64,000 nucleotides of DNA, from contig NZ_BONP01000006.1 in assembly GCF_016862775.1 (NCBI RefSeq), positions 124,001 through 188,000 of the forward strand, read 5' to 3'. Shown piece after piece: positions 1 to 64,000 of the stretch. Every line of letters begins with the position of its first letter. Position 1 is the stretch's first letter. Origin of the DNA: Cellulomonas phragmiteti. GTDB taxonomy: Bacteria > Actinomycetota > Actinomycetes > Actinomycetales > Cellulomonadaceae. The notes below the pieces were generated by a model. It saw only the letters and a program-made list of their open reading frames with translations. It had not been told where the DNA came from and did not search any database. A program made the translations under genes and the position numbers.

Positions 1-405
1 CATCGGGCCCAGGGCGCCGGCGCTCGGCTGCTCGTCCCCGGCGGCGACGAGCCGCTCGAGCGCGCCGGGCGTCCACTCGATGTCCGAGTTCGCCACGACG
101 ATCCAGGGCGTCCGAGCCCCCGCGGCCCCGAAGTTGGCGGCGGCGCCGTAGCCGACGTTGGTGCCGGGCACCACGAGGCGTCCCCCGACCCGGTCGACGA
201 CGGTCCGGGCGACGTCGTGGTCGGTGCCGTTGTCGACGACGACGAGCTCGACCGGCGCGCTCGACGCTGTGGCCAGGGTCGTCGTGAAGCGGTCGAGCTC
301 GTCGCCCGGGTGGTACACGACGCAGACGACCCGCACGAGCGGGGCAGCCGTGTCACGCGCGGGGGTGCGCACGTCGACCGGCTCGGGGGAGGGGGGCGTG
401 GTCAT
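1..405 (-). CDS. Glycosyltransferase family 2, N-terminal part (cut by window edge)
   Basis: Only the first 135 residues lie in the window; the frame is open through base 1. They form the start of a GT-A fold: a hydrophobic first strand (VRVVCVVY, about residues 25-31), the VVVDNG nucleotide-sugar loop (55-60), NVGYG (83-87) and NSDIEW (106-111), which takes the place of the metal-binding DxD. This pattern is typical of rhamnosyl- or galactofuranosyl-type GT2 enzymes that build cell-wall polysaccharide at the cytoplasmic face; acceptor and sugar cannot be told. The ATG start follows the stop of the upstream minus-strand gene by 25 bp, so the two are probably cotranscribed. Confidence 0.85.
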   Translation of the reverse strand, partial: MTTPPSPEPVDVRTPARDTAAPLVRVVCVVYHPGDELDRFTTTLATASSAPVELVVVDNGTDHDVARTVVDRVGGRLVVPGTNVGYGAAANFGAAGARTPWIVVANSDIEWTPGALERLVAAGDEQPSAGALGPM

Positions 406-430
406 CGACGGTCACCTTAGTGCGCGCACG

Positions 431-952
431 TCAGTGCCCGTCGTCGTAGCCCGGGTCGACCTCCTCCGGGCTACGGCCGAGGAGGTGCGCGACCTGCTCG
501 ACGACGACGTCGCGCACGAGGTCCGCCAGGTCCGCGGGGTCGGACGCGCGCGCCTCCACGGGCCGTCGGTACACGACGACGCGGTGCGGCAGGCCGGCGT
601 CGGCGGGGAAGTAGCGGCCCAGCGGGACACCGCCGTGCTCCCACGGGGCGGGGTTGGACGGGGGGACGTCCTCGACCGCGAACTCCGCACCGTCGATCTG
701 GCGCGCCCACCGCCGCTCCAGGTCCTCGACGGCGTCGAGGACGAGCTCGTCGAAGCGCTCGGCACGGGTCCGGTAGCCGGGCGTGCTCATCGGCAGGACG
801 GGGCCGCGCAGGCCGCGCCCACGACGGTCGCGCCGGCGCACGGGGGCCGCCGCGACGACCGGCGGCGCGACGCCCGTGGAGCGGCGCCGCAGCGCGGGCG
901 TGCGGCCGCCCTCACCGGGTGCGGACGGGCGACGGGGGCCGAGCGGACTCAC
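431..952 (-). CDS. Metallopeptidase-family (zincin_1-like) protein with a degenerate HExxH
   Basis: A 173-residue protein. The basic stretch RRRDRRGRGLRG just before the core, and the core 'RAERFDELVLDAVEDLERRW', resemble the actinobacterial proteins annotated 'metallopeptidase family' that sit beside DUF3499 genes. In zincin_1 proteins the active-site helix reads HExxHHFG. Here the aligned segment is EQVAHLLG near the C terminus, so the first histidine and the catalytic glutamate are gone. Protease activity is therefore unlikely and a structural role is inferred. The GTG start at 952 is chosen because it keeps the arginine-rich conserved segment; an ATG at 789 would remove it. It is divergent from the DUF3499 gene, with a 97-bp spacer. 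Confidence 0.7.
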   Translation of the reverse strand: MSPLGPRRPSAPGEGGRTPALRRRSTGVAPPVVAAAPVRRRDRRGRGLRGPVLPMSTPGYRTRAERFDELVLDAVEDLERRWARQIDGAEFAVEDVPPSNPAPWEHGGVPLGRYFPADAGLPHRVVVYRRPVEARASDPADLADLVRDVVVEQVAHLLGRSPEEVDPGYDDGH

Positions 953-1049
953 CCCGTCACTGTAGCCACGGGCCCCGCCGGCGCGCGCGCGTCCGACACG
1001 CGGCACGTGCGCGTGACGCCCGACGGGCAGTCAGGGGTACCGTCTGCTC

Positions 1050-1439
1050 GTGAGATCCGTCCGGCAGTGCTCGCGCACGGCGTGCCCGCACGCTGCGGTC
1101 GCGACGCTCACCTACGTCTACGCCGACTCGACGGCCGTGCTGGGCCCGCTCGCGCAGCTCGCCGAGCCGCACTCCTACGACCTGTGCGTCGAGCACGCCG
1201 ACCGGCTGACGGCACCGCGCGGGTGGGAGGTCGTGCGGCTGCTGCCCGACCTGCAGGCCGCGGCACCGAGCCACGACGACCTCGTGGCGCTCGCCGAGGC
1301 GGTGCGGGAGGCCGGACGGCGCCGTGCGCCCGAGCCGGCGCCGACGCTGGCGCCCGTGAGCACCCCGGCGGCCGAGACGTCGCGCCGGCGCGGCCACCTG
1401 CGGGTCGTGCCCGGGTCGGCCCAGGGCGAGCAGCCGTGA
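1050..1439 (+). CDS. DUF3499 family protein
   Basis: A 129-residue protein matching the DUF3499 family of actinobacteria: N-terminal 'RQCSRTACPHAAVATLTYVYADSTAVLGPL' type core (quoted only in part: CSRTACPHAAVATLTY), then a second motif YDLCVEHADRLTAPRGW. The paired CxxxxC and CxxH residues look like a small metal site. Function is unknown. The C-terminal third is low-complexity and ends RRRGHLRVV. The stop overlaps the start of the next gene by 4 bp (GTGA), so the two are translationally coupled. The GTG start gives the standard family N terminus. Confidence 0.85.
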   Translation: MRSVRQCSRTACPHAAVATLTYVYADSTAVLGPLAQLAEPHSYDLCVEHADRLTAPRGWEVVRLLPDLQAAAPSHDDLVALAEAVREAGRRRAPEPAPTLAPVSTPAAETSRRRGHLRVVPGSAQGEQP

Positions 1440-1690
1440 GCGCCCCGCGCGACCGGCGGCCCCCGGCGGACGAGCCCCTCGGCTCGATCACCCGGCCCGT
1501 GGTCGACGACTCCGCGACCGCGCCGGCGTGCTACGCGTGCGGCGCACGGGACCTGACCCGGCTGCGCCTCGCGCTGCCGGACGGGCGACCCGCCGTGTTC
1601 GCGTCCTGCCCGGACTGCGAGGCGACCGCGTGGTTCGTCGTCGACGGCGACGGCACCGCCCTCGGCCCCGACGGTGCCCCGCGCCGCTGA
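1436..1690 (+). CDS. Small zinc-ribbon protein, unknown function
   Basis: An 84-residue protein with two CxxC knuckles (CYACG at about 34-38, CPDC at about 63-66) separated by about 28 residues, a layout expected of a single zinc ribbon. Nothing beyond the ribbon is recognisable. It starts with a GTG overlapping the DUF3499 stop and precedes a Trm112-type gene by 54 bp. In many actinobacteria the phosphomannomutase gene manB occupies the slot after DUF3499; here only this small gene is found. The coding call rests on the overlapping start, the correct frame and the cysteine pattern. Confidence 0.6.
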   Translation: MSAPRDRRPPADEPLGSITRPVVDDSATAPACYACGARDLTRLRLALPDGRPAVFASCPDCEATAWFVVDGDGTALGPDGAPRR

Positions 1691-1744
1691 CGCACCCCGG
1701 CCGGCCCCTCGCGGCCGCAGGACCACCCCGACCCTGGAGATCGC

Positions 1745-1954
1745 ATGACGTCGACCGACCGCCCCGCGACCGACCTCGAGCCGTGGGCGCGCGCCCTGCT
1801 GCGGTGCCCCGTCTCGGGCGCCGAGCTCGTCGACGGCGTGGCCGCGGACGGGTCGCCCGTCCTCGTCTCGACCGATCCGGAGCGTCCGCTGCAGTACCCG
1901 GTCGTCGACGGCATCCCGGTGCTGCTCGTGGACGAGGCGCGCCCGGCCTCCTGA
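1745..1954 (+). CDS. Trm112 family protein
   Basis: A 69-residue protein of the Trm112/YcaR family. The core is LLRCPVSGAELV followed by LQYPVVDGIPVLL, the family signature ending in the 'YP(I/V)xDGIPxL' motif. Family members are small scaffolds that activate methyltransferases; the actinobacterial copies have no assigned partner. Only one cysteine is left of the zinc knuckle, which is usual for bacterial members. The ATG at 1745 follows a purine-rich GGAGAT at spacing of a few bases. The preceding zinc-ribbon gene runs in the same direction. Confidence 0.85.
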   Translation: MTSTDRPATDLEPWARALLRCPVSGAELVDGVAADGSPVLVSTDPERPLQYPVVDGIPVLLVDEARPAS

Positions 1955-1979
1955 GCGGGTGACGGGCCGCCGCGCGCGG

Positions 1980-2828
1980 TCAGACGTCCGGGTCGGGCAC
2001 GCCGTGCGGCAGCCGTCGCAGCAGCACGGCCTCGACCTGCTCGCGGCGGACGCGCTCCAGCTCGACGACCGTCTCGCGGCGACCTCGCTCGGCCAGCACC
2101 GCGGACAGGAACGCCTCCGGGTGGGTGCCGGCCGGTGGGGGCGGGCTCACGTACGGGCGCAGGTCGGCGGCGAGACGGGTGCCGAGCTCCGCCCGCGAGC
2201 CGGGGTGCAGGAGCGCGGCCCGCCCGAGGAACTGCCGGACCGCGAGCGCGAGCCCGTCCGGCAGCCGTGCCACGTCGGCGTGCGCCGCCCAGCCGGCCAG
2301 CTGCGGCGGCATGACGGCCGAGGTGCGGACCGGCGCGGCGGCGCGCACCCGCGAGCCGTACGTGCCCGCCAGGACGTCACCGACGCGCTTGCCCCGGGGG
2401 TGGGCGATCGAGCAGATCACCGCGACGGACCCGAGCGAGAGCCACAGCTCGCCGACCCCGGTCAGGGCCCGCACGAAGGCCTGGCGGAAGGTGATCGCGC
2501 CGCCGTCGTCCCGGACGATCCGCACGCCCGCCGCCAGCTTGCCGAGCGACCGGCCGCGCGTGAGGGTCTCGACCGTCGTCGGCAGCACGACCGTGATCGT
2601 GACGAGCGTCACGATCGCCAGGATGCGGCTCGTGTACTCGTCGAGGCGGATCGCCAGGTTGTCGGCGACGACCAGGGCCACCACGCCGAGGACGAGCAGC
2701 ACGAGCACGTCGAGGATCGCGGCCAGGAGCCGCGAGGCCACCGACGCCGGCCGGGTGTCCAGTACGACGCCCTCGCCGATCACGACGCCGTCCTGCAGCT
2801 GCGTGGGACGTGGGGTCGCGGCGGTCAC
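1980..2828 (-). CDS. RDD family membrane protein
   Basis: A 282-residue protein with an N-terminal RDD domain: the segment SVASRLLAAILDVLVLL (about 29-45) begins the first membrane helix, a second helix follows at about 70-90 (LAIVTLVTITVVLPTT), and the conserved GRSLGKLAAGVRIV loop at about 95-108 leads to a third. The roughly 110-residue C-terminal tail is cytoplasmic and charged. RDD proteins are often linked to transport or envelope processes, but a biochemical role for this one is unknown. GTG start. It is divergent from the SpoIIM-type gene, a pairing that recurs in actinobacteria. Confidence 0.88.
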   Translation of the reverse strand: MTAATPRPTQLQDGVVIGEGVVLDTRPASVASRLLAAILDVLVLLVLGVVALVVADNLAIRLDEYTSRILAIVTLVTITVVLPTTVETLTRGRSLGKLAAGVRIVRDDGGAITFRQAFVRALTGVGELWLSLGSVAVICSIAHPRGKRVGDVLAGTYGSRVRAAAPVRTSAVMPPQLAGWAAHADVARLPDGLALAVRQFLGRAALLHPGSRAELGTRLAADLRPYVSPPPPAGTHPEAFLSAVLAERGRRETVVELERVRREQVEAVLLRRLPHGVPDPDV

Positions 2829-2903
2829 CCGCGCAGACTATCCGGCGTCGCACGGACACGGTCGGACGTCGGCGCAGGGCGCGGACGGTGGCAGGCTGGG
2901 GGC

Positions 2904-3893
2904 GTGGACCTCGATGCCTACACCCGCGCGCGGACCCCGACGTGGCAGCGTCTCGACGAGCTCGCACGTCGCCGCGACCTCACCGGCGCCGAGGCCGACG
3001 AGCTCGTCGCGCTGTACCAGGCGACCGCCACCGACCTGTCGGCGGTGCGGTCGGCGGCACCCGACCCCGAGACCGTGGCGCGGTTGTCGCAGGTGCTGGT
3101 CCGTGCGCGCAGCCGGCTGTCCGGGACGCACGCCCCGTCGTGGTCCGAGGTCACGTCCTTCGTCGTGCTGCGCCTGCCCGCGGCGCTCTACCGGATCCGC
3201 TGGTGGACGGTCGCGGTCATGGCGGCGTTCCTGGCGGTCGGCGTCGCGACGGGCGTGCTCGTGGCGACGTCCCCGGAGGCGCTCGCGCTCATGGGGACGC
3301 CCAGCGAGCAGCAGCAGTACGTCGAGCACGCCTTCGAGGAGTACTACGCCCCCGGCGCCGGGTTCGCCGCGATGGTCTGGACCAACAACGCGTGGATCGC
3401 GGCGATGTGCGTAGGGACGGGCATCACGGGGTTCCTGCCGGTCTACGTGCTGTTCACCAACGCGGTGGGCGTCGGCGCCGCCGGCGGTCTCATGGCGTCG
3501 CACGGCCGGCTGGACGTGTTCCTCCAGCTCATCGCCCCGCACGGGCTGCTGGAGCTCACCGCGATCTTCGTGGCGGGAGCCGCGGGGCTCCGGGTGTTCT
3601 GGACGTGGGTCGACCCCGGGGGCCGGACCCGCGGACGCGCCCTCGCGCAGGAGGGACGCGCGCTCTTCACGGTCGCGATCGGCCTGGTCGGGGTGCTCGC
3701 CGTCTCCGGCCTCGTGGAGGGCTTCGTCACCGGGTCCGCGCTGCCGTGGCCCGTCAAGGTCGCCGTGGGCGTCGTCGTCCTCGCTGCGTTCTGGGTGTAC
3801 GTGCTGGTACTGGGCCGGCGGGCCGTGGCCGCGGGCCACACCGGCGACCTCGACGCCGACCGCGCGGGGTACACGGTGGCGACCGCCGGGTGA
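2904..3893 (+). CDS. Stage II sporulation protein M-type (SpoIIM) membrane protein
   Basis: A 329-residue integral membrane protein of the SpoIIM/DUF95 family. A soluble N-terminal part (1-95) rich in YQATATDLS and VLVRARSRL leads into the membrane domain, which starts RIRWWTVAVMAAFLAVG and has about five helices, with the conserved NNAWIAAMCVGTGITGF and APHGLLELTAIF segments. This is the actinobacterial form found next to RDD and MoxR clusters in non-sporulating bacteria, so a sporulation role should not be inferred. The GTG start at 2904 gives MDLDAYTRART, the usual family N terminus; longer in-frame extensions run into the divergent gene. Confidence 0.9.
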   Translation: MDLDAYTRARTPTWQRLDELARRRDLTGAEADELVALYQATATDLSAVRSAAPDPETVARLSQVLVRARSRLSGTHAPSWSEVTSFVVLRLPAALYRIRWWTVAVMAAFLAVGVATGVLVATSPEALALMGTPSEQQQYVEHAFEEYYAPGAGFAAMVWTNNAWIAAMCVGTGITGFLPVYVLFTNAVGVGAAGGLMASHGRLDVFLQLIAPHGLLELTAIFVAGAAGLRVFWTWVDPGGRTRGRALAQEGRALFTVAIGLVGVLAVSGLVEGFVTGSALPWPVKVAVGVVVLAAFWVYVLVLGRRAVAAGHTGDLDADRAGYTVATAG

Positions 3894-3912
3894 GGACGCC
3901 GCCGGTCCGCGG

Positions 3913-5082
3913 TCAGTCCGCGAGCCGGACCACGTGCGCGTCCGCGTCGTCGGCGACGAACCGCACCGCCGGCTCCGCCGCGGCGAGCACGTCGCGCCGC
4001 TGCGCCGCCGACAGGGGCTCGAGCGGTGTCAGGGTCAGCGTCGCCGTGCCGCGGCGGCCGGCCCGGCCGGTTCCCGTGCGTGCGCGGTCGACCGCCCACG
4101 TGGCGCGCACGCGCCCGTCGACGAGGACGACGGCGGGCAGCCGGCCGTTGCGCGTCTGCAGGCGGCGGCGGTGCTCGTCGTCGATGACGCGGGTGCGCTG
4201 GGCGTGGGCCAGCCAGAGGTTGTCGAAGTCCGGCAGGAGGCGCACCGGCGCGGGCACCTCGGGGTCGGGGCGCGGCGCGTCCGGCAGGTCGAGCAGCACC
4301 CGCGGGCGGCCACCGGGGCGGACCGGCGCCGCTGGCACCTCGACGAGCCGGTCGCGGAGCCCGGCGACGACGTCGCGCAGGCCGGTCAGACCCGACCAGG
4401 CCTGCACGTCCGCCACGCTCGCCGGACCGAACGCGCCGAGGTAGCGCAGCACGAGGCGCTCGAGGGCCCGCCGCCGGTCGTCGTCGCACGGGAGAACCTC
4501 GTCCTCGCGGACCGCACCTGGGACCCAGGCGTCGAGCAGCGTCCACGCTGTGGCGGCCGGCCGTCGCCACAGACCGCGCGGGGTCACCTGGACCAGGGGC
4601 AGCAGCGCACGTGCGAACGCCGACAGGTCCTGCGGGTGCGCCGCCGGCCACTCCTGGGCGAGCAGCGCCCCGAGGTCGGTCGTCAGGCGGGGCCCCGCGC
4701 GCAGGTGCGCCGCCGCCAGGCTCGTGAGGCGGTCGACGTCCACGGCCGCCAGGGACGCCCGCCGCCGCTCGTTGGCGGCCGGCTCGCGGGCGAGGACCGG
4801 TCGGGTCAGGGCCGCGAGCACCGGGGCGTCGCGCGCCGTCACCAGGTGCACGGTCGAACGCATCACCGCGATCCGCACGACGGTGCGGTCCGTCAGCGCC
4901 GCGTCGAGGTCACCCGTCGTGAAGCCGGCGACCCGGCTCCACAGCCCCAGGAACGGCGACCACGGGTGCTGCGCCTGCAGCCCGACGAGGTGCTCGAGCA
5001 CGGTCGGCACGTCGTCGCGGGTGCGTGCGAGCAGGTGCTGGCGCGCCAGCAGGGCACGGTTGAGGGCGCGGTCGTCCAGCAC
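3913..5082 (-). CDS. Winged-helix DNA-binding protein, HTH_42/AlkX-type
   Basis: A 389-residue member of the HTH_42 superfamily (PF06224), which includes the DNA glycosylases YcaQ and AlkZ and the uncharacterised AlkX group. The N-terminal motif is LVGLQAQHPWSPF; its Q-A-Q occupies the catalytic QxQ position of AlkZ-like enzymes. A later LLPDFDNLWLAHAQR segment is the family's conserved D-loop. This supports base-excision activity on bulky alkylated DNA, but substrate is unproven and many AlkX-group proteins are untested. GTG start at 5082. A second, distinct family member lies at 17124-18407. Confidence 0.82.
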   Translation of the reverse strand: MLDDRALNRALLARQHLLARTRDDVPTVLEHLVGLQAQHPWSPFLGLWSRVAGFTTGDLDAALTDRTVVRIAVMRSTVHLVTARDAPVLAALTRPVLAREPAANERRRASLAAVDVDRLTSLAAAHLRAGPRLTTDLGALLAQEWPAAHPQDLSAFARALLPLVQVTPRGLWRRPAATAWTLLDAWVPGAVREDEVLPCDDDRRRALERLVLRYLGAFGPASVADVQAWSGLTGLRDVVAGLRDRLVEVPAAPVRPGGRPRVLLDLPDAPRPDPEVPAPVRLLPDFDNLWLAHAQRTRVIDDEHRRRLQTRNGRLPAVVLVDGRVRATWAVDRARTGTGRAGRRGTATLTLTPLEPLSAAQRRDVLAAAEPAVRFVADDADAHVVRLAD

Positions 5083-5126
5083 GTCCCGACCGTAGACCCC
5101 GGCACCGACACCACGGGCCCGCGCCC

Positions 5127-6443
5127 CTACAGGCGTCCGGCGGCCTTCAGCGCGAGGTACGTGTCGGCGAGCCGTGGCGCGAGCTCGTCGGGGGTGGCCT
5201 CGACCACCTCGACCCCCCGCTGCCGCAGCCGCATGCCGACCGCGGCCCGCTCGAGCGACGTGCGCTCCGCGGCGGCGGCGTCGAACACCTCGTCGACGGT
5301 CCGCCGCGACGCGCGCAGCTGCTCCAGCTCGGGGTCGGCGACCGACGCCAGGACGACCTGGTGGCGCCGCGTCAGCCCACCGACGACGTCGAGCAGGCCC
5401 TGCTCCACGGACGCGGGGTCCAGCGACGTCAGCAGGACCACGAGCGCCCGCCGGCTCAGGCGCGAGCGCACCTGCCCCACGAGCCCCGGCCAGTCCGTCT
5501 CCACGAGGGCGGGCTGGACGCCGGCCAGGGCCTCCGCCAGCGCCGGGAGCACGCGGGAGGAGTGGGAGTCGGCGGCGCGGGCGCGCACGCGACGGTCGTA
5601 GGCGAGCAGCTCGACGCGGTCGCCCGCGTGCGCGGCGAGCACCCCGAGGAGCAGCGCCGCCTCGACCGACGCCTCGAGCCGCGTCCCGTCGAGCACGCGC
5701 GCCGCGCTCGTGCGGGAGGTGTCGACCACGAGCATGACGTGGCGGTCCCGCTCGGGGCGCCACGTGCGCACGACGACCTCGCGCCGGCGGGCGGTCGCGC
5801 GCCAGTCGATCGACCGGACGTCGTCACCGTCGACGTACTCGCGCAGCGAGTCGAACTCGGTGCCGGCGCCCCGCACCTGGACCGCGGCGCGTCCGTCGAG
5901 CTCACGCAGGCGCGCGAGGCGCGACGGCAGGTGCCGGCGGGAGGCGAACTCGGGCAGGACCCGCAGCCGCCCCGGCACGTCGAGCGACGCCTGCCGCCCG
6001 GCGACCCCCAGCGGGCCGAGCGTGCGGACCGTCACGCGGTCCGCCACGGCGTCACCCCGCCGGGTCGGCACCAGCCGCGTGGTGACGCGCCGCAGCTCGC
6101 CGGGGGGCACGTCGACCCGGTGGCGCGGCGTGCGGACGCCCGCGGGGTCGTCCCCGCCCGGCAGCGTCGACGGCGGCCACGCGTCGCGGACCACCGCGCG
6201 CGCCGTGCGGCGTCCCGCGTTGCGCAGCGTGAGCACGGCGTCGACCGTGCCGGACAGGCGCACCGAGGTCGGCAGGCGCCGTGCGACGGCCAGCTCGCGC
6301 GGCGAGGCCGCCAGTGCGACGTCGACGCCGCACAGGACCACCACGACGAGCGCCCACACCAGCACGGTCAGGGGAGCGGGCAGCAGGGCCACCGGCACGA
6401 GGCCGGCGAGCGCGACCAGCACCGCGCGGGACGTCAGCGCCAC
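5127..6443 (-). CDS. DUF58 domain-containing protein
   Basis: A 438-residue protein. Two adjacent N-terminal membrane helices (about 4-45) precede a beta-rich region and then the DUF58 core with the signature REYVDGDDVRSIDWRATAR (about 235-253) and a von Willebrand A-like fold containing VMLVVDTSRTSA, a MIDAS-like D-x-S. DUF58 proteins partner with MoxR AAA ATPases in assembly or metal-insertion functions. The start is 4 bp downstream of the moxR stop, so it is the next gene of that operon. GTG at 6443 is preferred over upstream in-frame codons because those overlap moxR. Confidence 0.88.
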   Translation of the reverse strand: MALTSRAVLVALAGLVPVALLPAPLTVLVWALVVVVLCGVDVALAASPRELAVARRLPTSVRLSGTVDAVLTLRNAGRRTARAVVRDAWPPSTLPGGDDPAGVRTPRHRVDVPPGELRRVTTRLVPTRRGDAVADRVTVRTLGPLGVAGRQASLDVPGRLRVLPEFASRRHLPSRLARLRELDGRAAVQVRGAGTEFDSLREYVDGDDVRSIDWRATARRREVVVRTWRPERDRHVMLVVDTSRTSAARVLDGTRLEASVEAALLLGVLAAHAGDRVELLAYDRRVRARAADSHSSRVLPALAEALAGVQPALVETDWPGLVGQVRSRLSRRALVVLLTSLDPASVEQGLLDVVGGLTRRHQVVLASVADPELEQLRASRRTVDEVFDAAAAERTSLERAAVGMRLRQRGVEVVEATPDELAPRLADTYLALKAAGRL

Positions 6444-6447
6444 GGGC

Positions 6448-7547
<1,100 letters not shown>

Positions 7548-7551
<4 letters not shown>

Positions 7552-8735
7552 GGTCGGTGTACCTCGCTCTCCAGGTGGTGCAGGTCGTCGGCGAGCCGCA
7601 GCAGGCCCGCGTCGTCAATGGGGGGCGGCCCGTAGAGCAGCGACTCGACGTCGACCGCCCGTCGCCCGGTCGCCCGGGCCAGCGCGTCGACGAGCGACGG
7701 CGCGTCGGCGGACCGCGGCAGGCCCAGCCGGTGCGCGACCCGTGCGGCCGTGCCGGCGCGCAGCGCGGCCGCGGCGTGCCCGTGGGCGCGTGCCCGCCGG
7801 TACAGGCGCCCGCGCCCGCGGGTCGCCTCCGCGGAGCGCACGACCACCGGCAGGGGCTCGGCGACGACCGGTCCGAGCCGGCGGCCGCGCCACACGACGG
7901 TGACCAGCAGCACCAGCACCAGCCAGGCTGCGACCGGGCGCACCCACGGCACGAGGTCCGGCAGCGACGTGCCGGACCCGGGCTCGCCGACGACGCCCAT
8001 GTCGTCGAGGCTCGGCACGTACCACACGAGGTGGTCGTGCCGGCCGAGCGCCCGCAGCGCGAGCGCCGCGTGGCCGTCCTCGTCGACCGCGTCGTTCGTC
8101 AGCGGGTGCAGGTCGGACAGCGCGGTGATCCGCCGGCCGTCCCGCTCCAGCACCAGGTACGCCCCGCCCCCGCCGCCGGCGGGGAAGCACGTGGTGGCGG
8201 CGCCGCTGAGGTCCTCGTACCCGCCGGCCGCGGTGAGGGTGCCGGCCGCGACGGCGTCGGGGTCGTCGCAGGACGCCTCGCGCCGCGTGCGCGGCACGGC
8301 CTCACCGCTCGTCGCGACGTCCGGCGCGAGGCGGGACAGGGCCCATCCCGCGTCGACCAGCACGAGGTCGTCGTCGAGCGCGGCGAGCGCGTCGACCTGC
8401 TCCTCGACGAGCCACTGGTCGCCGACGACGAGCACGGTGCCGTCGCCCCGGGCGGCCGCGAGCGCGGCGGCCGTCGTCGTCACGTGGTCGACGGTGACGC
8501 CCTGGCGCTCCAGGACGCGTGCGACGGCGCGGGCGCCCGAGGCCCCGGGGTTGTCCGGGGCCCCCGGCGTGCTGCTGACCGGCGGCGCGGGCAGCGTCAG
8601 GACCAGACCGCCCACCAGCACGACACCCAGCACGACGAGCCACGGACGGCCACGCCGCCACCGGTCGGCCGCCCGGGAGCGCCCGGTCGACCCGTCACCG
8701 AGGACCTCGCCGACGGTTGCGGTCGTGGCGCTCAC
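7548..8735 (-). CDS. DUF4350 domain-containing membrane protein
   Basis: A 395-residue protein with a membrane anchor at about 32-50 (WLVVLGVVLVGGLVLTLP), an extracytoplasmic DUF4350 domain with the family's 'NPGASGARAVARVLERQGV' opening (part: GASGARAVARVLERQG) and a second helix near 275-292. The cytoplasmic tail is arginine-rich. Its fold resembles glutamine-amidotransferase-like/GldG-type domains. The protein is a standard member of the actinobacterial MoxR cluster; no activity is assigned. It overlaps DUF4129 upstream and moxR downstream by 4 bp each, so expression is tightly coupled. Confidence 0.87.
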
Positions 8736-9355
8736 GCGGGGACCGCCGTGGGGCGCGCGGCGCGCACGGCCTCGTCGAGGGCACGCAGGGCCGCGTCGTC
8801 CTCGGAGGTGGCCGACCGCTCGCCGTAGACGACGTCGTCGAACAGGTCGCCCCCGCGTGCCAGCTGGTCGGCGTGCGCGGGCAGGGCGGCGCCGGCGACC
8901 CGGGCCGCCTCGTGCGCGGTGCGACCCGGTCGCTCGTCGAGCAGCCCACGGTCCTCCAGGTCGCGGACCACGGCCCGGTACCGCTCGGCGACGGCCAGGG
9001 ACCACGTGCCGGCGCGTGCCGCCGCGTCGGCGGCGTCGCGCAGCTGGGCGGCGGTGCGGCGGTCGTCCGCGTGCAGCACCCCGGAGCGTCGCCGGCGCGC
9101 GGTGGCGCGGACGGGCCCGGCCACGCGCAGCGCGACGACGACGACCAGCACGACCACGGCGACCACCACCAGCAGCGCGGCGCCGTGGGACATGCCGATC
9201 CCCGGCATGGTCTCGAGCTGCTCGACCACCCACGCCAGCGCACGCTGCAGCAGGGACTCCTGGCGGTGGTAGACGGGGTCGAGCAGCTCCTCCTGCAGCC
9301 ACCGGCGCGCCTGCGCGGGGTCGGGCTCCAGGGGCACCCGGGCGAGGCCGATCAC
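8732..9355 (-). CDS. DUF4129 domain-containing protein
   Basis: A 207-residue protein with one membrane helix (about 60-80, LLVVVAVVVLVVVVALRVA) and a C-terminal DUF4129 domain carrying WSLAVAERYRAVVRDLEDRGLL and the PGRTAHEAARVAG motif that is diagnostic of the family. The short N-terminal segment reads DPAQARRWLQEELLDPVYH, typical for the actinobacterial version, which lacks the transglutaminase domain found elsewhere. It is the first tightly coupled gene of the DUF4129-DUF4350-MoxR-DUF58 set. GTG start; 30 bp from the preceding gene. Confidence 0.87.
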   Translation of the reverse strand: MIGLARVPLEPDPAQARRWLQEELLDPVYHRQESLLQRALAWVVEQLETMPGIGMSHGAALLVVVAVVVLVVVVALRVAGPVRATARRRRSGVLHADDRRTAAQLRDAADAAARAGTWSLAVAERYRAVVRDLEDRGLLDERPGRTAHEAARVAGAALPAHADQLARGGDLFDDVVYGERSATSEDDAALRALDEAVRAARPTAVPA

Positions 9356-9385
9356 GTCACCACCGCCCGGCGCCCTGCGGGCAGG

Positions 9386-10591
9386 TCATGCGCCACCGGT
9401 CGCCGCGCGGGCGAGCTCGAGGTCGAGCCCCTCGCGACGGATGCGGACGTCGACGTACAGCAGCGCGACGACCGCGGCGAGGAACGTCGTGGACAGCGTG
9501 AGGCCGACGACCTGACCCAGGGCCGACACCAGGATCGTCAGGCTCTCCGAGCCCGAGGTCGCGGTGACGAGCCCGGCCACGACGGCGGCCGGCACGAGGA
9601 AGAGGTACATGAGCACGGAGACCAGCAGGTTCGACAGCAGGTAGATGCCGAGCAGGCGCCAGAAGCTCCCGCGCGTCAGCCGCCACGCACGCGCCACCGT
9701 GGGCCAGAAGCGCTTGCCCTCGAGCATGAGCGCCGGCGGCACGAGCAGCGTGCGGGCGGTCACCCACACGACGGCGGCCAGCAGCCCCAGACCGCCCAGG
9801 AGGGCGACGCCGAACGCCTCCCAGTCGGCACCCGCGGCGGCGAGCCCGACGACCGCGCCGATCCACAGGGCGAAGGCCAGCACGGACGCGAGCAGCTGCA
9901 GCAGGCCGAACCCCACGAGCAGCCAGACGCGGCGGGTGCGCCACACCTCGCGCAGCGCGACCTTCTCACCGATCACGGACCGGCTCACGGAGACGATGAG
10001 CAGACCGGTCAGCACCGACGTGACGGGGACGAGCAGCGGGATCGTCAGCACCTGCCCGCCGCTCGTCGAGAGCATCTCGGAGATCATGGCCGAGTCGGCG
10101 GCCGTCATGGCGCCGTCGAGCGTGGCGTCGCCCAGGGCGGCGCCGATCAGGCTCGTCACGTACAGCTGGACCAGGGTCTGCAGCGCGACGGCCACGGTCA
10201 CCACGACGGCCGAGAGGCCGAACATCACCGCGGGGTTCGCCCGCACGGCGCGGACGGCGCCGTCGAGGATCTCGCCGAGCCCCAGCGGGCGCAGCGGGAT
10301 GATGCCGGGCTGCACGGCCGGCAGGTGCCACGCGGGGGGACCCGCGGCCGGTGCCGGCGCGCCCCAGCCCGGCGGCGGCGCCGGCTGGCCCCAGCCCTCC
10401 GGCAGCGGCGCGGCGGGCGGCGGGCCGCCCCAGGCCGGTGGCGCGGGAGGGGCACCCCATCCGGCGCCGGGCGGCGCCGGCGCGGGCGGGTGGGGCGCGG
10501 CGGGCGGGCCGGTGCGCGACGGGTCCGCGGCGGGGCCGGCGGGGCTCGTCCACGGCGCGGGCCCCGGGCCGTCGTCCTGCGGGGAGGTCAT
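9386..10591 (-). CDS. Polytopic membrane protein with Pro/Gly-rich N-terminal tail
   Basis: A 401-residue protein. The first 95 residues are proline, glycine, alanine and tryptophan rich (repeated PPAWGG/PPGWGA-like units) and are probably disordered. From about 100 the sequence PLGLGEILDGAVRAVRANP begins a domain with around six membrane helices, resembling the glycerophosphoryl diester phosphodiesterase membrane-domain family seen at this place in Micrococcales. There is no phosphodiesterase catalytic domain, so no enzyme activity is claimed. It is probably the first gene of the MoxR operon (30-bp gap) and is divergent from mtrA. ATG start. Confidence 0.8.
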   Translation of the reverse strand: MTSPQDDGPGPAPWTSPAGPAADPSRTGPPAAPHPPAPAPPGAGWGAPPAPPAWGGPPPAAPLPEGWGQPAPPPGWGAPAPAAGPPAWHLPAVQPGIIPLRPLGLGEILDGAVRAVRANPAVMFGLSAVVVTVAVALQTLVQLYVTSLIGAALGDATLDGAMTAADSAMISEMLSTSGGQVLTIPLLVPVTSVLTGLLIVSVSRSVIGEKVALREVWRTRRVWLLVGFGLLQLLASVLAFALWIGAVVGLAAAGADWEAFGVALLGGLGLLAAVVWVTARTLLVPPALMLEGKRFWPTVARAWRLTRGSFWRLLGIYLLSNLLVSVLMYLFLVPAAVVAGLVTATSGSESLTILVSALGQVVGLTLSTTFLAAVVALLYVDVRIRREGLDLELARAATGGA

Positions 10592-10757
10592 GCGTCCGGC
10601 TCCTCGTCCTGTCGCGTGCGGCGGCCCGACCGCGTCGGCGGATCGGCGGTCCCATCGTGCCACGGTGCAGGTCGTCGACGGCCGAGGATCCACCGGTCAC
10701 CCGGCTGCGCGGCGCGGCCGCCCCTGCGGAGCCCCGGACGATGAGAGGATCGGCGGC

Positions 10758-11441
10758 ATGAAGGGACGCGTCCTGGTGGTCGACGACGACACCGCCCTGG
10801 CCGAGATGATCGGCATCGTGCTGCGCTCCGAGGGTTTCGACCCCGTCTTCTGCGAGGACGGCGACGAGGCGCTGGGGGTGTTCCGCGCGACACAACCCGA
10901 TCTGGTGCTGCTCGACCTCATGCTGCCCGGCAAGGACGGCAACGAGGTGTGCCGGCAGATCCGCGGCGAGTCGGGCGTCCCCATCGTCATGCTCACGGCC
11001 AAGAGCGACACGGTCGACGTGGTGCTCGGGCTGGAGTCCGGGGCCGACGACTACATCTCGAAGCCGTTCAAGCCCAAGGAGCTGGTCGCCCGCGTGCGGG
11101 CCCGTCTGCGCCGCAGCGACGAGCCCGCGCCCGAGCACCTGGCGATCGGCGACCTCACGATCGACGTGCCCGGTCACCGCGTCGAGCGGGCCGGCCGGTC
11201 GATCTCGTTGACGCCGCTCGAGTTCGACCTGCTCGTCGCGCTCGCGCGCAAGCCGTGGCAGGTGTTCACCCGTGAGGTCCTGCTCGAGAAGGTCTGGGGC
11301 TACCGGCACGCCGCCGACACCCGGCTCGTCAACGTCCACGTCCAGCGGCTGCGCTCGAAGATCGAGACGGACCCGGAGCGTCCGGAGATCGTCGTGACGG
11401 TGCGGGGCGTCGGCTACAAGGCAGGCGTCGCGGGGACGTGA
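10758..11441 (+). CDS. mtrA: MtrA, two-component response regulator
   Basis: A 227-residue OmpR/PhoB-class regulator. The receiver domain holds the acidic pocket VDDD (8-11), phospho-acceptor D53 in LLDLMLPGKDG, a conserved T in MLTAKSD and the switch lysine in SKPFKPKEL. The C-terminal winged helix ends with RGVGYK. The next genes, mtrB and lpqB, fix the identity. MtrA controls cell division, peptidoglycan remodelling and osmotic response genes in actinobacteria. The start is ATG after GAGAGGATCGGCGGC; length equals the family's usual 225-230. Confidence 0.97.
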   Translation: MKGRVLVVDDDTALAEMIGIVLRSEGFDPVFCEDGDEALGVFRATQPDLVLLDLMLPGKDGNEVCRQIRGESGVPIVMLTAKSDTVDVVLGLESGADDYISKPFKPKELVARVRARLRRSDEPAPEHLAIGDLTIDVPGHRVERAGRSISLTPLEFDLLVALARKPWQVFTREVLLEKVWGYRHAADTRLVNVHVQRLRSKIETDPERPEIVVTVRGVGYKAGVAGT

Positions 11442-11475
11442 GGGCCGTGCACGCACCGGCGCGCGGGGGTTCGCC

Positions 11476-13236
11476 GTGCCCCGGCTGACGTCCTGGGGGC
11501 GGCTGGGCAGGGCCCGGGCACGACGTCGCGTCCGCGGCATGGTCCGGCGGTGGCGGTCGTCGCTGCAGCTGCGCGTGCTGGCGTCCACGCTGACGATCGG
11601 GCTCGTGGCGCTCGTCGCCATCGGGGGGTACGTCGGGGAGCGCACCCGGGCGGGGCTGTTCGACCAGCGGCTGCAGCAGATCCTCAGCGAGACGTGGCGG
11701 GGCACCGAGCAGACGCAGGAGTCGCTCTCGGCGTCGGCGGCGAACACCTACAGCGAGGTGGCGCTCCTGCTGGAGGACGTGACGACCGCCCAGCGCAACG
11801 GCGGCTCGGGCGAGCGGGACGTCTTCCTGCTGCGGGCGCCCGGGCAGACGGGCATCGCACTGGGGGCGACGGCGACCAACGAGGCGCTCGTCACGCTCGT
11901 GAGCCGCGAGCTCAAGCGGGCCGTCGTCGACGGGGGCCAGCACTGGCAGTCCGTCGCGATCCCGACCGCCGACGGGCGGGTCGAGCCCGGCATCGTCGTG
12001 GGGCAGGACGTCGACGTGCCCATGGCGGGCACCTACCAGATGTTCTTCCTGTACAGCCTGCAGGCCGAGCAGGCCCGGCTGGACTTCCTGCTGCGCACCC
12101 TGACCTTCGCGGCCGTCGCGGTGGTGGCTCTGCTCGGGGCGATGACCTGGCTGGTGACCCGCCGCACGGTCCACCCCGTCCGGCGGGCGGCGCACGTCGC
12201 CGAGCGGCTCGCCGACGGTCACCTCTCGGAGCGGATGACCGTGCGCGGCCAGGACGAGATGGCGACGCTGGCCCGCACGTTCAACGAGATGGCGGAGAGC
12301 CTGCAGGACCAGATCCGCCGCATGGAGGAGCTCTCGACGCTGCAGCGCCGGTTCGTCTCGGACGTGTCCCACGAGCTGCGCACGCCGTTGACGACGATCC
12401 GCATGGCGGGTGAGGTCATCCACGGCGCGCGCGAGGACTTCGACCCCGCCATCAAAAGGTCGGCGGAGCTGCTGGCCACGCAGCTCGACCGGTTCGAGGA
12501 CCTGCTGGCGGACCTGCTGGAGATCAGCCGGTTCGACGCCGGGGCGGCCGTGCTCGACGCCGAGGGCCGCGACCTGCGGGACATCGTGGTGCAGGCCGTC
12601 GACAACGCGACGCCGCTCGCGGAGCGCCGGGGGTCGTGGCTGCAGGTCGAGCTGCCGGACGTGCGAGCGGACGCGGACGTGGACCCGCGGCGCGTCGAGC
12701 GCGTCCTGCGCAACCTCCTGGTCAACGCGGTCGAGCACGCCGACGGCTCGGCGGTCGAGGTGCGGGTGGGCGTCGACGCGACCGCCGTGGCCGTGACGGT
12801 CCGTGACCACGGTGTGGGCATGACGGCGGACGAGGCGCTGCACGTCTTCGACCGGTTCTGGCGGGCGGACCCGGCGCGGGCCCGGACCACGGGCGGGACG
12901 GGGCTGGGGCTGGCCATCTCGCTCGAGGACGCCCACCTGCACGGCGGCTGGCTGGAGGCGTGGGGCCGTCCCGGACGGGGAGCGTGCTTCCGCCTCACGC
13001 TGCCACGGCGGGCCGGCATCCGGCTGGACGGGTCGCCCCTGCCGCTCGTGCCCGTGCAGGACGTCACGCCCGCAGCCGACGAGCCGCGCCGCAGCACGGA
13101 CCCGGCGGCGCTGCCCGACCTGCCGCCCATGACGGGGGAGATCGCGATCGTGAGCAACCCGACCGACCCGGTGCGCACCGACGTGCGGCTCGACGACCCC
13201 GCCCCGGCGGGTGCCGACGCCCGGCGGCGGGTGTGA
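11476..13236 (+). CDS. mtrB: MtrB, sensor histidine kinase
   Basis: A 586-residue kinase. Membrane helix 1 lies at about 33-55, an extracytoplasmic sensor of roughly 155 residues follows, helix 2 is at about 208-230, then HAMP. The HisKA box FVSDVSHELRTPLTTIRMA contains phospho-acceptor H299, and the ATPase domain has RNLLVNAVEHA (N box), DHGVGM (G1) and GTGLGLAI (G2). The last 75 residues are a variable tail. It phosphorylates MtrA. GTG at 11476 is 34 bp after mtrA; a shorter ATG start (MVRRWRSS) is possible. The stop overlaps lpqB by 4 bp. Confidence 0.96.
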   Translation: MPRLTSWGRLGRARARRRVRGMVRRWRSSLQLRVLASTLTIGLVALVAIGGYVGERTRAGLFDQRLQQILSETWRGTEQTQESLSASAANTYSEVALLLEDVTTAQRNGGSGERDVFLLRAPGQTGIALGATATNEALVTLVSRELKRAVVDGGQHWQSVAIPTADGRVEPGIVVGQDVDVPMAGTYQMFFLYSLQAEQARLDFLLRTLTFAAVAVVALLGAMTWLVTRRTVHPVRRAAHVAERLADGHLSERMTVRGQDEMATLARTFNEMAESLQDQIRRMEELSTLQRRFVSDVSHELRTPLTTIRMAGEVIHGAREDFDPAIKRSAELLATQLDRFEDLLADLLEISRFDAGAAVLDAEGRDLRDIVVQAVDNATPLAERRGSWLQVELPDVRADADVDPRRVERVLRNLLVNAVEHADGSAVEVRVGVDATAVAVTVRDHGVGMTADEALHVFDRFWRADPARARTTGGTGLGLAISLEDAHLHGGWLEAWGRPGRGACFRLTLPRRAGIRLDGSPLPLVPVQDVTPAADEPRRSTDPAALPDLPPMTGEIAIVSNPTDPVRTDVRLDDPAPAGADARRRV

Positions 13237-14915
13237 GCGCCGTGGGTCGCGCCCGGGCCGCGGCGTGCGCCGCCCTGGTGGCCGGCGCGCTCGCGGGGTG
13301 CGTCGCGATCCCGACGGGTGGTCCGGTGACCGCGGGCGGCGACGGGGAGGTCCGCGAGCAGGACGGCGTCGTCGTCCTCGCCCAGGGCCCCCAGTCCGAC
13401 GCCGACCCGACGGGCATCGTCGAGGGGTTCCTGTTCGCCGCCGACACCGAGGTCACCGGGGAGTTCGACGTGACCCGGCAGTTCCTCGCGGCCGGCGAGC
13501 GCACCGAGTGGGACCCGGGCGCGGAGACGATCGTCGTGAGCGCCACCAAGGTCGAGCAGACGGGCGAGGCCCAGGTGACGGTGTCGTTGTCGGTCACCGC
13601 GAAGGTCGATCGCGACGGTCGCTACCTCGAGGCGCCCGCGGAGGCGGTCGAGACGCTGCGGTACGAGCTGGTGCAGGACGCCCGCGGGGACTGGCGCATC
13701 TCGCACGCCCCGGACGTCGTCGTGGTGAACTCCCGCCGGTTCCTGCAGCAGTTCCGTGCCACGTCGCTGTATTTCCTCACGCCGGACTCGCAGATGCTGG
13801 TGCCGGAGGTGCGGTGGTTCCGCAACCGCAACGTGCCCACGGCGGCCGTGCGGGCGCTGCTGGCCGGACCGTCGCCGTGGCTGCAGGACGCCGTCACGAC
13901 GGCGCTGCCCCCCGGGACTGAGCTCAAGCCGGAGGCCGTCTCGTTCGAGCGCGGCGGTGTGGCCGAGATGACCCTCGAGCCCGCCCTCGCGGTCCAGGAC
14001 GCGGATCGCGGGCTGCTGCTCGCGCAGCTCGACGCGTCGCTGCGTCCGCTGGGGGTGACGACCCTCAACGTGCGTGCCGGGGCGGGTGGTGCCCTGCTCA
14101 AGGGCGCCCCCGACACGCTGTCCGTGCCGGACCCCGGCGACCTGGAGATCCTCGTCGGTGGCCAGACGTGGGAGCTCGTCGACGGTGTCCCGGGAGCGGT
14201 CGAGGGCGTCCGCACGGTCGACGGCGCCCAGCCGGGCAGCCCGGCCCGGTCGGCGGACGGCCGGGTGCGCGTCGCGCTGGCGGACCCGACGACGCTCGTG
14301 GCGGTGCCGTCCGGGGACGCCGAGCAGCGGACCCTGCTCACCGGCAGTGCGCTCGCCGCGCCGTCGGTCGACCGGTACGGGTGGGTCTGGACGGCGCGCG
14401 CCTCCGCGCCGGGCCGGTTGGACGCCGTCCGGCTCGAGGGCACGGCGGTCGAGGTGACCGCGGACTGGCTGACGGGGCGCTGGGTGCGGGCGGTGCGGGT
14501 GTCCCGCGACGGGACGCGCGCCGCCATCGTGTCGAGCGGACCGGACGGCGTGACGCTCGACGTCGCGGGCGTCGTGCGCGACGAGGGCGGGGTGCCCCTG
14601 ACGATCGGACCGGGCGTGCGCGCGGGTGCACCGCTCACCCCGACGGCCTCGGTCGTGTGGGTCGACGACGTGACCCTCGGCGTGCTGTCGGGCGGCGACG
14701 CAGGACCCACCCCGTACCTCGTGCCGGTCTCCGGCAGCAGCACGCCGCTGCCGGCCGTCGCGGACGCCATCGAGCTGGCCGTCGAGCGGGGGACGCGCAC
14801 GCTGTACGTCGTGACCGCCGCCGGTGACCTGCTGCGCTACGAGGGCGGCACGTGGGTCGCGGTGCCGGGGGTGACCGGGGTGCTCGAGGTGACCGGGGCG
14901 GCGTTCCCGGGCTGA
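13233..14915 (+). CDS. lpqB: LpqB family lipoprotein
   Basis: A 560-residue lipoprotein with a signal peptide ending in lipobox LAGC (about residues 21-24), giving a mature N-terminal cysteine anchored outside the membrane. A GerMN domain occupies about 170-290 (RWFRNRNVPTAAVRALLAGP) and a beta-propeller-like C-terminal half follows. In mycobacteria LpqB modulates MtrB output; the conserved mtrAB-lpqB overlap supports the same role. A 7-bp GC hairpin, CCCGGGC/GCCCGGG, spans the stop codon at 14906-14922 and may act as a weak terminator. Confidence 0.94.
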   Translation: MSAVGRARAAACAALVAGALAGCVAIPTGGPVTAGGDGEVREQDGVVVLAQGPQSDADPTGIVEGFLFAADTEVTGEFDVTRQFLAAGERTEWDPGAETIVVSATKVEQTGEAQVTVSLSVTAKVDRDGRYLEAPAEAVETLRYELVQDARGDWRISHAPDVVVVNSRRFLQQFRATSLYFLTPDSQMLVPEVRWFRNRNVPTAAVRALLAGPSPWLQDAVTTALPPGTELKPEAVSFERGGVAEMTLEPALAVQDADRGLLLAQLDASLRPLGVTTLNVRAGAGGALLKGAPDTLSVPDPGDLEILVGGQTWELVDGVPGAVEGVRTVDGAQPGSPARSADGRVRVALADPTTLVAVPSGDAEQRTLLTGSALAAPSVDRYGWVWTARASAPGRLDAVRLEGTAVEVTADWLTGRWVRAVRVSRDGTRAAIVSSGPDGVTLDVAGVVRDEGGVPLTIGPGVRAGAPLTPTASVVWVDDVTLGVLSGGDAGPTPYLVPVSGSSTPLPAVADAIELAVERGTRTLYVVTAAGDLLRYEGGTWVAVPGVTGVLEVTGAAFPG

Positions 14916-15027
14916 GCCCGGGCGCTCTGCGTGCTCGAGCCGACCACAGCCCCTCGCCCCGCGACCGCGCTCCACGGACCGCGACGGCCACGCCACGCCC
15001 GGGGGACCGCCCCGACAGCGTGGGACC

Positions 15028-15900
15028 GTGCCGTCACCCCCCTCGCACCCGGCCGCGTCGACGTCCCCGCCGCGACCCGCGCCGTCGGGTCCGCCGTCGT
15101 CCCGGGTGATCGCCGCGCGCGCGGCGGCGGTGACGGTCGCCGCGTGGCACGACCTCGTGGGCCTCGTGGTGCCCGTCGCGTGCGGCGGCTGCGGAAGGCC
15201 CGACGTCGCCTGGTGCCCGCGGTGCGCCGAGGCGCTGACCGGGCCGGTCGTGCGCCGCGACCACGGAGCGGGCCGGCTGGACCTCCTCGAGGGTCGGACC
15301 CTGCTGCCCGTGTGGGCGCCCGCCGCCTACGCCGGCCCGGTGCGGCACGCCGTGTCCGCGTGGAAGGACGCGGGCCGGGCGGACCTCGACCGACCCTTCG
15401 GCGCGGCGGTCCGGCGCGTCGGTGACGTGGTGGCGGGGCACCTCGTGCACGGCTCGTCCGGGCCGGTCCTCGTGGTCCCGGTGCCCTCGACGGGACGGGC
15501 GCGACGACGGCGCGGCCGTGCCCCGGTCGACGTCCTCGCGGCCGCCGTGGTCGCGGGGCTGCGCGACGCCGGGGTGCCGGCGGCCCGTGCCCGCGTGCTG
15601 CGCAGGACGGGCGGACCCGACCTGGCGGGACTGACGGCCCGTGCCCGGTCCGCGGCCCTCGTCGGCCGGGTGCGCGTGCGACGGGGCGCTGCGGTCCGCG
15701 GGCGCGACGTGCTCCTCGTGGACGACGTGCTGACGACCGGTGCGACCCTCGTGGCGTGCCACCGTGCGCTGGTCGCGGCCGGTGCGCGCGTGCGCGGGGC
15801 CGCCGCGCTGGCGGCCACCGCGCCCCCCGCGGGCGCGGTCACCGACGGGTTCGTCCGTCCGGACCAGCGCGTCGTGCGCACGAGCGGCGAAGAGGGTTAG
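15028..15900 (+). CDS. ComF family protein (phosphoribosyltransferase fold)
   Basis: A 290-residue ComF protein. An N-terminal zinc ribbon has CGGCGRPDVAWCPRC (about 52-66), a four-cysteine site. The C-terminal PRTase domain carries the PRPP-binding loop VLLVDDVLTTGAT (about 230-242). ComF proteins help handle incoming single-stranded DNA in transformation, but in actinobacteria the role is unproven. Placement between lpqB and hpf is the standard actinobacterial order. GTG start at 15028; the first 35 residues are Pro/Ser rich and a later start cannot be excluded. Confidence 0.9.
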   Translation: MPSPPSHPAASTSPPRPAPSGPPSSRVIAARAAAVTVAAWHDLVGLVVPVACGGCGRPDVAWCPRCAEALTGPVVRRDHGAGRLDLLEGRTLLPVWAPAAYAGPVRHAVSAWKDAGRADLDRPFGAAVRRVGDVVAGHLVHGSSGPVLVVPVPSTGRARRRRGRAPVDVLAAAVVAGLRDAGVPAARARVLRRTGGPDLAGLTARARSAALVGRVRVRRGAAVRGRDVLLVDDVLTTGATLVACHRALVAAGARVRGAAALAATAPPAGAVTDGFVRPDQRVVRTSGEEG

Positions 15901-16054
15901 CGTGGGGCCCTGGGAACGTCGCCGTGACCACCGGCAGCAGTCAGGCAGGTGGGCGCGGCGGAGGAGGTGATGCCGCCCGCCCCCCTCGTGGGGCCGCAGA
16001 CGTACGTCTCATCCGGGCGGGCACGGCCCGCCCCCGACCTCCCAGGAGGCCCAC

Positions 16055-16687
16055 ATGGAGATCGTGGTTGCCGGCCGGCACACCGAGGTGTCCCCGCGGT
16101 ATCGCGCCCACCTCGAGAGCAAGCTCGCGAAGATCGAGCAGCTGGCCCCGCGCGCCCAGCGCGTCGACGTCCTCGTGTCGCACGAACCGAACCCGCGCCA
16201 GTCCGGAAGCAGCGAGAAGGTCGAGCTGACGGTGGTCGACAAGGGTCCCGTCATCCGGGCGGAGGCGTGCGCCGACGACGCGTACGCGGCCCTGGACGTC
16301 GCCCTCGGCCGTCTGCTCGAGCGCCTGCGCCGCGCGCGCGACCGGCGCAAGGACCACCGCAACCACACTCCGCTGGCGCCCGTGGACGTGCGTCCCCCGG
16401 CCCCGACGCCACCGCCGCCGGTCGAGGTCCCCAGCGAGGACGGCGTCACCGAGACGGTGCTGGGAGACTCCCCGGTCCTCATCCGCGAGAAGGTGCACCG
16501 AGCCGAGCCGATGACGGTCGACGACGCGCTCTACGAGATGGAGCTCGTCGGGCACGACTTCTTCCTGTTCGTCGACGCGGAGACGGCCCAGCCGGCGGTG
16601 GCCTACCGCCGTCGTGGCTGGAGCTACGGCGTCATCAAGCTGGACGCACCGGTCGTGACCGGGGGCACGGGGCGCGCGGTCGGCTGA
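16055..16687 (+). CDS. hpf: Ribosome hibernation-promoting factor, long form
   Basis: A 210-residue long-form HPF. Residues 1-105 are the S30AE domain that sits in the 30S decoding and mRNA channel (MEIVVAGRHTEVSPRYR onward). A proline-rich linker follows, and the C-terminal dimerisation domain (about 145-205) begins VIREKVHRAEPMTVDDAL and has the HDFFLFVD motif. The long form joins two 70S particles into a 100S dimer during stasis. An AGGAGG lies 5 bp before the ATG. A small GC hairpin (GGGCGGGC/GCCCGCCC, 16015-16033) lies just upstream of the ribosome-binding site. A strong hairpin follows the gene. Confidence 0.95.
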   Translation: MEIVVAGRHTEVSPRYRAHLESKLAKIEQLAPRAQRVDVLVSHEPNPRQSGSSEKVELTVVDKGPVIRAEACADDAYAALDVALGRLLERLRRARDRRKDHRNHTPLAPVDVRPPAPTPPPPVEVPSEDGVTETVLGDSPVLIREKVHRAEPMTVDDALYEMELVGHDFFLFVDAETAQPAVAYRRRGWSYGVIKLDAPVVTGGTGRAVG

Positions 16688-17123
16688 TCGCGCGGTCGTG
16701 GACGGGGCGGCGGGCCGACGGGCTCGTCGCCCCGTGGCGTGAGGCGACACGGCCGCCTGCCCGTGGAGCCCCGGTGCCGGACGGCGCGGTCCGTCCGGCA
16801 CCGGGAGAGCGGGGGAGCGCCGCACCTGGTGTGCCCGGGCTGCGGCTCCGGGGCACGACGTTCGCCCGCGGCGGGCGGGTGCGTCAAGGCCTGCGAGGAA
16901 GTTTCGGAAATGTTTCGAGATGCCGCTCGCCATCATGAAGCGATTCGCGCCCCTCTGGAGATGAGGGAGGGCGAGCGGGGATGGTGCTGCAGCGCACTGA
17001 GCAGGGCGCGCGTCGCGGCTGGTCGGCCGAGCCTCTCGTCCGAGCAGCACGCCCGCGCGTGGGGGACGTCGAAACTTGCGGACGGTGCGAGGTGATGTCG
17101 GAGGTGCCGGGCAGGATCGAGCC
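16688..17123. other. 436-bp intergenic stretch between hpf and ycaQ-like gene
   Basis: No convincing gene. It holds the hpf terminator hairpin at 16771-16804 and then a less GC-rich patch around 16900-16960 with TTTCGGAAATGTTTCGA, which may be promoter DNA for the downstream glycosylase gene. Short frames on both strands lack recognisable domains or ribosome-binding sites. Confidence 0.5.
16771..16804 (+). terminator. Perfect 14-bp hairpin downstream of hpf
   Basis: CCGGTGCCGGACGG (16771-16784) and CCGTCCGGCACCGG (16791-16804) are exact reverse complements around a 6-base loop. No U-tract follows, which is common for GC-rich actinobacterial terminators. It lies 83 bp after the hpf stop. Confidence 0.75.
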
Positions 17124-18407
17124 ATGGTCCACGGTCCCGAGCACCTGACCCTCTCGCAGGCCCGTCGCGCGGTCCTGCACGCGTCCGGGCTGGACCGACC
17201 GCGGCAGGCCCGCGCACGCCCGGCCGCCGACCGCGCCCTGCAGCAGGTGGTCGACAGGCTCGGCCTGCTGCAGGTCGACTCGGTGAACGTCCTGGCGCGC
17301 GCCCACCTCGTCCCGGTGTACTCCCGGGCCGGCGCGTGGGACGTCGGGGCGCTGGAGCGTGCCACCGCCCGGTCCCCGCGCCGGCTGGTCGAGACCTGGG
17401 CCCACGAGGCGTCCCTCGTCACCCCGGCCACGTTCCGGCACCTGGCCTTCAAGCACGCGGACAACCGTGCCCGCGTCGAGCGGCGTGGCGACGCCCTGCA
17501 CGGCGTGCCGATCGGGCGCTCGCCGGAGGTCGCGGCCGTCCGTCGCGTCATCCACGAGCAGGGGGCGATGACGGCCCGCGAGGTGCAGGAGGAGCTGGGG
17601 GGCTCGGGTCGGCGCGCCGAGGCGTGGGGGTGGGCGTGGACCGATGCCAAGCGCGCGCTCGAGCACCTGTTCCTCGTGGGCGAGCTGACGACCGCCGGCC
17701 GCAACGCGCAGTTCGAGCGGCGCTACGACCTGCCCGACCGTGTGCTGCCGCCCGACGTGCTGCTCGCCCCACCGCTCGACGAGGCGGCCGCGCGGCGTCA
17801 CCTGGTCGAGCTCGCGGCCCGGGCGCACGGCGTGGCCTCCGTGCGGTGCCTGGCCGACCACTGGCGCACGGCGGTCGCCCCCACGCGCACCGCCGTGGCC
17901 GAGCTCGTCGCCGAGGGCGTCCTGGCCCCCGTCGAGGTCGACGGGTGGCGCGGACCGCTGTTCCGGCACCGCGACGCGCGGATCCCGCGCCAGGCACGGG
18001 GTCGGGCGCTGCTCAGCCCCTTCGACCCGCTGGTGTGGGAACGCACGCGGACCGAGAGCCTGTTCGGGCTGCGCTACCGCATCGAGATCTACGTCCCGCA
18101 GGCCGCACGCGTCTGGGGGTACTACGTGCTGCCGTTCCTGCTCGGGGAGCGGCTGGTGGCCCTGGTCGACCTCAAGGCGGATCGTCGAGCCGGCGTGCTC
18201 CGCGTGCCGGCGGCGCACCGCGCCCCGGGCGCCGGGTCCGACGTCGACGCCGGAGCCCCGCCGGACGTCGAGGTCGCCCGGGAGCTCGCCGCGGAGCTGA
18301 GAGCCGTGGCCGCGTGGCTCGGCCTGTCCGACGTCCACGTGGGGCCGGACGTCGTCGGCGACCTCGCCGCCGCGCTGGCGCGCGAGCTCGCGCCGGCCGT
18401 TCGCTGA
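17124..18407 (+). CDS. YcaQ-like crosslink-repair DNA glycosylase (HTH_42)
   Basis: A 427-residue protein of the YcaQ/AlkX/AlkZ superfamily. Tandem winged-helix folds make up the family; the N-terminal motif LLQVDSVNVLARAHL has the QxD catalytic signature (Q-V-D) of YcaQ-type glycosylases, which excise interstrand-crosslinked and alkylated bases. Later conserved blocks are ETWAHEASLV and LLSPFDPLVWERTRTESLFG, then WGYYVLPFLLGERLVALVDLKADR. These match characterised family members over the full length. ATG at 17124. The gene sits between hpf and secA, apparently as its own transcription unit. Confidence 0.88.
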   Translation: MVHGPEHLTLSQARRAVLHASGLDRPRQARARPAADRALQQVVDRLGLLQVDSVNVLARAHLVPVYSRAGAWDVGALERATARSPRRLVETWAHEASLVTPATFRHLAFKHADNRARVERRGDALHGVPIGRSPEVAAVRRVIHEQGAMTAREVQEELGGSGRRAEAWGWAWTDAKRALEHLFLVGELTTAGRNAQFERRYDLPDRVLPPDVLLAPPLDEAAARRHLVELAARAHGVASVRCLADHWRTAVAPTRTAVAELVAEGVLAPVEVDGWRGPLFRHRDARIPRQARGRALLSPFDPLVWERTRTESLFGLRYRIEIYVPQAARVWGYYVLPFLLGERLVALVDLKADRRAGVLRVPAAHRAPGAGSDVDAGAPPDVEVARELAAELRAVAAWLGLSDVHVGPDVVGDLAAALARELAPAVR

Positions 18408-18527
18408 ACGGCGACACCGCAGGTCCTGCGCCTCGCCTACGATGGTCGGGCCCGGCCGAGCGGTCGGGCGACACGCACCGCCCCGACGCCGCACGCGGAC
18501 GGGCGCCAACGACGTCGGGAGAGTTGC

Positions 18528-21347
<2,820 letters not shown>

Positions 21348-21355
21348 GGCTCCCT

Positions 21356-21407
21356 CCGGTCGCGGCCGTGGCACGACGCCACCGCCGCGACCGGCGGCGT
21401 GCCACGG
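21356..21407. terminator. Interleaved inverted repeats after secA
   Basis: Two perfect 10-bp arm pairs interlock: CCGGTCGCGG (21356-21365) pairs with CCGCGACCGG (21385-21394), and CCGTGGCACG (21366-21375) pairs with CGTGCCACGG (21398-21407). The order A-B-A'-B' allows either of two hairpins or an H-type pseudoknot. It begins 8 bp after the secA stop and overlaps nothing but the 2-bp approach to the convergent stop at 21409, so it probably ends transcription from both sides. Confidence 0.65.
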
Positions 21408-21408
21408 G

Positions 21409-22020
21409 TCAGCCGATCTCGAGCGTGGCCACGCGCCACGCGCCGCGGTGCGCCTCCAGCCGCAGGGCCACCGCGCGCACCCGGACACCGTCGTCCACGA
21501 CGAGGCACGCCTCGGCGGTGTGGCCGTCGACCGGGCACACCCGGACCCGTCGCGCCGTCGGCACCCGGGAGTGGGTGAGCACACCGCTGCGCCGGACCAG
21601 GTCCGCACGCTCCTGGAGCGACTCGAGGACCGCGGGCACGACCCAGCGTGCGAGCTGCGCCGCCGGCCGGCGACCCAGCGCGACCTCGACGCACGCCAGC
21701 CCGACCCCGTGCGCGAACCGGCCGGCGTCGGTGACCGGCTCGGCACCACGGTCGTCGTCGTCGTCGACCGGCGTCCGCAGCCGGGTGGCGGCGACCAGCC
21801 GGGCCCGGTCGCGCAGCAGGGGCGGGGGCGCCGAGGGACCGGTCGGGTGCGGTGCGGGGGTGACGGGCAGCGTCGGCACCAGCCGCAGTCGGGGCGGGCG
21901 TCGGCGCGTCGCGGCCGCCGCACCGACGGGCTGCGCCGGTGGCAGGGTGCGGTCGGCGTCGAGGCGCGCCACCGCGTCCTCCACGGCCGTGGGGACGTCG
22001 TCGTGCTGCATCGTGCTCAT
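21409..22020 (-). CDS. Rv3235-type family protein
   Basis: A 203-residue protein. The N-terminal 85 residues are low-complexity. The C-terminal domain contains VGLACVEVALGRRPAAQLARWV, VLESLQERADLVRR and HTAEACLVVDDGVRVRAVALRLEAHRGAWRVATLEIG-type strands (part: RAVALRLEAHRGAWRVATLE), which match the actinobacterial Rv3235 family (DUF6459) that lies beside secA in mycobacteria. The fold looks NTF2/SnoaL-like; no ligand is known. ATG at 22020 overlaps the stop of the LysM gene by 4 bp, so they form one operon. Confidence 0.8.
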   Translation of the reverse strand: MSTMQHDDVPTAVEDAVARLDADRTLPPAQPVGAAAATRRRPPRLRLVPTLPVTPAPHPTGPSAPPPLLRDRARLVAATRLRTPVDDDDDRGAEPVTDAGRFAHGVGLACVEVALGRRPAAQLARWVVPAVLESLQERADLVRRSGVLTHSRVPTARRVRVCPVDGHTAEACLVVDDGVRVRAVALRLEAHRGAWRVATLEIG

Positions 22021-22940
22021 CGCGCACCCCCGTCGGTCGTCGTCGGGACGGTGAGCACCTGGCCGGGCTGCAGGACGTCGGGATCGGCGCCGATCGTCGC
22101 CGCGTTCGCGGCGTACCAGCGCGGCCACTCCGCGGCGATGGCGGCGTCCGACGCGTCCGGTCCCAGGGCGCGGGCGGCCAGGCCCCACAGCGTGTCACCC
22201 GGTCGGACCGTGACCGTCCCGGTGGGTGCGGACACCGGGGCGGACGGTGGAGCGCCGGGCGTCGTGCCGCCGACCGCCGGCAGCGGGGCGGCGACCGGGA
22301 CCGCTCCCGTCGCGCCGCCGTCGTGGGTGGTCGCTCCCGCCGCGGGGGCGTCCGCCGGCGCAGGGGAGTCGAGCCGGGCGTCCGCGTCGTCCGCCACGCC
22401 GGTCTCGGCACGGGCGGGATCGGCCGGGGAGTCGGGGACGGCTGCCGCGTCGACGGTCGTGGGGGTGTCGATCGACGGCGTGCCGAGCGTGGTGCTCGTC
22501 GGCGTCCAGCCGAGGTCGGCGGCGGCGACGGTCGCCGGAGGCGGTGCCGGGGTGCTGGCGGTGGCCCCCACGGCACCGCCGAGCCCCACCCCGGCCGCGA
22601 GGGCGACGACGAGAGCGCGGCGCACGAGCCCCGGGGCCCAGCGCTGGACGGCGACCTCGCCGAGCCGCCACGCCCCGCCGGCGGCGCGGACGGCGGCACA
22701 GGCCCCCGCGACCGACGCCGAGACGCCGACCCACGCCGCGGCGAGCGCGCCGACGGCGACGACGAGGGGCGCCACGACCGACTCGACGCGCCACAGGCGC
22801 GTCGCCCCGACCTGGTCGGCGACCCAGAGCCCGAGCCCGGCGGCGACGAGGAGCGCCACCGCGCCGACCAGCACCAGACCGAGGGCGGCGGCGGCGGGCC
22901 GCGGCGGACGCGGGAGGCGGGACTGCGGCTGGTCGGTCAC
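22017..22940 (-). CDS. LysM-domain membrane protein
   Basis: A 307-residue protein. Two or three N-terminal membrane helices span about 15-90 (LGLVLVGAVALLVAAGLGLWV; VVAPLVVAVGALAAAWVGV), another follows near 115-135, then a long Ala/Pro/Thr-rich extracytoplasmic linker. The C-terminal LysM (about 245-302) reads VTVRPGDTLWGLAARALGP and ends QPGQVLTVP. LysM binds peptidoglycan, so the protein likely links membrane and wall. GTG at 22940 has GAGGAG a few bases upstream. The promoter region holds three tandem GATGnnGTTT repeats. Confidence 0.85.
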   Translation of the reverse strand: MTDQPQSRLPRPPRPAAAALGLVLVGAVALLVAAGLGLWVADQVGATRLWRVESVVAPLVVAVGALAAAWVGVSASVAGACAAVRAAGGAWRLGEVAVQRWAPGLVRRALVVALAAGVGLGGAVGATASTPAPPPATVAAADLGWTPTSTTLGTPSIDTPTTVDAAAVPDSPADPARAETGVADDADARLDSPAPADAPAAGATTHDGGATGAVPVAAPLPAVGGTTPGAPPSAPVSAPTGTVTVRPGDTLWGLAARALGPDASDAAIAAEWPRWYAANAATIGADPDVLQPGQVLTVPTTTDGGAR

Positions 22941-22953
22941 GATGCTCCTCGAT

Positions 22954-22983
22954 GATGCAGTTTGATGTCGTTTGATGAAGTCT
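22954..22983. promoter_or_regulatory. Three tandem 10-bp direct repeats (GATGnnGTTT)
   Basis: Units GATGCAGTTT (22954), GATGTCGTTT (22964) and GATGAAGTCT (22974) repeat with an exact 10-bp period, one helical turn. Further GATG copies occur at 22941 and 22951. The patch is far richer in A/T than its surroundings. It lies 14-43 bp upstream of the LysM gene start and 54 bp or more before the divergent gene at 23038, so it could bind a protein controlling either or both. Confidence 0.65.
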
Positions 22984-23037
22984 GGTGGGGACAGGTGTAG
23001 TCGAAGCGTGCCGGGTATGTCCAGTAGGGTCCGATCC

Positions 23038-23601
23038 GTGACGGGCGAGACGACGGGATCCCGACCTCCGGGCGGCACGCACCGCTGGGAGCAGCTGTTC
23101 ACCGACCTCGAGGCGCAGCTCGCCGCCGGGCGCGCGGACGAGGCCCGGTGGGACGTGGCGGAGCTCACGCGCGCGGAGAGGTCCCGGGTGACCCTGACGG
23201 ACCGGCTACGGGCCGCCACCGGGTCGCGCCTGCGCCTGGTGACGGCGCTCGGCGAGCGGCTCGAGGGGATCGTCACCGACGCTGCCGAGCAGTGGGTCCT
23301 GCTCGACCTGGGGGCCGGGAGCCGGGCGGTGGTCCCGACCGCCGCCGTCCGCACCGTGGAGGGCCTGGGCGCACGGGTTGCTCCGCCTGCGGGCAGGCTC
23401 GAGTCGGCACTCGGCCTCGGTCACGTGCTCCGGGCGCTCGCGCGGGACCGCGAGCGGGTGTCGCTGCACACGGACGCGGGCGTCCACACGGGACGCCTCG
23501 ACCGCGTCGGCGCGGACCACGTCGACCTCGCCCTCGAGTCACCGCCCGGGCGCGGGATCAGCGTGCCGTTCCACGCCCTGCTCGCGGTGGTGTCGCGGTG
23601 A
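23038..23601 (+). CDS. Uncharacterised protein with two Sm-like/SH3-like barrel repeats
   Basis: A 187-residue protein not recognised by name. After an N-terminal helix (WEQLFTDLEAQLAAGRADEA) come two similar beta-rich units: about 61-108 (SRLRLVTALGERLEGIVTD ... AVVPTAAVRTVEG) and about 136-187 (RVSLHTDAGVHTGRLDRVG ... ISVPFHALLAVV). Each has the pattern 'hydrophobic-x-G-x-x-x-G-x-(I/L)-x-x-V ... V-P-x-x-A-(V/L)-x-x-V' seen in Sm-like and SH3-type barrels. That structural reading is inference; RNA binding is only a possibility. GTG start. It is convergent with the small HTH gene. Confidence 0.7.
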   Translation: MTGETTGSRPPGGTHRWEQLFTDLEAQLAAGRADEARWDVAELTRAERSRVTLTDRLRAATGSRLRLVTALGERLEGIVTDAAEQWVLLDLGAGSRAVVPTAAVRTVEGLGARVAPPAGRLESALGLGHVLRALARDRERVSLHTDAGVHTGRLDRVGADHVDLALESPPGRGISVPFHALLAVVSR

Positions 23602-23611
23602 GCGCGACCTG

Positions 23612-23836
23612 TCAGACCGTGCCCTCGGACGTCGCGCCGTGGGCGTTGCGCGCGCGGGTCTCCGCGTACATGCGCGCGATGTACGACTCCAGCTCGCTGG
23701 ACTCGACGCGCCACTGCATGCGCCCGCCGATCTGGATCGCGGGCAGCTCTCCGGAGCGGACGAGCGCGTACGCCTGCGGCGCCGAGATGTTGAGGATCTC
23801 GGACACGTCGGCGAGCGTCAGGAACCTCGGTGCCAT
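23612..23836 (-). CDS. Small MerR-type/excisionase-like helix-turn-helix protein (BldC-like)
   Basis: A 74-residue DNA-binding protein. The winged HTH reads LTLADVSEILNISAPQAYAL then VRSGELPAIQIGGRMQWRV, the excisionase/BldC fold: helix-turn-helix plus a wing ending in a conserved arginine. A short helical tail (ELESYIARMYAETRAR) follows. Related actinobacterial proteins such as BldC bind arrays of direct repeats in a head-to-tail manner. No phage genes are nearby, so a chromosomal regulator is favoured over an excisionase. ATG start. It ends 10 bp from the convergent neighbour. Confidence 0.85.
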   Translation of the reverse strand: MAPRFLTLADVSEILNISAPQAYALVRSGELPAIQIGGRMQWRVESSELESYIARMYAETRARNAHGATSEGTV

Positions 23837-24022
23837 GCCCGAAGTCTCGCACGGCGTCACCCGGTCGGACGGTTGTCCACAGGCTCGTCCCGACCCGCCC
23901 CACGAGCCCCCCGGCGCACGCCACACTCGTCCTGCCGCCCCTGCCGGGCGCCCGCCGCGGTGAGCGGCCCGCACCGCACCCGGCCCCGGCGCCACCGCCG
24001 TCCCCGCTGACCAGGAGCCCCC

Positions 24023-24691
24023 GTGGACACGTCCGTGCTCGACCTCCCCGCCCCCACGGCCGCACGCCTGCGGCGACCCGGCTGGCGCGACCCCCGGCTG
24101 CTCGTCGGGCTCGCGCTCATCGCGGCGTCCGTCGCGCTCGGCAGCTGGGCCGTGACCACCGCCCAGCGCACCGTCCCGGTGTACGTCGCGCGGGACGTGC
24201 TCGTGCCGGGCGCTGCGCTGAGCACCGCCACGCTCGTGGTCGCGGACGTGCGCCTCGCGGACCACGTCGACGGCTACCTGCGCGCCGACGAGCCGCTGCC
24301 CGAGGCGTCGGTGCTCCTGCGCACGGTCGGCGCCGGCGAGCTCGTCCCGGCCGCGGCCGTCGGGTCCGCCGCGGACCTCGACGTCCGTGCCGTCCCCGTC
24401 ACCCTGTCCGGTCCCGCCCCCGGCGGCCTGGTCGCCGGCTCGCGCGTCGACCTGTGGTTCACCCCGGCGGCCCCGACGAGCGCGCTGGCCCAGGAGCCGG
24501 CCGGCGACACGACGCCCCGCGAGCTGGCCGCAGCCCTCACCGTCGCCGAGCTGAGCAGCTCCGACGGGGCGTTCGCGAGCGGAGGCGCCCGGACGGTGCA
24601 CGTGCTCGTGCCCGTCGAGGACCTGCCCACGGTGCTCGGTGCGCTGGCGGGCGGGGGCACGGTCGACGTCGTCCCCGTGCCGGGGGCCTGA
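24023..24691 (+). CDS. SAF-domain protein, CpaB-like
   Basis: A 222-residue protein with one membrane helix (about 30-47, LLVGLALIAASVALGSWAV) and a periplasmic SAF domain: TVPVYVARDVLVPGAALSTATL with VRTVGAGELVPAAAVG further on. This arrangement is that of Flp pilus assembly protein CpaB/RcpC. A CpaE-like ATPase follows 1 bp after the stop, but no TadA, TadB/C or pilin genes are in the window, so a pilus role is not shown. GTG start after GACCAGGAGCCCCC. Confidence 0.82.
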   Translation: MDTSVLDLPAPTAARLRRPGWRDPRLLVGLALIAASVALGSWAVTTAQRTVPVYVARDVLVPGAALSTATLVVADVRLADHVDGYLRADEPLPEASVLLRTVGAGELVPAAAVGSAADLDVRAVPVTLSGPAPGGLVAGSRVDLWFTPAAPTSALAQEPAGDTTPRELAAALTVAELSSSDGAFASGGARTVHVLVPVEDLPTVLGALAGGGTVDVVPVPGA

Positions 24692-24692
24692 C

Positions 24693-25937
24693 GTGGGCGT
24701 CGGGGTGCTGTGCGCGGTCCAGGGAGCCGCCGAGTCGGCGATCGTCCAGGCGGTGGAGGGGTCCGGTGGTCGGCTGTCGGTGACGCGGAGGTGCGCCGAC
24801 CTCACCGAGCTGCTCGCGGCCGCCGAGGCGGGCCTGGGTGGTCTGGCGGTCGTCTCGGGCGACCTCGAGCGGCTCGACCGGGAGGCGGTCGCGGTCCTGC
24901 ACCGGTGCGGGGTGCGGGTCGTCGGCCTGGGTGACCCGACCCGGCCGTGGCTCGCGGAGCGGCTGGCGGCGAACGGCGCCGACCTGGTCGTCGACATGAC
25001 GGGCGACGGCGACGTCCCCGACGTCGTGCGCGAGGCGCTCGCCGTGCTCGGCGACGGACCGCTGGCGCCCGTCGCGGCACCGGCCCCCGTGACGCCCACG
25101 CGACGCGGGACGACGGTCGCGGTGTGGGGGCCCACGGGGGCGCCGGGGCGCACCCTGGTGGCCGTCAACCTCGCCGCGGAGCTCGCGGCGCTGGGTCGCT
25201 CGACGCTGCTGGTCGACGCCGACACCTACGGCGGCGTGGTCGCGCAGGTCCTCGGGGTGCTCGACGAGGCGCCGGGCGTCGCCGCGGCCGCCCGCGCCGC
25301 GGGGCAGGGCGCGCTGGACCTGACAACGCTCGCCCGCCTGGCGCCGGTCGTGCTGCCGGACCTGCGTCTGCTCTCGGGCATCTCGCGCGCCGACCGCTGG
25401 CCGGAGCTGCCCGCGAGCTCGCTCGAGGTGGTGCTCTCGCAGGCGCGGGCGCTCGCGGACGTCACGGTCCTCGACACGGGCTTCTGCCTGGAGCAGGACG
25501 AGATGCTCAGCTACGACACCCGCGCTCCGGCTCGCAACGCGGCGACCCTGACGGCGCTGGAGCAGGCCGACCTCGTCGTCGTCGTGGGGGCCGGCGACCC
25601 CGTGGGCGTCCAGCGCCTCGTGCGCGCGCTGGCCGACCTCTCGGACCGCGGGCTGGCCCCGGCGCGCCGCGTGGTCGTCAACCGCGTGCGACCGACCGTC
25701 GCGGGCGTGCGCCCGGGGGAGGCGGTCGCCGCGGCGCTGGCGCGGTACGCGGGCGTCGAGGACGTCCTGCTCGTCCCCGAGGACCGTTCCGCCGTCGACA
25801 CCGCGATGCTCGAGGGGCGCGCGCTGCGGGAGGTGGCGCCGGGCTCGCCCGCGCGCCGGAGCCTGGCCGCGCTCGCGGCCGACGTGGCGGCCATGGTGCG
25901 GGCCGACGCGCCGGGGGTGCGGGTGCCGGTCGGCTGA
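24693..25937 (+). CDS. CpaE-like ParA/MinD-type ATPase
   Basis: A 414-residue protein. Residues 1-125 look like a degenerate receiver domain; 135-410 form a SIMIBI-class ATPase. The P-loop is GPTGAPGRT, in which the usual lysines of the deviant Walker A (KGGxGKT) are replaced, the second by arginine. Other parts fit: STLLVDADTYGGVVAQVLG, DVTVLDTGFCLEQ and RRVVVNRVRP. ATP hydrolysis may therefore be weak or altered. The gene starts 1 bp after the CpaB-like stop, so the pair is one unit. Confidence 0.82.
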   Translation: MGVGVLCAVQGAAESAIVQAVEGSGGRLSVTRRCADLTELLAAAEAGLGGLAVVSGDLERLDREAVAVLHRCGVRVVGLGDPTRPWLAERLAANGADLVVDMTGDGDVPDVVREALAVLGDGPLAPVAAPAPVTPTRRGTTVAVWGPTGAPGRTLVAVNLAAELAALGRSTLLVDADTYGGVVAQVLGVLDEAPGVAAAARAAGQGALDLTTLARLAPVVLPDLRLLSGISRADRWPELPASSLEVVLSQARALADVTVLDTGFCLEQDEMLSYDTRAPARNAATLTALEQADLVVVVGAGDPVGVQRLVRALADLSDRGLAPARRVVVNRVRPTVAGVRPGEAVAAALARYAGVEDVLLVPEDRSAVDTAMLEGRALREVAPGSPARRSLAALAADVAAMVRADAPGVRVPVG

Positions 25938-25964
25938 GGCGCCCGGTGCGGGCACACTGGTCGC

Positions 25965-26423
25965 GTGCGCGTCTACCTGCCCGTGACCCTGGCCGAGCTC
26001 CAGCGCGTCGACCCGGTGCTGCCGGCACCGCGCGTCGCCCACGCCGTCACACCCGCGCTGCGCGCGCTGTGGCCCGAGGAGGACGACGAGGGCTGGGAGT
26101 ACGCGGCCCAGGCCGGCGCCGCCGACGGGTCCCTCGTGCTGCTCGCCGGTGCTCCGGAGGCGCCCGCGCTGCGCGTCGTCGTCGCGGCCGACGTTCCCGA
26201 CGCGTACGTCCGCGCCCTCGACGACGCGCCCGTGCCGTCGGCCGTCGAGGTGGTGGGCGACGTCGACCTGGGCCAGGTCGTGAGCGTGCACGTGGACGAG
26301 CCCGCGGCCGCGCCCGACGTCGCGGCTGCCGCTGCCGGTGACGAGGCGGCGCTCGAGCGCCTCGACGAGCGCGACCTGCTCTGGTACGACGTCTCCGAGA
26401 TCGCGCAGATCCCCGTCCCCTGA
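25965..26423 (+). CDS. DUF6912 family protein
   Basis: A 152-residue acidic protein beginning MRVYLPVTLAELQRVDP and ending in ERDLLWYDVSEIAQIPVP, hallmarks of a small actinobacterial family (DUF6912) of unknown function found next to CpaE-like genes. The middle has alternating strands (ALRVVVAADVPD, SAVEVVGDVDLGQVVSVHVDEP). No signal peptide or membrane helix. GTG start 27 bp after the ATPase gene, same strand. Confidence 0.75.
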   Translation: MRVYLPVTLAELQRVDPVLPAPRVAHAVTPALRALWPEEDDEGWEYAAQAGAADGSLVLLAGAPEAPALRVVVAADVPDAYVRALDDAPVPSAVEVVGDVDLGQVVSVHVDEPAAAPDVAAAAAGDEAALERLDERDLLWYDVSEIAQIPVP

Positions 26424-26464
26424 CGGTGACGCCCCGAGGGCCGGGGGTGGGGGCCGAGGGCCGG

Positions 26465-26495
26465 TTGGACCGAGCGGCCCTCGCTCGGGTAGTGT
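26465..26495 (+). promoter_or_regulatory. Possible promoter for tRNA-Gln
   Basis: TTGGAC (26465) and TAGTGT (26490) resemble -35 and -10 boxes with a rather long 19-bp spacer, about 75 bp before the tRNA. Confidence 0.35.
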
Positions 26496-26570
26496 TCACC
26501 GCCGGTACGGGGCCGCAAGGCGCCGACCGGATGGTGCTGTGCTCGGGCCCCCGTGGCCTGTCACAGCCCG

Positions 26571-26642
26571 TGGGGTATGGTGTAATTGGCAGCACGACTG
26601 ATTCTGGTTCAGTTAGTCTAGGTTCGAGTCCTGGTACCCCAG
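26571..26642 (+). tRNA. tRNA-Gln (anticodon CTG)
   Basis: A 72-base cloverleaf. Acceptor arms TGGGGTA and TACCCCA pair fully and G follows as discriminator. The anticodon arm is ACTGA-TTCTGGT-TCAGT with CTG at 26604-26606. The T arm contains GGTTCGAGTCC. No CCA is encoded, as usual in actinobacteria. It decodes CAG. Confidence 0.95.
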
Positions 26643-26717
26643 CGCCGTCCATCGGGTGAGAACCTGGTGGCAGCACGGACGCGTCCGCCCTGGTGGCGGG
26701 CCCGCGGACGCCGCGAG

Positions 26718-26748
26718 TTGTCAGCTCACGGTGATCGTCGGGTAGAGT
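26718..26748 (+). promoter_or_regulatory. Possible promoter for tRNA-Glu
   Basis: TTGTCA (26718) and TAGAGT (26743) with a 19-bp spacer, 36 bp before the tRNA. This is the best -35/-10 pair in the gap between the two tRNAs. Confidence 0.45.
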
Positions 26749-26784
26749 ATCCACTCGGCACACGACTTACGGGTCGTGCGCAAG

Positions 26785-26857
26785 GCCCCCGTTGTGTAGC
26801 GGCCTAGCACGCCGCCCTCTCACGGCGGTAGCGCCGGTTCGAATCCGGTCGGGGGTA
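26785..26857 (+). tRNA. tRNA-Glu (anticodon CTC)
   Basis: A 73-base cloverleaf. Acceptor arms GCCCCCG and CGGGGGT pair with a G-U at the first position, typical of actinobacterial tRNA-Glu; A is the discriminator. The anticodon stem CCGCC/GGCGG encloses loop CTCTCAC with CTC at 26819-26821. The T arm has GGTTCGAATCC. No encoded CCA. It decodes GAG. Confidence 0.96.
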
Positions 26858-26863
26858 CGGTCG

Positions 26864-26894
26864 AAGGCCCGGTCACCACAGGTGACCGGGCCTT
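26864..26894 (+). terminator. 14-bp hairpin with T-rich tail after tRNA-Glu
   Basis: AAGGCCCGGTCACC (26864-26877) and GGTGACCGGGCCTT (26881-26894) pair perfectly around ACA, followed by CTTCGT. It begins 7 bases after the tRNA. Confidence 0.9.
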
Positions 26895-26942
26895 CTTCGT
26901 GCGTGGCCGAGGCCTGCAGCGCCTGACCCCTCCTGCTCCTCC

Positions 26943-26984
26943 GGGAGCGACCCGGAGCCTGCGGCGAGGCCCCGGGTCGCTCCC
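26943..26984 (-). terminator. 13-bp inverted repeat after the IclR gene
   Basis: GGGAGCGACCCGG (26943-26955) and CCGGGTCGCTCCC (26972-26984) are exact complements with a 16-base loop. It lies 6 bp beyond the stop of the minus-strand IclR gene and probably terminates it. Confidence 0.65.
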
Positions 26985-26989
26985 GACGC

Positions 26990-27709
26990 TCAGTCGGCAG
27001 TCCGCCGCAGGACCTCGGTGAGGCGGTTCGCCGCCGAGGCCACGGCGGCCGCGTGCAGGCGGCCCGGCTGCCGGGAGAGCCGCTCCAGCGGTCCCGAGAC
27101 GGAGACGGCGGCCACGACGCGCCCCGAGGGCCCCCGCACCGGCGCGGAGACGGAGGCGACACCGACCTCGCGCTCCGACACGGACTGGGCCCAGCCGCGG
27201 CGGCGGACGCCGGACAGGATCGTCGCGGTGAACTTGGCGCCCTGCAGCCCGCGGTGCAGACGGTCGGGCTCCTCCCAGGCCAGCAGCACCTGGGCGGCCG
27301 ACCCCGCCTGCATCGTGAGCGTCGCTCCGACGGGGATCGAGTCGCGCAGCCCGATGGGTCGCTCGGCCGCGGCGACGCAGATGCGCTGGTCGCCCTGCCG
27401 GCGGTACAGCTGCGCGCTCTCCCCGGTGTGGTCGCGCAGCAGCGTGAGCACCGGACCGGCCGCGGCCAGCAGCCGGTCCTCACCGGCGGCCGTCGCGAGC
27501 TCCGAGAGCCGCGGCCCGAGGACGAACCTGCCCTGCAGGTCGCGCGCCACGAGGCGGTGGTGCTCGAGCGCCACGGCGAGGCGATGGGCCGTCGGGCGGG
27601 CAAGATGGGTGGCGGCGACCAGCTGTGCGAGGGTCGCGGGTCCGGCCTCCAGGGCGCTCAGCACCGACGCGGCCTTGTCCAGGACGCCGACTCCGCTAGA
27701 GTTGTCCAT
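26990..27709 (-). CDS. IclR family transcriptional regulator (NdgR/LtbR-type)
   Basis: A 239-residue regulator. The N-terminal winged HTH (about 8-65) has GPATLAQLVAATHLARPTAHRL; the C-terminal ligand domain (about 75-235) contains GESAQLYRRQGDQRICVAAAERP and SGVRRRGWAQSVSEREVGVASVSAPV, the IclR signature. Its divergent position before leuCD is the conserved NdgR/LtbR arrangement, in which the protein controls leucine and other amino-acid biosynthesis genes. Target control of leuCD and itself is inferred. ATG start; 118-bp shared intergenic region. Confidence 0.92.
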   Translation of the reverse strand: MDNSSGVGVLDKAASVLSALEAGPATLAQLVAATHLARPTAHRLAVALEHHRLVARDLQGRFVLGPRLSELATAAGEDRLLAAAGPVLTLLRDHTGESAQLYRRQGDQRICVAAAERPIGLRDSIPVGATLTMQAGSAAQVLLAWEEPDRLHRGLQGAKFTATILSGVRRRGWAQSVSEREVGVASVSAPVRGPSGRVVAAVSVSGPLERLSRQPGRLHAAAVASAANRLTEVLRRTAD

Positions 27710-27744
27710 AGGTCGATATTGGCGTCTCGCAGGCTGAGATGCAA

Positions 27745-27768
27745 GCCGGGGGACACACGCCCCCCGGC
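27745..27768 (+). repeat. Hairpin in the leuC upstream region
   Basis: GCCGGGGG (27745-27752) and CCCCCGGC (27761-27768) pair around an 8-base loop, 60 bp before leuC. No leucine-rich leader peptide or U-tract accompanies it, so classical attenuation is not supported. Confidence 0.4.
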
Positions 27769-27827
27769 AGACAGTCATCGGCACGGTGACCCGGGAGACC
27801 CCCGCCCGGACGAGAGGAACGACGAAC

Positions 27828-29291
27828 ATGGCCGGCACGCTGGCGGAGAAGGTCTGGGAGGCGCACGTCGTGCGCCGCGGCACGGACGGTGCCCCGGACC
27901 TGCTGTACATCGACCTGCACCTCGTGCACGAGGTCACGAGCCCGCAGGCCTTCGAGGGGCTGCGGCTCGCCCACCGGCCGGTACGTCGTCCCGATCTCAC
28001 GCTGGCGACGGAGGACCACAACACCCCGACGCTCGACATCGACCGCCCCATCGCCGACCTGACGAGCCGCACGCAGATCGACACGCTGCGCAACAACGCC
28101 GCGGAGTTCGGCGTGCGGATCCACTCCCTCGGCGACGCGGACCAGGGGATCGTCCACCAGGTCGGTCCGCAGCTCGGCCTGACGCAGCCGGGGCTGACCG
28201 TCGTCTGCGGCGACTCGCACACCTCGACGCACGGCGCCTTCGGTGCGCTCGCGTTCGGCATCGGCACCAGCGAGGTCGAGCACGTGCTGGCCACGCAGAC
28301 GCTGCCCCTCGCCCCGTTCAGGACCATGGCGGTCACGGTGAACGGCGAGCTCCCGATCGGGGCGAGCGCCAAGGACATCATCCTGGCCATCATCGCCAAG
28401 ATCGGCACCGGCGGCGGTCAGGGCTACGTCCTGGAGTACCGCGGCGAGGCGATCCGTCGGCTCTCCATGGAGGGGCGCATGACGATCTGCAACATGTCGA
28501 TCGAGGCCGGCGCCCGCGCGGGCATGATCGCACCCGACGAGACCACGTTCGAGTACCTCAAGGGACGCCCGCACGCGCCCGAGGGCGCCGACTGGGACGC
28601 CGCCGTGGAGTACTGGCGGACGCTGCGGACCGACGACGACGCCGTCTTCGACGCCGAGGTCGTGCTCGAGGCCGCGGACCTGGAGCCCTTCGTCACGTGG
28701 GGGACCAACCCCGGCCAGGGGCTGCCGCTCTCCGGCAACGTCCCGGTCCCCGAGCAGATCGCCGACGCCAACGAGCGGGTCGCCGCCGAGCGCGCGATCG
28801 AGTACATGGGCCTGACCCCGGGCCAGCCGCTGCGTGACATCAAGGTGGACACCGTCTTCATCGGCTCGTGCACCAACGGCCGCATCGAGGACCTGCGCGC
28901 CGTGGCCAAGCTCGTCAAGGACCGCAAGAAGGCGCAGGACGTGCGCGTCCTGGTCGTGCCCGCCTCGGCGCGCGTGCGGCTGCAGGCCGAGGCCGAGGGG
29001 CTCGACCGGATCTTCCTCGACTTCGGTGCCGAGTGGCGCAACGCCGGCTGCTCGATGTGCCTCGGCATGAACCCCGACCAGCTGGCCCCGCAGGAGCGGT
29101 CGGCGTCGACCTCCAACCGCAACTTCGAGGGTCGGCAGGGCAAGGGCGGGCGCACCCACCTCGTCTCGCCGCTCGTCGCGGCCGCCACCGCGATCCGCGG
29201 CACGCTCTCCTCGGTCGCCGACCTCGGCGCCGACGTGCCCGTGCCGGACGGCAGCCCGCTCGACCCCGACGACGCGCTGCAGTCCGTCTGA
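27828..29291 (+). CDS. leuC: LeuC, 3-isopropylmalate dehydratase large subunit
   Basis: A 487-residue aconitase-family protein that, with LeuD, isomerises 2- to 3-isopropylmalate in leucine synthesis. The three [4Fe-4S] cysteines are present: [14 protein letters not shown] gives the first, and [13 protein letters not shown] gives the second and third. Other blocks are [33 protein letters not shown] (part: [18 protein letters not shown]). The ATG at 27828 follows GAGAGGAACGACGAAC, and [13 protein letters not shown] is the usual N terminus; the in-frame start 42 bp upstream would add an atypical extension. Confidence 0.98.
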
Positions 29292-29321
29292 CGCCCCCTC
29301 GAGACCCCAGGTAGGACCATC

Positions 29322-29990
29322 ATGGAGAAGTTCACCCAGCACACCGGGGTCGGCGTCCCGCTGCGACGCAGCAACGTCGACACCGACCAGATCATCCCCG
29401 CCGTGTACCTCAAGCGGGTCACGCGCACCGGCTTCGAGGACGCCCTGTTCGCCGCGTGGCGCGGCGACCCGGGGTTCCTGCTCAACCAGGACGCCTACAA
29501 GGCCGGCTCGGTCCTCGTCGCCGGCCCCGACTTCGGCACGGGGTCCTCGCGCGAGCACGCCGTGTGGGCGCTGAAGGACTACGGCTTCCGGGTCGTGATC
29601 TCGGCGCGCTTCGCCGACATCTTCCGTGGCAACTCGGGAAAGCAGGGGCTCCTCGCCGCGCAGGTCGCCCAGGAGGACGTCGAGCTGCTGTGGAAGATCC
29701 TCGAGACGCGCCCCGGCACGGAGGTCACGGTCGACCTCGCGTCGCGCACCGTGACGTGCGACGACGTGGTCGTGCCCTTCCAGGTCGACGACTACACGCG
29801 CTGGCGGCTCATGGAGGGCCTCGACGACATCGGCCTGACGCTGCAGCACGCCGACGAGATCACGGCGTTCGAGCAGCGCCGGGAGCCGTGGCGGCCCGCC
29901 ACGCTGCCCGCGAAGCACCTGCCGCCGGTCGAGGTGCGCCCGGCCCGCCCGGTCGTGACGCTCGACCTGGGCCCCACGCGCGGCGTCTGA
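29322..29990 (+). CDS. leuD: LeuD, 3-isopropylmalate dehydratase small subunit
   Basis: A 222-residue small subunit that completes the LeuCD enzyme. It opens [33 protein letters not shown] and has the swivel-domain motif [21 protein letters not shown] followed by [19 protein letters not shown] (both partly quoted family hallmarks). The first segment is shown only to its VDTDQIIPA core. ATG is 30 bp after the leuC stop, with TAGGACC upstream. A strong hairpin follows. Confidence 0.98.
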
Positions 29991-30004
29991 CCTGCGCCAT
30001 CACC

Positions 30005-30039
30005 CGGACGGGCACGCGGAGGACCCGCGTGCCCGTCCG
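30005..30039 (+). terminator. Perfect 15-bp hairpin after leuD
   Basis: CGGACGGGCACGCGG (30005-30019) and CCGCGTGCCCGTCCG (30025-30039) pair completely around a 5-base loop, 14 bp after the leuD stop. It separates leuCD from murA. Confidence 0.85.
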
Positions 30040-30124
30040 CGCGCGTTGTGAGGGTTCTGCGAGAACCGCCGACCGGTGCCCGCGGATGACGCGCGCACCC
30101 CCCGAGGTGGGGGACGATGTGTCC

Positions 30125-31456
30125 ATGAGCGACCTGCTGTACGTCGACGGTGGCAACCCGCTGCGCGGCGAGATCACCGTCCGAGGAGCCAAGAACTTCG
30201 TCTCCAAGGCGATGGTCGCGGCCCTGCTCGGCGAGACGCCGAGCGAGCTGCGCAACGTCCCGGCGATCCGCGACGTCGCCGTCGTGTCCGGCCTGCTGCG
30301 CCTGCACGGCGTGCGCGTCGACATCGACGACGCGGCCGGCACGATCAGCCTCGACCCGACGGACGTCGAGTCCGCCCACGTGGCCGACATCGACGCGCAC
30401 GCGGGCTCCAGCCGCATCCCGATCCTCTTCTGCGGCCCGCTGCTGCACCGGCTCGGCGAGGCGTTCATCCCCGACCTCGGCGGGTGCCGCATCGGGGACC
30501 GTCCGATCAACTTCCACCTCGACATCCTGCGGCAGTTCGGTGCGGTGGTCGACAAGACCGACAACGGCATCCACATCCGCGCGCCGCACCGCCTGCAGGG
30601 CACCAAGATCGCGCTGCCGTACCCCAGCGTGGGAGCCACCGAACAGCTGCTCCTGACGGCCGTGCGCGCCGAGGGCATCACCGAGCTGGCGAACGCCGCC
30701 ATCGAGCCCGAGATCATGGACCTCATCAACGTCCTGCAGAAGATGGGCGCGATCATCTCGGTGGACACCGACCGCGTCATCCGCATCGAGGGCGTCGACC
30801 GGCTCATCGGCTTCCAGCACACGGCGCTGTCCGACCGCATCGAGGCGGCGTCCTGGGCCTCCGCGGCGCTGGCGACGGGCGGTGACGTCTACGTGCGGGG
30901 CGCGACGCAGCCCGAGATGACGACGTTCCTCAACACGTTCCGCAAGGTGGGCGGCGAGTTCACCATCGACGACCACGGGATCCGGTTCTTCCACCCCGGC
31001 GGCGACCTGCGCTCGATCCAGCTCGAGACGGACGTGCACCCCGGGTTCATGACCGACTGGCAGCAGCCGCTGGTCGTCGCGCTGACGCAGGCGCGTGGCC
31101 TGTCGATCGTGCACGAGACGGTCTACGAGAACCGGTTCGGGTTCGTCGACGCGCTCGTCGGCATGGGCGCCACGATCCAGGTCTACAAGGAGTGCCTCGG
31201 GGGTCGGCCGTGCCGCTTCGGCCAGCGCAACTTCTACCACTCCGCCGTGATCTCCGGCCCGACGCCCCTGTCGGCCGCCGAGATCGAGGTCCCCGACCTG
31301 CGCGGCGGGTTCAGCCACCTCATCGCGGCGCTCGCCGCCAAGGGCACCTCGGCCGTGCGCGGGATCAGCCTCATCGACCGGGGCTACGAGCGCTTCGCCG
31401 AGAAGCTGGAGGCCCTGGGCGCCCAGTTCAGCCGTGAGGAGGACGCGCGGCGCTGA
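30125..31456 (+). CDS. murA: MurA, UDP-N-acetylglucosamine 1-carboxyvinyltransferase
   Basis: A 443-residue EPSP-synthase-fold enzyme for the first committed step of peptidoglycan synthesis, transferring enolpyruvyl from PEP to UDP-GlcNAc. The catalytic, fosfomycin-reactive cysteine is present as C121 in LGGCRIGDRPINFH. An early RGAKNFVSKAMVAALL block matches the family, though it has F-V-S where many have N-A-A. C-terminal LRGGFSHLIAALAAKGTS is also typical. ATG at 30125; no close same-strand overlap with leuD. Confidence 0.96.
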   Translation: MSDLLYVDGGNPLRGEITVRGAKNFVSKAMVAALLGETPSELRNVPAIRDVAVVSGLLRLHGVRVDIDDAAGTISLDPTDVESAHVADIDAHAGSSRIPILFCGPLLHRLGEAFIPDLGGCRIGDRPINFHLDILRQFGAVVDKTDNGIHIRAPHRLQGTKIALPYPSVGATEQLLLTAVRAEGITELANAAIEPEIMDLINVLQKMGAIISVDTDRVIRIEGVDRLIGFQHTALSDRIEAASWASAALATGGDVYVRGATQPEMTTFLNTFRKVGGEFTIDDHGIRFFHPGGDLRSIQLETDVHPGFMTDWQQPLVVALTQARGLSIVHETVYENRFGFVDALVGMGATIQVYKECLGGRPCRFGQRNFYHSAVISGPTPLSAAEIEVPDLRGGFSHLIAALAAKGTSAVRGISLIDRGYERFAEKLEALGAQFSREEDARR

Positions 31457-31505
31457 CCCGGACGGCGGACGGATCGTCCCGCCGCCGCGGCTACCATCGG
31501 TTCCC

Positions 31506-32240
31506 GTGCCGTCGCCGCCGCGTTCCAACCTCGCCTACCGCAACGTCGCACGGATCGTGCGCACGTTCCTGTTCGCGACGACCCGCCCCGACTGGCACGG
31601 TGCCGAGCACCTGCCGGCCGACGGCGGGTTCATCGCCGTCGCCAACCACCTCACCGAGGTGGACCCGCTGACGTTCGCCCACTACCTCTGGGACCACGGG
31701 CACGTGCCGCGAGTCCTGGCCAAGGCCTCCCTGTTCCGGGTGCCGGTCGTCGGGCCGGTCCTGCGCGCGACCGGCCAGATCCCGGTCCACCGGGAGACGG
31801 CAGCCGCCGGCGACTCCCTGCGGTCGGCCGTGACGGCCGTCGAGCAGGGCGAGTGCGTCGCCGTCTTCCCCGAGGGCACGCTGACGCGCGACCCGGACCT
31901 GTGGCCGATGGTCGGGCGCACGGGCGTGGCGCGGCTCGCCCTCACCACCCGGGCGCCCGTCGTGCCCGTCGCGCAGTGGGGCATGCAGGACCTCCTCGCG
32001 CGCTACGGCAAGGTGCTCAGGCCCGTCCCGCGCAAGAAGGTCGTGGTCGTCGCCGGCCCTCCGGTCGACCTGTCCGACCTGTACGACCGCCCGCACGACA
32101 CCGCGACGCTGCGCGAGGCGACCGAGCGCGTCATGGCGGCCATCACGGAGCTGCTCGAGCAGGTCCGGGGCGAGCAGGCACCCGCCGAGCCGTTCGACAT
32201 GCGCCGGCGGCGCGCGACCGGCGAGGGGAGCGCGACGTGA
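31506..32240 (+). CDS. PlsC-type 1-acylglycerol-3-phosphate acyltransferase
   Basis: A 244-residue membrane-associated acyltransferase. Catalytic HX4D appears as NHLTEVDPLT (H at about 50), the substrate loop as VFPEGTLTRD, and VPVAQWGMQ completes the family pattern. It likely makes phosphatidic acid from lysophosphatidic acid. gpsA, which supplies glycerol-3-phosphate, starts within its stop codon (4-bp overlap), so glycerolipid synthesis steps are coupled. GTG at 31506 gives a normal N terminus; a longer frame upstream overlaps murA. Confidence 0.92.
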   Translation: MPSPPRSNLAYRNVARIVRTFLFATTRPDWHGAEHLPADGGFIAVANHLTEVDPLTFAHYLWDHGHVPRVLAKASLFRVPVVGPVLRATGQIPVHRETAAAGDSLRSAVTAVEQGECVAVFPEGTLTRDPDLWPMVGRTGVARLALTTRAPVVPVAQWGMQDLLARYGKVLRPVPRKKVVVVAGPPVDLSDLYDRPHDTATLREATERVMAAITELLEQVRGEQAPAEPFDMRRRRATGEGSAT

Positions 32241-33256
32241 CGCCGGCGGACGCGCCGCTGCGCGCGACCGTGCTCGGGTCGGGCAGCTGGGGGACGACGT
32301 TCGCTGCGGTGCTCGCGGACGCGGGCTGCGCCGTCACCGTCTGGGGCCGCGACGCCGCGACGGTCGAGGAGATCGCCCGCGACGGCCGCAACTCGCGCTA
32401 CCTGCCCGGCATCGACCTGCCGGCCGGCGTCACGGCGACGGGCGACGCGCGGGCTGCCGTGGCCGACGCCGACGTCGTGGCGGTCGCCGTGCCATCGCAG
32501 CGGGCGCGCGACGTGCTCGTGCCGCTGGCGGACGCCGTCCCCGGGCACGCGGTGGTCGTCTCGCTCATGAAGGGCGTCGAGCTCGACACCGACCAGCGGA
32601 TGAGCGAGGTGGTCGCCCAGAGCCTGGGCATCGACGCGGACCGCGTCGCCGTGCTGTCGGGCCCCAACCTCGCGCGCGAGATCGCGCAGCGGCAGCCCAC
32701 GGCCACCGTGGTCGCCTCGACGAGCGACGCGACCGCCCGGCTCGTGGCGCAGGCGTGCGCCTCGTCCTACTTCCGCCCGTACACGAACCCGGACGTCGTC
32801 GGCGTCGAGCTGTGCGGTGCGGTGAAGAACGTCATCGCGCTGGCCGTCGGCATCTCCCAGGGCCGCGGCATGGGGTACAACACGATGGCCACGGTCATCA
32901 CCCGGGGCCTGGTGGAGATCACCCGGCTGGGCCTCGCGCTGGGCGCCGACGCGGACACCTTCCCCGGGCTCGCCGGCATGGGCGACCTCATGGCCACGTG
33001 CGCGTCGCCCGACTCGCGCAACCACACCCTCGGGGTGCACATCGGCCGGGGGATGAGCCTCGACCAGGCCGTCGTGGCGACCGGAGGCACGGCCGAGGGG
33101 GTCAAGTCCTGCCGCTCGGTGCTCGAGCTGGCGACGTCGCTCGGCGTGGAGATGCCCATCACCTCCGCCGTGGTGCAGGTGCTGCACGAGGACCTGCCGG
33201 TCGACCGCCTGGCAGGTCTGCTCCTGGCGCGGCCCCACCGGGCCGAGGGCGTCTGA
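32237..33256 (+). CDS. gpsA: GpsA, NAD(P)H-dependent glycerol-3-phosphate dehydrogenase
   Basis: A 339-residue enzyme reducing dihydroxyacetone phosphate to sn-glycerol-3-phosphate. The Rossmann loop is LGSGSWGTTFA (about 11-21); VSLMKGVE, LSGPNLAREIA, the catalytic-lysine block GAVKNVIALAVGI and GMGDLMATC are all present. It follows plsC with a GTGA overlap. Length is standard. Confidence 0.97.
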   Translation: MTPADAPLRATVLGSGSWGTTFAAVLADAGCAVTVWGRDAATVEEIARDGRNSRYLPGIDLPAGVTATGDARAAVADADVVAVAVPSQRARDVLVPLADAVPGHAVVVSLMKGVELDTDQRMSEVVAQSLGIDADRVAVLSGPNLAREIAQRQPTATVVASTSDATARLVAQACASSYFRPYTNPDVVGVELCGAVKNVIALAVGISQGRGMGYNTMATVITRGLVEITRLGLALGADADTFPGLAGMGDLMATCASPDSRNHTLGVHIGRGMSLDQAVVATGGTAEGVKSCRSVLELATSLGVEMPITSAVVQVLHEDLPVDRLAGLLLARPHRAEGV

Positions 33257-33274
33257 CGCCCCGCCGCCGACGAC

Positions 33275-33306
33275 CTGACCGCGTCGGGCGGACCCGCCGC
33301 GGTCAG
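33275..33306. terminator. 9-bp inverted repeat between gpsA and the PLP gene
   Basis: CTGACCGCG (33275-33283) and CGCGGTCAG (33298-33306) pair with a 14-base loop. One arm overlaps the stop codon of the convergent PLP gene. It could serve both directions. Confidence 0.45.
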
Positions 33307-34526
33307 CTCCCCGCCGCGGCGCTCAGCGCACGGTCGAGGTCCGCCCACAGGTCCTCGACGTCCTCGATGCCGACGGACAGCCGCACGAGGTCCTGCGGGA
33401 CGGTCGCGGACTCGGTCGCGAAGCGGCGGCGACGCTCGAGCGTCGACTCCACCCCGCCGAGGCTCGTGGCCGGCACCCACAGGTCGACGGCGGCGACGAG
33501 CGCGTCGGCCCCGGCAGGACCGCCGACGGGTCGCAGCCCGATGATGGCACCGAAGCCGTCCATCTGGGCCGCCGCCCGAGCGTGCCCCGGGTCGTGCGGC
33601 AGCCCGGGGTAGCGGACCTCGACGACGTGCGCGTGCTCCGCGAGCCTGCGGGCCAGCTCGCCGGCGTTGGCCTGGGCGCGCTCGACCCGCAGCGCGAGCG
33701 TGCGCAGGCCCCGCAGCGCGAGCCACACCTCGAACGGTCCGGCGATCGCGCCGTGCGTCGTGCGGTGCGCCACCAGCCGCGCGTGCAGCGCCGGGTCGTC
33801 GGTGACCGTGGCGCCGAGGACGACGTCCGAGTGCCCCGCCAGGTACTTGGTGACGGAGTGCACGACGACGTCCGCGCCGTGCGCGAGGGGGCGCTGCACG
33901 AGCGGCGTCGCGAACGTGCTGTCGACGACGACGAGGCATCCCGCGTCGTGCGCCGCGGCGACGAGCGCCGGCACGTCGGCCACCTCGAGCATCGGGTTGG
34001 TCGGCGACTCCAGCCACAGCATCGCCGCGGGCTCGCCGTCACCGCGTACCGCCGCGACGACGGCGTCGGTGTCCGCGACGTCGACGGCGTCCACCCGCAG
34101 CAGGCCGCGCTCGGCCTGCTCGCGCAGGAGCACGAGCGTGACCTGGTAGGCGTGGCGCGGCACCACGACGCGACCGCCCACGGGGACGAGCGCGAGGGCG
34201 GCGTCGATGGCCGCCATCCCGGAGGCGAAGACGGTGGCCGGGGGACCGCCGCCCGGTCGCCCCGTCGCCGCGTGGTCGGTCCGCTCGAGCGCCGCCAGGG
34301 CCTCCTCGAAGGGCTCCCAGGCGGGGGTGCCGATCCGCCCGTACAGGTGCTCCCCGGCCGGCGGCGTGCCCTGCGAGACGAACGTCGACGTCAGCACGAC
34401 CGGCGGGTTGAGCGACCCGCCCGGCGCGCGCGGGGGGCGTCCCGCGCTGACCGCGAGCGTGCGCGGTGACGGGCCGCCCGCCGGGGAGCGGTGCGGGCTC
34501 GGGGGCGTGGGTGCCGGGGTCGTCAC
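33303..34526 (-). CDS. PLP-dependent trans-sulfuration-family enzyme
   Basis: A 407-residue fold-type I enzyme of the Cys/Met metabolism family (cystathionine gamma-synthase/lyase type). PLP lysine lies in HSVTKYLAGHSDVVLG, the aspartate contacting the pyridine nitrogen in CLVVVDSTFATPL, and GVESTLERR is the C-terminal family block. YGRIGTPAWEPFEEALAALE near the N terminus holds the phosphate-contact tyrosine. Whether it is a synthase or lyase cannot be decided from sequence. GTG start; convergent with gpsA and divergent from ddl. Confidence 0.88.
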   Translation of the reverse strand: MTTPAPTPPSPHRSPAGGPSPRTLAVSAGRPPRAPGGSLNPPVVLTSTFVSQGTPPAGEHLYGRIGTPAWEPFEEALAALERTDHAATGRPGGGPPATVFASGMAAIDAALALVPVGGRVVVPRHAYQVTLVLLREQAERGLLRVDAVDVADTDAVVAAVRGDGEPAAMLWLESPTNPMLEVADVPALVAAAHDAGCLVVVDSTFATPLVQRPLAHGADVVVHSVTKYLAGHSDVVLGATVTDDPALHARLVAHRTTHGAIAGPFEVWLALRGLRTLALRVERAQANAGELARRLAEHAHVVEVRYPGLPHDPGHARAAAQMDGFGAIIGLRPVGGPAGADALVAAVDLWVPATSLGGVESTLERRRRFATESATVPQDLVRLSVGIEDVEDLWADLDRALSAAAGS

Positions 34527-34603
34527 GCGTCGCAGGGTACGCCGGACGGCGGTGGTGCGTGCGCGGCACCCGGGCGCGGTCGGGAGGGTAGGGTCTGTGC
34601 GCG

Positions 34604-35776
34604 ATGGACGCCACGAGGATCGCCCCGACCGACGACGGCAGCCCCACCGCGAGCGGCGGTACCTCGGGAGGTCGGCGCCCCCGGGTCATGGTGCTGTTCG
34701 GCGGCCGGTCCGGCGAGCACGCGATCAGCTGCGCGACCGCGGGCGGCGTGCTGCGGGCGATCGACCGCGACCGGTACGACGTCGTCGCGGTCGGCATCAC
34801 GCGGGCGGGCCAGTGGGTCCTGGCGGACGACGACCCGGACCGCTGGGTCATCCGCGACGGGCGTCTGCCCGAGGTCGAGGACACGGCCACCCACGTGCTG
34901 CTGCCGCAGGGCACCGCGGACCGCGAGGTCCGGGTGGTGCGCGACGGCGAGCTGGCCGCGCCCCTGGGTGCCGTGGACGTGGTCTTCCCCCTGCTGCACG
35001 GCCCGTTCGGGGAGGACGGCACCCTGCAGGGACTGCTCGAGCTGGCCGACGTCCGCTACGTGGGGTCGGGCGTGCTGGCCTCGGCGGTCGGCATGGACAA
35101 GCACATGATGAAGCTCGTGCTGGCCGGCTCGGGGCTCACCGTGGGCCCGTTCCGCGTCCTGCCCGCCGGTCGCGAGGTCGACGCCGCGACGTACGGCGCG
35201 GTCGTCGCCGACCTCGGTCTGCCGCTGTTCGTCAAGCCGGCCCGCGCGGGATCGAGCCTGGGCATCTCCCGCGTCGACGACGCGGCGGACCTGCCGGCCG
35301 CCGTCGCCGCCGCGCGGGAGCACGACCCCAAGGTGATCGTCGAGGCCGCCCTCGTCGGCCGGGAGATCGAGTGCGGCGTGCTCGGCGGGCGCGCAGGTGC
35401 CTCGCCGCGCGCCTCGCTGCCGGGCGAGATCCTCGTGACCGACACGCGGCACGCGTTCTACGACTTCGAGGCGAAGTACCTCGACGAGGCGGGCGTGACC
35501 CTGGCGTGCCCGGCCGACCTGCCGGCCGACGTCGTCGCGCGCGTGCAGGACGTCGCCGTGCGGGCCTTCGAGGCCGTGGGGTGCGAGGGCCTGGCACGCG
35601 TGGACGTGTTCGTGGCGGACGACGGCAACGTCGTGGTCAACGAGATCAACACGATGCCCGGCTTCACGCCGTACTCGATGTACCCGCGGATGTGGGACGT
35701 CACGGGCGTCGACTACGCGACGCTCGTCGACGAGCTCGTCGGGCTGGCCCTCGAGCGTCCGACGGGTCTGCGCTGA
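34604..35776 (+). CDS. ddl: D-alanine--D-alanine ligase
   Basis: A 390-residue ATP-grasp ligase that makes the D-Ala-D-Ala end of peptidoglycan precursors. VMVLFGGRSGEHAISCATA opens the fold, then PLLHGPFGEDGTLQGLLEL, the ATP-binding PLFVKPARAGSSLGISRV and the metal-binding NEINTMPGFTPYSMYPRM. The tyrosine seen in D-Ala ligases of the D-Ala-D-Ala class is at YVGSGVLASAVGMDK; nothing suggests lactate specificity. ATG at 34604. Confidence 0.97.
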   Translation: MDATRIAPTDDGSPTASGGTSGGRRPRVMVLFGGRSGEHAISCATAGGVLRAIDRDRYDVVAVGITRAGQWVLADDDPDRWVIRDGRLPEVEDTATHVLLPQGTADREVRVVRDGELAAPLGAVDVVFPLLHGPFGEDGTLQGLLELADVRYVGSGVLASAVGMDKHMMKLVLAGSGLTVGPFRVLPAGREVDAATYGAVVADLGLPLFVKPARAGSSLGISRVDDAADLPAAVAAAREHDPKVIVEAALVGREIECGVLGGRAGASPRASLPGEILVTDTRHAFYDFEAKYLDEAGVTLACPADLPADVVARVQDVAVRAFEAVGCEGLARVDVFVADDGNVVVNEINTMPGFTPYSMYPRMWDVTGVDYATLVDELVGLALERPTGLR

Positions 35777-35789
35777 CCTCACCCGCGCC

Positions 35790-35811
35790 GTGCTCGCGCC
35801 GGCGCGGGCAC
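35790..35811. terminator. Hairpin between ddl and DUF3515 gene
   Basis: GTGCTCGCG and CGCGGGCAC arms pair with one G-U around a 4-base GC loop core, in the 36-bp gap between convergent genes. Confidence 0.5.
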
Positions 35812-35812
35812 G

Positions 35813-36286
35813 TCACAGGCACCGGCGCTCCTGCTCCGTGAGCGCGACGGCCGGTCCCAGCAGGTCGACGAACGACGTCGAGCGCGTCGTCGCGACCGCC
35901 TGCGGCACGACCAGCTCGACGGCCGGCACCCGCCCGTAGGTGGTGAACGTCCACCGCCCGTCGTCCTCGACCACCACCCAGTCGACCGTCGGGCCCTGCG
36001 GTGTCGTGACGGACTGGCACCGCTCGGTCGTCGGCCCCAGCGGCTCGACGCCGCACCGCAGGACCACGGCCGCCCGGGGGTCGCCCCACGCCGCGGTCGC
36101 CTGCGCGTCGGTGTCGACCCGGTCCAGGCCGTCCCCGAGCGAGGCGGGCAGCGCGAGCACGACGGACGCGCAGACGGGGTCGGTCGCGTGGGGGGCGACG
36201 GTGACGTGCGCCGTGGACGCGCACGCCGACAGGGCCAGGAGCGCACCGCACGCGGCAGCCGTCGTGGTGGTGGGACGGTGGGGCAC
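35813..36286 (-). CDS. DUF3515 family lipoprotein
   Basis: A 157-residue protein with a signal peptide and lipobox LSAC (cysteine at about 22), then a DUF3515 domain: DPVCASVVLALPASLG, VVLRCGVEPLGPTTERCQSV and VDWVVVEDDGRWTFTTYGRVPAVELVVP. Four cysteines in the mature part could form disulfides outside the cell. Function is unknown; the ddl-DUF3515-thiL order is conserved in actinobacteria. GTG start. Confidence 0.88.
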   Translation of the reverse strand: MPHRPTTTTAAACGALLALSACASTAHVTVAPHATDPVCASVVLALPASLGDGLDRVDTDAQATAAWGDPRAAVVLRCGVEPLGPTTERCQSVTTPQGPTVDWVVVEDDGRWTFTTYGRVPAVELVVPQAVATTRSTSFVDLLGPAVALTEQERRCL

Positions 36287-36377
36287 GCCGCCACGCTACC
36301 CGCCGCCGCGGTGCGCGGACCGCCCCGCGCGTCGGGCGCCGCTGCGGCCGGGCGCGCGGAGCGTCTAGCGTGGGCGC

Positions 36378-37355
36378 GTGCCTGCCGAGAGCCCCGTCGT
36401 CGCCGATCTCGCCGAGCAGGACCTGCTCGACCGCATCTTCCCGCACCTGCCCGTCGGGTCGCGGACCCTCGTGCCGCCGGGGGACGACGCCGCGGTCGTC
36501 GTCGCACCCGACGGGCGGTACGTCGTGACGTGCGACGTCCTCGTCGAGGACGTGCACTTCCGTCGCCGCTGGTCCAGCGGCGAGGACGTGGGGCGCCGGG
36601 CGGCGATGCAGAACCTCGCGGACGTGGCCGCGATGGGCGCCCGGCCCGTCGCGCTGGTGGTGGGGCTCGTCACGCCGGGGAGCACGCCGGTGGCCTGGGT
36701 CGAGGGGCTCGCCCGCGGTCTGGGCGACGCGTGCCGTCCGCTGGACGTCGGGGTCGTCGGGGGTGACCTGTCGTCGGGACCGGTCCTGGTCGTGGCGGTC
36801 ACGGCGCACGGCGACCTCGAGGGGCGGGCGGCGGTGCGGCGCAGCGGGGCGCAGGTCGGTGACGTGGTCGCCCACGCCGGGCGCCGGGGGTGGTCGGCGG
36901 CCGGGCTCGCGCTCCTGACGGCCTCCCGCGCCGAGCTGGACCCCGGCCTCGTCGCCGCCTACCGGTCGCCCGAGCCGCACCTGGCCGCCGGGCCGGCCGC
37001 CGCGCTCGCCGGGGCGACCGCGATGCTCGACGTGTCGGACGGTCTGCTGCGGGACGGCCGCCGTCTCGCGCGTGCCAGCGGGGTCACCCTCGACCTCGAC
37101 GAGCCGACTCGAGCGTTCGCGGCGGACGCCGAGCGCCTCGCGTCCGCCGCCGGGACGCTGGGCGTCGACGTGACGGAGTGGCTGCTCACGGGCGGGGAGG
37201 ACCACGGGCTCCTGGCGACGTTCCCGCCGGACGTGCCGCTGCCGGACCCGTTCGGCGCGATCGGGACGGTGACCGCGAGGACGTCCGACCTCGTGCTGGT
37301 CGGCGGGCGTCCGCCCCGCGGCGGCACGACGGGGTGGGACCACTTCGGCAGCTGA
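36378..37355 (+). CDS. thiL: Thiamine-phosphate kinase
   Basis: A 325-residue AIR-synthase-like enzyme forming thiamine diphosphate from thiamine monophosphate. Key blocks: PPGDDAAVV (about 34-42), VTCDVLVEDVHFRR, NLADVAAMGARPVALVVGL, GGDLSSGPVLVVAVTAHG, MLDVSDGLLRDGRRLARASGV and TGGEDHGLLATFP. All are diagnostic. Thiamine synthesis genes are not nearby, which is usual. GTG start at 36378. Confidence 0.96.
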   Translation: MPAESPVVADLAEQDLLDRIFPHLPVGSRTLVPPGDDAAVVVAPDGRYVVTCDVLVEDVHFRRRWSSGEDVGRRAAMQNLADVAAMGARPVALVVGLVTPGSTPVAWVEGLARGLGDACRPLDVGVVGGDLSSGPVLVVAVTAHGDLEGRAAVRRSGAQVGDVVAHAGRRGWSAAGLALLTASRAELDPGLVAAYRSPEPHLAAGPAAALAGATAMLDVSDGLLRDGRRLARASGVTLDLDEPTRAFAADAERLASAAGTLGVDVTEWLLTGGEDHGLLATFPPDVPLPDPFGAIGTVTARTSDLVLVGGRPPRGGTTGWDHFGS

Positions 37356-37364
37356 CGACGCCGG

Positions 37365-37889
37365 TCAGCCGCGGCGGTACCGCACCTCGAGCAGGTCCGC
37401 CCCGCCGAGCGTCTCCAGGCGCTCGACGCCGTCGGGGGAGAAGCCGTGCCGGCGGTAGAAGTGCCGGGCGCGGGTGTTGTCGGACAGCACCCACAGCGAC
37501 ATCGGGGTGTGCTCGCCCGCCTCGGCCAGGACGGTGCGGATCAGGTCGCGTGCGACGCCGTGGCCCCACGTCCCGGGGTCGAGGTAGATCGAGTAGATCT
37601 CCCGCTCACCACGGCGCGCGTCCTCGTCGCGGCTCGGCCCGTACGACGCGAAGCCCAGCAGGCGCCCCGCGGACTCGGCGACGAAGGTCCGCACGTGGTC
37701 GGTGGGTCCCTGGGCGAGGTGCTCCGCCCACCGGCCGGCGCGTTCGTCGACGTCGAGGGCGCGCAGGTGCTCGTCGGGGACGATGCCCGCGTACGCCTCC
37801 TGCCACGACCGGACGTGCACGCCGGCGATGGCGGCCGCGTCGTCGGTGGTCGCGGGACGGATGGTGACCTCGTCGATGTGCTCGACCAT
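37365..37889 (-). CDS. GNAT family N-acetyltransferase
   Basis: A 174-residue acetyltransferase. The fold is read from IRPATTDDAAAIAGVHVRSWQEAYAGIVPD, then EIYSIYLDPGTWGHGVARDLI, in which GTWGHGVA is the acetyl-CoA pyrophosphate loop (usually Q/RxxGxG/A), and LWVLSDNTRARHFYRRHGF. The 'WQEAYAG(I/L)VPD' start is common in acetyltransferases of unknown substrate. ATG at 37889. It is convergent with thiL, 9 bp apart. Confidence 0.85.
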   Translation of the reverse strand: MVEHIDEVTIRPATTDDAAAIAGVHVRSWQEAYAGIVPDEHLRALDVDERAGRWAEHLAQGPTDHVRTFVAESAGRLLGFASYGPSRDEDARRGEREIYSIYLDPGTWGHGVARDLIRTVLAEAGEHTPMSLWVLSDNTRARHFYRRHGFSPDGVERLETLGGADLLEVRYRRG

Positions 37890-37925
37890 GGCGCCCACCC
37901 TGCCACAGGACACCGGCAGCACGAA

Positions 37926-37951
37926 GGCCCGCGAGCGGATGCTCGCGGGCC
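37926..37951 (-). terminator. 11-bp hairpin downstream of rpmB
   Basis: GGCCCGCGAGC (37926-37936) and GCTCGCGGGCC (37941-37951) pair perfectly around GGAT; on the minus strand it is followed by TTCGT. It lies 73 bp past the rpmB stop. Confidence 0.75.
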
Positions 37952-38024
37952 CTCGGCGTGTCGTCCGTGTCCCCGTGGTGTGCCGCCGCCGTGCGGCGGG
38001 GTGCGACGGGGCGGTGCGGTCGTG

Positions 38025-38216
38025 TCAGACCGCGCGCTGCACCTTGCCGGCCTTCAGGCACGAGGTGCACACGTTGAGGCGCTTGGGGGTGCCGGCGACG
38101 ACCACCCGCACCCGCTGGATGTTGGGGTTCCAACGCCGCTTCGTACGCACGTGGGAGTGCGAGATGCTGTGCCCGAAGCTCGGGCGCTTGGCGCAGACGT
38201 CGCAGTTGGCAGCCAC
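38025..38216 (-). CDS. rpmB: Ribosomal protein L28
   Basis: A 63-residue large-subunit protein. VAANCDVCAKRPSFGHSISH and the C-terminal NVCTSCLKAGKV supply two CxxC pairs, so this is the zinc-binding (C+) form. The middle TKRRWNPNIQRVRV is a family hallmark. GTG start at 38216 with AGGAGAAGAC upstream on the minus strand. It is divergent from the DAK2 gene, as in other actinobacteria, where rpmB-DAK2-recG order is conserved. Confidence 0.97.
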   Translation of the reverse strand: MAANCDVCAKRPSFGHSISHSHVRTKRRWNPNIQRVRVVVAGTPKRLNVCTSCLKAGKVQRAV

Positions 38217-38482
38217 GGTCTTCTCCTGGTTCTGTCCTGTCGCGGGCCGACGGGCGGCCCGGGGGGTCGTGCACGTGTCCCGCGCTCCTGCGCGTCGACC
38301 CGGCCCGGGGGCCGGGACCGCACGACGGTGCGTCGGAAGGTCTGGGGGGGTCCCGGACGCAGGTCCGGGCAACCGGGCAAGACTAGCCCATCGCCGCGGT
38401 AGCGCCCAAATGTCGGCGCGGTGCGGCACAGTAGCGGCACAGTGGGCGCGGACGGGAGCGGGTGGACACGAGGAGGACACGG

Positions 38483-39970
38483 GTGGAGGTCGCGGCGCGG
38501 CAGGGCGTGCTCGACGTCGGCGCCGTGCGTGCCTGGGCCCACGGGGCCCTGACCGCGAGCCGGGCGGCGCGTGAGCGCATCGACGCGGTCAACGTCTTCC
38601 CCGTTCCTGACGCGGACACCGGGTCCAACGTCGTGCAGACCGTCGCGGGAGGCGTCGCGGCGGTGGAGGCGGACCTCGGCGGCGGCGGGGCGGCGGCCCT
38701 CCTCGCGGTCTTCGCGCGCGGCGCCGCGCGGTCCGCCCGTGGCAACTCCGGGATCATCCTCAGCCAGTGGCTCGTCGGGCTCGCCGGCGGTCTCGCCGAC
38801 GAGGGGGCGACGCGGGCCGACGGCCCGTCGGCGCTGGTCCACGCGCTCGAGCGCGCCGCGCTCGCCGCCCGTGCCGCGGTGCCCGACCCGCAGGAGGGCA
38901 CGGTCCTGACGGTGGCCCGCGAGGTCGCGGGGCACGCGCGGCGCGCGGCGGCCGGGGTGCCCGGGCCCCCGGCGGACGTCCTGGCGGTCGCGGTCGACGC
39001 GGCGCGGCGCGACCTGGGGCGGCTGAGCGCGAGCCACGACGTGCTGCGCGCCGCCCACGTCGTCGACGCCGGGGCGTGCGCGCTGATCGTCGTGCTCGAC
39101 GCCCTCGTGCACACCCTGCGCACCGGTCGGCCGCTCACCGGGTCCGAGGTCGACCTGGGCTGGTTGCCGCAGGCGGGACCGGGCGTGGTCGCCGGGTGCG
39201 CGCCCGCCGCCGGAGGCGCGTTCGAGGTGATGATGCTGGTCCGTCCCACGTGGCCCGGCGCGGACCACCTAGCTGCGTCGTTGGCGCAGGTGGGCGACGC
39301 GGTGGCCGTCGTGGACGACGGGTCGTCGCGCCACGCGCACGTGCACTGCGACGACCCCGCAGCGGCGATCGCCCTGGTGCCCGCGGACGCACGGGAGCAG
39401 GTCGTGGTCCGGCGGGTCGACGAGCCCGCCCCGGCCGCGCGCGGCCTGGTCGTCCTCACGTCGTCCCCCGGCCTGGCGGCCTGGTACGCGACGTGCGGCG
39501 CCGTCACCCTCGTCGGCACGCGGCCCACCGCCCCGCAGGTCGCGCGCGCCGCGGCCGACACCCGTGCCGGGCGCGCCGTCGTGGTCGACGCGGGCCTGGG
39601 GCTCGCGGCCTCGGCAGTGCCCCCGGACGGGTGCGACCTGCTGACCGCGGCGGGGGACGGCCCCGCCGTCGTCGCCTGCCTCGCGCTGGTCGCCGACCCG
39701 GACGTGTCGCCGGACGCGGGTCGCGAGGCGCTGCAGCGGGTCCGCGGCGCAGGCGCCCTGCAGGCGGAGCCCGAGGTGGTGCACGCGCTGCTCGCGGAGC
39801 TGCTGCCCGGCGCGCACGCGGCCCAGGGCGTCACCCTCGTGCACGGGCGCGACGTCGCAGCCGGCCCGGCGCGCGCCGTGGGCGACGTCGTCGCGGCCGC
39901 CCACCCGCAGCTCGAGGTCGTCGTCGCCGGGCCGTCGGCCGGTGCCGCGTGGTGGGTGGGGGTGGACTGA
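38483..39970 (+). CDS. DAK2-domain protein (FakA-like)
   Basis: A 495-residue protein. The N-terminal DAK2 nucleotide-binding domain has NVFPVPDADTGSNVVQTV (about 37-54) with the Mg-binding aspartates, and RSARGNSGIILSQWLVG. The C-terminal part resembles the FakA tail. FakA phosphorylates FakB-bound fatty acids; no fakB is in the window, so a fatty-acid kinase role is inferred. A GTG at 38483 is chosen because a perfect AGGAGG (38471-38476) lies 6 bp before it; an earlier GTG at 38462 would place this SD inside the gene. Confidence 0.87.
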   Translation: MEVAARQGVLDVGAVRAWAHGALTASRAARERIDAVNVFPVPDADTGSNVVQTVAGGVAAVEADLGGGGAAALLAVFARGAARSARGNSGIILSQWLVGLAGGLADEGATRADGPSALVHALERAALAARAAVPDPQEGTVLTVAREVAGHARRAAAGVPGPPADVLAVAVDAARRDLGRLSASHDVLRAAHVVDAGACALIVVLDALVHTLRTGRPLTGSEVDLGWLPQAGPGVVAGCAPAAGGAFEVMMLVRPTWPGADHLAASLAQVGDAVAVVDDGSSRHAHVHCDDPAAAIALVPADAREQVVVRRVDEPAPAARGLVVLTSSPGLAAWYATCGAVTLVGTRPTAPQVARAAADTRAGRAVVVDAGLGLAASAVPPDGCDLLTAAGDGPAVVACLALVADPDVSPDAGREALQRVRGAGALQAEPEVVHALLAELLPGAHAAQGVTLVHGRDVAAGPARAVGDVVAAAHPQLEVVVAGPSAGAAWWVGVD

Positions 39971-39971
39971 C

Positions 39972-42215
39972 GTGCTCGCCTCCGACCCGCTCGACGTCCC
40001 GCTGACGCGCCTCAACGCCCGCACCGCGAAGGCGCTCGGCAAGCTCGGTCTGACGACGTCCGGCGACCTGCTGCGGCACTACCCGCGACGCTACGCCGAG
40101 CCCGGCACGCTCACCGACATGGCCAGCCTGCGGGTGGGCGAGCACGTCACGGTCGTGGCCGAGGTCGTCCGCACGTCGCTGCGCCCGACCGGCCAGGGAC
40201 GCGGCCTGCTGCAGTCGACCATCACCGACGGTCGCAGCCGGATCGAGCTCACGTTCTTCGCGTCGCACGTCAAGAAGCTCGAGTGGCGTCAGGGGCAGCT
40301 GCGTCCCGGGCGGCGTGGGCTGTTCACGGGCGAGGTCTCGGTGTACCGCGACACGCTGCAGCTCATGCACCCCGAGTGCCGGCTGTTCGGCGGCGACGAC
40401 GACGCGCAGGACGAGGACGAGGCCCTGGTCGAGGCGGGCCGGCCGATCCCTGTCTACCCCGCGGTCGCGGGCTTCGAGTCGTGGAAGATCGCGCAGGCCG
40501 TGCGCACCGTGCTGGACCCGCTGCGCGAGGAGGAGGTGCCGGACCCGGTGCCGCCGCACCTGCGGGAGCGCGACGCGCTCCCCACCCTCGTCGAGGCGCT
40601 GCGGCTGGTGCACGTGCCGCACGACGAGGCGGACTGGCAGCGGGGACGCGCCCGGCTGCGGTACGAGGAGGCGCTCGTCCTGCAGGCCGAGCTCGCGCGG
40701 CGACGCGCCCGCGTCGCCCGCGAGGAGGCGGTGGCGCGTCCGCCCCTGACCGGTGGACTGCTCGACGCGTTCGACGCCCGGCTGCCCTTCACCCTCACGA
40801 CGGGGCAGCGCACCGTGGGCGACGAGGTGGCCGGAGAGCTGGCCGCCCCCCGGCCCATGCAGCGGCTGCTGCAGGGCGAGGTCGGGTCGGGCAAGACCGT
40901 GGTGGCGCTGCGCGCCATGCTGCAGGTGGTCGACGCGGGCGGGCAGGCCGCGCTGCTCGCGCCCACCGAGGTGCTCGCCGCCCAGCACGCCCGCACGCTG
41001 CGCGGCCTGCTGGGGGACCTCGCCGAGGGCGGGTTCCTCGGCGGTGCGGCCCTGGCCACGCGCGTCGCGCTGCTCACCGGCTCCCTGCCGACCGCGGCAC
41101 GCCGCGCGGCGATGCTCGACGCGGCCAGCGGGGCGGCCGGCATCGTGGTCGGCACCCACGCCCTGCTCTCGCAGGACGTGCAGTTCGCCGACCTGGGGCT
41201 CGTGGTGGTCGACGAGCAGCACCGCTTCGGGGTCGAGCAGCGCGACGCGCTGCGGGCCAAGGCGGGGCGCACGCCGCACACGCTCGTCATGACCGCGACT
41301 CCCATCCCGCGGACCGTGGCGATGACCGTCTTCGGCGACCTGGAGACGTCCGTGCTCAGCGAGGTCCCCGCCGGTCGGCAGGGGATCACGACGCACGCCG
41401 TGCCCGCCGACAACCCGCGCTGGACCGACCGCACCTGGCAGCGCGTGCGCGAGGAGGTCGACGGCGGCGGCCGCGCCTACGTGGTGTGCCCGCGCATCGA
41501 CGGCGACGCGCCCGCGGGCGACGCCGCGGACGAGGACGGCACGGACCTGGTGCTCGAGGCCGACCCGACGGTCGGGTCGCCGGACCCCGGCGCGCGCCGG
41601 CCGTTGCGGGCCGTGCTCGACGTCGCCGCGGAGCTGCGCGCGCGCGAGGACCTCGCGGGCGTCGGCATCGGGGTGCTGCACGGCCGGCTGTCGCCGGAGG
41701 AGAAGGACCGCGCCTTCGCGGCGTTCGCGTCGGGCGAGGCGCCGGTGCTCGTGTCGACGACCGTGGTCGAGGTGGGCGTCGACGTCCCGGACGCCACGGT
41801 CATGGTGGTCCTCGACGCCGACCGGTTCGGCATCTCGCAGCTGCACCAGCTGCGCGGCCGGGTGGGGCGTGGCACCCGACCGGGACTGTGCCTGCTGGTC
41901 AGCGCCGCGCAACCGGGGACCGACGCGCACGCCCGCCTCGAGACGCTCGCGGCGACGACCGACGGCTTCGAGCTCGCGGCCCTCGACCTCGAGCTGCGCC
42001 ACGAGGGCGACGTGCTCGGAGCCGCGCAGCACGGGCGCGGCAGCTCCCTGCGGCTGCTGCGCGTCACGCGGGACGCCGACGTCATCGCGCGCGCGCGCAC
42101 CGACGCGCGTGCCCTGGTCGAGCAAGATCCTGACCTCGGCGGTTGGCCGGCCCTGCAGGGGGCGATCGAGGCGTCGCTCGCCGGGGAGCGCGAGGAGTTC
42201 CTCGACCGCGCGTGA
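39972..42215 (+). CDS. recG: RecG, ATP-dependent DNA helicase
   Basis: A 747-residue helicase that reverses stalled forks and processes Holliday junctions. The N-terminal wedge/OB domain (about 1-160) precedes helicase motifs: Walker A GEVGSGKT (about 303-310), APTEVLAAQHA, VVVDEQHRFGVEQR (DExH) and TATPIPRT. The C-terminal lobe has VSTTVVEVGVDVPDATVMVVLDADRFGISQLHQLRGRVGRG (part: VVEVGVDVPDA, QLRGRVGRG). GTG start 1 bp after the DAK2 stop. Confidence 0.96.
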   Translation: MLASDPLDVPLTRLNARTAKALGKLGLTTSGDLLRHYPRRYAEPGTLTDMASLRVGEHVTVVAEVVRTSLRPTGQGRGLLQSTITDGRSRIELTFFASHVKKLEWRQGQLRPGRRGLFTGEVSVYRDTLQLMHPECRLFGGDDDAQDEDEALVEAGRPIPVYPAVAGFESWKIAQAVRTVLDPLREEEVPDPVPPHLRERDALPTLVEALRLVHVPHDEADWQRGRARLRYEEALVLQAELARRRARVAREEAVARPPLTGGLLDAFDARLPFTLTTGQRTVGDEVAGELAAPRPMQRLLQGEVGSGKTVVALRAMLQVVDAGGQAALLAPTEVLAAQHARTLRGLLGDLAEGGFLGGAALATRVALLTGSLPTAARRAAMLDAASGAAGIVVGTHALLSQDVQFADLGLVVVDEQHRFGVEQRDALRAKAGRTPHTLVMTATPIPRTVAMTVFGDLETSVLSEVPAGRQGITTHAVPADNPRWTDRTWQRVREEVDGGGRAYVVCPRIDGDAPAGDAADEDGTDLVLEADPTVGSPDPGARRPLRAVLDVAAELRAREDLAGVGIGVLHGRLSPEEKDRAFAAFASGEAPVLVSTTVVEVGVDVPDATVMVVLDADRFGISQLHQLRGRVGRGTRPGLCLLVSAAQPGTDAHARLETLAATTDGFELAALDLELRHEGDVLGAAQHGRGSSLRLLRVTRDADVIARARTDARALVEQDPDLGGWPALQGAIEASLAGEREEFLDRA

Positions 42216-42245
42216 GCGGTGCGCCGCGCTGACTACCCTGGCCGC

Positions 42246-42932
42246 ATGGCTCCGGTGGTGCGTGCACGTGATCTGCAGGTCGGCTACGGGGCGGCACCGG
42301 TGTGCGCCCCCGTCTCGTTCGACCTGGGGCCGGGGGAGGCCGTCGCGCTCGTGGGCGCGAACGGCTCCGGCAAGTCCACGGTGCTCAAGACGGTGCTGGG
42401 GCTGCTCGAGCCCGTCGCCGGTGGGGTCGAGGTCCTCGGCAGTCCCGTCGACGAGCGCGAGGTGCAGTTCCGGCGCGAGGTCTCCAGCGTCCTCGACGAC
42501 GACGCCTACTTCCCGGCGCTGACGGTCTCCGAGCACCTGTACCTGACGGCGCGCGGGCACGGCGTGCTCGGCGCCCAGGACGAGGTCGCGGACCTCCTCG
42601 AGGAGTTCGGGCTGGCCGACCACGCCCGCGCCACGCCGGTGTCCCTGTCGTCCGGGCAGCGCCGCCGCCTGCTGCTCGCCGCCGGGTTCGCCCGGCCGCG
42701 CTCCCTGCTCGTGCTCGACGAGCCCGAGCAGCGCCTCGACCAGCGCATGCGCGCGCGTCTCGCGGACCGACTGCGCGCCGAGCGCGACGCCGGCGGGGCG
42801 GTGCTCATCGCGACGCACGACCCGGACCTCGTGGCGGCGGTCTGCACCCGGGCGGTGCACGTCGCCGACGACGAGTCGCGCGTCCTGGCCCCCGCGGAGG
42901 CGGCCGACCGGATCGCGCGGGTCGCGCTGTGA
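42246..42932 (+). CDS. ABC transporter ATP-binding protein
   Basis: A 228-residue ATPase. Walker A is GANGSGKST (about 38-46), signature LSSGQRRR, Walker B LLVLDEPE followed by QRLD, and H-loop ATHDPD. All catalytic residues are present. The next gene, a multi-span DUF6297 protein, overlaps by 4 bp and is the likely membrane partner, giving an exporter of unknown substrate. ATG at 42246. Confidence 0.92.
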   Translation: MAPVVRARDLQVGYGAAPVCAPVSFDLGPGEAVALVGANGSGKSTVLKTVLGLLEPVAGGVEVLGSPVDEREVQFRREVSSVLDDDAYFPALTVSEHLYLTARGHGVLGAQDEVADLLEEFGLADHARATPVSLSSGQRRRLLLAAGFARPRSLLVLDEPEQRLDQRMRARLADRLRAERDAGGAVLIATHDPDLVAAVCTRAVHVADDESRVLAPAEAADRIARVAL

Positions 42933-44599
42933 CGGGTGCCGCCGCGACGCCCCGCACCCCGCCCGGGGACCCCGCCACGGCAGCCGACGACGCGCGCGAC
43001 GAGCTGCCCGACGACCCCCGCGTCGGCGACTTCGACCTGGGTGAGGTGCCGTCGGCACGTTCGATCCGCCGGTTCACGGCGCAGGCGGCCAGGTCACGCG
43101 CCGGAGCGAGCATCGGTTCGCTGCTCACGGACGTCTACACGACGGTCACCAGCGTCGTGATCTCGGTGCTCATCGTGCTCGGCGTCGTGCAGCAGCTGGG
43201 GGACTCGCTGCCCCCGGCACCGCCCGTGCACGCGCCCGGCGGGTTGAGCCTGCCGATGCTGGTCGCGCTCGTCCTGCTCGCGGCGGCCGGCGCGCTCCTC
43301 TCGACGGCCGGGCGGCTCGGGCCGGTCGGGGCGGAGGGTGCGCAGGCTGCCTGGTGGCTGCCGCTGCCCGTCGACCGGCGTGCCCTGCTGCGGCCCGCCG
43401 CCCTGCGGGTGCCGGTCGTCGCCGCGCTCGCGGGTGCGGCGGTCGTGGTCGTCCTGGAGGCGGGGCTGCTCACGGGCGGCGGCGCCGGCCTCGTGCGGGC
43501 CGGGCTGCTGGGGGCGCTGGGTGCCGCCGTCGTCGTGCTCGGTGCCGCGGTCGCGCAGACGCGCGGGGTGCCGCGCCGACGCATCGCGCTCGCGGGCGAC
43601 CTGGCGCTCGTCGCCGCGCCGGTGCTGGCGGCCCTCGTCGTCCTCGCCGGCCGGACCCCCGCGTCCCTGCCCTCCCCGTCCTGGCCGGTGGTGGTGGGCG
43701 CGGCGGTGCTCGCGTCCCTCCTCGCGGTCGTGGTCGACCGACGGCTCGGCGTCCTGCCGGGCCGGACGCTGCGCGAGGGCGGCTCGGTCGCGACGCAGGC
43801 GGTCGGTGCGGTCGTGTCCCTGGACTCGCGCGAGCTCGGCCGGGCCCTGTCCGGCGGCGTCGCGGCGTCCGCGCGTCGCCGGTCCTCGCGGCTGCGCACC
43901 GCGCGAGGGCCGGCGACGGCGCTGGTCACGGCCGACCTCGTCGTGCTGCGTCGCTCCGTGCGTCACCTCGTCCAGGTCGTCGTCGCCGCGGGGCTGCCGG
44001 TGCTGGCCACGGTGGTCCCGCAGCTGGCGAGCCCGGTCGGTGTGCTGGTGGCCGTGCTGCTGGGCGGGTGGATGGCGTCGAGCGCCAGCGCGGAGGGCGC
44101 CCGCTGGGCGGAGGTGGCGCCGGTGCTCGACCGCCTCCTGCCGCTCGGGGACCGCACCGTGCGGCGTCTGCGGATGGTGGTGCCCGGGGTCGTCGCGCTC
44201 GCCTGGTCGCTGGTCGTCTTCGCCGCGGTGGGCCGCTGGGCCGGGGCGACGCTCGACTGGCTCCTGCTCGCCGTCGTCGCGGCGCCCGTGTGGGCCGCGG
44301 CCGCCGTGCGTGCCGCCTACCGTCCGGCGCCGCGGTGGGACAAGCCCCTGGTCGCGACGCCGGCGGGCGCGCTGCCGACGGGGGTGCTGCAGGTCATCGC
44401 CCGCGGACCGGACCTCGTCGCGTTCTGCCTGCTGCCGCTGTGGGTCGCGATCGGGTTGGGGACGGTCACCACCTGGATGGTGACGGCGCAGGTCTGGCTG
44501 TCGGTCATCGCGGTGATGGTCGCGTCCTCGACGGCCGAGAAGGGCTGGATGGAGCGCCTGCTCGAGGAGCAGGACCAGCGCAAGGGGGGTGCCGCGTGA
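42929..44599 (+). CDS. DUF6297 multi-span membrane protein (probable ABC permease)
   Basis: A 556-residue membrane protein with a cytoplasmic N-terminal segment (1-65, ending SARSIRRFTAQAARSRAG) and about ten to twelve helices (for example VVISVLIVLGVVQQLG, LPMLVALVLLAAAGALL, VVAALAGAAVVVVLEAGLL). It matches the actinobacterial DUF6297 family, found with an ABC ATPase. No standard permease coupling motif is obvious, so the permease role rests on the 4-bp overlap with the ATPase gene. GTG start; rsmD overlaps its stop. Confidence 0.82.
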   Translation: MTGAAATPRTPPGDPATAADDARDELPDDPRVGDFDLGEVPSARSIRRFTAQAARSRAGASIGSLLTDVYTTVTSVVISVLIVLGVVQQLGDSLPPAPPVHAPGGLSLPMLVALVLLAAAGALLSTAGRLGPVGAEGAQAAWWLPLPVDRRALLRPAALRVPVVAALAGAAVVVVLEAGLLTGGGAGLVRAGLLGALGAAVVVLGAAVAQTRGVPRRRIALAGDLALVAAPVLAALVVLAGRTPASLPSPSWPVVVGAAVLASLLAVVVDRRLGVLPGRTLREGGSVATQAVGAVVSLDSRELGRALSGGVAASARRRSSRLRTARGPATALVTADLVVLRRSVRHLVQVVVAAGLPVLATVVPQLASPVGVLVAVLLGGWMASSASAEGARWAEVAPVLDRLLPLGDRTVRRLRMVVPGVVALAWSLVVFAAVGRWAGATLDWLLLAVVAAPVWAAAAVRAAYRPAPRWDKPLVATPAGALPTGVLQVIARGPDLVAFCLLPLWVAIGLGTVTTWMVTAQVWLSVIAVMVASSTAEKGWMERLLEEQDQRKGGAA

Positions 44600-45168
44600 C
44601 CCGGATCGTCGCGGGCACAGCAGGCGGTCGCACGCTCGCCGTCCCCCCGTCCGGGACCCGCCCGACCAGCGAGCGGGTGCGCGAGGCCCTGTTCTCGCGG
44701 CTCGAGCACCTCGACGCCGTCGACGGTGCCCGCGTCCTCGACCTGTACGCCGGCTCGGGGGCCCTCGGCCTCGAGGCCGCGAGCCGGGGCGCCACCCACG
44801 TGGTGCTCGTCGAGACGGCGCGCTCTGCCGTGGAGGTGTGCCGCCGCAACGCGCGCGCGCTCGGCCTCGGGGACCGCGTCGACGTCGTCGCCGACCGCGT
44901 CGACCGGTACCTCGCGCGGGTCGCGCCCCCGGACGGTCCCGCCGTCGGGTCGTTCGACCTGGTCCTGCTCGACCCGCCGTACGACCTGCCCGAGGAGTCC
45001 CTCGCGGCGGCCGTGGCGGGGGTCGCACGGTGCACGGCGCCCGGGGGCGTCGTCGTCGTCGAGCGCTCGTCGCGTGCGCCCGCCCCGGCGTGGCCCGCGC
45101 CGCTGGTCGCGCTGGACGACCGCCGGTACGGCGAGACGCGCGTGTGGTTCGCGGAGCACGCGCCGTGA
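44596..45168 (+). CDS. rsmD: RsmD, 16S rRNA (guanine-966-N2) methyltransferase
   Basis: A 190-residue SAM-dependent enzyme. It begins TRIVAGTAGGRTLAVPPSG TRPTSERVREALF (family start), has the SAM loop VLDLYAGSGALGLEA and the catalytic DPPY in LVLLDPPYDLP. It methylates G966 of 16S rRNA. In many actinobacteria coaD follows directly; here a minus-strand block of four genes intervenes. GTG start overlapping the preceding stop. Confidence 0.95.
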   Translation: MTRIVAGTAGGRTLAVPPSGTRPTSERVREALFSRLEHLDAVDGARVLDLYAGSGALGLEAASRGATHVVLVETARSAVEVCRRNARALGLGDRVDVVADRVDRYLARVAPPDGPAVGSFDLVLLDPPYDLPEESLAAAVAGVARCTAPGGVVVVERSSRAPAPAWPAPLVALDDRRYGETRVWFAEHAP

Positions 45169-45173
45169 GGCGC

Positions 45174-45190
45174 GCCGCTCCGGGAGCGGC
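45174..45190. terminator. 7-bp hairpin between rsmD and the RsbP-like gene
   Basis: GCCGCTC (45174-45180) and GAGCGGC (45184-45190) pair around CGG in the 24-bp gap between convergent genes. Short, so only moderately supported. Confidence 0.4.
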
Positions 45191-45192
45191 TG

Positions 45193-46374
45193 TCAGAGCA
45201 CCGCGACGGTGACCACCGCGATGTCGTCGCGCGCGTCACCGGACTGGTAGCGCAGCACGTCCGCGAGGATGGCGTCCGTGACGTCCGCGGCCGGGCCGCG
45301 GTGCTCGGCGACCACCGCGGCGAGGCGGTCGTTGCCGTAGAGCTCCCCGCGACGGTGCCGACCCTCGGTGACGCCGTCGGTGAACAGCACGAGCGTGTCA
45401 CCCGGTGCCAGCGTCACCTCGGTGTCGGAGAAGACGGGCTGCGGGAACACGCCGAGCAGGGGACCGTGGCGACCCACGGGGGCCGGGTGGCCCGCCGACG
45501 GCCGCAGCAGCGGCAGGGGGTGCCCGGCGCACGCGACGCTCGCCCGCCACGTGCCGTCGGTCCGCCGCAGCCGCGCGAGCACCGCCGTGCAGAAGCGGTC
45601 GGTCGCGGCGCCACGCAGCACCTGGTCGAGCGTGTGCAGGACCTGCCGCGGAGCGTCGTGGTCGACGGCCGCGGCCCGCACGGTGTGGCGCGCGAGCGCG
45701 GTGACGACGGCCGCCTCGACGCCCTTGCCCTGGACGTCGCCCAGGACGACGACCCAGTCGTCGGTCGCGACCTGGAAGACGTCGTAGAAGTCGCCGCCCA
45801 CGTGCCGTCCGTCTCCCGCGGGCCGGTACGCGGCGGCGACGTCGAGGCCCGGGACCTGCGGCGGCGTCGGCGGGATGAGGGTCTGCTGCAGGGTCTGCGC
45901 GAGCTCGACGGCACGCGCCTCGGACGCCTCCGCGCGGCGGGTGGCGGCGAGCATCTCCTGCTCGTAGCGCCGGCGCTCGGTCGCGTCGAAGACGGCCGTG
46001 CGGATGAGGCGCGGGGTGCCGTCGGCGTCGCGCTCGAGCACCGAGTTGACGAGCACGGGCAGCCGGCGACCGTCGGCGCAGACGACCTCGAGGGCGATCT
46101 CCCGCGCGGTGCCCTGCAGGCGCAGCGCCGGTGCGTAGTGGGTCTCGTGGTAAATCCGGCCGCCGACGGGCAGCAGGTCCACGAAGCGCCGGCGCCCGAC
46201 GAGGTCCTCGCGGCGGTGGCCGGTCCAGGCGAGGAACGTGGCGTTGACGCGGACGAGCACGCCGTCCGGCGTCGTCGACAGGTACCCGCACGGCACACGG
46301 TCGTCCAGCATCTCCGTGTCCTGCTCCTCGGGGGACCCGTCGACCCCGGGACCTCGGGGCGCAGGCCCCGTCAC
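45193..46374 (-). CDS. RsbP-like PAS-PP2C (SpoIIE-type) phosphatase
   Basis: A 393-residue protein: PAS domain (about 25-135, FLAWTGHRREDLVGRRRFVDLLP), a coiled-coil linker (about 138-165, RRRYEQEMLAATRRAEASEA) and a PP2C/SpoIIE domain (about 190-392). Metal-binding residues are in GGDFYDVF, VLGDVQGKGVEAA, VLFTDGVTEGR and the final RDDIAVVTVAV. This is the architecture of Bacillus RsbP, which dephosphorylates an anti-anti-sigma factor under energy stress. The start overlaps the RsbQ-like gene by 4 bp, mirroring rsbQ-rsbP. No sigma-B/RsbV/RsbW genes are nearby. Confidence 0.88.
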   Translation of the reverse strand: MTGPAPRGPGVDGSPEEQDTEMLDDRVPCGYLSTTPDGVLVRVNATFLAWTGHRREDLVGRRRFVDLLPVGGRIYHETHYAPALRLQGTAREIALEVVCADGRRLPVLVNSVLERDADGTPRLIRTAVFDATERRRYEQEMLAATRRAEASEARAVELAQTLQQTLIPPTPPQVPGLDVAAAYRPAGDGRHVGGDFYDVFQVATDDWVVVLGDVQGKGVEAAVVTALARHTVRAAAVDHDAPRQVLHTLDQVLRGAATDRFCTAVLARLRRTDGTWRASVACAGHPLPLLRPSAGHPAPVGRHGPLLGVFPQPVFSDTEVTLAPGDTLVLFTDGVTEGRHRRGELYGNDRLAAVVAEHRGPAADVTDAILADVLRYQSGDARDDIAVVTVAVL

Positions 46375-47177
46375 GGGTGCCCGGCGCGCACGAACCCGGC
46401 GATCGCCGCCGTGGTCGCCTCGGGTGCGCTGAGGTTCGGGCAGTGACCGGTCGCGTCGAGCAGCACCATGCGCGCGCCCGGGATCGCGTCGCGCACGTAC
46501 TGCCCGACGGCGACCGGTGCGATGACGTCGTCGGTGCACTGCAGCACGAGCGTCGGGACGGGGACACGGGCGAGGTCCGCGCGGTTGTCCGACAGGAAGG
46601 TCACGCGGGCGAACCGCCGCGCGATGTCCGGGTCGGTCCGGCAGAAGCTCGCGGTGAGCTCGGCACCGAGCTCGGGGCGGTCCACGTTGCCCATGATCAC
46701 GGGCGCCATCGCGCTCGACCACCCCAGGTAGTTGCTGTCGAGCGACTCGAGGAGCTCGGCCACGTCGGCCCGCGTGAAGCCGCCCGTGTACCCGTCGTCG
46801 TCGAGGTAGCGCGGGGACGGGCCGACGAGCACGAGCTTGTCGAACCGGTCGGGCTCGGCGGCCACGGCGAGCACCCCGATCATGGCCGAGACCGAGTGCC
46901 CCACCAGCACGACGTCGCGCAGATCGAGCTTCCGGACGATCTCCAGGACGTCCTGCGCGTACCCGTCCAGCGTCCCGTACCGCACGGGGTCGTACGCGGC
47001 GAGGTCGGAACCCCCGGCGCCGACGTGGTCGAAGGTGACCACCGTGAACGCGTCCTCGAACCGTGGCGCGACGTGCCGCCACATGTGCTGGTCACAGCCG
47101 AAGCCGTGCGCGAAGACGATCGGCTGCGCGCCGGGCACGCCGGAGACGCGGATGTCGTGCCGGTCGACCACAGTCAC
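46371..47177 (-). CDS. RsbQ-like alpha/beta hydrolase
   Basis: A 268-residue hydrolase with end-to-end similarity to Bacillus RsbQ: HGFGCDQHMWRHVAP, FDHVGAGGSDLAAYD, YGTLDGYAQDVLEI, GPSPRYL and FCRTDPDIARRFA. The triad is complete: S95 (GHSVSAM), D217 (CTDDVIAP) and H245 (GHCPN). RsbQ is a hydrolase required for RsbP activation and is in the same superfamily branch as plant D14/KAI2 receptors. The ligand is unknown. GTG start, preceding the phosphatase gene in the same transcript. Confidence 0.92.
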   Translation of the reverse strand: MTVVDRHDIRVSGVPGAQPIVFAHGFGCDQHMWRHVAPRFEDAFTVVTFDHVGAGGSDLAAYDPVRYGTLDGYAQDVLEIVRKLDLRDVVLVGHSVSAMIGVLAVAAEPDRFDKLVLVGPSPRYLDDDGYTGGFTRADVAELLESLDSNYLGWSSAMAPVIMGNVDRPELGAELTASFCRTDPDIARRFARVTFLSDNRADLARVPVPTLVLQCTDDVIAPVAVGQYVRDAIPGARMVLLDATGHCPNLSAPEATTAAIAGFVRAGHP

Positions 47178-47234
47178 GCGACGAGGTTAACGACTGCGCC
47201 CGCCGGCGCCACGTCGGGCGGTCGACCGTCCGGG

Positions 47235-48470
47235 TCACGGTCGCCGCGGGCCGGCCTCGTACGTGTGCCCCGCCGCCCGCAGCCGCTCGACGAGGACGTC
47301 CCCGATCCCCGTCGCCGGCGTCAGCGAGCCGGCCCGGTCGGGCAGCCGGTCGCCGTCGAGCGCCAGCGCCAGGGCGGCCTGTCCCAGCATGACCGCGGTC
47401 GCGGCGTACCCGGGGTCGCCGGTGCCGGCGGCCAGCGCCCGGTACTGCCGACCGGTGGTCGTGACCGCGTGGACGTCCATCCGGAACCAGCCGGTGCGGC
47501 GCGTGTCCTCGTCCGGGCCGGAGCCCGGGGCCGGCAGCAGGCGGTCGAGCAGCCGGCCCGCGCCGGGGACGGCGAGCGCCGCCAGACCCAGCGGCAGGCC
47601 GGCCGTCAGCGCCGTCGCCGCGGCGGCTCCGCGGACGCCGCGTCCCGTCGCCGCGACCTCCTCGTACGCCAGGCCGTGCCCGTACGCCCAGCCCTGCAGC
47701 GCGTTGGAGCGCCGGACCACGCGGCTGTTGAACGAGCCCATGGGCGAGGTCGCGACCCACCGGCCGTCGACGGTGCGCCCGGGCAGCGGCGCGTCCGGCG
47801 GCTGCGGCGTGGCGGGCTCCTCGCCGCGGTCCGGGCTCAGGGAGAACGGGTCGGCGAGCAGCCGCCGGACGGAGGCGTCCTGCGCGGCCAGCCGCGCGAT
47901 CCCGCGCACGGACGCGATCGTGCCGCCGCTCACGCCGCCCCGGGCGCTCGCGACCAGGCGGACCCTCCCCAGCGTCCCGGAGCCGTCGGCCGTCACCTGC
48001 CGGTGCAGCAGGAGGACCGCCAGGTCCGACGGCACGGCGTCGTACCCGCACGCGTGGACCAGGCGTGCCCCCGTCGCCCGCGCGACCTCGTCGTGCGCGT
48101 CCGCGGCGCGCCGGACGAACGGCACCTCGCCCGTCAGGTCGGCGTAGTGCGTCCCCGCGCGGGAGCACGCCTCGACGACCGGCAGGCCGTGCCGCAGGTA
48201 GGGCCCGACGGTGCTGACGACGACACGCGCCGACGCGGCCAGGGCGCGCAGGGACGGGTCGTCGTCCGTGTCCGCCACGACGAGCGGCCAGTCGTGCGCG
48301 CGGTCGGGGAGCGCGGCACGCACCCGCGCCAGCCGCTCGCGCGACCGACCCGCCAGGGCGACGCGGGTGCCCGCGGGCGCGTGGTGCGCGAGGTGCTCGG
48401 CGACGAGCGCACCGACGAACCCGGTCGCGCCGAGGACGGCGACGTCATGGTCCCGTGCGGTGTCGGCCAT
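47235..48470 (-). CDS. Saccharopine dehydrogenase-like / trans-acting enoyl reductase family protein
   Basis: A 411-residue Rossmann-fold protein. The NAD(P) loop is VAVLGATGFVGALVAEHL, and VVSTVGPYLRHGLPVVEAC and HYADLTGEVPF are the family's conserved blocks, seen in mycobacterial trans-acting enoyl reductase (Rv2449c/Rv2953-type) proteins. A lipid substrate is plausible but unproven. ATG at 48470, 4 bp after the preceding GNAT gene, so the two are cotranscribed; RsbQ follows after 57 bp. Confidence 0.85.
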   Translation of the reverse strand: MADTARDHDVAVLGATGFVGALVAEHLAHHAPAGTRVALAGRSRERLARVRAALPDRAHDWPLVVADTDDDPSLRALAASARVVVSTVGPYLRHGLPVVEACSRAGTHYADLTGEVPFVRRAADAHDEVARATGARLVHACGYDAVPSDLAVLLLHRQVTADGSGTLGRVRLVASARGGVSGGTIASVRGIARLAAQDASVRRLLADPFSLSPDRGEEPATPQPPDAPLPGRTVDGRWVATSPMGSFNSRVVRRSNALQGWAYGHGLAYEEVAATGRGVRGAAAATALTAGLPLGLAALAVPGAGRLLDRLLPAPGSGPDEDTRRTGWFRMDVHAVTTTGRQYRALAAGTGDPGYAATAVMLGQAALALALDGDRLPDRAGSLTPATGIGDVLVERLRAAGHTYEAGPRRP

Positions 48471-48474
48471 CCGG

Positions 48475-49116
48475 TCAGGCTGTCGTCCCGTCGCGGGCAG
48501 CGCAACCGGGTCGGCGGGTCGTGGTCCCGTGCAGGACGGCCAGACGCGGCCCGTCGTCGCCGAGCCGGTGCGTGCCCGTCGTCGTGAACCCGTGCCGCTG
48601 GTAGAACGGCACGTTGCGCGGGTCGGTGGTCGCGAGCCACGGGGTGCCCGCGTCGTCCCCGTGGGCGCTCAGGCCGTGGCGCAGCAGCCGACCGCCGAAC
48701 CCTCGCCCCTGGTGGGAGGGGTGCACGGCGAGGTAGTTGAGGTACGGGCCCGGACGTGCGGGGGCGAGCGCCGCGGCCCCGCCGAGCGCGCCGAGGACGT
48801 GCGCGGCGTGCGTCCGGCCCACCAGGGCCGCCAGCACCCCTGCGGATGAGGGCAGGGTCGACGGCGTCGCGCCCGGGGCGCCGGGCAGCCGCCACGCCGC
48901 CACCGCGACGACCTGCCCGTCCACCGTGAGCACGTCCACGCGGCCGGCCTCGAGGTAGCGCTCGAGCGACGGCCCGAGCCAGGCCGCGCAGGCGTCGGCG
49001 CGCGTGGCCGCGTCCGGCAGCGCCCAGCGCACGAGGGGGTTCTCGAGGTAGGCCAGGGCGCATGCCGTGCGGACGACGGGCAGGTCCGCGGCAGCCGCCG
49101 GCCGGATCGTCGTCAT
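48475..49116 (-). CDS. GNAT family N-acetyltransferase
   Basis: A 213-residue acetyltransferase. TIRPAAAADLPVVRTACALAY starts the fold; LNYLAVHPSHQGRGFGGRLLRHGL carries the acetyl-CoA loop QGRGFG; LATTDPRNVPFYQRHGF is the C-terminal block. Substrate unknown. ATG at 49116, divergent from coaD with a 61-bp gap. Probably the first gene of the minus-strand block. Confidence 0.87.
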   Translation of the reverse strand: MTTIRPAAAADLPVVRTACALAYLENPLVRWALPDAATRADACAAWLGPSLERYLEAGRVDVLTVDGQVVAVAAWRLPGAPGATPSTLPSSAGVLAALVGRTHAAHVLGALGGAAALAPARPGPYLNYLAVHPSHQGRGFGGRLLRHGLSAHGDDAGTPWLATTDPRNVPFYQRHGFTTTGTHRLGDDGPRLAVLHGTTTRRPGCAARDGTTA

Positions 49117-49177
49117 CCCGCCACGCTACGGGGCCGCCGCCGGGTCCGGAACCTGCCCGTGACGTAGGTTGGCGTCC

Positions 49178-49678
49178 GTGAGCACCGCCGTCTGCCCCGG
49201 GTCCTTCGACCCGATCACGCTCGGCCACGTGGACGTCGTCCGGCGCGCGCGGTCGATGTTCGACGAGGTCGTCGTCGCCGTCGCCCACAACGCGTCCAAG
49301 CGGTCGCTGCTGCCACCCGAGGAGCGGGTGCGGCTCGCCGAGGACGCCCTCGCGGGCGTGGACGGCGTGCGGGTCGTGGCGACCGACGGGCTGCTGGTCG
49401 ACCTCGTGCGGGACGTCGCCGCATGTGCGGTGGTCAAGGGCCTGCGCAGCGGCGCCGACCTGGACGCGGAGCTCGCGATGGCGTTGATGAACCGGCACCT
49501 GTCGGGGGTCGAGACCGTCTTCGTCGTGGGGGACCCGGGGCGGGCGCACATCGCGTCCTCCCTGGTCAAGGACGTGGCGCGGCACGGCGGGCCGATCGAG
49601 GACATGGTGACGCCCGCGGTGGCGGTGGCGGTGCGCCGCGCGCTGGCGCCCGACGGCGGGGGAGAGGACGGACGATGA
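49178..49678 (+). CDS. coaD: CoaD, phosphopantetheine adenylyltransferase
   Basis: A 166-residue enzyme of coenzyme A synthesis. It has the nucleotidyltransferase motif CPGSFDPITLGHVDVV (T-x-G-H), VKGLRSGADLDAELAMALMN and the C-terminal IASSLVKDVARHGG (the S-S-x-V-K/R-E-type motif). GTG at 49178 gives the usual N terminus; a TTG 9 bp upstream is less likely. The next gene overlaps its stop by 4 bp (ATGA). Confidence 0.96.
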   Translation: MSTAVCPGSFDPITLGHVDVVRRARSMFDEVVVAVAHNASKRSLLPPEERVRLAEDALAGVDGVRVVATDGLLVDLVRDVAACAVVKGLRSGADLDAELAMALMNRHLSGVETVFVVGDPGRAHIASSLVKDVARHGGPIEDMVTPAVAVAVRRALAPDGGGEDGR

Positions 49679-50175
49679 CGGAGCACACGGACGACGGCGA
49701 GGAGCGCACGGAGGGTGTCGGGGGTGTGCTGGACGCGATCGAGGACGCGGTCGCCCAGGCACGCGCCATGCCGATGTCCTCGTCGGTGCTGGTGAACCGG
49801 GCGGAGTTGCTCGAGCTCGTCGACCAGGTGCGGGAGGCGCTGCCGAGCCAGCTGCACCGCGCCGACGAGGTGCTGGCCGACGCGGACGCCGCCCGGGCGG
49901 CGGCGCACGCGGAGGCCGAGGCGGTCGTCGCCCGGGCCCGGGCGCGGGCGGCCGAGCTGGTCGAGCAGGAGAGCGTCGTGACGGCCGCTCGGGAGCGTGC
50001 GGCGCAGATCCTCGCCGACGCGCAGGAGACGGCGCAGTCGCTGCGCCGGGACGCCGACGACTACTGCGACCGCCGGCTCGCCGACTTCGAGATCGACCTG
50101 GGGAAGGTCCTGTCGCAGGTGCAGGCCGGTCGCGCGAAGCTGGCGGGTCGGCTCGCGCCCGGGGAGGACGGCTAG
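49675..50175 (+). CDS. DivIVA-like coiled-coil protein
   Basis: A 166-residue protein, mostly heptad-patterned from about 40 to 150 (AELLELVDQVREALPSQLHRADEVLADADAA; RERAAQILADAQETAQSLRR). The short motif PMSSSVLVNRAELLELVDQVR is the start of the actinobacterial Rv2927c-like family. Coiled-coil cytoskeletal or membrane-curvature function is inferred from the DivIVA-like pattern. Its place after coaD is conserved. ATG start overlapping the coaD stop. Confidence 0.85.
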   Translation: MTEHTDDGEERTEGVGGVLDAIEDAVAQARAMPMSSSVLVNRAELLELVDQVREALPSQLHRADEVLADADAARAAAHAEAEAVVARARARAAELVEQESVVTAARERAAQILADAQETAQSLRRDADDYCDRRLADFEIDLGKVLSQVQAGRAKLAGRLAPGEDG

Positions 50176-50194
50176 GACCGGTTCGGGCCGCCGT

Positions 50195-50224
50195 TTGGGA
50201 CAGGGGCCCGCCGTGCCGTAGAGT
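50195..50224 (+). promoter_or_regulatory. Predicted promoter for the yceD-rpmF-rnc-mutM unit
   Basis: TTGGGA (50195-50200) and TAGAGT (50219-50224) with an 18-bp spacer fit the housekeeping consensus well. It lies about 100 bp before yceD, in a 152-bp gap after the DivIVA-like gene. Confidence 0.6.
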
Positions 50225-50327
50225 TCTCGGTTGGTCCTGCCGGTCGTGGCGTGGGCCGAGTCGTCATTGCCGCAACACGGCACCGCGCGCCTGCGCACGG
50301 TGCCACCTGGAACGAGGGGACCGGACC

Positions 50328-50903
50328 GTGCGCCCATCCCACCTCGATCCCCGTTCGCCGTTCGTGCTCGAGACCCACGAGCTCGGCCGACGTCCGGGAT
50401 CGATGCGGACGGTGCAGCGGACGGTCGCGGCGCCCGACGAGCTCGGCAGCGGCATGATCGGCATCCCCTCCGGGAGCGACCTCGAGCTGGATCTGCGGCT
50501 CGAGGCGGTCATGGAGGGGGTCCTGGTCTCCGGTTCGATCCGCGGCGAAGCCGTCGGGGAGTGCGTGCGGTGCCTGGAGCGGGTCGTCGAGCCTGTCGAC
50601 GCGACGCTGCAGGAGCTGTACGTCTACCCTGAGCGCGCCGACGCCGCGGTCGCGAGCGGTGACGAGGACGAGGACGTGCGCGAGCTGGAGGGCGACCTCG
50701 TCGACCTCGAGCCCGCGCTGCGTGACGCGGTCGTGCCCGTGCTGCCCTTCCGGCCCCTGTGCCGGCCGGACTGCCCGGGCCTGTGCTCGGAGTGCGGGGA
50801 GCGGCTCGCCGACGACCCGGAGCACGCGCACGACACGATCGACCCCCGGTGGGCGGCCCTCGGCGGCCTGCAGGGCACTGACGACGAGAAGAGAGAGAGC
50901 TGA
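50328..50903 (+). CDS. YceD/DUF177 family protein
   Basis: A 191-residue protein of the DUF177 family associated with rpmF and implicated elsewhere in 23S rRNA accumulation. FVLETHELGRRPGSM, LLRLEAVMEGVLVSGSIRGEAVGECVRCLE-type strands (part: VLVSGSIRGEAVGECVRCLE) and the C-terminal cysteine cluster CRPDCPGLCSECGERL (probable zinc site) are present. The rpmF start is 2 bp after its stop. GTG start at 50328 after GAGGGGACCGGACC. Confidence 0.92.
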   Translation: MRPSHLDPRSPFVLETHELGRRPGSMRTVQRTVAAPDELGSGMIGIPSGSDLELDLRLEAVMEGVLVSGSIRGEAVGECVRCLERVVEPVDATLQELYVYPERADAAVASGDEDEDVRELEGDLVDLEPALRDAVVPVLPFRPLCRPDCPGLCSECGERLADDPEHAHDTIDPRWAALGGLQGTDDEKRES

Positions 50904-50905
50904 CC

Positions 50906-51103
50906 GTGGCGGTTCCGAAGCGCAAGATGTCGCGCAGCAACACCCGTGCGCGTCGGTCGCAGTGGAAGACCACTGCCACGACGCTCACCAGCTGCCCCCA
51001 GTGCAAGTCGCAGACGCGACCGCACATCGCCTGCCCGACGTGCGGTGCGTACAACGGCCGACGCTACGTCGAGGCCGTGCGCAGCGAGCACGAGGCCGTC
51101 TGA
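50906..51103 (+). CDS. rpmF: Ribosomal protein L32
   Basis: A 65-residue protein: AVPKRKMSRSNTRARRSQW is the invariant L32 start, and CPQC and CPTC form the zinc site. GTG start with GAGAGAGAGC just upstream. Placed in the standard yceD-rpmF-rnc order. Confidence 0.98.
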   Translation: MAVPKRKMSRSNTRARRSQWKTTATTLTSCPQCKSQTRPHIACPTCGAYNGRRYVEAVRSEHEAV

Positions 51104-51147
51104 CCGACGCGTCCGATGACCGGCACACCCGTCGACACCGGCGTCGC

Positions 51148-51873
51148 GTGAGCACGGCAGCGCAGTCGCTCCTCGAGAAGCTCGGGGTCCACCTGGACCC
51201 CGAGCTTCTCGTGCTCGCCCTGACCCACCGCTCCTTCGCCCACGAGGCCGGGGGGATCCCGACGAACGAGCGCCTCGAGTTCCTCGGCGACACCGTGCTC
51301 GGGCTCGTGGTCACGGAGCACCTCTACCGCGCGCACCCGGGGCACTCCGAGGGGGACCTCGCCAAGATGCGCGCCGCGACGGTGTCGCAGCGCGCCCTGG
51401 CGCAGGTCGCCCGGACGCTCGACCTCGGCGGCTACGTCCTGCTCGGCAAGGGCGAGCTCGCCACCGGCGGCACGGACAAGGACTCGATCCTGTCGGACAC
51501 GCTCGAGGCGATCTTCGGGGCGGTCTACCTGTCGCACGGCCTGGAGCCGGCCCGCACGCTCGTCGACCGGCTGGTCAGCCCCACGCTCACCGCGGCCGCC
51601 GACCTGGGCGCGGGCCTGGACTGGAAGACCTCGTTGCAGGAGCTCTCGGCCGCCCTCGGCCTCGGTGCGCCGTACTACGAGGTCACGGGCGAGGGTCCGG
51701 ACCACGCGCGCACGTTCACCGCGCACGCGGTCGTCGGCGGGCAGGTGCGCGGCTCGGGCACCGGCTCGGCCAAGAAGATCGCGGAGCAGGAGGCCGCGTC
51801 GGCCGCCTGGGCGACCCTCAGCGCGCTGCGCGACGCCGAGCAGCACGAGATCCCCGCGACCGACCCGCGCTGA
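51148..51873 (+). CDS. rnc: Ribonuclease III
   Basis: A 241-residue enzyme cleaving double-stranded RNA in rRNA and mRNA processing. The signature NERLEFLGDTVLGLVV (about 45-60) with the catalytic Glu/Asp, and DTLEAIFGAVYL with the second acidic pair, form the RNase III domain. The dsRNA-binding domain (about 160-230) has DWKTSLQELSA and GSGTGSAKKIAEQEAA. GTG start. A perfect 17-bp inverted repeat at 51174-51211 lies in codons about 10-22. Confidence 0.97.
   Translation: MSTAAQSLLEKLGVHLDPELLVLALTHRSFAHEAGGIPTNERLEFLGDTVLGLVVTEHLYRAHPGHSEGDLAKMRAATVSQRALAQVARTLDLGGYVLLGKGELATGGTDKDSILSDTLEAIFGAVYLSHGLEPARTLVDRLVSPTLTAAADLGAGLDWKTSLQELSAALGLGAPYYEVTGEGPDHARTFTAHAVVGGQVRGSGTGSAKKIAEQEAASAAWATLSALRDAEQHEIPATDPR
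51174..51211 (+). promoter_or_regulatory. Perfect 17-bp hairpin inside the 5' coding region of rnc
   Basis: CGAGAAGCTCGGGGTCC (51174-51190) and GGACCCCGAGCTTCTCG (51195-51211) are exact complements with an ACCT loop. As RNA it would be an almost uninterrupted dsRNA stem in the message of the dsRNA nuclease itself, beginning 26 nt after the start codon. Autoregulatory cleavage is a hypothesis; the stem is seen directly. Confidence 0.7.
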
Positions 51874-51876
51874 CGC

Positions 51877-52839
51877 GTGCCCGAGCTGCCCGAGGTCGAG
51901 ACCGTCCGGGACGGTCTGGCACGGCACGTCCTGGGGCGGACCGTCACGGACGTCGAGGTTCGACGGGACTACTCGGTGCGCCGCCACGAGGGCGGGCCGG
52001 CGGACTTCGCCGCGCGACTGGTCGGCCGGCGCCTCGAGGCGGCCGTGCGCCGCGGCAAGTTCCTGTGGCTGCTGCTCGACGAGGGCGCGAGCCGCGGCGA
52101 CGACGCGCTCATGGCGCACCTCGGCATGAGCGGGCAGCTCCTCGTGCGCGGTGCGGACGTCGCGCCCGGCCACGCCGGTCCGGACGTGGTCGCCGCTCCC
52201 GGGCCGGGCGGCTGGGTGGAGCACCCGCACCTGCGCGTCCGGCTGGCGCTCGACGACGGCTCCGCGCTCGACTTCGTCGACCAGCGCACCTTCGGCCACC
52301 TGTCCGTGCCGGACCTGGAGCCCACGCCCGACGGTGCCCCCGGAGGGCAGGGGTCGCCGCGCCCGGTCGTCCCCGTGCCCGTCGCGCACATCGCGCGGGA
52401 CCTGCTCGACCCGGCCCTCGACCGGACCGCGCTCGTCGCCGCGGTCCGGGGCCGGCGCACCGAGGTCAAGCGCGCGCTGCTCGACCAGACGCTGGTGTCC
52501 GGCATCGGCAACATCTACGCCGACGAGGCGCTGTGGCGCGCGCGCCTGCACGGGGCCCGTCCGACCGCCACGCTGCGACGTGCCGAGGTCACGGCCGTGC
52601 TCGACGCCGCCGCCGAGGTCATGGCCGAGGCGCTCGTGCAGGGCGGCACCAGCTTCGACGCGCTCTACGTCAACGTCAACGGCGCGTCCGGGTACTTCGA
52701 CCGGTCGCTGGCCGTCTACGGCCAGGACGGACGACCGTGCCGACGGTGCGGGACGACCGTGCGACGTGACGCGTTCGCCAACCGGTCGTCGTTCACGTGC
52801 CCGCGCTGCCAGCCCCGGCCGCGCGCTCGACGTCGCTGA
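51877..52839 (+). CDS. mutM: MutM, formamidopyrimidine-DNA glycosylase
   Basis: A 320-residue Fpg enzyme that removes 8-oxoguanine and nicks the strand. The mature N terminus [13 protein letters not shown] supplies catalytic Pro2 and Glu3; the helix-two-turn-helix block [17 protein letters not shown] and the C-terminal zinc finger [24 protein letters not shown] (part: [17 protein letters not shown]) are complete. About 40 residues longer than E. coli Fpg because of insertions near 90-125 and 150-170. GTG start 3 bp after the rnc stop. Confidence 0.96.
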
Positions 52840-52954
52840 CGTGCGGCGCGCACGGGCGGCGGACGGTCCCGCGGGCGGGGCCCGGACGGGTGGCGGCGCG
52901 CCGTCGGCGGCCGCACCGGCAGGGATCGAGCCCGCAGGTCGATACGATGCCTCC

Positions 52955-53647
52955 GTGTCTGCCACGAGCCAGTCGACGCCGCCGCCGCCCACGGGCGGCC
53001 GGCCAGGGCCCATCTCCGTCATGATCGTCGACGACCACGAGGTCGTCCGTCGCGGCATCGCCGAGGTCGTCGAGCGCACCGACGGCATGACCGTCGTCGC
53101 GGAGGCGGGGTCCGTCGCCGACGGCGTCCGGCGCGCGACCCTGGTGCGGCCCCAGGTGCTGCTGGTCGACCTGCAGCTGCCCGACGGCACGGGCATCGAC
53201 CTCATGAAGGCGGTGCGCGAGACGCTCCCGGCGGCACGCGCGATCGTCCTCACCTCGTTCGACGACGACGACGCCCTGGCGGCCGCGCTCGACGCGGGCG
53301 CGTCGGCCTACCTGCTCAAGAGCGTGCGCGGTGCCGAGATCACCGACGTCATCCGGGCCGTCGCCGCGGGTCGCACGCTCCTCGACGACCGCACCGTGGC
53401 CCGCCGCCGTGCCGGTCACGAGGACCCGACCGAGTCGCTGACCCCCAGCGAGCTGCGGGTGCTCGACCTCATCGGCGAGGGCCTGTCGAACCGGGAGATC
53501 GCGGAGCGGCTGGGTGTCGCGGAGAAGACCGTGAAGAACCACATCACGTCGTTGCTCGCGAAGATGGGGCTGCAGCGCCGCACGCAGGTCGCCGCGTGGG
53601 TCGCCTCGCGCAAGAACTCCGGCTGGCGGGCCGAGCCGGGGCACTGA
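52955..53647 (+). CDS. NarL/FixJ (DevR/DosR-like) response regulator
   Basis: A 230-residue regulator. Receiver domain: acidic pair in VDDHEVV (about 25-31), phospho-acceptor D72 in LLVDLQLPDG, K in AYLLKSVRG. The C-terminal LuxR-type HTH reads LTPSELRVLDLIGEGLSN then REIAERLGVAEKTVKNHITS LLAKMGLQRRTQVA, in which AEKTVKN and LLAKMGLQRRTQ closely resemble mycobacterial DevR. It faces the DevS-like kinase gene, with 26 bp between stops. GTG start at 52955, followed by a 20-residue Pro-rich leader. Confidence 0.9.
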   Translation: MSATSQSTPPPPTGGRPGPISVMIVDDHEVVRRGIAEVVERTDGMTVVAEAGSVADGVRRATLVRPQVLLVDLQLPDGTGIDLMKAVRETLPAARAIVLTSFDDDDALAAALDAGASAYLLKSVRGAEITDVIRAVAAGRTLLDDRTVARRRAGHEDPTESLTPSELRVLDLIGEGLSNREIAERLGVAEKTVKNHITSLLAKMGLQRRTQVAAWVASRKNSGWRAEPGH

Positions 53648-53673
53648 CCCCGGTGGTGCGCGCGGACGGGCGC

Positions 53674-55446
53674 TCAGCCGAGCGGTGCCTGCCACGTCAG
53701 CAGGGTCCCTTTGCCGGTGGGGGAGGCGCCGAGGCTGAACGTGCCGCCGTGCTGCCGCGCGCGCGAGGCGAGGTTGCCCGTCCCGGAGCTGCGCTCCCGC
53801 TCGGCCGGCAGGCCCACGCCGTCGTCCTCCACGTCGACCTCGACCGATCCGGTGGGTCCGGACCCCCGCACGACGACACGCACGCTCACCGAGGACGCGT
53901 GCGCGTGGCGGGCGGCGTTCGCGAGGCCCTCACGGACCACGGCGACCACGTCGTCCGTCAGCTCCTGCTCGAGGCGCTCGTCGATCCGGTCCTCGCCCTC
54001 GCCGTCGCCCGGGGTCAGCCCGTCGCCGTCGAGCGAGAGCACCAGCGACGGGGCGAAGCCGAGCCCGGTACGCGCGAGCGACGTCTCCCGGCGCAGGCGC
54101 TCCACCAGCCCGGTGGCCGCGTCCGGGTCGCGCAGCGCGTAGACGATCTGCCGGATCTGACGCACCGAGCTGTCGACGTTGTCGAGGGCGTCCTCCACGA
54201 TGCTCATGAGCTCCTGGGGGTCGACGCCCCGGGCGGCGCGACGACGCACCGTCTCGAGCTGCATGCCGGTGGCGAAGAGCTGCTGGATCGCCAGGTCGTG
54301 CAGGTCCCGTGCGATGCGCTCGCGCTCGTCGAGGAGCGCCGCCACGTCCTGGGCGTGCCGCGCCTCGGCCAGCACGTACGCCAGGGCGGCCTGCGCCGCG
54401 AACGACTCGGCGGTGGCGAGGTCGCTCTCGTCGAACGGCGTGCCACCGATGCGCCGCAGCAGCACGAGGACCCCGACGCCGCGCCCCGAGGAGTGCAGGG
54501 GCGCGAACATCGCCGGCCCGAACGCGCGCATCTCGTCGAGCTTGACGGTCCGGGACGCCGACAGCGACGGCGTCAGCAGGCCCCGGCCCTCCTCGAGCAC
54601 CGTCCAGGCGCGCCCGCCGCGCGGCATCACCAGGCCCGTGAGCGCGTCCGCGCGGTAGCCGTCGGCGAGCTCGATGTACAGCTCGCCGCCCATGCCCGGC
54701 AGCGCCAGGGCCGCGGAGTCGGCCCCGGCGACCTCGCGCGCGGTGCGCGCGACGTGCTCGAGCGCGGACTCCTCGTCCACGCCCTCGAGCAGCATCGTCG
54801 TGATGTCCTGCCCGGCACGCAGCCAGTGCTCGCGACGCTCGGCCTCCGCGTACAGCTGCGCGTTGGCGACCGCCACGCCGGCGGCGGCCGCCAGTGCGAC
54901 GACCATCTGCTCGTCACGTGCCGTGAAGGGCTCGCCGCCGTCCTTCTCGGACAGGTACAGCTGGCCGTAGACGTGCTCGCCGACCTTGACGGAGGCACCG
55001 AGGAACGAGCCCATCGCGGGGTGGTGCGCGGGCCACCCCGCGAACGCCGGGTGCTGGGTGAGGTCGTCGAGCCGCAGGGCCCCGTCGATCGGGATCTGCC
55101 CCAGCACGCCCTGGGCGTGCGGGGGGTGGCGCATCGCGCGGGCCACGGCGGTGGGGACGCCGGTGTACACGAACGTGGTGGAGGCACCGGCGTCGTCCAG
55201 GACGTTGATGGCCCCGTAGCGGGCGCACGTCAGCTCCGCGCTGACCTGCACGAACCGGTCCAGCACGGCCGGCAGCTCGAGGTGCCCGGCGACGGCCAGC
55301 ATCGCCCCGAGCAGGTCGGTCAGCGCGTCCCCGGTGAGGGCCGCGGGGTCCGGGGGGGCGTCGCGCAGCACCCCGCGCTCGAACGGCGCGCCGGCCGTCG
55401 GGAGCCGCGGGGCGACCTCGCGCATCTCGCCACGGTGCTCGCTCAC
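53674..55446 (-). CDS. DevS/DosS-like GAF sensor histidine kinase
   Basis: A 590-residue soluble kinase. GAF-A (about 60-200) is closest to DosS/DevS: ARYGAINVLDD, then HPAFAGWPAHHPAMGSFLG, in which H142 aligns with the heme-ligand histidine of DosS. GAF-B spans about 225-365. The HisKA_3 box RIARDLHDLAIQQLFATGMQ has H383, and the ATPase domain has LANAARHAHAS and DDGVGLP. Gas or redox sensing by heme is inferred. The start overlaps the cydC stop by 4 bp, so it belongs to the cyd operon. Confidence 0.9.
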   Translation of the reverse strand: MSEHRGEMREVAPRLPTAGAPFERGVLRDAPPDPAALTGDALTDLLGAMLAVAGHLELPAVLDRFVQVSAELTCARYGAINVLDDAGASTTFVYTGVPTAVARAMRHPPHAQGVLGQIPIDGALRLDDLTQHPAFAGWPAHHPAMGSFLGASVKVGEHVYGQLYLSEKDGGEPFTARDEQMVVALAAAAGVAVANAQLYAEAERREHWLRAGQDITTMLLEGVDEESALEHVARTAREVAGADSAALALPGMGGELYIELADGYRADALTGLVMPRGGRAWTVLEEGRGLLTPSLSASRTVKLDEMRAFGPAMFAPLHSSGRGVGVLVLLRRIGGTPFDESDLATAESFAAQAALAYVLAEARHAQDVAALLDERERIARDLHDLAIQQLFATGMQLETVRRRAARGVDPQELMSIVEDALDNVDSSVRQIRQIVYALRDPDAATGLVERLRRETSLARTGLGFAPSLVLSLDGDGLTPGDGEGEDRIDERLEQELTDDVVAVVREGLANAARHAHASSVSVRVVVRGSGPTGSVEVDVEDDGVGLPAERERSSGTGNLASRARQHGGTFSLGASPTGKGTLLTWQAPLG

Positions 55447-57317
55447 GACGTCTCCTGCTGCTCGGCCCGCACGGCCTCACCGTAGCCCGCGACGTGGGCC
55501 AGGAGCTGCTCGTGCGTGCCGCGTGCCGCCACCTGCCCGTCCGCGAGCCACAGGACCTCGTCCGCGGCGGCCAGCGGGCTGAGACGGTGGCTGACGACGA
55601 GCACACCGCGGGCCGTGCCGCGGCGCGTGGGCGGCGCGTGCCACAGCTCGCGCAGCACACCGTCGGCCGTCGGGCCGTCGAGGTGCTCGGCGGGTTCGTC
55701 GACCAGCAGGAGAGCGGCGTCGGCGAGCAGGGCGCGTGCGAGCAGCAGGCGGCGCCGCTCGCCGCCCGAGACGGTGCGGGCGTCGGATCCCAGCGCTGTG
55801 TCGAGCCCGTCGGGCAGCGCGTCGAGCCACAAGCCGAGGCCGGCGCGCCGCAGGGCGTCGACCGCCTCGTCGGGTGTCACGTCACCGCGGGCCACCCGCA
55901 GGTTCTCCAGGACGGACGTGCCGAACACGTGGGCGTCCTCGCCGGTCATGACCACGTCGCGGACGACGCCGCCCTGCGGGAGGCCCGCGAGGGGCACGCC
56001 GTCGAGGGTGACCTCGCCGGCGACCGGGGGCAGGAGCCCCGCCAGGGTCAGCAGGAGCGTCGTCTTGCCCTCGCCGCTGGGCCCGGCGACGGCGAGCCGC
56101 CCTCCCGCGGCGAGCGTGAGGTCGACGTCGCGCAGCACGGCCGGGCGGCCGGGCCACCCGCACGCGAGACCTGTCGCGACGAGGACGGGCCCCGCCGTCG
56201 TCCCCGTCCCGGCGTCGGGGCGGTCGGTGGCGTCGCCGGACGGCTGCTCCCCGACGGCCGCGGTCGAACCCGGACCGGCGCCGTCGACGAGCGCGAGCAC
56301 GCGGGCCGCGGCGGCACGTGAGCGCTGGACCTGCACGGCAGCGGCCGGCAGCAGCGACGTCGCCTCGAAGGCCGCCAGCGGGGTGAGCACGATCACCGCC
56401 AGCTCGACGGGTGCGAGCAGCCCGGCCGCGACGGCCGGGACGCCCGTGACGAGCGCCGCGACCACGGCCGCGCCGACCGCGAGCTGGCCGATCGCGGCGG
56501 CGAGCGCGGCGGGACGCGCCCCGGCGTCGGCCGCGCGCGCCAGGTCGGCGTCCGCGGCACGCAGCGCGTCGAGCTCGCCGTCGAGGCGGCCGGACACCAT
56601 GAGCGGGCCGGCGTCGTCGAGCACGCCCAACGACGTCGCGCTCATGCGGGCCCGTGCCCGCACACCCCGCTCCTCGGCGGTGCGGGCGCCGTGCGCCGTC
56701 AGCCAGGGAGCGACGACGCCGGCCGCGACCAGGCAGGCCGCGAGCGCGAGCCCGGCGGGTGGCCAGAACAGCGCCATCGCGACGGACGTCCCCACGCCCA
56801 GCGTGAGCGCGACGGCGGCCGGCAGCAGACCACGGACGACGACGTCGCCGACCGCGTCGACGTCGGCGCCGACGCGGGCCAGCAGGTCACCGCGTCGGAC
56901 GGCGAGCAGCGCACGCGGCGATCCCGCGGCGAGCCGGTCGTAGACGGTGGCGCGCAGGTGCGCCATACCGCGCAGCGCGATGTCGTGCGACACGAGGCGC
57001 TCGAGGTAGCGCATGAGCCCACGCCCGATGCCGAAGGCGCGGACGGCGACGGTGGCGACGGACAGCTCCAGGACGGGGGGCATCTGGGACGCGCGGGCGA
57101 TGAGCCACGCGGCGACGGCCGCGAGCGCGACCGCCGAGCCGAGCGCGAGCGTCCCCAGCAGGACCGCCAGGGCCGCGCGGCGGGGGTCGACGTCGAGCAG
57201 ACGCAGGGCCCGCCGCAGGGTGCCGCGCGGCGGCCGCGGCGCGGCGGGCGTCCAGGACGTCGGGGCGCTGGAGGCCGGGGTGCTCGAGGCCGGGGCGCTG
57301 GAGGTCGGTGCGCTCAT
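55443..57317 (-). CDS. cydC: CydC, thiol reductant ABC exporter subunit
   Basis: A 624-residue ABC half-transporter. Membrane domain about 40-345; nucleotide-binding domain about 400-620 with Walker A GPSGEGKTT, signature VSGGERRRLLLARALL and Walker B ALLLVDEPAEHLD. With CydD it exports cysteine and glutathione, required to assemble cytochrome bd. The first 30 residues are a Ser/Thr/Pro/Ala repeat (SSAPASSTPASSAPTS). ATG at 57317 overlaps cydD by 4 bp. Confidence 0.94.
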   Translation of the reverse strand: MSAPTSSAPASSTPASSAPTSWTPAAPRPPRGTLRRALRLLDVDPRRAALAVLLGTLALGSAVALAAVAAWLIARASQMPPVLELSVATVAVRAFGIGRGLMRYLERLVSHDIALRGMAHLRATVYDRLAAGSPRALLAVRRGDLLARVGADVDAVGDVVVRGLLPAAVALTLGVGTSVAMALFWPPAGLALAACLVAAGVVAPWLTAHGARTAEERGVRARARMSATSLGVLDDAGPLMVSGRLDGELDALRAADADLARAADAGARPAALAAAIGQLAVGAAVVAALVTGVPAVAAGLLAPVELAVIVLTPLAAFEATSLLPAAAVQVQRSRAAAARVLALVDGAGPGSTAAVGEQPSGDATDRPDAGTGTTAGPVLVATGLACGWPGRPAVLRDVDLTLAAGGRLAVAGPSGEGKTTLLLTLAGLLPPVAGEVTLDGVPLAGLPQGGVVRDVVMTGEDAHVFGTSVLENLRVARGDVTPDEAVDALRRAGLGLWLDALPDGLDTALGSDARTVSGGERRRLLLARALLADAALLLVDEPAEHLDGPTADGVLRELWHAPPTRRGTARGVLVVSHRLSPLAAADEVLWLADGQVAARGTHEQLLAHVAGYGEAVRAEQQETS

Positions 57318-58999
57318 CGGACCTGCTCCGGTGCCCCGGCGCGAGCGGTGTCGGACCCTGGCACCCCGGTGACCTGCACGACCTGGTCGGCGCGCGCGGC
57401 CAGGGAGGCCCGGTGCGCGACGAGCAGGACGGCGCACCCGGCGTCGCGCAGCGCGTCGAGGGTCGCCAGGACGACCTGCTCGCCGGCGGCGTCGAGGTGC
57501 GCGGTCGGCTCGTCGAGCACGACCACGGGGGTGGGCCGCAGCAGCGCGCGCGTCAGGGCGAGCCGTTGGCGCTGGCCCACGCTCAGGCCGGCGCCGCCCG
57601 CGCCCAGGACGGTGCCCCACCCGTCCGGCGCCGCCGCGACGACCGCGTCGAGCCCGGTGAGGGCGGCGGCGCGGTCGCGGTCGGCGGGCGAGTCCGCGCC
57701 GAGCACGTCGGCGATCGTGCCGGGTTCCAGCAGCGGGCGCTGCGGCAGCCAGGTCACCTGGCGCCAGTAGCCGGGCAGGTCGACGTCCCGCAGGTCGGTC
57801 GACGTGCCGTCGGCGGCCTCGAGCGTGACGTGCCCCAGGTCGGGGGGCAGCAGCCCGAGCAGCACCTCGACCGCGGTCGACTTGCCGGCGCCGGAGGGGC
57901 CGACGAGCGCGACGACGCGACCGGCTGCGAGCTCGACGTCCAGCGGCGCCGGCGCCCAGCCGCCGCGCCCCTGCACGGCCACCCCGTGGGCGCGGACGCG
58001 GCCCCGGGCGAGGTCCGGTGCCGGGCGCGTCCCCGCGTCCGGGACGGGCACCTCGAGCACCGCGAAGGCGCGGTCGGCCGCGGCGACGCCGTCCGTGGAC
58101 GCGTGGAAGTGCGCGCCGACCTGACGCAGGGGGAGGAAGACCTCCGGGGCCAGCACGAGCACCGCGAGTCCGGTGACGAGGTCCACCTGCCCGTAGACCA
58201 GGCGCAGGCCGATCCCGACGGCCACCAGGGCGACGGACAGCGTCGTCAGGAGCTCGAGCACCATGCCGGAGAGGAACGCGACGCGCAGCGTGCCCATGGT
58301 CGCCCGTCGGTGCGCGTCGCCGAGCTCGCGGACCCGGGCGACCGGGCCGCGCTCGCGCCCGAACGCGCGCAGGGTCGTCAGCCCGGCGAGCAGGTCGAGC
58401 ACCTGGGCGCCGAGCCGCTGCATGGTGGCGAGCCCGCGCTCCGAGCGGCCCTGGGTCATGACGCCGACGAGCCACATGAACACCGGGACGAGCGGGACCG
58501 TGCCCGCCAGGACGGCCGCCGACACCCAGTCGAGGCCGAGCACGACGAGCAGCGTCGCGGGCGTGAGGGTGGCGGCGAGCACCAGCTGGGGCAGGTACCG
58601 CACGAAGTACGGCTCGAGGGCGTCGAGCCCGCGTGTCGCGAGGGTCACCAGGCTCGCGCCGTCGGCGGGTGCGGCGCGTCGCGGCCCGACCGCGGCCGCG
58701 TGCGCGACGACACGCTCCCGGAGCTCGGCCACGGCTCGCGTCGCGGACCGGTGGGCGTACCGCTCCTGCATCGCGGCGACGAGGGCGCGCACGACCACGA
58801 CGCCGGCCAGCACCCCCACGAGCGGCGCGATCGCCGACAGCGTGGCACCCTCGGCGACCGCCGAGCCGAGCGCGTGCGCCAGGAGCAGCGCCTGCGCCAC
58901 GACGAGGGCGCCGGTGAGCAGCCCGAGCGCGACGGTCAGGGCGAGGTAGCCGCGCGCCGACCGTGCGTACCGCAGGAGCCGCGGGTCGAGGGGCTTCAC
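57314..58999 (-). CDS. cydD: CydD, thiol reductant ABC exporter subunit
   Basis: A 561-residue ABC half-transporter. Membrane domain about 15-300 with the family start KPLDPRLLRYARSARGYL; ATPase domain about 335-555 with Walker A GPSGAGKST, the signature LSVGQRQRLALTRALL and Walker B VVVLDEPTAHLD. Partner of CydC. GTG at 58999 gives the standard start 20 bp after cydB; longer in-frame reading would overlap cydB without a start matching the family. Confidence 0.94.
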   Translation of the reverse strand: MKPLDPRLLRYARSARGYLALTVALGLLTGALVVAQALLLAHALGSAVAEGATLSAIAPLVGVLAGVVVVRALVAAMQERYAHRSATRAVAELRERVVAHAAAVGPRRAAPADGASLVTLATRGLDALEPYFVRYLPQLVLAATLTPATLLVVLGLDWVSAAVLAGTVPLVPVFMWLVGVMTQGRSERGLATMQRLGAQVLDLLAGLTTLRAFGRERGPVARVRELGDAHRRATMGTLRVAFLSGMVLELLTTLSVALVAVGIGLRLVYGQVDLVTGLAVLVLAPEVFLPLRQVGAHFHASTDGVAAADRAFAVLEVPVPDAGTRPAPDLARGRVRAHGVAVQGRGGWAPAPLDVELAAGRVVALVGPSGAGKSTAVEVLLGLLPPDLGHVTLEAADGTSTDLRDVDLPGYWRQVTWLPQRPLLEPGTIADVLGADSPADRDRAAALTGLDAVVAAAPDGWGTVLGAGGAGLSVGQRQRLALTRALLRPTPVVVLDEPTAHLDAAGEQVVLATLDALRDAGCAVLLVAHRASLAARADQVVQVTGVPGSDTARAGAPEQVR

Positions 59000-59019
59000 G
59001 CGGTCCAGCAGACCACGTG

Positions 59020-60069
59020 TCAGGACCGCGAGACGACGCGGTCGAACGTGAGTCCGGTCGCCTCCGGGATGTGCTCGATGGTCAGGCGCTTGCGGAACAC
59101 CCAGTACGTCCAGCCCTGGTAGAGCAGGACGAGGGGCGTGAGGATCACCGCGACCCACGTCATGACCGTCAGCGTGTAGTCCGTGGACGAGGCGTTGTCG
59201 ACGGTCAGCGAGTTGGCGGGGTCGAACGCCGGCATGACGTCGGGGAACATCGAGCCGAAGATCAGCACGACGGCGGCGACGATCGCGACGGCCGAGGCGG
59301 TGAAGGCCAGGCCCTCGCGGCGCAGCCTGGTCGCCGCGACGACCAGGACCAGGGCGGCTGCGGCGACGAGCACGGGCGCCCACGTCCAGCCCTTGCCGCT
59401 GTACGCGAGCTGGGCCCACACCGCCCAGACGCCGGCGACGACGAGCGTGACGACGGAGCTGCGCGCGGCGAAGGTCCCGGCGCGCTCGCGCATCTCACCG
59501 TCCACCTTCATGGCGAGGAAGATCGCGCCGTGCGTGAGGAAGATGCTGAGCGTGACGAGCCCACCGAGCAGGGCGAACGGCGACAGCAGGGCGAGGAAGC
59601 CGCCGACGTACTGGTGGTCCGCGTCGAGCTCGACACCGCGCACGAGGTTGGCGAACGCGACGCCCCACAGCAGGGCGGGGACGAACGAGCCGAAGATCAG
59701 CGCCCGGTCCGCCCACCCGCGCCAGGCGGGGGAGTCGATCTTGCCGCGCCACTCGAACGCGACGACGCGGACGATGAGGGCGATGAGGATGAGGAACAGC
59801 GGCAGGTAGAAGCCGGAGAACAGCGTGGCGTACCACTCGGGGAAGGCGGCGAACGTCGCACCGCCCGCGGTGAGCAGCCACACCTCGTTGCCGTCCCAGA
59901 CCGGGCCCACGGTGTTGATCATCAGCCGGCGCTCCTTCTCCCGGCGGGCCTTGTCGCCGCGGGGGAGGATCGCGAGCAGCATGCCGACGCCGAAGTCGAA
60001 GCCCTCGAGCACGAGGTAGCCCGTCCACAGGACGGCGATGAGCAGGAACCAGACGACGGGGAGGTCCAC
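59020..60069 (-). CDS. cydB: CydB, cytochrome bd quinol oxidase subunit II
   Basis: A 349-residue membrane subunit with eight to nine helices. The N-terminal LLIAVLWTGYLVLEGFDFGVGML, GPVWDGNEVWLL and FGSFVPALLWGVAFANLVRG blocks are typical. It pairs with CydA in the high-affinity terminal oxidase of the membrane. GTG start, 10 bp after cydA. Confidence 0.97.
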   Translation of the reverse strand: MDLPVVWFLLIAVLWTGYLVLEGFDFGVGMLLAILPRGDKARREKERRLMINTVGPVWDGNEVWLLTAGGATFAAFPEWYATLFSGFYLPLFLILIALIVRVVAFEWRGKIDSPAWRGWADRALIFGSFVPALLWGVAFANLVRGVELDADHQYVGGFLALLSPFALLGGLVTLSIFLTHGAIFLAMKVDGEMRERAGTFAARSSVVTLVVAGVWAVWAQLAYSGKGWTWAPVLVAAAALVLVVAATRLRREGLAFTASAVAIVAAVVLIFGSMFPDVMPAFDPANSLTVDNASSTDYTLTVMTWVAVILTPLVLLYQGWTYWVFRKRLTIEHIPEATGLTFDRVVSRS

Positions 60070-60079
60070 GACGGTCTCC

Positions 60080-61606
60080 TCAGTAGGCGAAGGACAGCGG
60101 ACGGGCGGTGCCGTCGGCGTCGTCGGCGGGCGGGTTGGCCTCGGGGCTCGGGTCGTGCTCGGTGTCCGCGACGCCCTGCACGGCGTACCGCTTCATCAGC
60201 CGGAACCAGGCGACCATGAGCACGCCGTACAGCAGCGTGAAGCCGATCATCGAGAACAGCACCATGCCGGGGCTGACGACCTCGCTGACCCCGCGGGCGG
60301 TCAGCAGCCACACCCCGTCGACACCGGACGTGTTGGGGTTGGGTGCGACGACCCACGGCTGACGTCCCATCTCGGTGAAGATCCACCCGAACGCGGACGC
60401 GAGGAAGGGGGTGGCGATCGCGGCGATGCCGAGGCGGCCGAACCACACCTTGTCGGTGACCGCCCCCTTGCGGCGCAGCAGCCACAGCGCGGCGAGCGCG
60501 AGCGCGGCGGACCCGGCACCGAACCCGATCATGAGGCGGAACGACCAGTAGGTGATCGCGAGGTTCGGGTAGAAGCGCGTGTCCTGGGGGTCGAACGTCG
60601 CCTCGACGCCGTTGGCCTCCTCCCAGCTCGTCACCCACTCGGTGTAGTACTCCTGCAGCTCGTCGACGCCGCGGATCCGGGCGTCGAAGTCGCCGGTCGC
60701 GAGGAACGAGGTGAACCCGGGGAGCTCGATGAGGTGCCGGACCCCCGCGCAGTCGTTGGTGAGGTCGCCGACCGCCAGGATGGAGAACGCCGCGCCGTCC
60801 TGCGTCTCGCACAGCCCCTCGGCCGCGGCCATCTTGGCCGGCTGCTGGTCGAACATGAGCTTGGCCTGCCAGTCGCCGCTGGCCGCGACGCCCGCGCCCG
60901 AGACGAGCATGGTGACGAGGCCGAGGACGACGGCGGGGCGGTAGACGTCGCGCGCCCGCTCCTCGTCGCCGCTGCGGACCAGACGCACCATCCACCAGGC
61001 CGCGATGCCCGCGACGAACGTGCCGGCCGTGAGGAAGGCGGCGGCGATCGTGTGCGGGAACGCGGCCAGGACGGTCGGGTTGGTGAGGACGGCGACGATG
61101 TCGGTCATCTCGGCGCGGCCGGTCTCGAAGTTGTAGGTCGTCCCGACGGGGTGCTGCATCCAGGAGTTGGCGGCGAGGATGAAGAACGCCGACAGGTTGG
61201 TCGCGATCGCGACGGCCCAGATGCACGCGAGGTGGATCTTCTTCGGCAGCTTGTCCCACCCGAAGATCCACAGCCCGAGGAAGGTCGACTCGACGAAGAA
61301 CGCGGCCAGCGCCTCCATCGCGAGCGGCGCACCGAAGACGTCGCCCACGAACCGCGAGTACTCCGACCAGTTCATGCCGAACTGGAACTCCTGCACGATC
61401 CCGGTGGCCACACCGATCGCGAAGTTGATGAGCAGGAGCTTGCCGAAGAACTTCGTCAGCCGCAGCCAGCGCTCGTTGCCCGTGCGGACCCACGCGGTCT
61501 GCATGATGGCGACGAGCGGGGACAGCCCGATCGTCAGCGGGACGAAGACGAAGTGGTAGACGGTCGTGATGCCGAACTGCCAGCGGGCCAGGTCGAGGGC
61601 GTCCAC
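60080..61606 (-). CDS. cydA: CydA, cytochrome bd quinol oxidase subunit I
   Basis: A 508-residue subunit. Heme ligands fit: H18 (TTVYHFVFVPL) and H185 (AAFPHTIAAA), plus a methionine in the YWSFRLMIGFG helix. The quinol loop has DQQPAKMAAAEG and the conserved GWIFTEMGRQPW. Two cysteines, C265 and C286, lie in the loop at spacing like the disulfide pair of mycobacterial CydA (C266/C285). The enzyme reduces oxygen to water with quinol electrons at low oxygen. First gene of cydABDC plus the kinase. GTG start. Confidence 0.97.
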   Translation of the reverse strand: MDALDLARWQFGITTVYHFVFVPLTIGLSPLVAIMQTAWVRTGNERWLRLTKFFGKLLLINFAIGVATGIVQEFQFGMNWSEYSRFVGDVFGAPLAMEALAAFFVESTFLGLWIFGWDKLPKKIHLACIWAVAIATNLSAFFILAANSWMQHPVGTTYNFETGRAEMTDIVAVLTNPTVLAAFPHTIAAAFLTAGTFVAGIAAWWMVRLVRSGDEERARDVYRPAVVLGLVTMLVSGAGVAASGDWQAKLMFDQQPAKMAAAEGLCETQDGAAFSILAVGDLTNDCAGVRHLIELPGFTSFLATGDFDARIRGVDELQEYYTEWVTSWEEANGVEATFDPQDTRFYPNLAITYWSFRLMIGFGAGSAALALAALWLLRRKGAVTDKVWFGRLGIAAIATPFLASAFGWIFTEMGRQPWVVAPNPNTSGVDGVWLLTARGVSEVVSPGMVLFSMIGFTLLYGVLMVAWFRLMKRYAVQGVADTEHDPSPEANPPADDADGTARPLSFAY

Positions 61607-61733
61607 GCGATTCTCCGTGCGGTGCGAGGGGCGGGCGGTCGTGCTGCCGGGACGGGCGCGGCGGCGCCGCGCGGGGCGCGCACCACGGTGCCCGCCCCTG
61701 CGACGACGCTAGGACGGCGGCCCGCCGGGGGGC

Positions 61734-61747
61734 AGGACGAAGGTCCC
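61734..61747 (-). promoter_or_regulatory. DevR-box-like dyad upstream of cydA
   Basis: On the minus strand it reads GGGAC-CTTC-GTCCT. The DosR/DevR consensus is GGGACTWWAGTCCC; both arms match at nine of ten positions with the correct 4-base centre. It lies 128 bp upstream of the cydA start. Short GC-rich words are frequent in such a genome, so this is suggestive only. Confidence 0.35.
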
Positions 61748-62062
61748 GGGTGCTGACGACACGTCGTGAACTCACCCCGTGCCCGAACGGCGGCGGCGGG
61801 GTCCTGTGCGATACTCGTCACGGTCCTGGCGCCCACACCGTCGGGACCGACGAGCTCGCCGCAGCAGTGACCGTGCAGGCCAGCCGCCGCCCCGCCCTCG
61901 GCGGGCTCCAGCCTGGAGCCCCGAGACGGCCTGGCAGGCGATGGCGCCGGAGGTTGCGGCGGCCGCGACCGACGACTTCCGTCGCCGCGCCGGGTCGACC
62001 GGCCGTGAGCGACGACCGACCGCCCGGGGGCGCACGTCGTGTGGGCGGGGTCCCCGGTGCTC

Positions 62063-62067
62063 AGGAG
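62063..62067 (+). promoter_or_regulatory. Shine-Dalgarno deciding the RNase E/G start
   Basis: AGGAG lies 7 bases before TTG at 62075 but 16 bases before GTG at 62084, so TTG is the better-supported start. Confidence 0.5.
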
Positions 62068-62074
62068 TACACGC

Positions 62075-64000
62075 TTGTCTCCCGTGAACAGCCCCGAGAA
62101 CGCCGACGCCGCCCTCACCGCCGAGGTGGCACCGAAGAAGCGGCGACGCCGCGTCGTCCGCGACGTCGTGACCCCGCAGGCGCCCGACGTCGGCACGTCG
62201 ACCGGGGTTGGCGCCGACGTCGCCCCGCCCGAGCCGCCGGCCGACGCGCCGTCGCCCGGCCCGGACCCCGTCGAGGACGTGGTCCCGGCCGCCTCGCCCG
62301 CACCGACGCGGGCACGCCGCTCGCGCCGCGTGACGCGCACCGTCGTCCTCGACGACGTCCCGGCCCCGCCGGCGCAGGACGAGCCGGTGCAGGACGAGCC
62401 GGTGCAGGACGAGACGGTGCAGCAGGACGCGTCCGACGGGTCGACGGCAGCGTCCGCCACGGACGACGTCGCGGACGGCGACGACGCCGGGAGCACCGAG
62501 CCGGAGGCCGCCGCCGAGGTGGCCGAGGAGCGCACGCCGCGCCGCCGCAGGTCCGGACGCCGCAGCGGACGCGCGGGCCGGTCCGGCCCGGAGACCGTCG
62601 CGGACGAGGGGACGGAGACGCCCGACGAGGACGCGGCCGCTGAGCGGTCCCGCACCGAGGCGCCGCTCGACGTGCTGGCCGAGCTGGGACCGGTGCGGAC
62701 GGACGAGGAGCCGACCACGCGCGGGCGGCTCGCGACCACGGCGCTGCTCTTCCAGGCGCCCGAGCCGACGTCGCGTCCGCGTCGACGCCGCGCGCAGGCG
62801 TCCGCGGGGTCGCCCCAGGAGATCTCGGAGGCCGCACGGACCGAGGCCGAGGGCGAGCAGACGCTCGACCTCGGGGAGTCGGCCGCGCCGTCGGAGGTCG
62901 CCCCGGAGGAGACCTCGGTCGTCACGAGCGAGGACGCGCCCGAGGAGGGCGGTGGCCGCTCCCGTCGTCGTCGCGGCGGTCGTGGCCGCAAGGCGACGGC
63001 GGAGGACGCACCGGCGCCGGACGTCGAGGACGAGGACGAGCCCGGGCGGACGGACGCCGCGGCCGACGCGGACGCCGAGGGGCGCGAGGCGGACGACAAC
63101 GGCGACGACGACCCGGCCGACGACGACGGCACGTCGCCGCGCCGCCGGCGGCGGCGCGGCGGTCGTGGACGGCGTGGCCGCGCCGACTCGCCCGAGGACG
63201 ACGCGGACGAGCAGCCGGGCGAGGACGAGCCGGAGAGCCGGACCGAGGCCGAGCCGGGTGAGGACGCGGGGGACGACGAGGGCTCCGGCTCGAGCCGTCG
63301 TCGCCGGCGTCGTCGCCGCGGGGCGCGCGGTGAGGCTCCCGAGGAGCCCCGCCGCCGCTCGACCGGCGACGAGGTGACGGCCCTGCGCGGCTCGACGCGG
63401 CTCGAGGCGAAGCGCCAGCGCCGCCGCGAGGGACGTGACGCGGGCCGCCGTCGCCAGATCATCACCGAGGCGGAGTTCCTCGCACGCCGCGAGGCCGTCG
63501 AGCGCGCCATGGTCGTGCGGGAGGTCGACGCGCGCACCCAGATCGCCGTCCTCGAGGACGGCGTGCTCGTCGAGCACTACGTGTCCCACCAGGCTCAGGC
63601 CTCGATGGTCGGCAACGTCTACCTCGGCCGCGTGCAGAACGTGCTGCCCAGCATGGAGGCCGCGTTCGTCGACGTCGGCAAGGGGCGCAACGCGGTGCTC
63701 TACGCCGGTGAGGTCAACTGGGACGCCGCCGGCATGGACGGGGGCCAGCCGCGACGGATCGAGCAGGCCCTCAAGTCCGGTGACGCGGTGCTGGTCCAGG
63801 TGACCAAGGACCCCATCGGGCACAAGGGCGCGCGTCTGACGAGCCAGATCACCCTCGCCGGCCGGTACCTCGTGTACGTGCCGGGCGGCGGCATGACCGG
63901 GATCAGCCGCAAGCTGCCCGAGAACGAGCGCTCGCGGCTCAAGAAGATCCTGCGCGACCTGGTCCCGGACTCCGCGGGCGTGATCGTCCGCACGGCCGCC
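62075..64000 (+). CDS. rne: Ribonuclease E/G, N-terminal part (cut by window edge)
   Basis: The frame is open from 62075 through base 64000, 642 codons, so the gene continues beyond the window. About 470 residues are a low-complexity acidic extension interrupted by arginine blocks ([26 protein letters not shown]), of the kind that scaffolds RNA and degradosome partners in actinobacteria. The conserved catalytic part starts near residue 475: VREVDARTQIAVLEDGVLVE, then the S1 domain GNVYLGRVQNVLPSMEAAFVDV and LVQVTKDPIGHKGARLTSQI. It processes rRNA, tRNA and mRNA. TTG start by SD spacing; GTG at 62084 is the alternative. Confidence 0.92.
   Translation, partial: MSPVNSPENADAALTAEVAPKKRRRRVVRDVVTPQAPDVGTSTGVGADVAPPEPPADAPSPGPDPVEDVVPAASPAPTRARRSRRVTRTVVLDDVPAPPAQDEPVQDEPVQDETVQQDASDGSTAASATDDVADGDDAGSTEPEAAAEVAEERTPRRRRSGRRSGRAGRSGPETVADEGTETPDEDAAAERSRTEAPLDVLAELGPVRTDEEPTTRGRLATTALLFQAPEPTSRPRRRRAQASAGSPQEISEAARTEAEGEQTLDLGESAAPSEVAPEETSVVTSEDAPEEGGGRSRRRRGGRGRKATAEDAPAPDVEDEDEPGRTDAAADADAEGREADDNGDDDPADDDGTSPRRRRRRGGRGRRGRADSPEDDADEQPGEDEPESRTEAEPGEDAGDDEGSGSSRRRRRRRRGARGEAPEEPRRRSTGDEVTALRGSTRLEAKRQRRREGRDAGRRRQIITEAEFLARREAVERAMVVREVDARTQIAVLEDGVLVEHYVSHQAQASMVGNVYLGRVQNVLPSMEAAFVDVGKGRNAVLYAGEVNWDAAGMDGGQPRRIEQALKSGDAVLVQVTKDPIGHKGARLTSQITLAGRYLVYVPGGGMTGISRKLPENERSRLKKILRDLVPDSAGVIVRTAA
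62374..62418 (+). repeat. Three tandem 15-bp repeats in the RNase E/G extension
   Basis: GCAGGACGAGCCGGT occurs at 62374, 62389 and 62404 (last copy with one change), encoding the peptide repeat QDEPV-QDEPV-QDETV. Typical of slippage-prone disordered regions. Confidence 0.85.

Follow-up and report, generated by a model that had tools for sequence, protein, structure and literature searches.

What does an RsbQ-RsbP pair control in a bacterium in which no sigma-B-type factor is found? The question arises from two overlapping genes in a 64-kb stretch of the Cellulomonas phragmiteti genome, here called the window (Table 1), which a first-pass annotation had read as an RsbQ-RsbP energy-stress module in an actinobacterium. 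The identification of the pair itself holds: protein sequence, class residues, hydrolase fold and conserved gene order all agree, and we regard these genes as encoding a genuine pair of the RsbQ-RsbP class. As to its function, the most satisfactory explanation, and one we consider likely, is that the pair is an intact switch acting on a partner-switching network whose end point is not SigB.

Table 1. Genes of the pair, their domains and the neighbouring genes (window positions; domain coordinates marked "computed" were derived from residue numbers)
Feature	Position	Strand	Remarks
RsbQ-type alpha/beta hydrolase	46371-47177	-	268 aa; GTG start; triad S95/D217/H245
RsbP-type PAS - helix - PP2C (SpoIIE) phosphatase	45193-46374	-	393 aa; GTG start
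RsbP-PAS domain, about residues 27-130	45985-46296	-	computed; contains all nine class residues
Predicted linker helix, residues 131-166	45877-45984	-	computed; at the site of the RsbP coiled coil
PP2C/SpoIIE domain, residues 205-391	45202-45762	-	computed; Pfam
Saccharopine-dehydrogenase-like gene	47235-48470	-	upstream of the pair, same strand
GNAT acetyltransferase gene	48475-49116	-	present between rsmD and coaD in 7/20 hydrolase-negative relatives

When we searched all PDB sequences with the hydrolase by phmmer, the best match was RsbQ of B. subtilis (1wom, 2.4e-85), followed by Olei00960 (7.7e-69), the plant proteins KAI2 and D14 (1.4e-57 and weaker) and, from 1.2e-16, other hydrolases. 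As had been claimed, the resemblance to RsbQ extends over the whole length of the protein (48.9% identity over 264 columns in an end-to-end alignment) and the catalytic triad is intact. Pfam matched the protein to general hydrolase families only, and the 32 NCBIfam models that matched it, mostly of hydrolases, did so weakly, none of the 25 shown reaching its cut-off. An AlphaFold2 model of the hydrolase (pLDDT 95.0, from a 36-row alignment) returned 1wom first in a fold search (TM 0.95, 1.2 Å), and its match to plant D14 and KAI2 was also close in fold (TM 0.91-0.95) at 31-38% identity. Residue G119 is the residue of RsbQ and of DAD2, with serine at this position in KAI2, and Y124 is the KAI2 residue. 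A rapid maximum-likelihood tree built from 79 rows split the 73 from RsbQ modules and plants from six generic hydrolases (96 SH-aLRT), so that the phylogeny, which could have put the protein among generic esterases, came out on the side of RsbQ; as the six generic rows sit on very long branches (a warning given by the program), the tree adds moderately to the gap in scores. Within it the window hydrolase belongs to an eight-row group from its own family (99 SH-aLRT), and the five plant receptors form a branch of their own (99 SH-aLRT). The proposal that the hydrolase shares a branch with D14 and KAI2 is thus correct insofar as it groups with these proteins and RsbQ, away from generic hydrolases, but it is not inside the plant branch, and we reject membership among the D14/KAI2 receptors. 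The hydrolase may possibly sense a small ligand, as the first-pass annotation suggested.

The product of the second gene matched the Pfam families PAS_9 (residues 28-133) and SpoIIE (residues 205-391, 1.1e-47), and a predicted model (pLDDT 86.8, pTM 0.64, 17 rows) consists of the PAS domain, a single 36-residue helix and the PP2C domain. The first-pass annotation had described the order PAS, coiled coil and PP2C, as in RsbP; its outer two elements are confirmed by Pfam, and the predicted helix takes the place of the middle one. The alignment shows a 38-residue gap in the linker region relative to Bacillus RsbP, a comparison made here through B. inaquosorum and other Bacillaceae. Four aspartates (D195, D213, D333 and D384) are invariant in the 17-row partner alignment, as expected of the metal-binding aspartates of a PP2C phosphatase, D195 lying just before the Pfam PP2C domain. 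We compared the PAS domain with the class residues of RsbP-PAS described by Nadezhdin, Brody and Price (2011, PMC3183031), taking the assignment of residues to consensus classes from the text of that paper: C10, L13, L48, Q53 (basic), F55 (aromatic), C56, Y59 (H/Y), E72 and P86. With B. inaquosorum RsbP as reference, all nine fit in the window protein (C29, L32, L68, R73, Y75, H76, H79, E92 and P106, to which P82 can be added). Four of them, L68, Y75, H79 and E92, are the counterparts of B. subtilis L48, F55, Y59 and E72, at any of which alanine abolished signalling according to the same paper. Some of these positions vary within the phylum: of the 69 actinobacterial partners in the alignment, 31 have Cys and 26 have Val at position 10, and 56 have Glu at position 72 (23 of 175 partner rows were not alignable). 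The window PAS ends in FDATERR, with DAT rather than DIT, and D-A/V-T (DAT or DVT) is found at this place in 16/16 window-type partners, whereas the published RsbQ/PAS class is said in PMC3183031 to lack the DIT motif at the PAS end. The same paper gives 36/45 members with a coiled coil, 21 residues or longer, between PAS and output.

The two genes share four base pairs (GTGA), the hydrolase stop overlapping the start of the PAS-PP2C gene. This overlap is possible in 51/88 pairs from Actinomycetota if the start codon nearest to it is chosen, and the one Bacillus pair that we read closely, that of B. inaquosorum, has a gap of 33 bp instead. The statement that the genes overlap by 4 bp in the order seen in Bacillus is therefore right for the order, but the overlap is not shared by that Bacillus pair. 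In the window, rsmD and coaD flank the pair together with the saccharopine-dehydrogenase-like gene and the GNAT gene. In the first 20 hydrolase-negative genomes listed for the genus, rsmD and coaD are directly adjacent in 13 and separated by a GNAT gene alone in seven (as far as probed), and the saccharopine-dehydrogenase-like gene was not seen between them; the latter gene adjoins the pair in four relatives. As the GNAT gene occupies the same slot in seven relatives that have no hydrolase, it is probably outside the module. Among the window-type relatives fetched with the pair intact (16), four have it at the rsmD-coaD site and 12 at other places. Hydrolase and PAS-PP2C genes are adjacent in 16/18 window-type places, and the other two hold remnants (L222, at the rsmD-coaD site, and L227). 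The pair thus comes and goes, and the remnants mark it as dispensable.

Proteins with at least 40% identity to the hydrolase were found in 24/396 sampled genomes of the phylum (window genome included), the weaker matches listed having 27-34% identity. At 1e-40 or less, the hydrolase was present in 77/221 genomes and 12/25 genera of the family, and in 29/81 genomes of the genus. We fetched 92 loci, made up of 66 of the 79 family places besides the window's own (13 left out) and all 26 places in the phylum with at least 40% identity (again apart from the window's own). An RsbP-type PAS domain lies directly downstream of the hydrolase in 88 of these, and no PAS was found in four. The output is PP2C in 79/92, comprising 36 loci that, like the window, have no recognised domain between PAS and PP2C, 40 in which that region is GAF-like (below the Pfam cut-offs in the four tested) and three with GAF domains; the remaining outputs are GGDEF or GGDEF-EAL (four loci), histidine kinase (two) and unassignable (L223, and L204 and L224 at contig ends). 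A further 83 loci, which are no census, being the 80 most similar to B. subtilis RsbQ among at least 580 confirmed matches, together with three plasmid loci, have histidine kinase (32), GGDEF (22), PP2C (17) or PAS alone (seven), with no PAS found in five. This spread of outputs agrees with the 45 RsbQ/PAS pairs, among them phosphatase outputs in two Streptomyces, reported in PMC3183031. The rule given there, that kinase outputs go with Gram-negative hosts, is no longer strict, as histidine kinases are the output in two draft genomes of the phylum (L241 and L242) and in Paenibacillus (L106).

If the pair is genuine, what is its output? Within the 64 kb of the window, none of the probes used (one for SigB, one for RsbW-like proteins and three for STAS) exceeded 38 bits (E ≤ 1e-6), nor did PF01740 (STAS) match there. 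As far as these searches go, they bear out the earlier observation that no RsbV, RsbW or sigma factor is nearby, although HATPase_c_2 has two weak matches in the window, in frames some 600 aa long. In the whole genome, which is rated 100% complete, a TIGR02980 search with all 33 candidates scored identified no SigB/F/G factor, the best matches being RpoD (133 bits) and FliA/WhiG (118 bits), with the rest at 35 bits or less against a cut-off of 234. Across the family, where each listed genome had 8-46 initial candidates and no more than 12 of these were scored, 0/221 genomes had a protein above the cut-off. Three, all of one genus, came to 213-221 bits and so reached E 1e-50, and these have no hydrolase; none of the 77 hydrolase-bearing family genomes reached that value. 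As SigB/F/G was not found in the genome, nor in the family as far as searched, the output is probably not sigma-B, and a link to that factor is not supported. The name "energy stress" is in turn an unproven label carried over from Bacillus, and energy sensing by the module is described in PMC3183031 as an assumption without experimental support.

Elsewhere in Actinomycetota the surroundings of the pair are more telling. A STAS gene directly follows rsbP in seven loci, one in Streptomyces anulatus (L083) and six in another genus of the same class (g9; L246, L247, L248, L250, L251 and L253). In L247 the order is SigB/F/G, rsbQ, rsbP, STAS and RsbW-like ATPase, the sigma factor scoring 292 bits (cut-off 234) and the STAS protein 53.1 bits against TIGR00377 (just under the cut-off of 53.45), the latter being above the Pfam STAS cut-off. 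A sigma gene 63% identical to that of L247 is also upstream of rsbQ in L248, and in L252 a SigB-like gene (37%) is divergent from rsbQ; with the exception of a weak match in L113, none was found in the remaining probed loci. Judged by gene order, the STAS genes after rsbP in seven loci and the row in L247 tie the phosphatase to partner switching in these bacteria. SigB/F/G (E ≤ 1e-50) was also present in 20/23 hydrolase-bearing genomes of the phylum sample outside the family, as compared to 212/372 without the hydrolase (Fisher p 0.004, kinship uncorrected), the three exceptions being G051, G108 and the 64%-complete G264.

We also looked at the components that the window genome does have. The search for RsbV-like STAS proteins and anti-sigma kinases that the first-pass annotation had proposed was productive, as it identified five STAS proteins that stand alone and carry the serine of the DS[ST]G motif, as well as RsbW-like HATPase_c_2 proteins, for which a kinase role is predicted, on contigs C16, C23 and C25 and a PP2C-fused one on C10 (PF13581, 31-53 bits; cut-off 27.4). 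Two further STAS domains are within proteins resembling SulP transporters. TIGR00377, the anti-anti-sigma model, matched one or more proteins (E ≤ 1e-10, in part under the model's cut-off) in 77/77 hydrolase-bearing and 130/144 other genomes of the family (Fisher p 0.0027, with kinship and genome size uncorrected). Among the five, the STAS protein encoded on contig C12 (106314-106682) is closest to the STAS of the S. anulatus operon (34.6% identity, 1.5e-15), and this likeness tentatively suggests it as the best candidate for a target of RsbP. It occurs in 26/29 hydrolase-bearing and 30/52 other genomes of the genus (Fisher p 0.0027, kinship uncorrected). As it is missing (E ≤ 1e-20) in 3/29 hydrolase-bearing genomes of the genus and in several other hydrolase-bearing genera, it is no universal target, and this absence, together with the uncorrected kinship, keeps it a candidate. 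Its gene is divergent from a gene for a SigE-type ECF sigma factor in the window genome (137.4 bits, just under the cut-off of 141.55). We chose 20 relatives from the 92 genomes having a C12-type STAS, and a divergent ECF sigma counterpart was within 330 bp of the STAS gene in 11 of them; a membrane pyrophosphatase gene was within 2.6 kb of it in 16 of the same 20, both arrangements occurring with or without rsbQ.

The explanation that we prefer can be drawn up as follows. The hydrolase would contact the RsbP-type PAS domain, the linker helix (residues 131-166) would pass the signal on and turn on the PP2C domain, and the phosphatase would dephosphorylate a stand-alone STAS protein of the anti-anti-sigma type, encoded elsewhere, at its conserved serine; the C12 protein is put forward for this role. 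The dephosphorylated STAS protein would then bind an RsbW-like kinase, and since no SigB/F/G factor was found in the genome the last step would end not in sigma-B but in some different protein that the RsbW-like proteins bind. The contact of RsbQ with PAS, the transmission through the linker and the phosphatase switch are carried over from work on Bacillus: according to PMC12143880, RsbP dephosphorylates the STAS protein RsbV, and RsbU is activated by RsbT via a coiled-coil linker, the same being predicted for RsbP with RsbQ; the PP2C switch is described in PMC5468089. By homology, the RsbT-RsbU linker and PP2C switch mechanism may apply to the window pair, while the choice of STAS target and the final output are inferences of our own. 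The window contains no target gene in linkage with the pair, which speaks against this explanation. As for a more specific version of it, a rewiring by which the same sensor, in a family without SigB/F/G, drives a network controlling an ECF/FliA-type sigma factor or a non-sigma target, we rate the chances as roughly even.

Several other explanations were weighed against this one. That the pair activates a sigma-B-type factor via RsbV and RsbW, in the style of B. subtilis, would fit the identical gene order and protein classes, the frequency of SigB/F/G in hydrolase-bearing genomes of the phylum and the sigma genes upstream of rsbQ in L247 and L248; yet with no match near the TIGR02980 cut-off in a genome rated complete, and the only family genomes to reach E 1e-50 having no hydrolase, this literal pathway is refuted unless the assembly misses a sigma-B-like factor, and we give it very little credence. 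It is even harder to believe in a metabolic esterase that happens to be beside an unrelated phosphatase. The fold is a common one and numerous hydrolase models match weakly, but the gap in PDB scores, the NCBIfam cut-offs and the split from generic hydrolases in the tree lead us to reject a generic esterase, and RsbQ-PAS adjacency in 88/92 loci is against chance neighbours.

Two explanations that accept the pair as genuine fare better. An RsbW-like kinase may hold FliA/WhiG or an ECF sigma factor, which a STAS protein dephosphorylated by RsbP would set free; FliA/WhiG is encoded in the genome, and the ECF gene divergent from the C12 STAS gene, with its counterparts in 11/20 relatives, would suit this well. 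We nevertheless think it rather unlikely in this exact form, as the argument is one from gene neighbourhood, and such proximity may have no bearing on RsbP, given that the pyrophosphatase gene is close by in 16/20 relatives whether rsbQ is present or not. Less probable again, in our opinion, is that the module is idle or being lost, a horizontally moving pair that has no current circuit in this family. Its patchy occurrence (77/221 family genomes), the two remnants and its insertion between rsmD and coaD, adjacent or separated only by GNAT in the 20 hydrolase-negative genomes, would be expected of such a pair; however, both window proteins are intact with their catalytic and class residues kept, 16/18 window-type places keep the hydrolase beside PAS-PP2C, and the hydrolase is found in nearly half of the family's genera (12/25).

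With an intact switch not ending in SigB as the preferred explanation, the pair can be set beside known systems. It resembles RsbQ-RsbP of B. subtilis in protein classes, gene order, triad, PAS class residues, PAS-helix-PP2C order and PP2C aspartates, and differs in that no SigB/F/G was found, hence no sigma-B output, in the linker gap and in the DAT at the end of the PAS. It is a further member of the published RsbQ/PAS bipartite sensor module, known from Bacillus and Streptomyces, in which, according to PMC3183031, a hydrolase gene directly precedes a gene with an N-terminal RsbP-PAS and a phosphatase output is reported for Streptomyces. Compared to what that paper describes, the window pair is in an actinobacterial family without SigB/F/G above the cut-off, and related loci add histidine-kinase outputs (L241 and L242) and GAF-like inserts between PAS and PP2C. 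The clusters of L083 and genus g9 contain the same pair, with 60-65% hydrolase identity, and unlike the window also carry a STAS gene, and in L247 and L248 SigB/F/G as well, whereas neither is near the window pair. The likeness to plant D14 and KAI2 is in fold, triad and Y124; these receptors form a separate branch, and we know of no PAS partner for them.

RsbQ is a relative, in bacteria, of the hormone receptors of plants, and the signal it senses was still unknown in 2011. At that time, according to PMC3183031, the regulatory target of the module was known solely in B. subtilis. The loci described here amount to two natural experiments in this respect. Those like L247, in which sigma factor, RsbQ, RsbP, STAS and RsbW-like proteins are encoded in a row, tie the pair to partner switching by gene order. 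In the family of the window, the sensor persists without SigB/F/G, and here the unusual point is the output, which is probably something else. As the sensor is kept in a family without that sigma factor, the partner-switching output would be separable from sigma-B.

Outputs other than a PP2C phosphatase were found for the RsbQ-PAS module, and histidine-kinase outputs in two actinobacterial draft genomes (L241 and L242) and in Paenibacillus (L106) go beyond the 2011 rule that such outputs accompany Gram-negative hosts (Nadezhdin et al., PMC3183031). Among the 92 actinobacterial loci, 40 encode RsbP homologues with a GAF-like stretch between PAS and PP2C, which scored below Pfam cut-offs in the four that were tested. 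A search of the PAS-GGDEF protein of L243 for an RsbP-type PAS detected none; its partner hydrolase (40% identity) was placed in our tree with the plant receptors D14/KAI2 (98 SH-aLRT, on a long branch). In PLSDB, 74 records have hydrolase matches (E ≤ 1e-30), and on the Streptomyces anulatus plasmid a STAS gene accompanies the first of two pairs.

Features of the fetched loci (L), of contigs of the same genome (C) and of the window
Feature	Locus	Position	Strand	Source
Row of five genes: SigB/F/G sigma factor, rsbQ, rsbP, STAS, RsbW-like	L247	4236-9666		Genome G193, same class
Stand-alone STAS gene flanked by divergent SigE-type ECF sigma gene and membrane pyrophosphatase gene	L257	7103-10609		Own genome, C12
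PP2C fused to RsbW-like ATPase, and two nearby stand-alone STAS genes	L256	about 6918-9960		Own genome, C10
RsbP homologue with GAF-like stretch (example)	L180	6794-8383
Hydrolase and PAS-GGDEF genes, 4-bp overlap	L243	6001-8552		Genome G284, same phylum
Two rsbQ-rsbP pairs inside 8 kb	L083	163-8093		S. anulatus linear plasmid
Weak HATPase_c_2 match, frame ~600 aa	Window	53746-53979	-
Weak HATPase_c_2 match, frame ~600 aa	Window	12691-12924	+

Both window frames with HATPase_c_2 matches are probably histidine kinases; an ORF judged by eye to be response-regulator-like ends at 53647. Elsewhere in the genome, the membrane pyrophosphatase gene beside the C12 STAS gene was named by eye, and a pyrophosphatase gene lies within 2.6 kb of the counterpart of this STAS gene in 16 of the 20 relatives examined. 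On C10, components of partner switching are again grouped at one locus, making it the second of this kind: two stand-alone STAS genes lie near the fusion gene on the opposite strand. The SpoIIE (PP2C) protein of C23 (L258) has an N-terminal half that we take to resemble bacteriophytochrome.

The cluster in G193 also includes a second STAS gene, on the strand opposite to the row, and the order of genes at this locus connects the RsbQ-RsbP pair with control of the SigB type in Actinomycetota.
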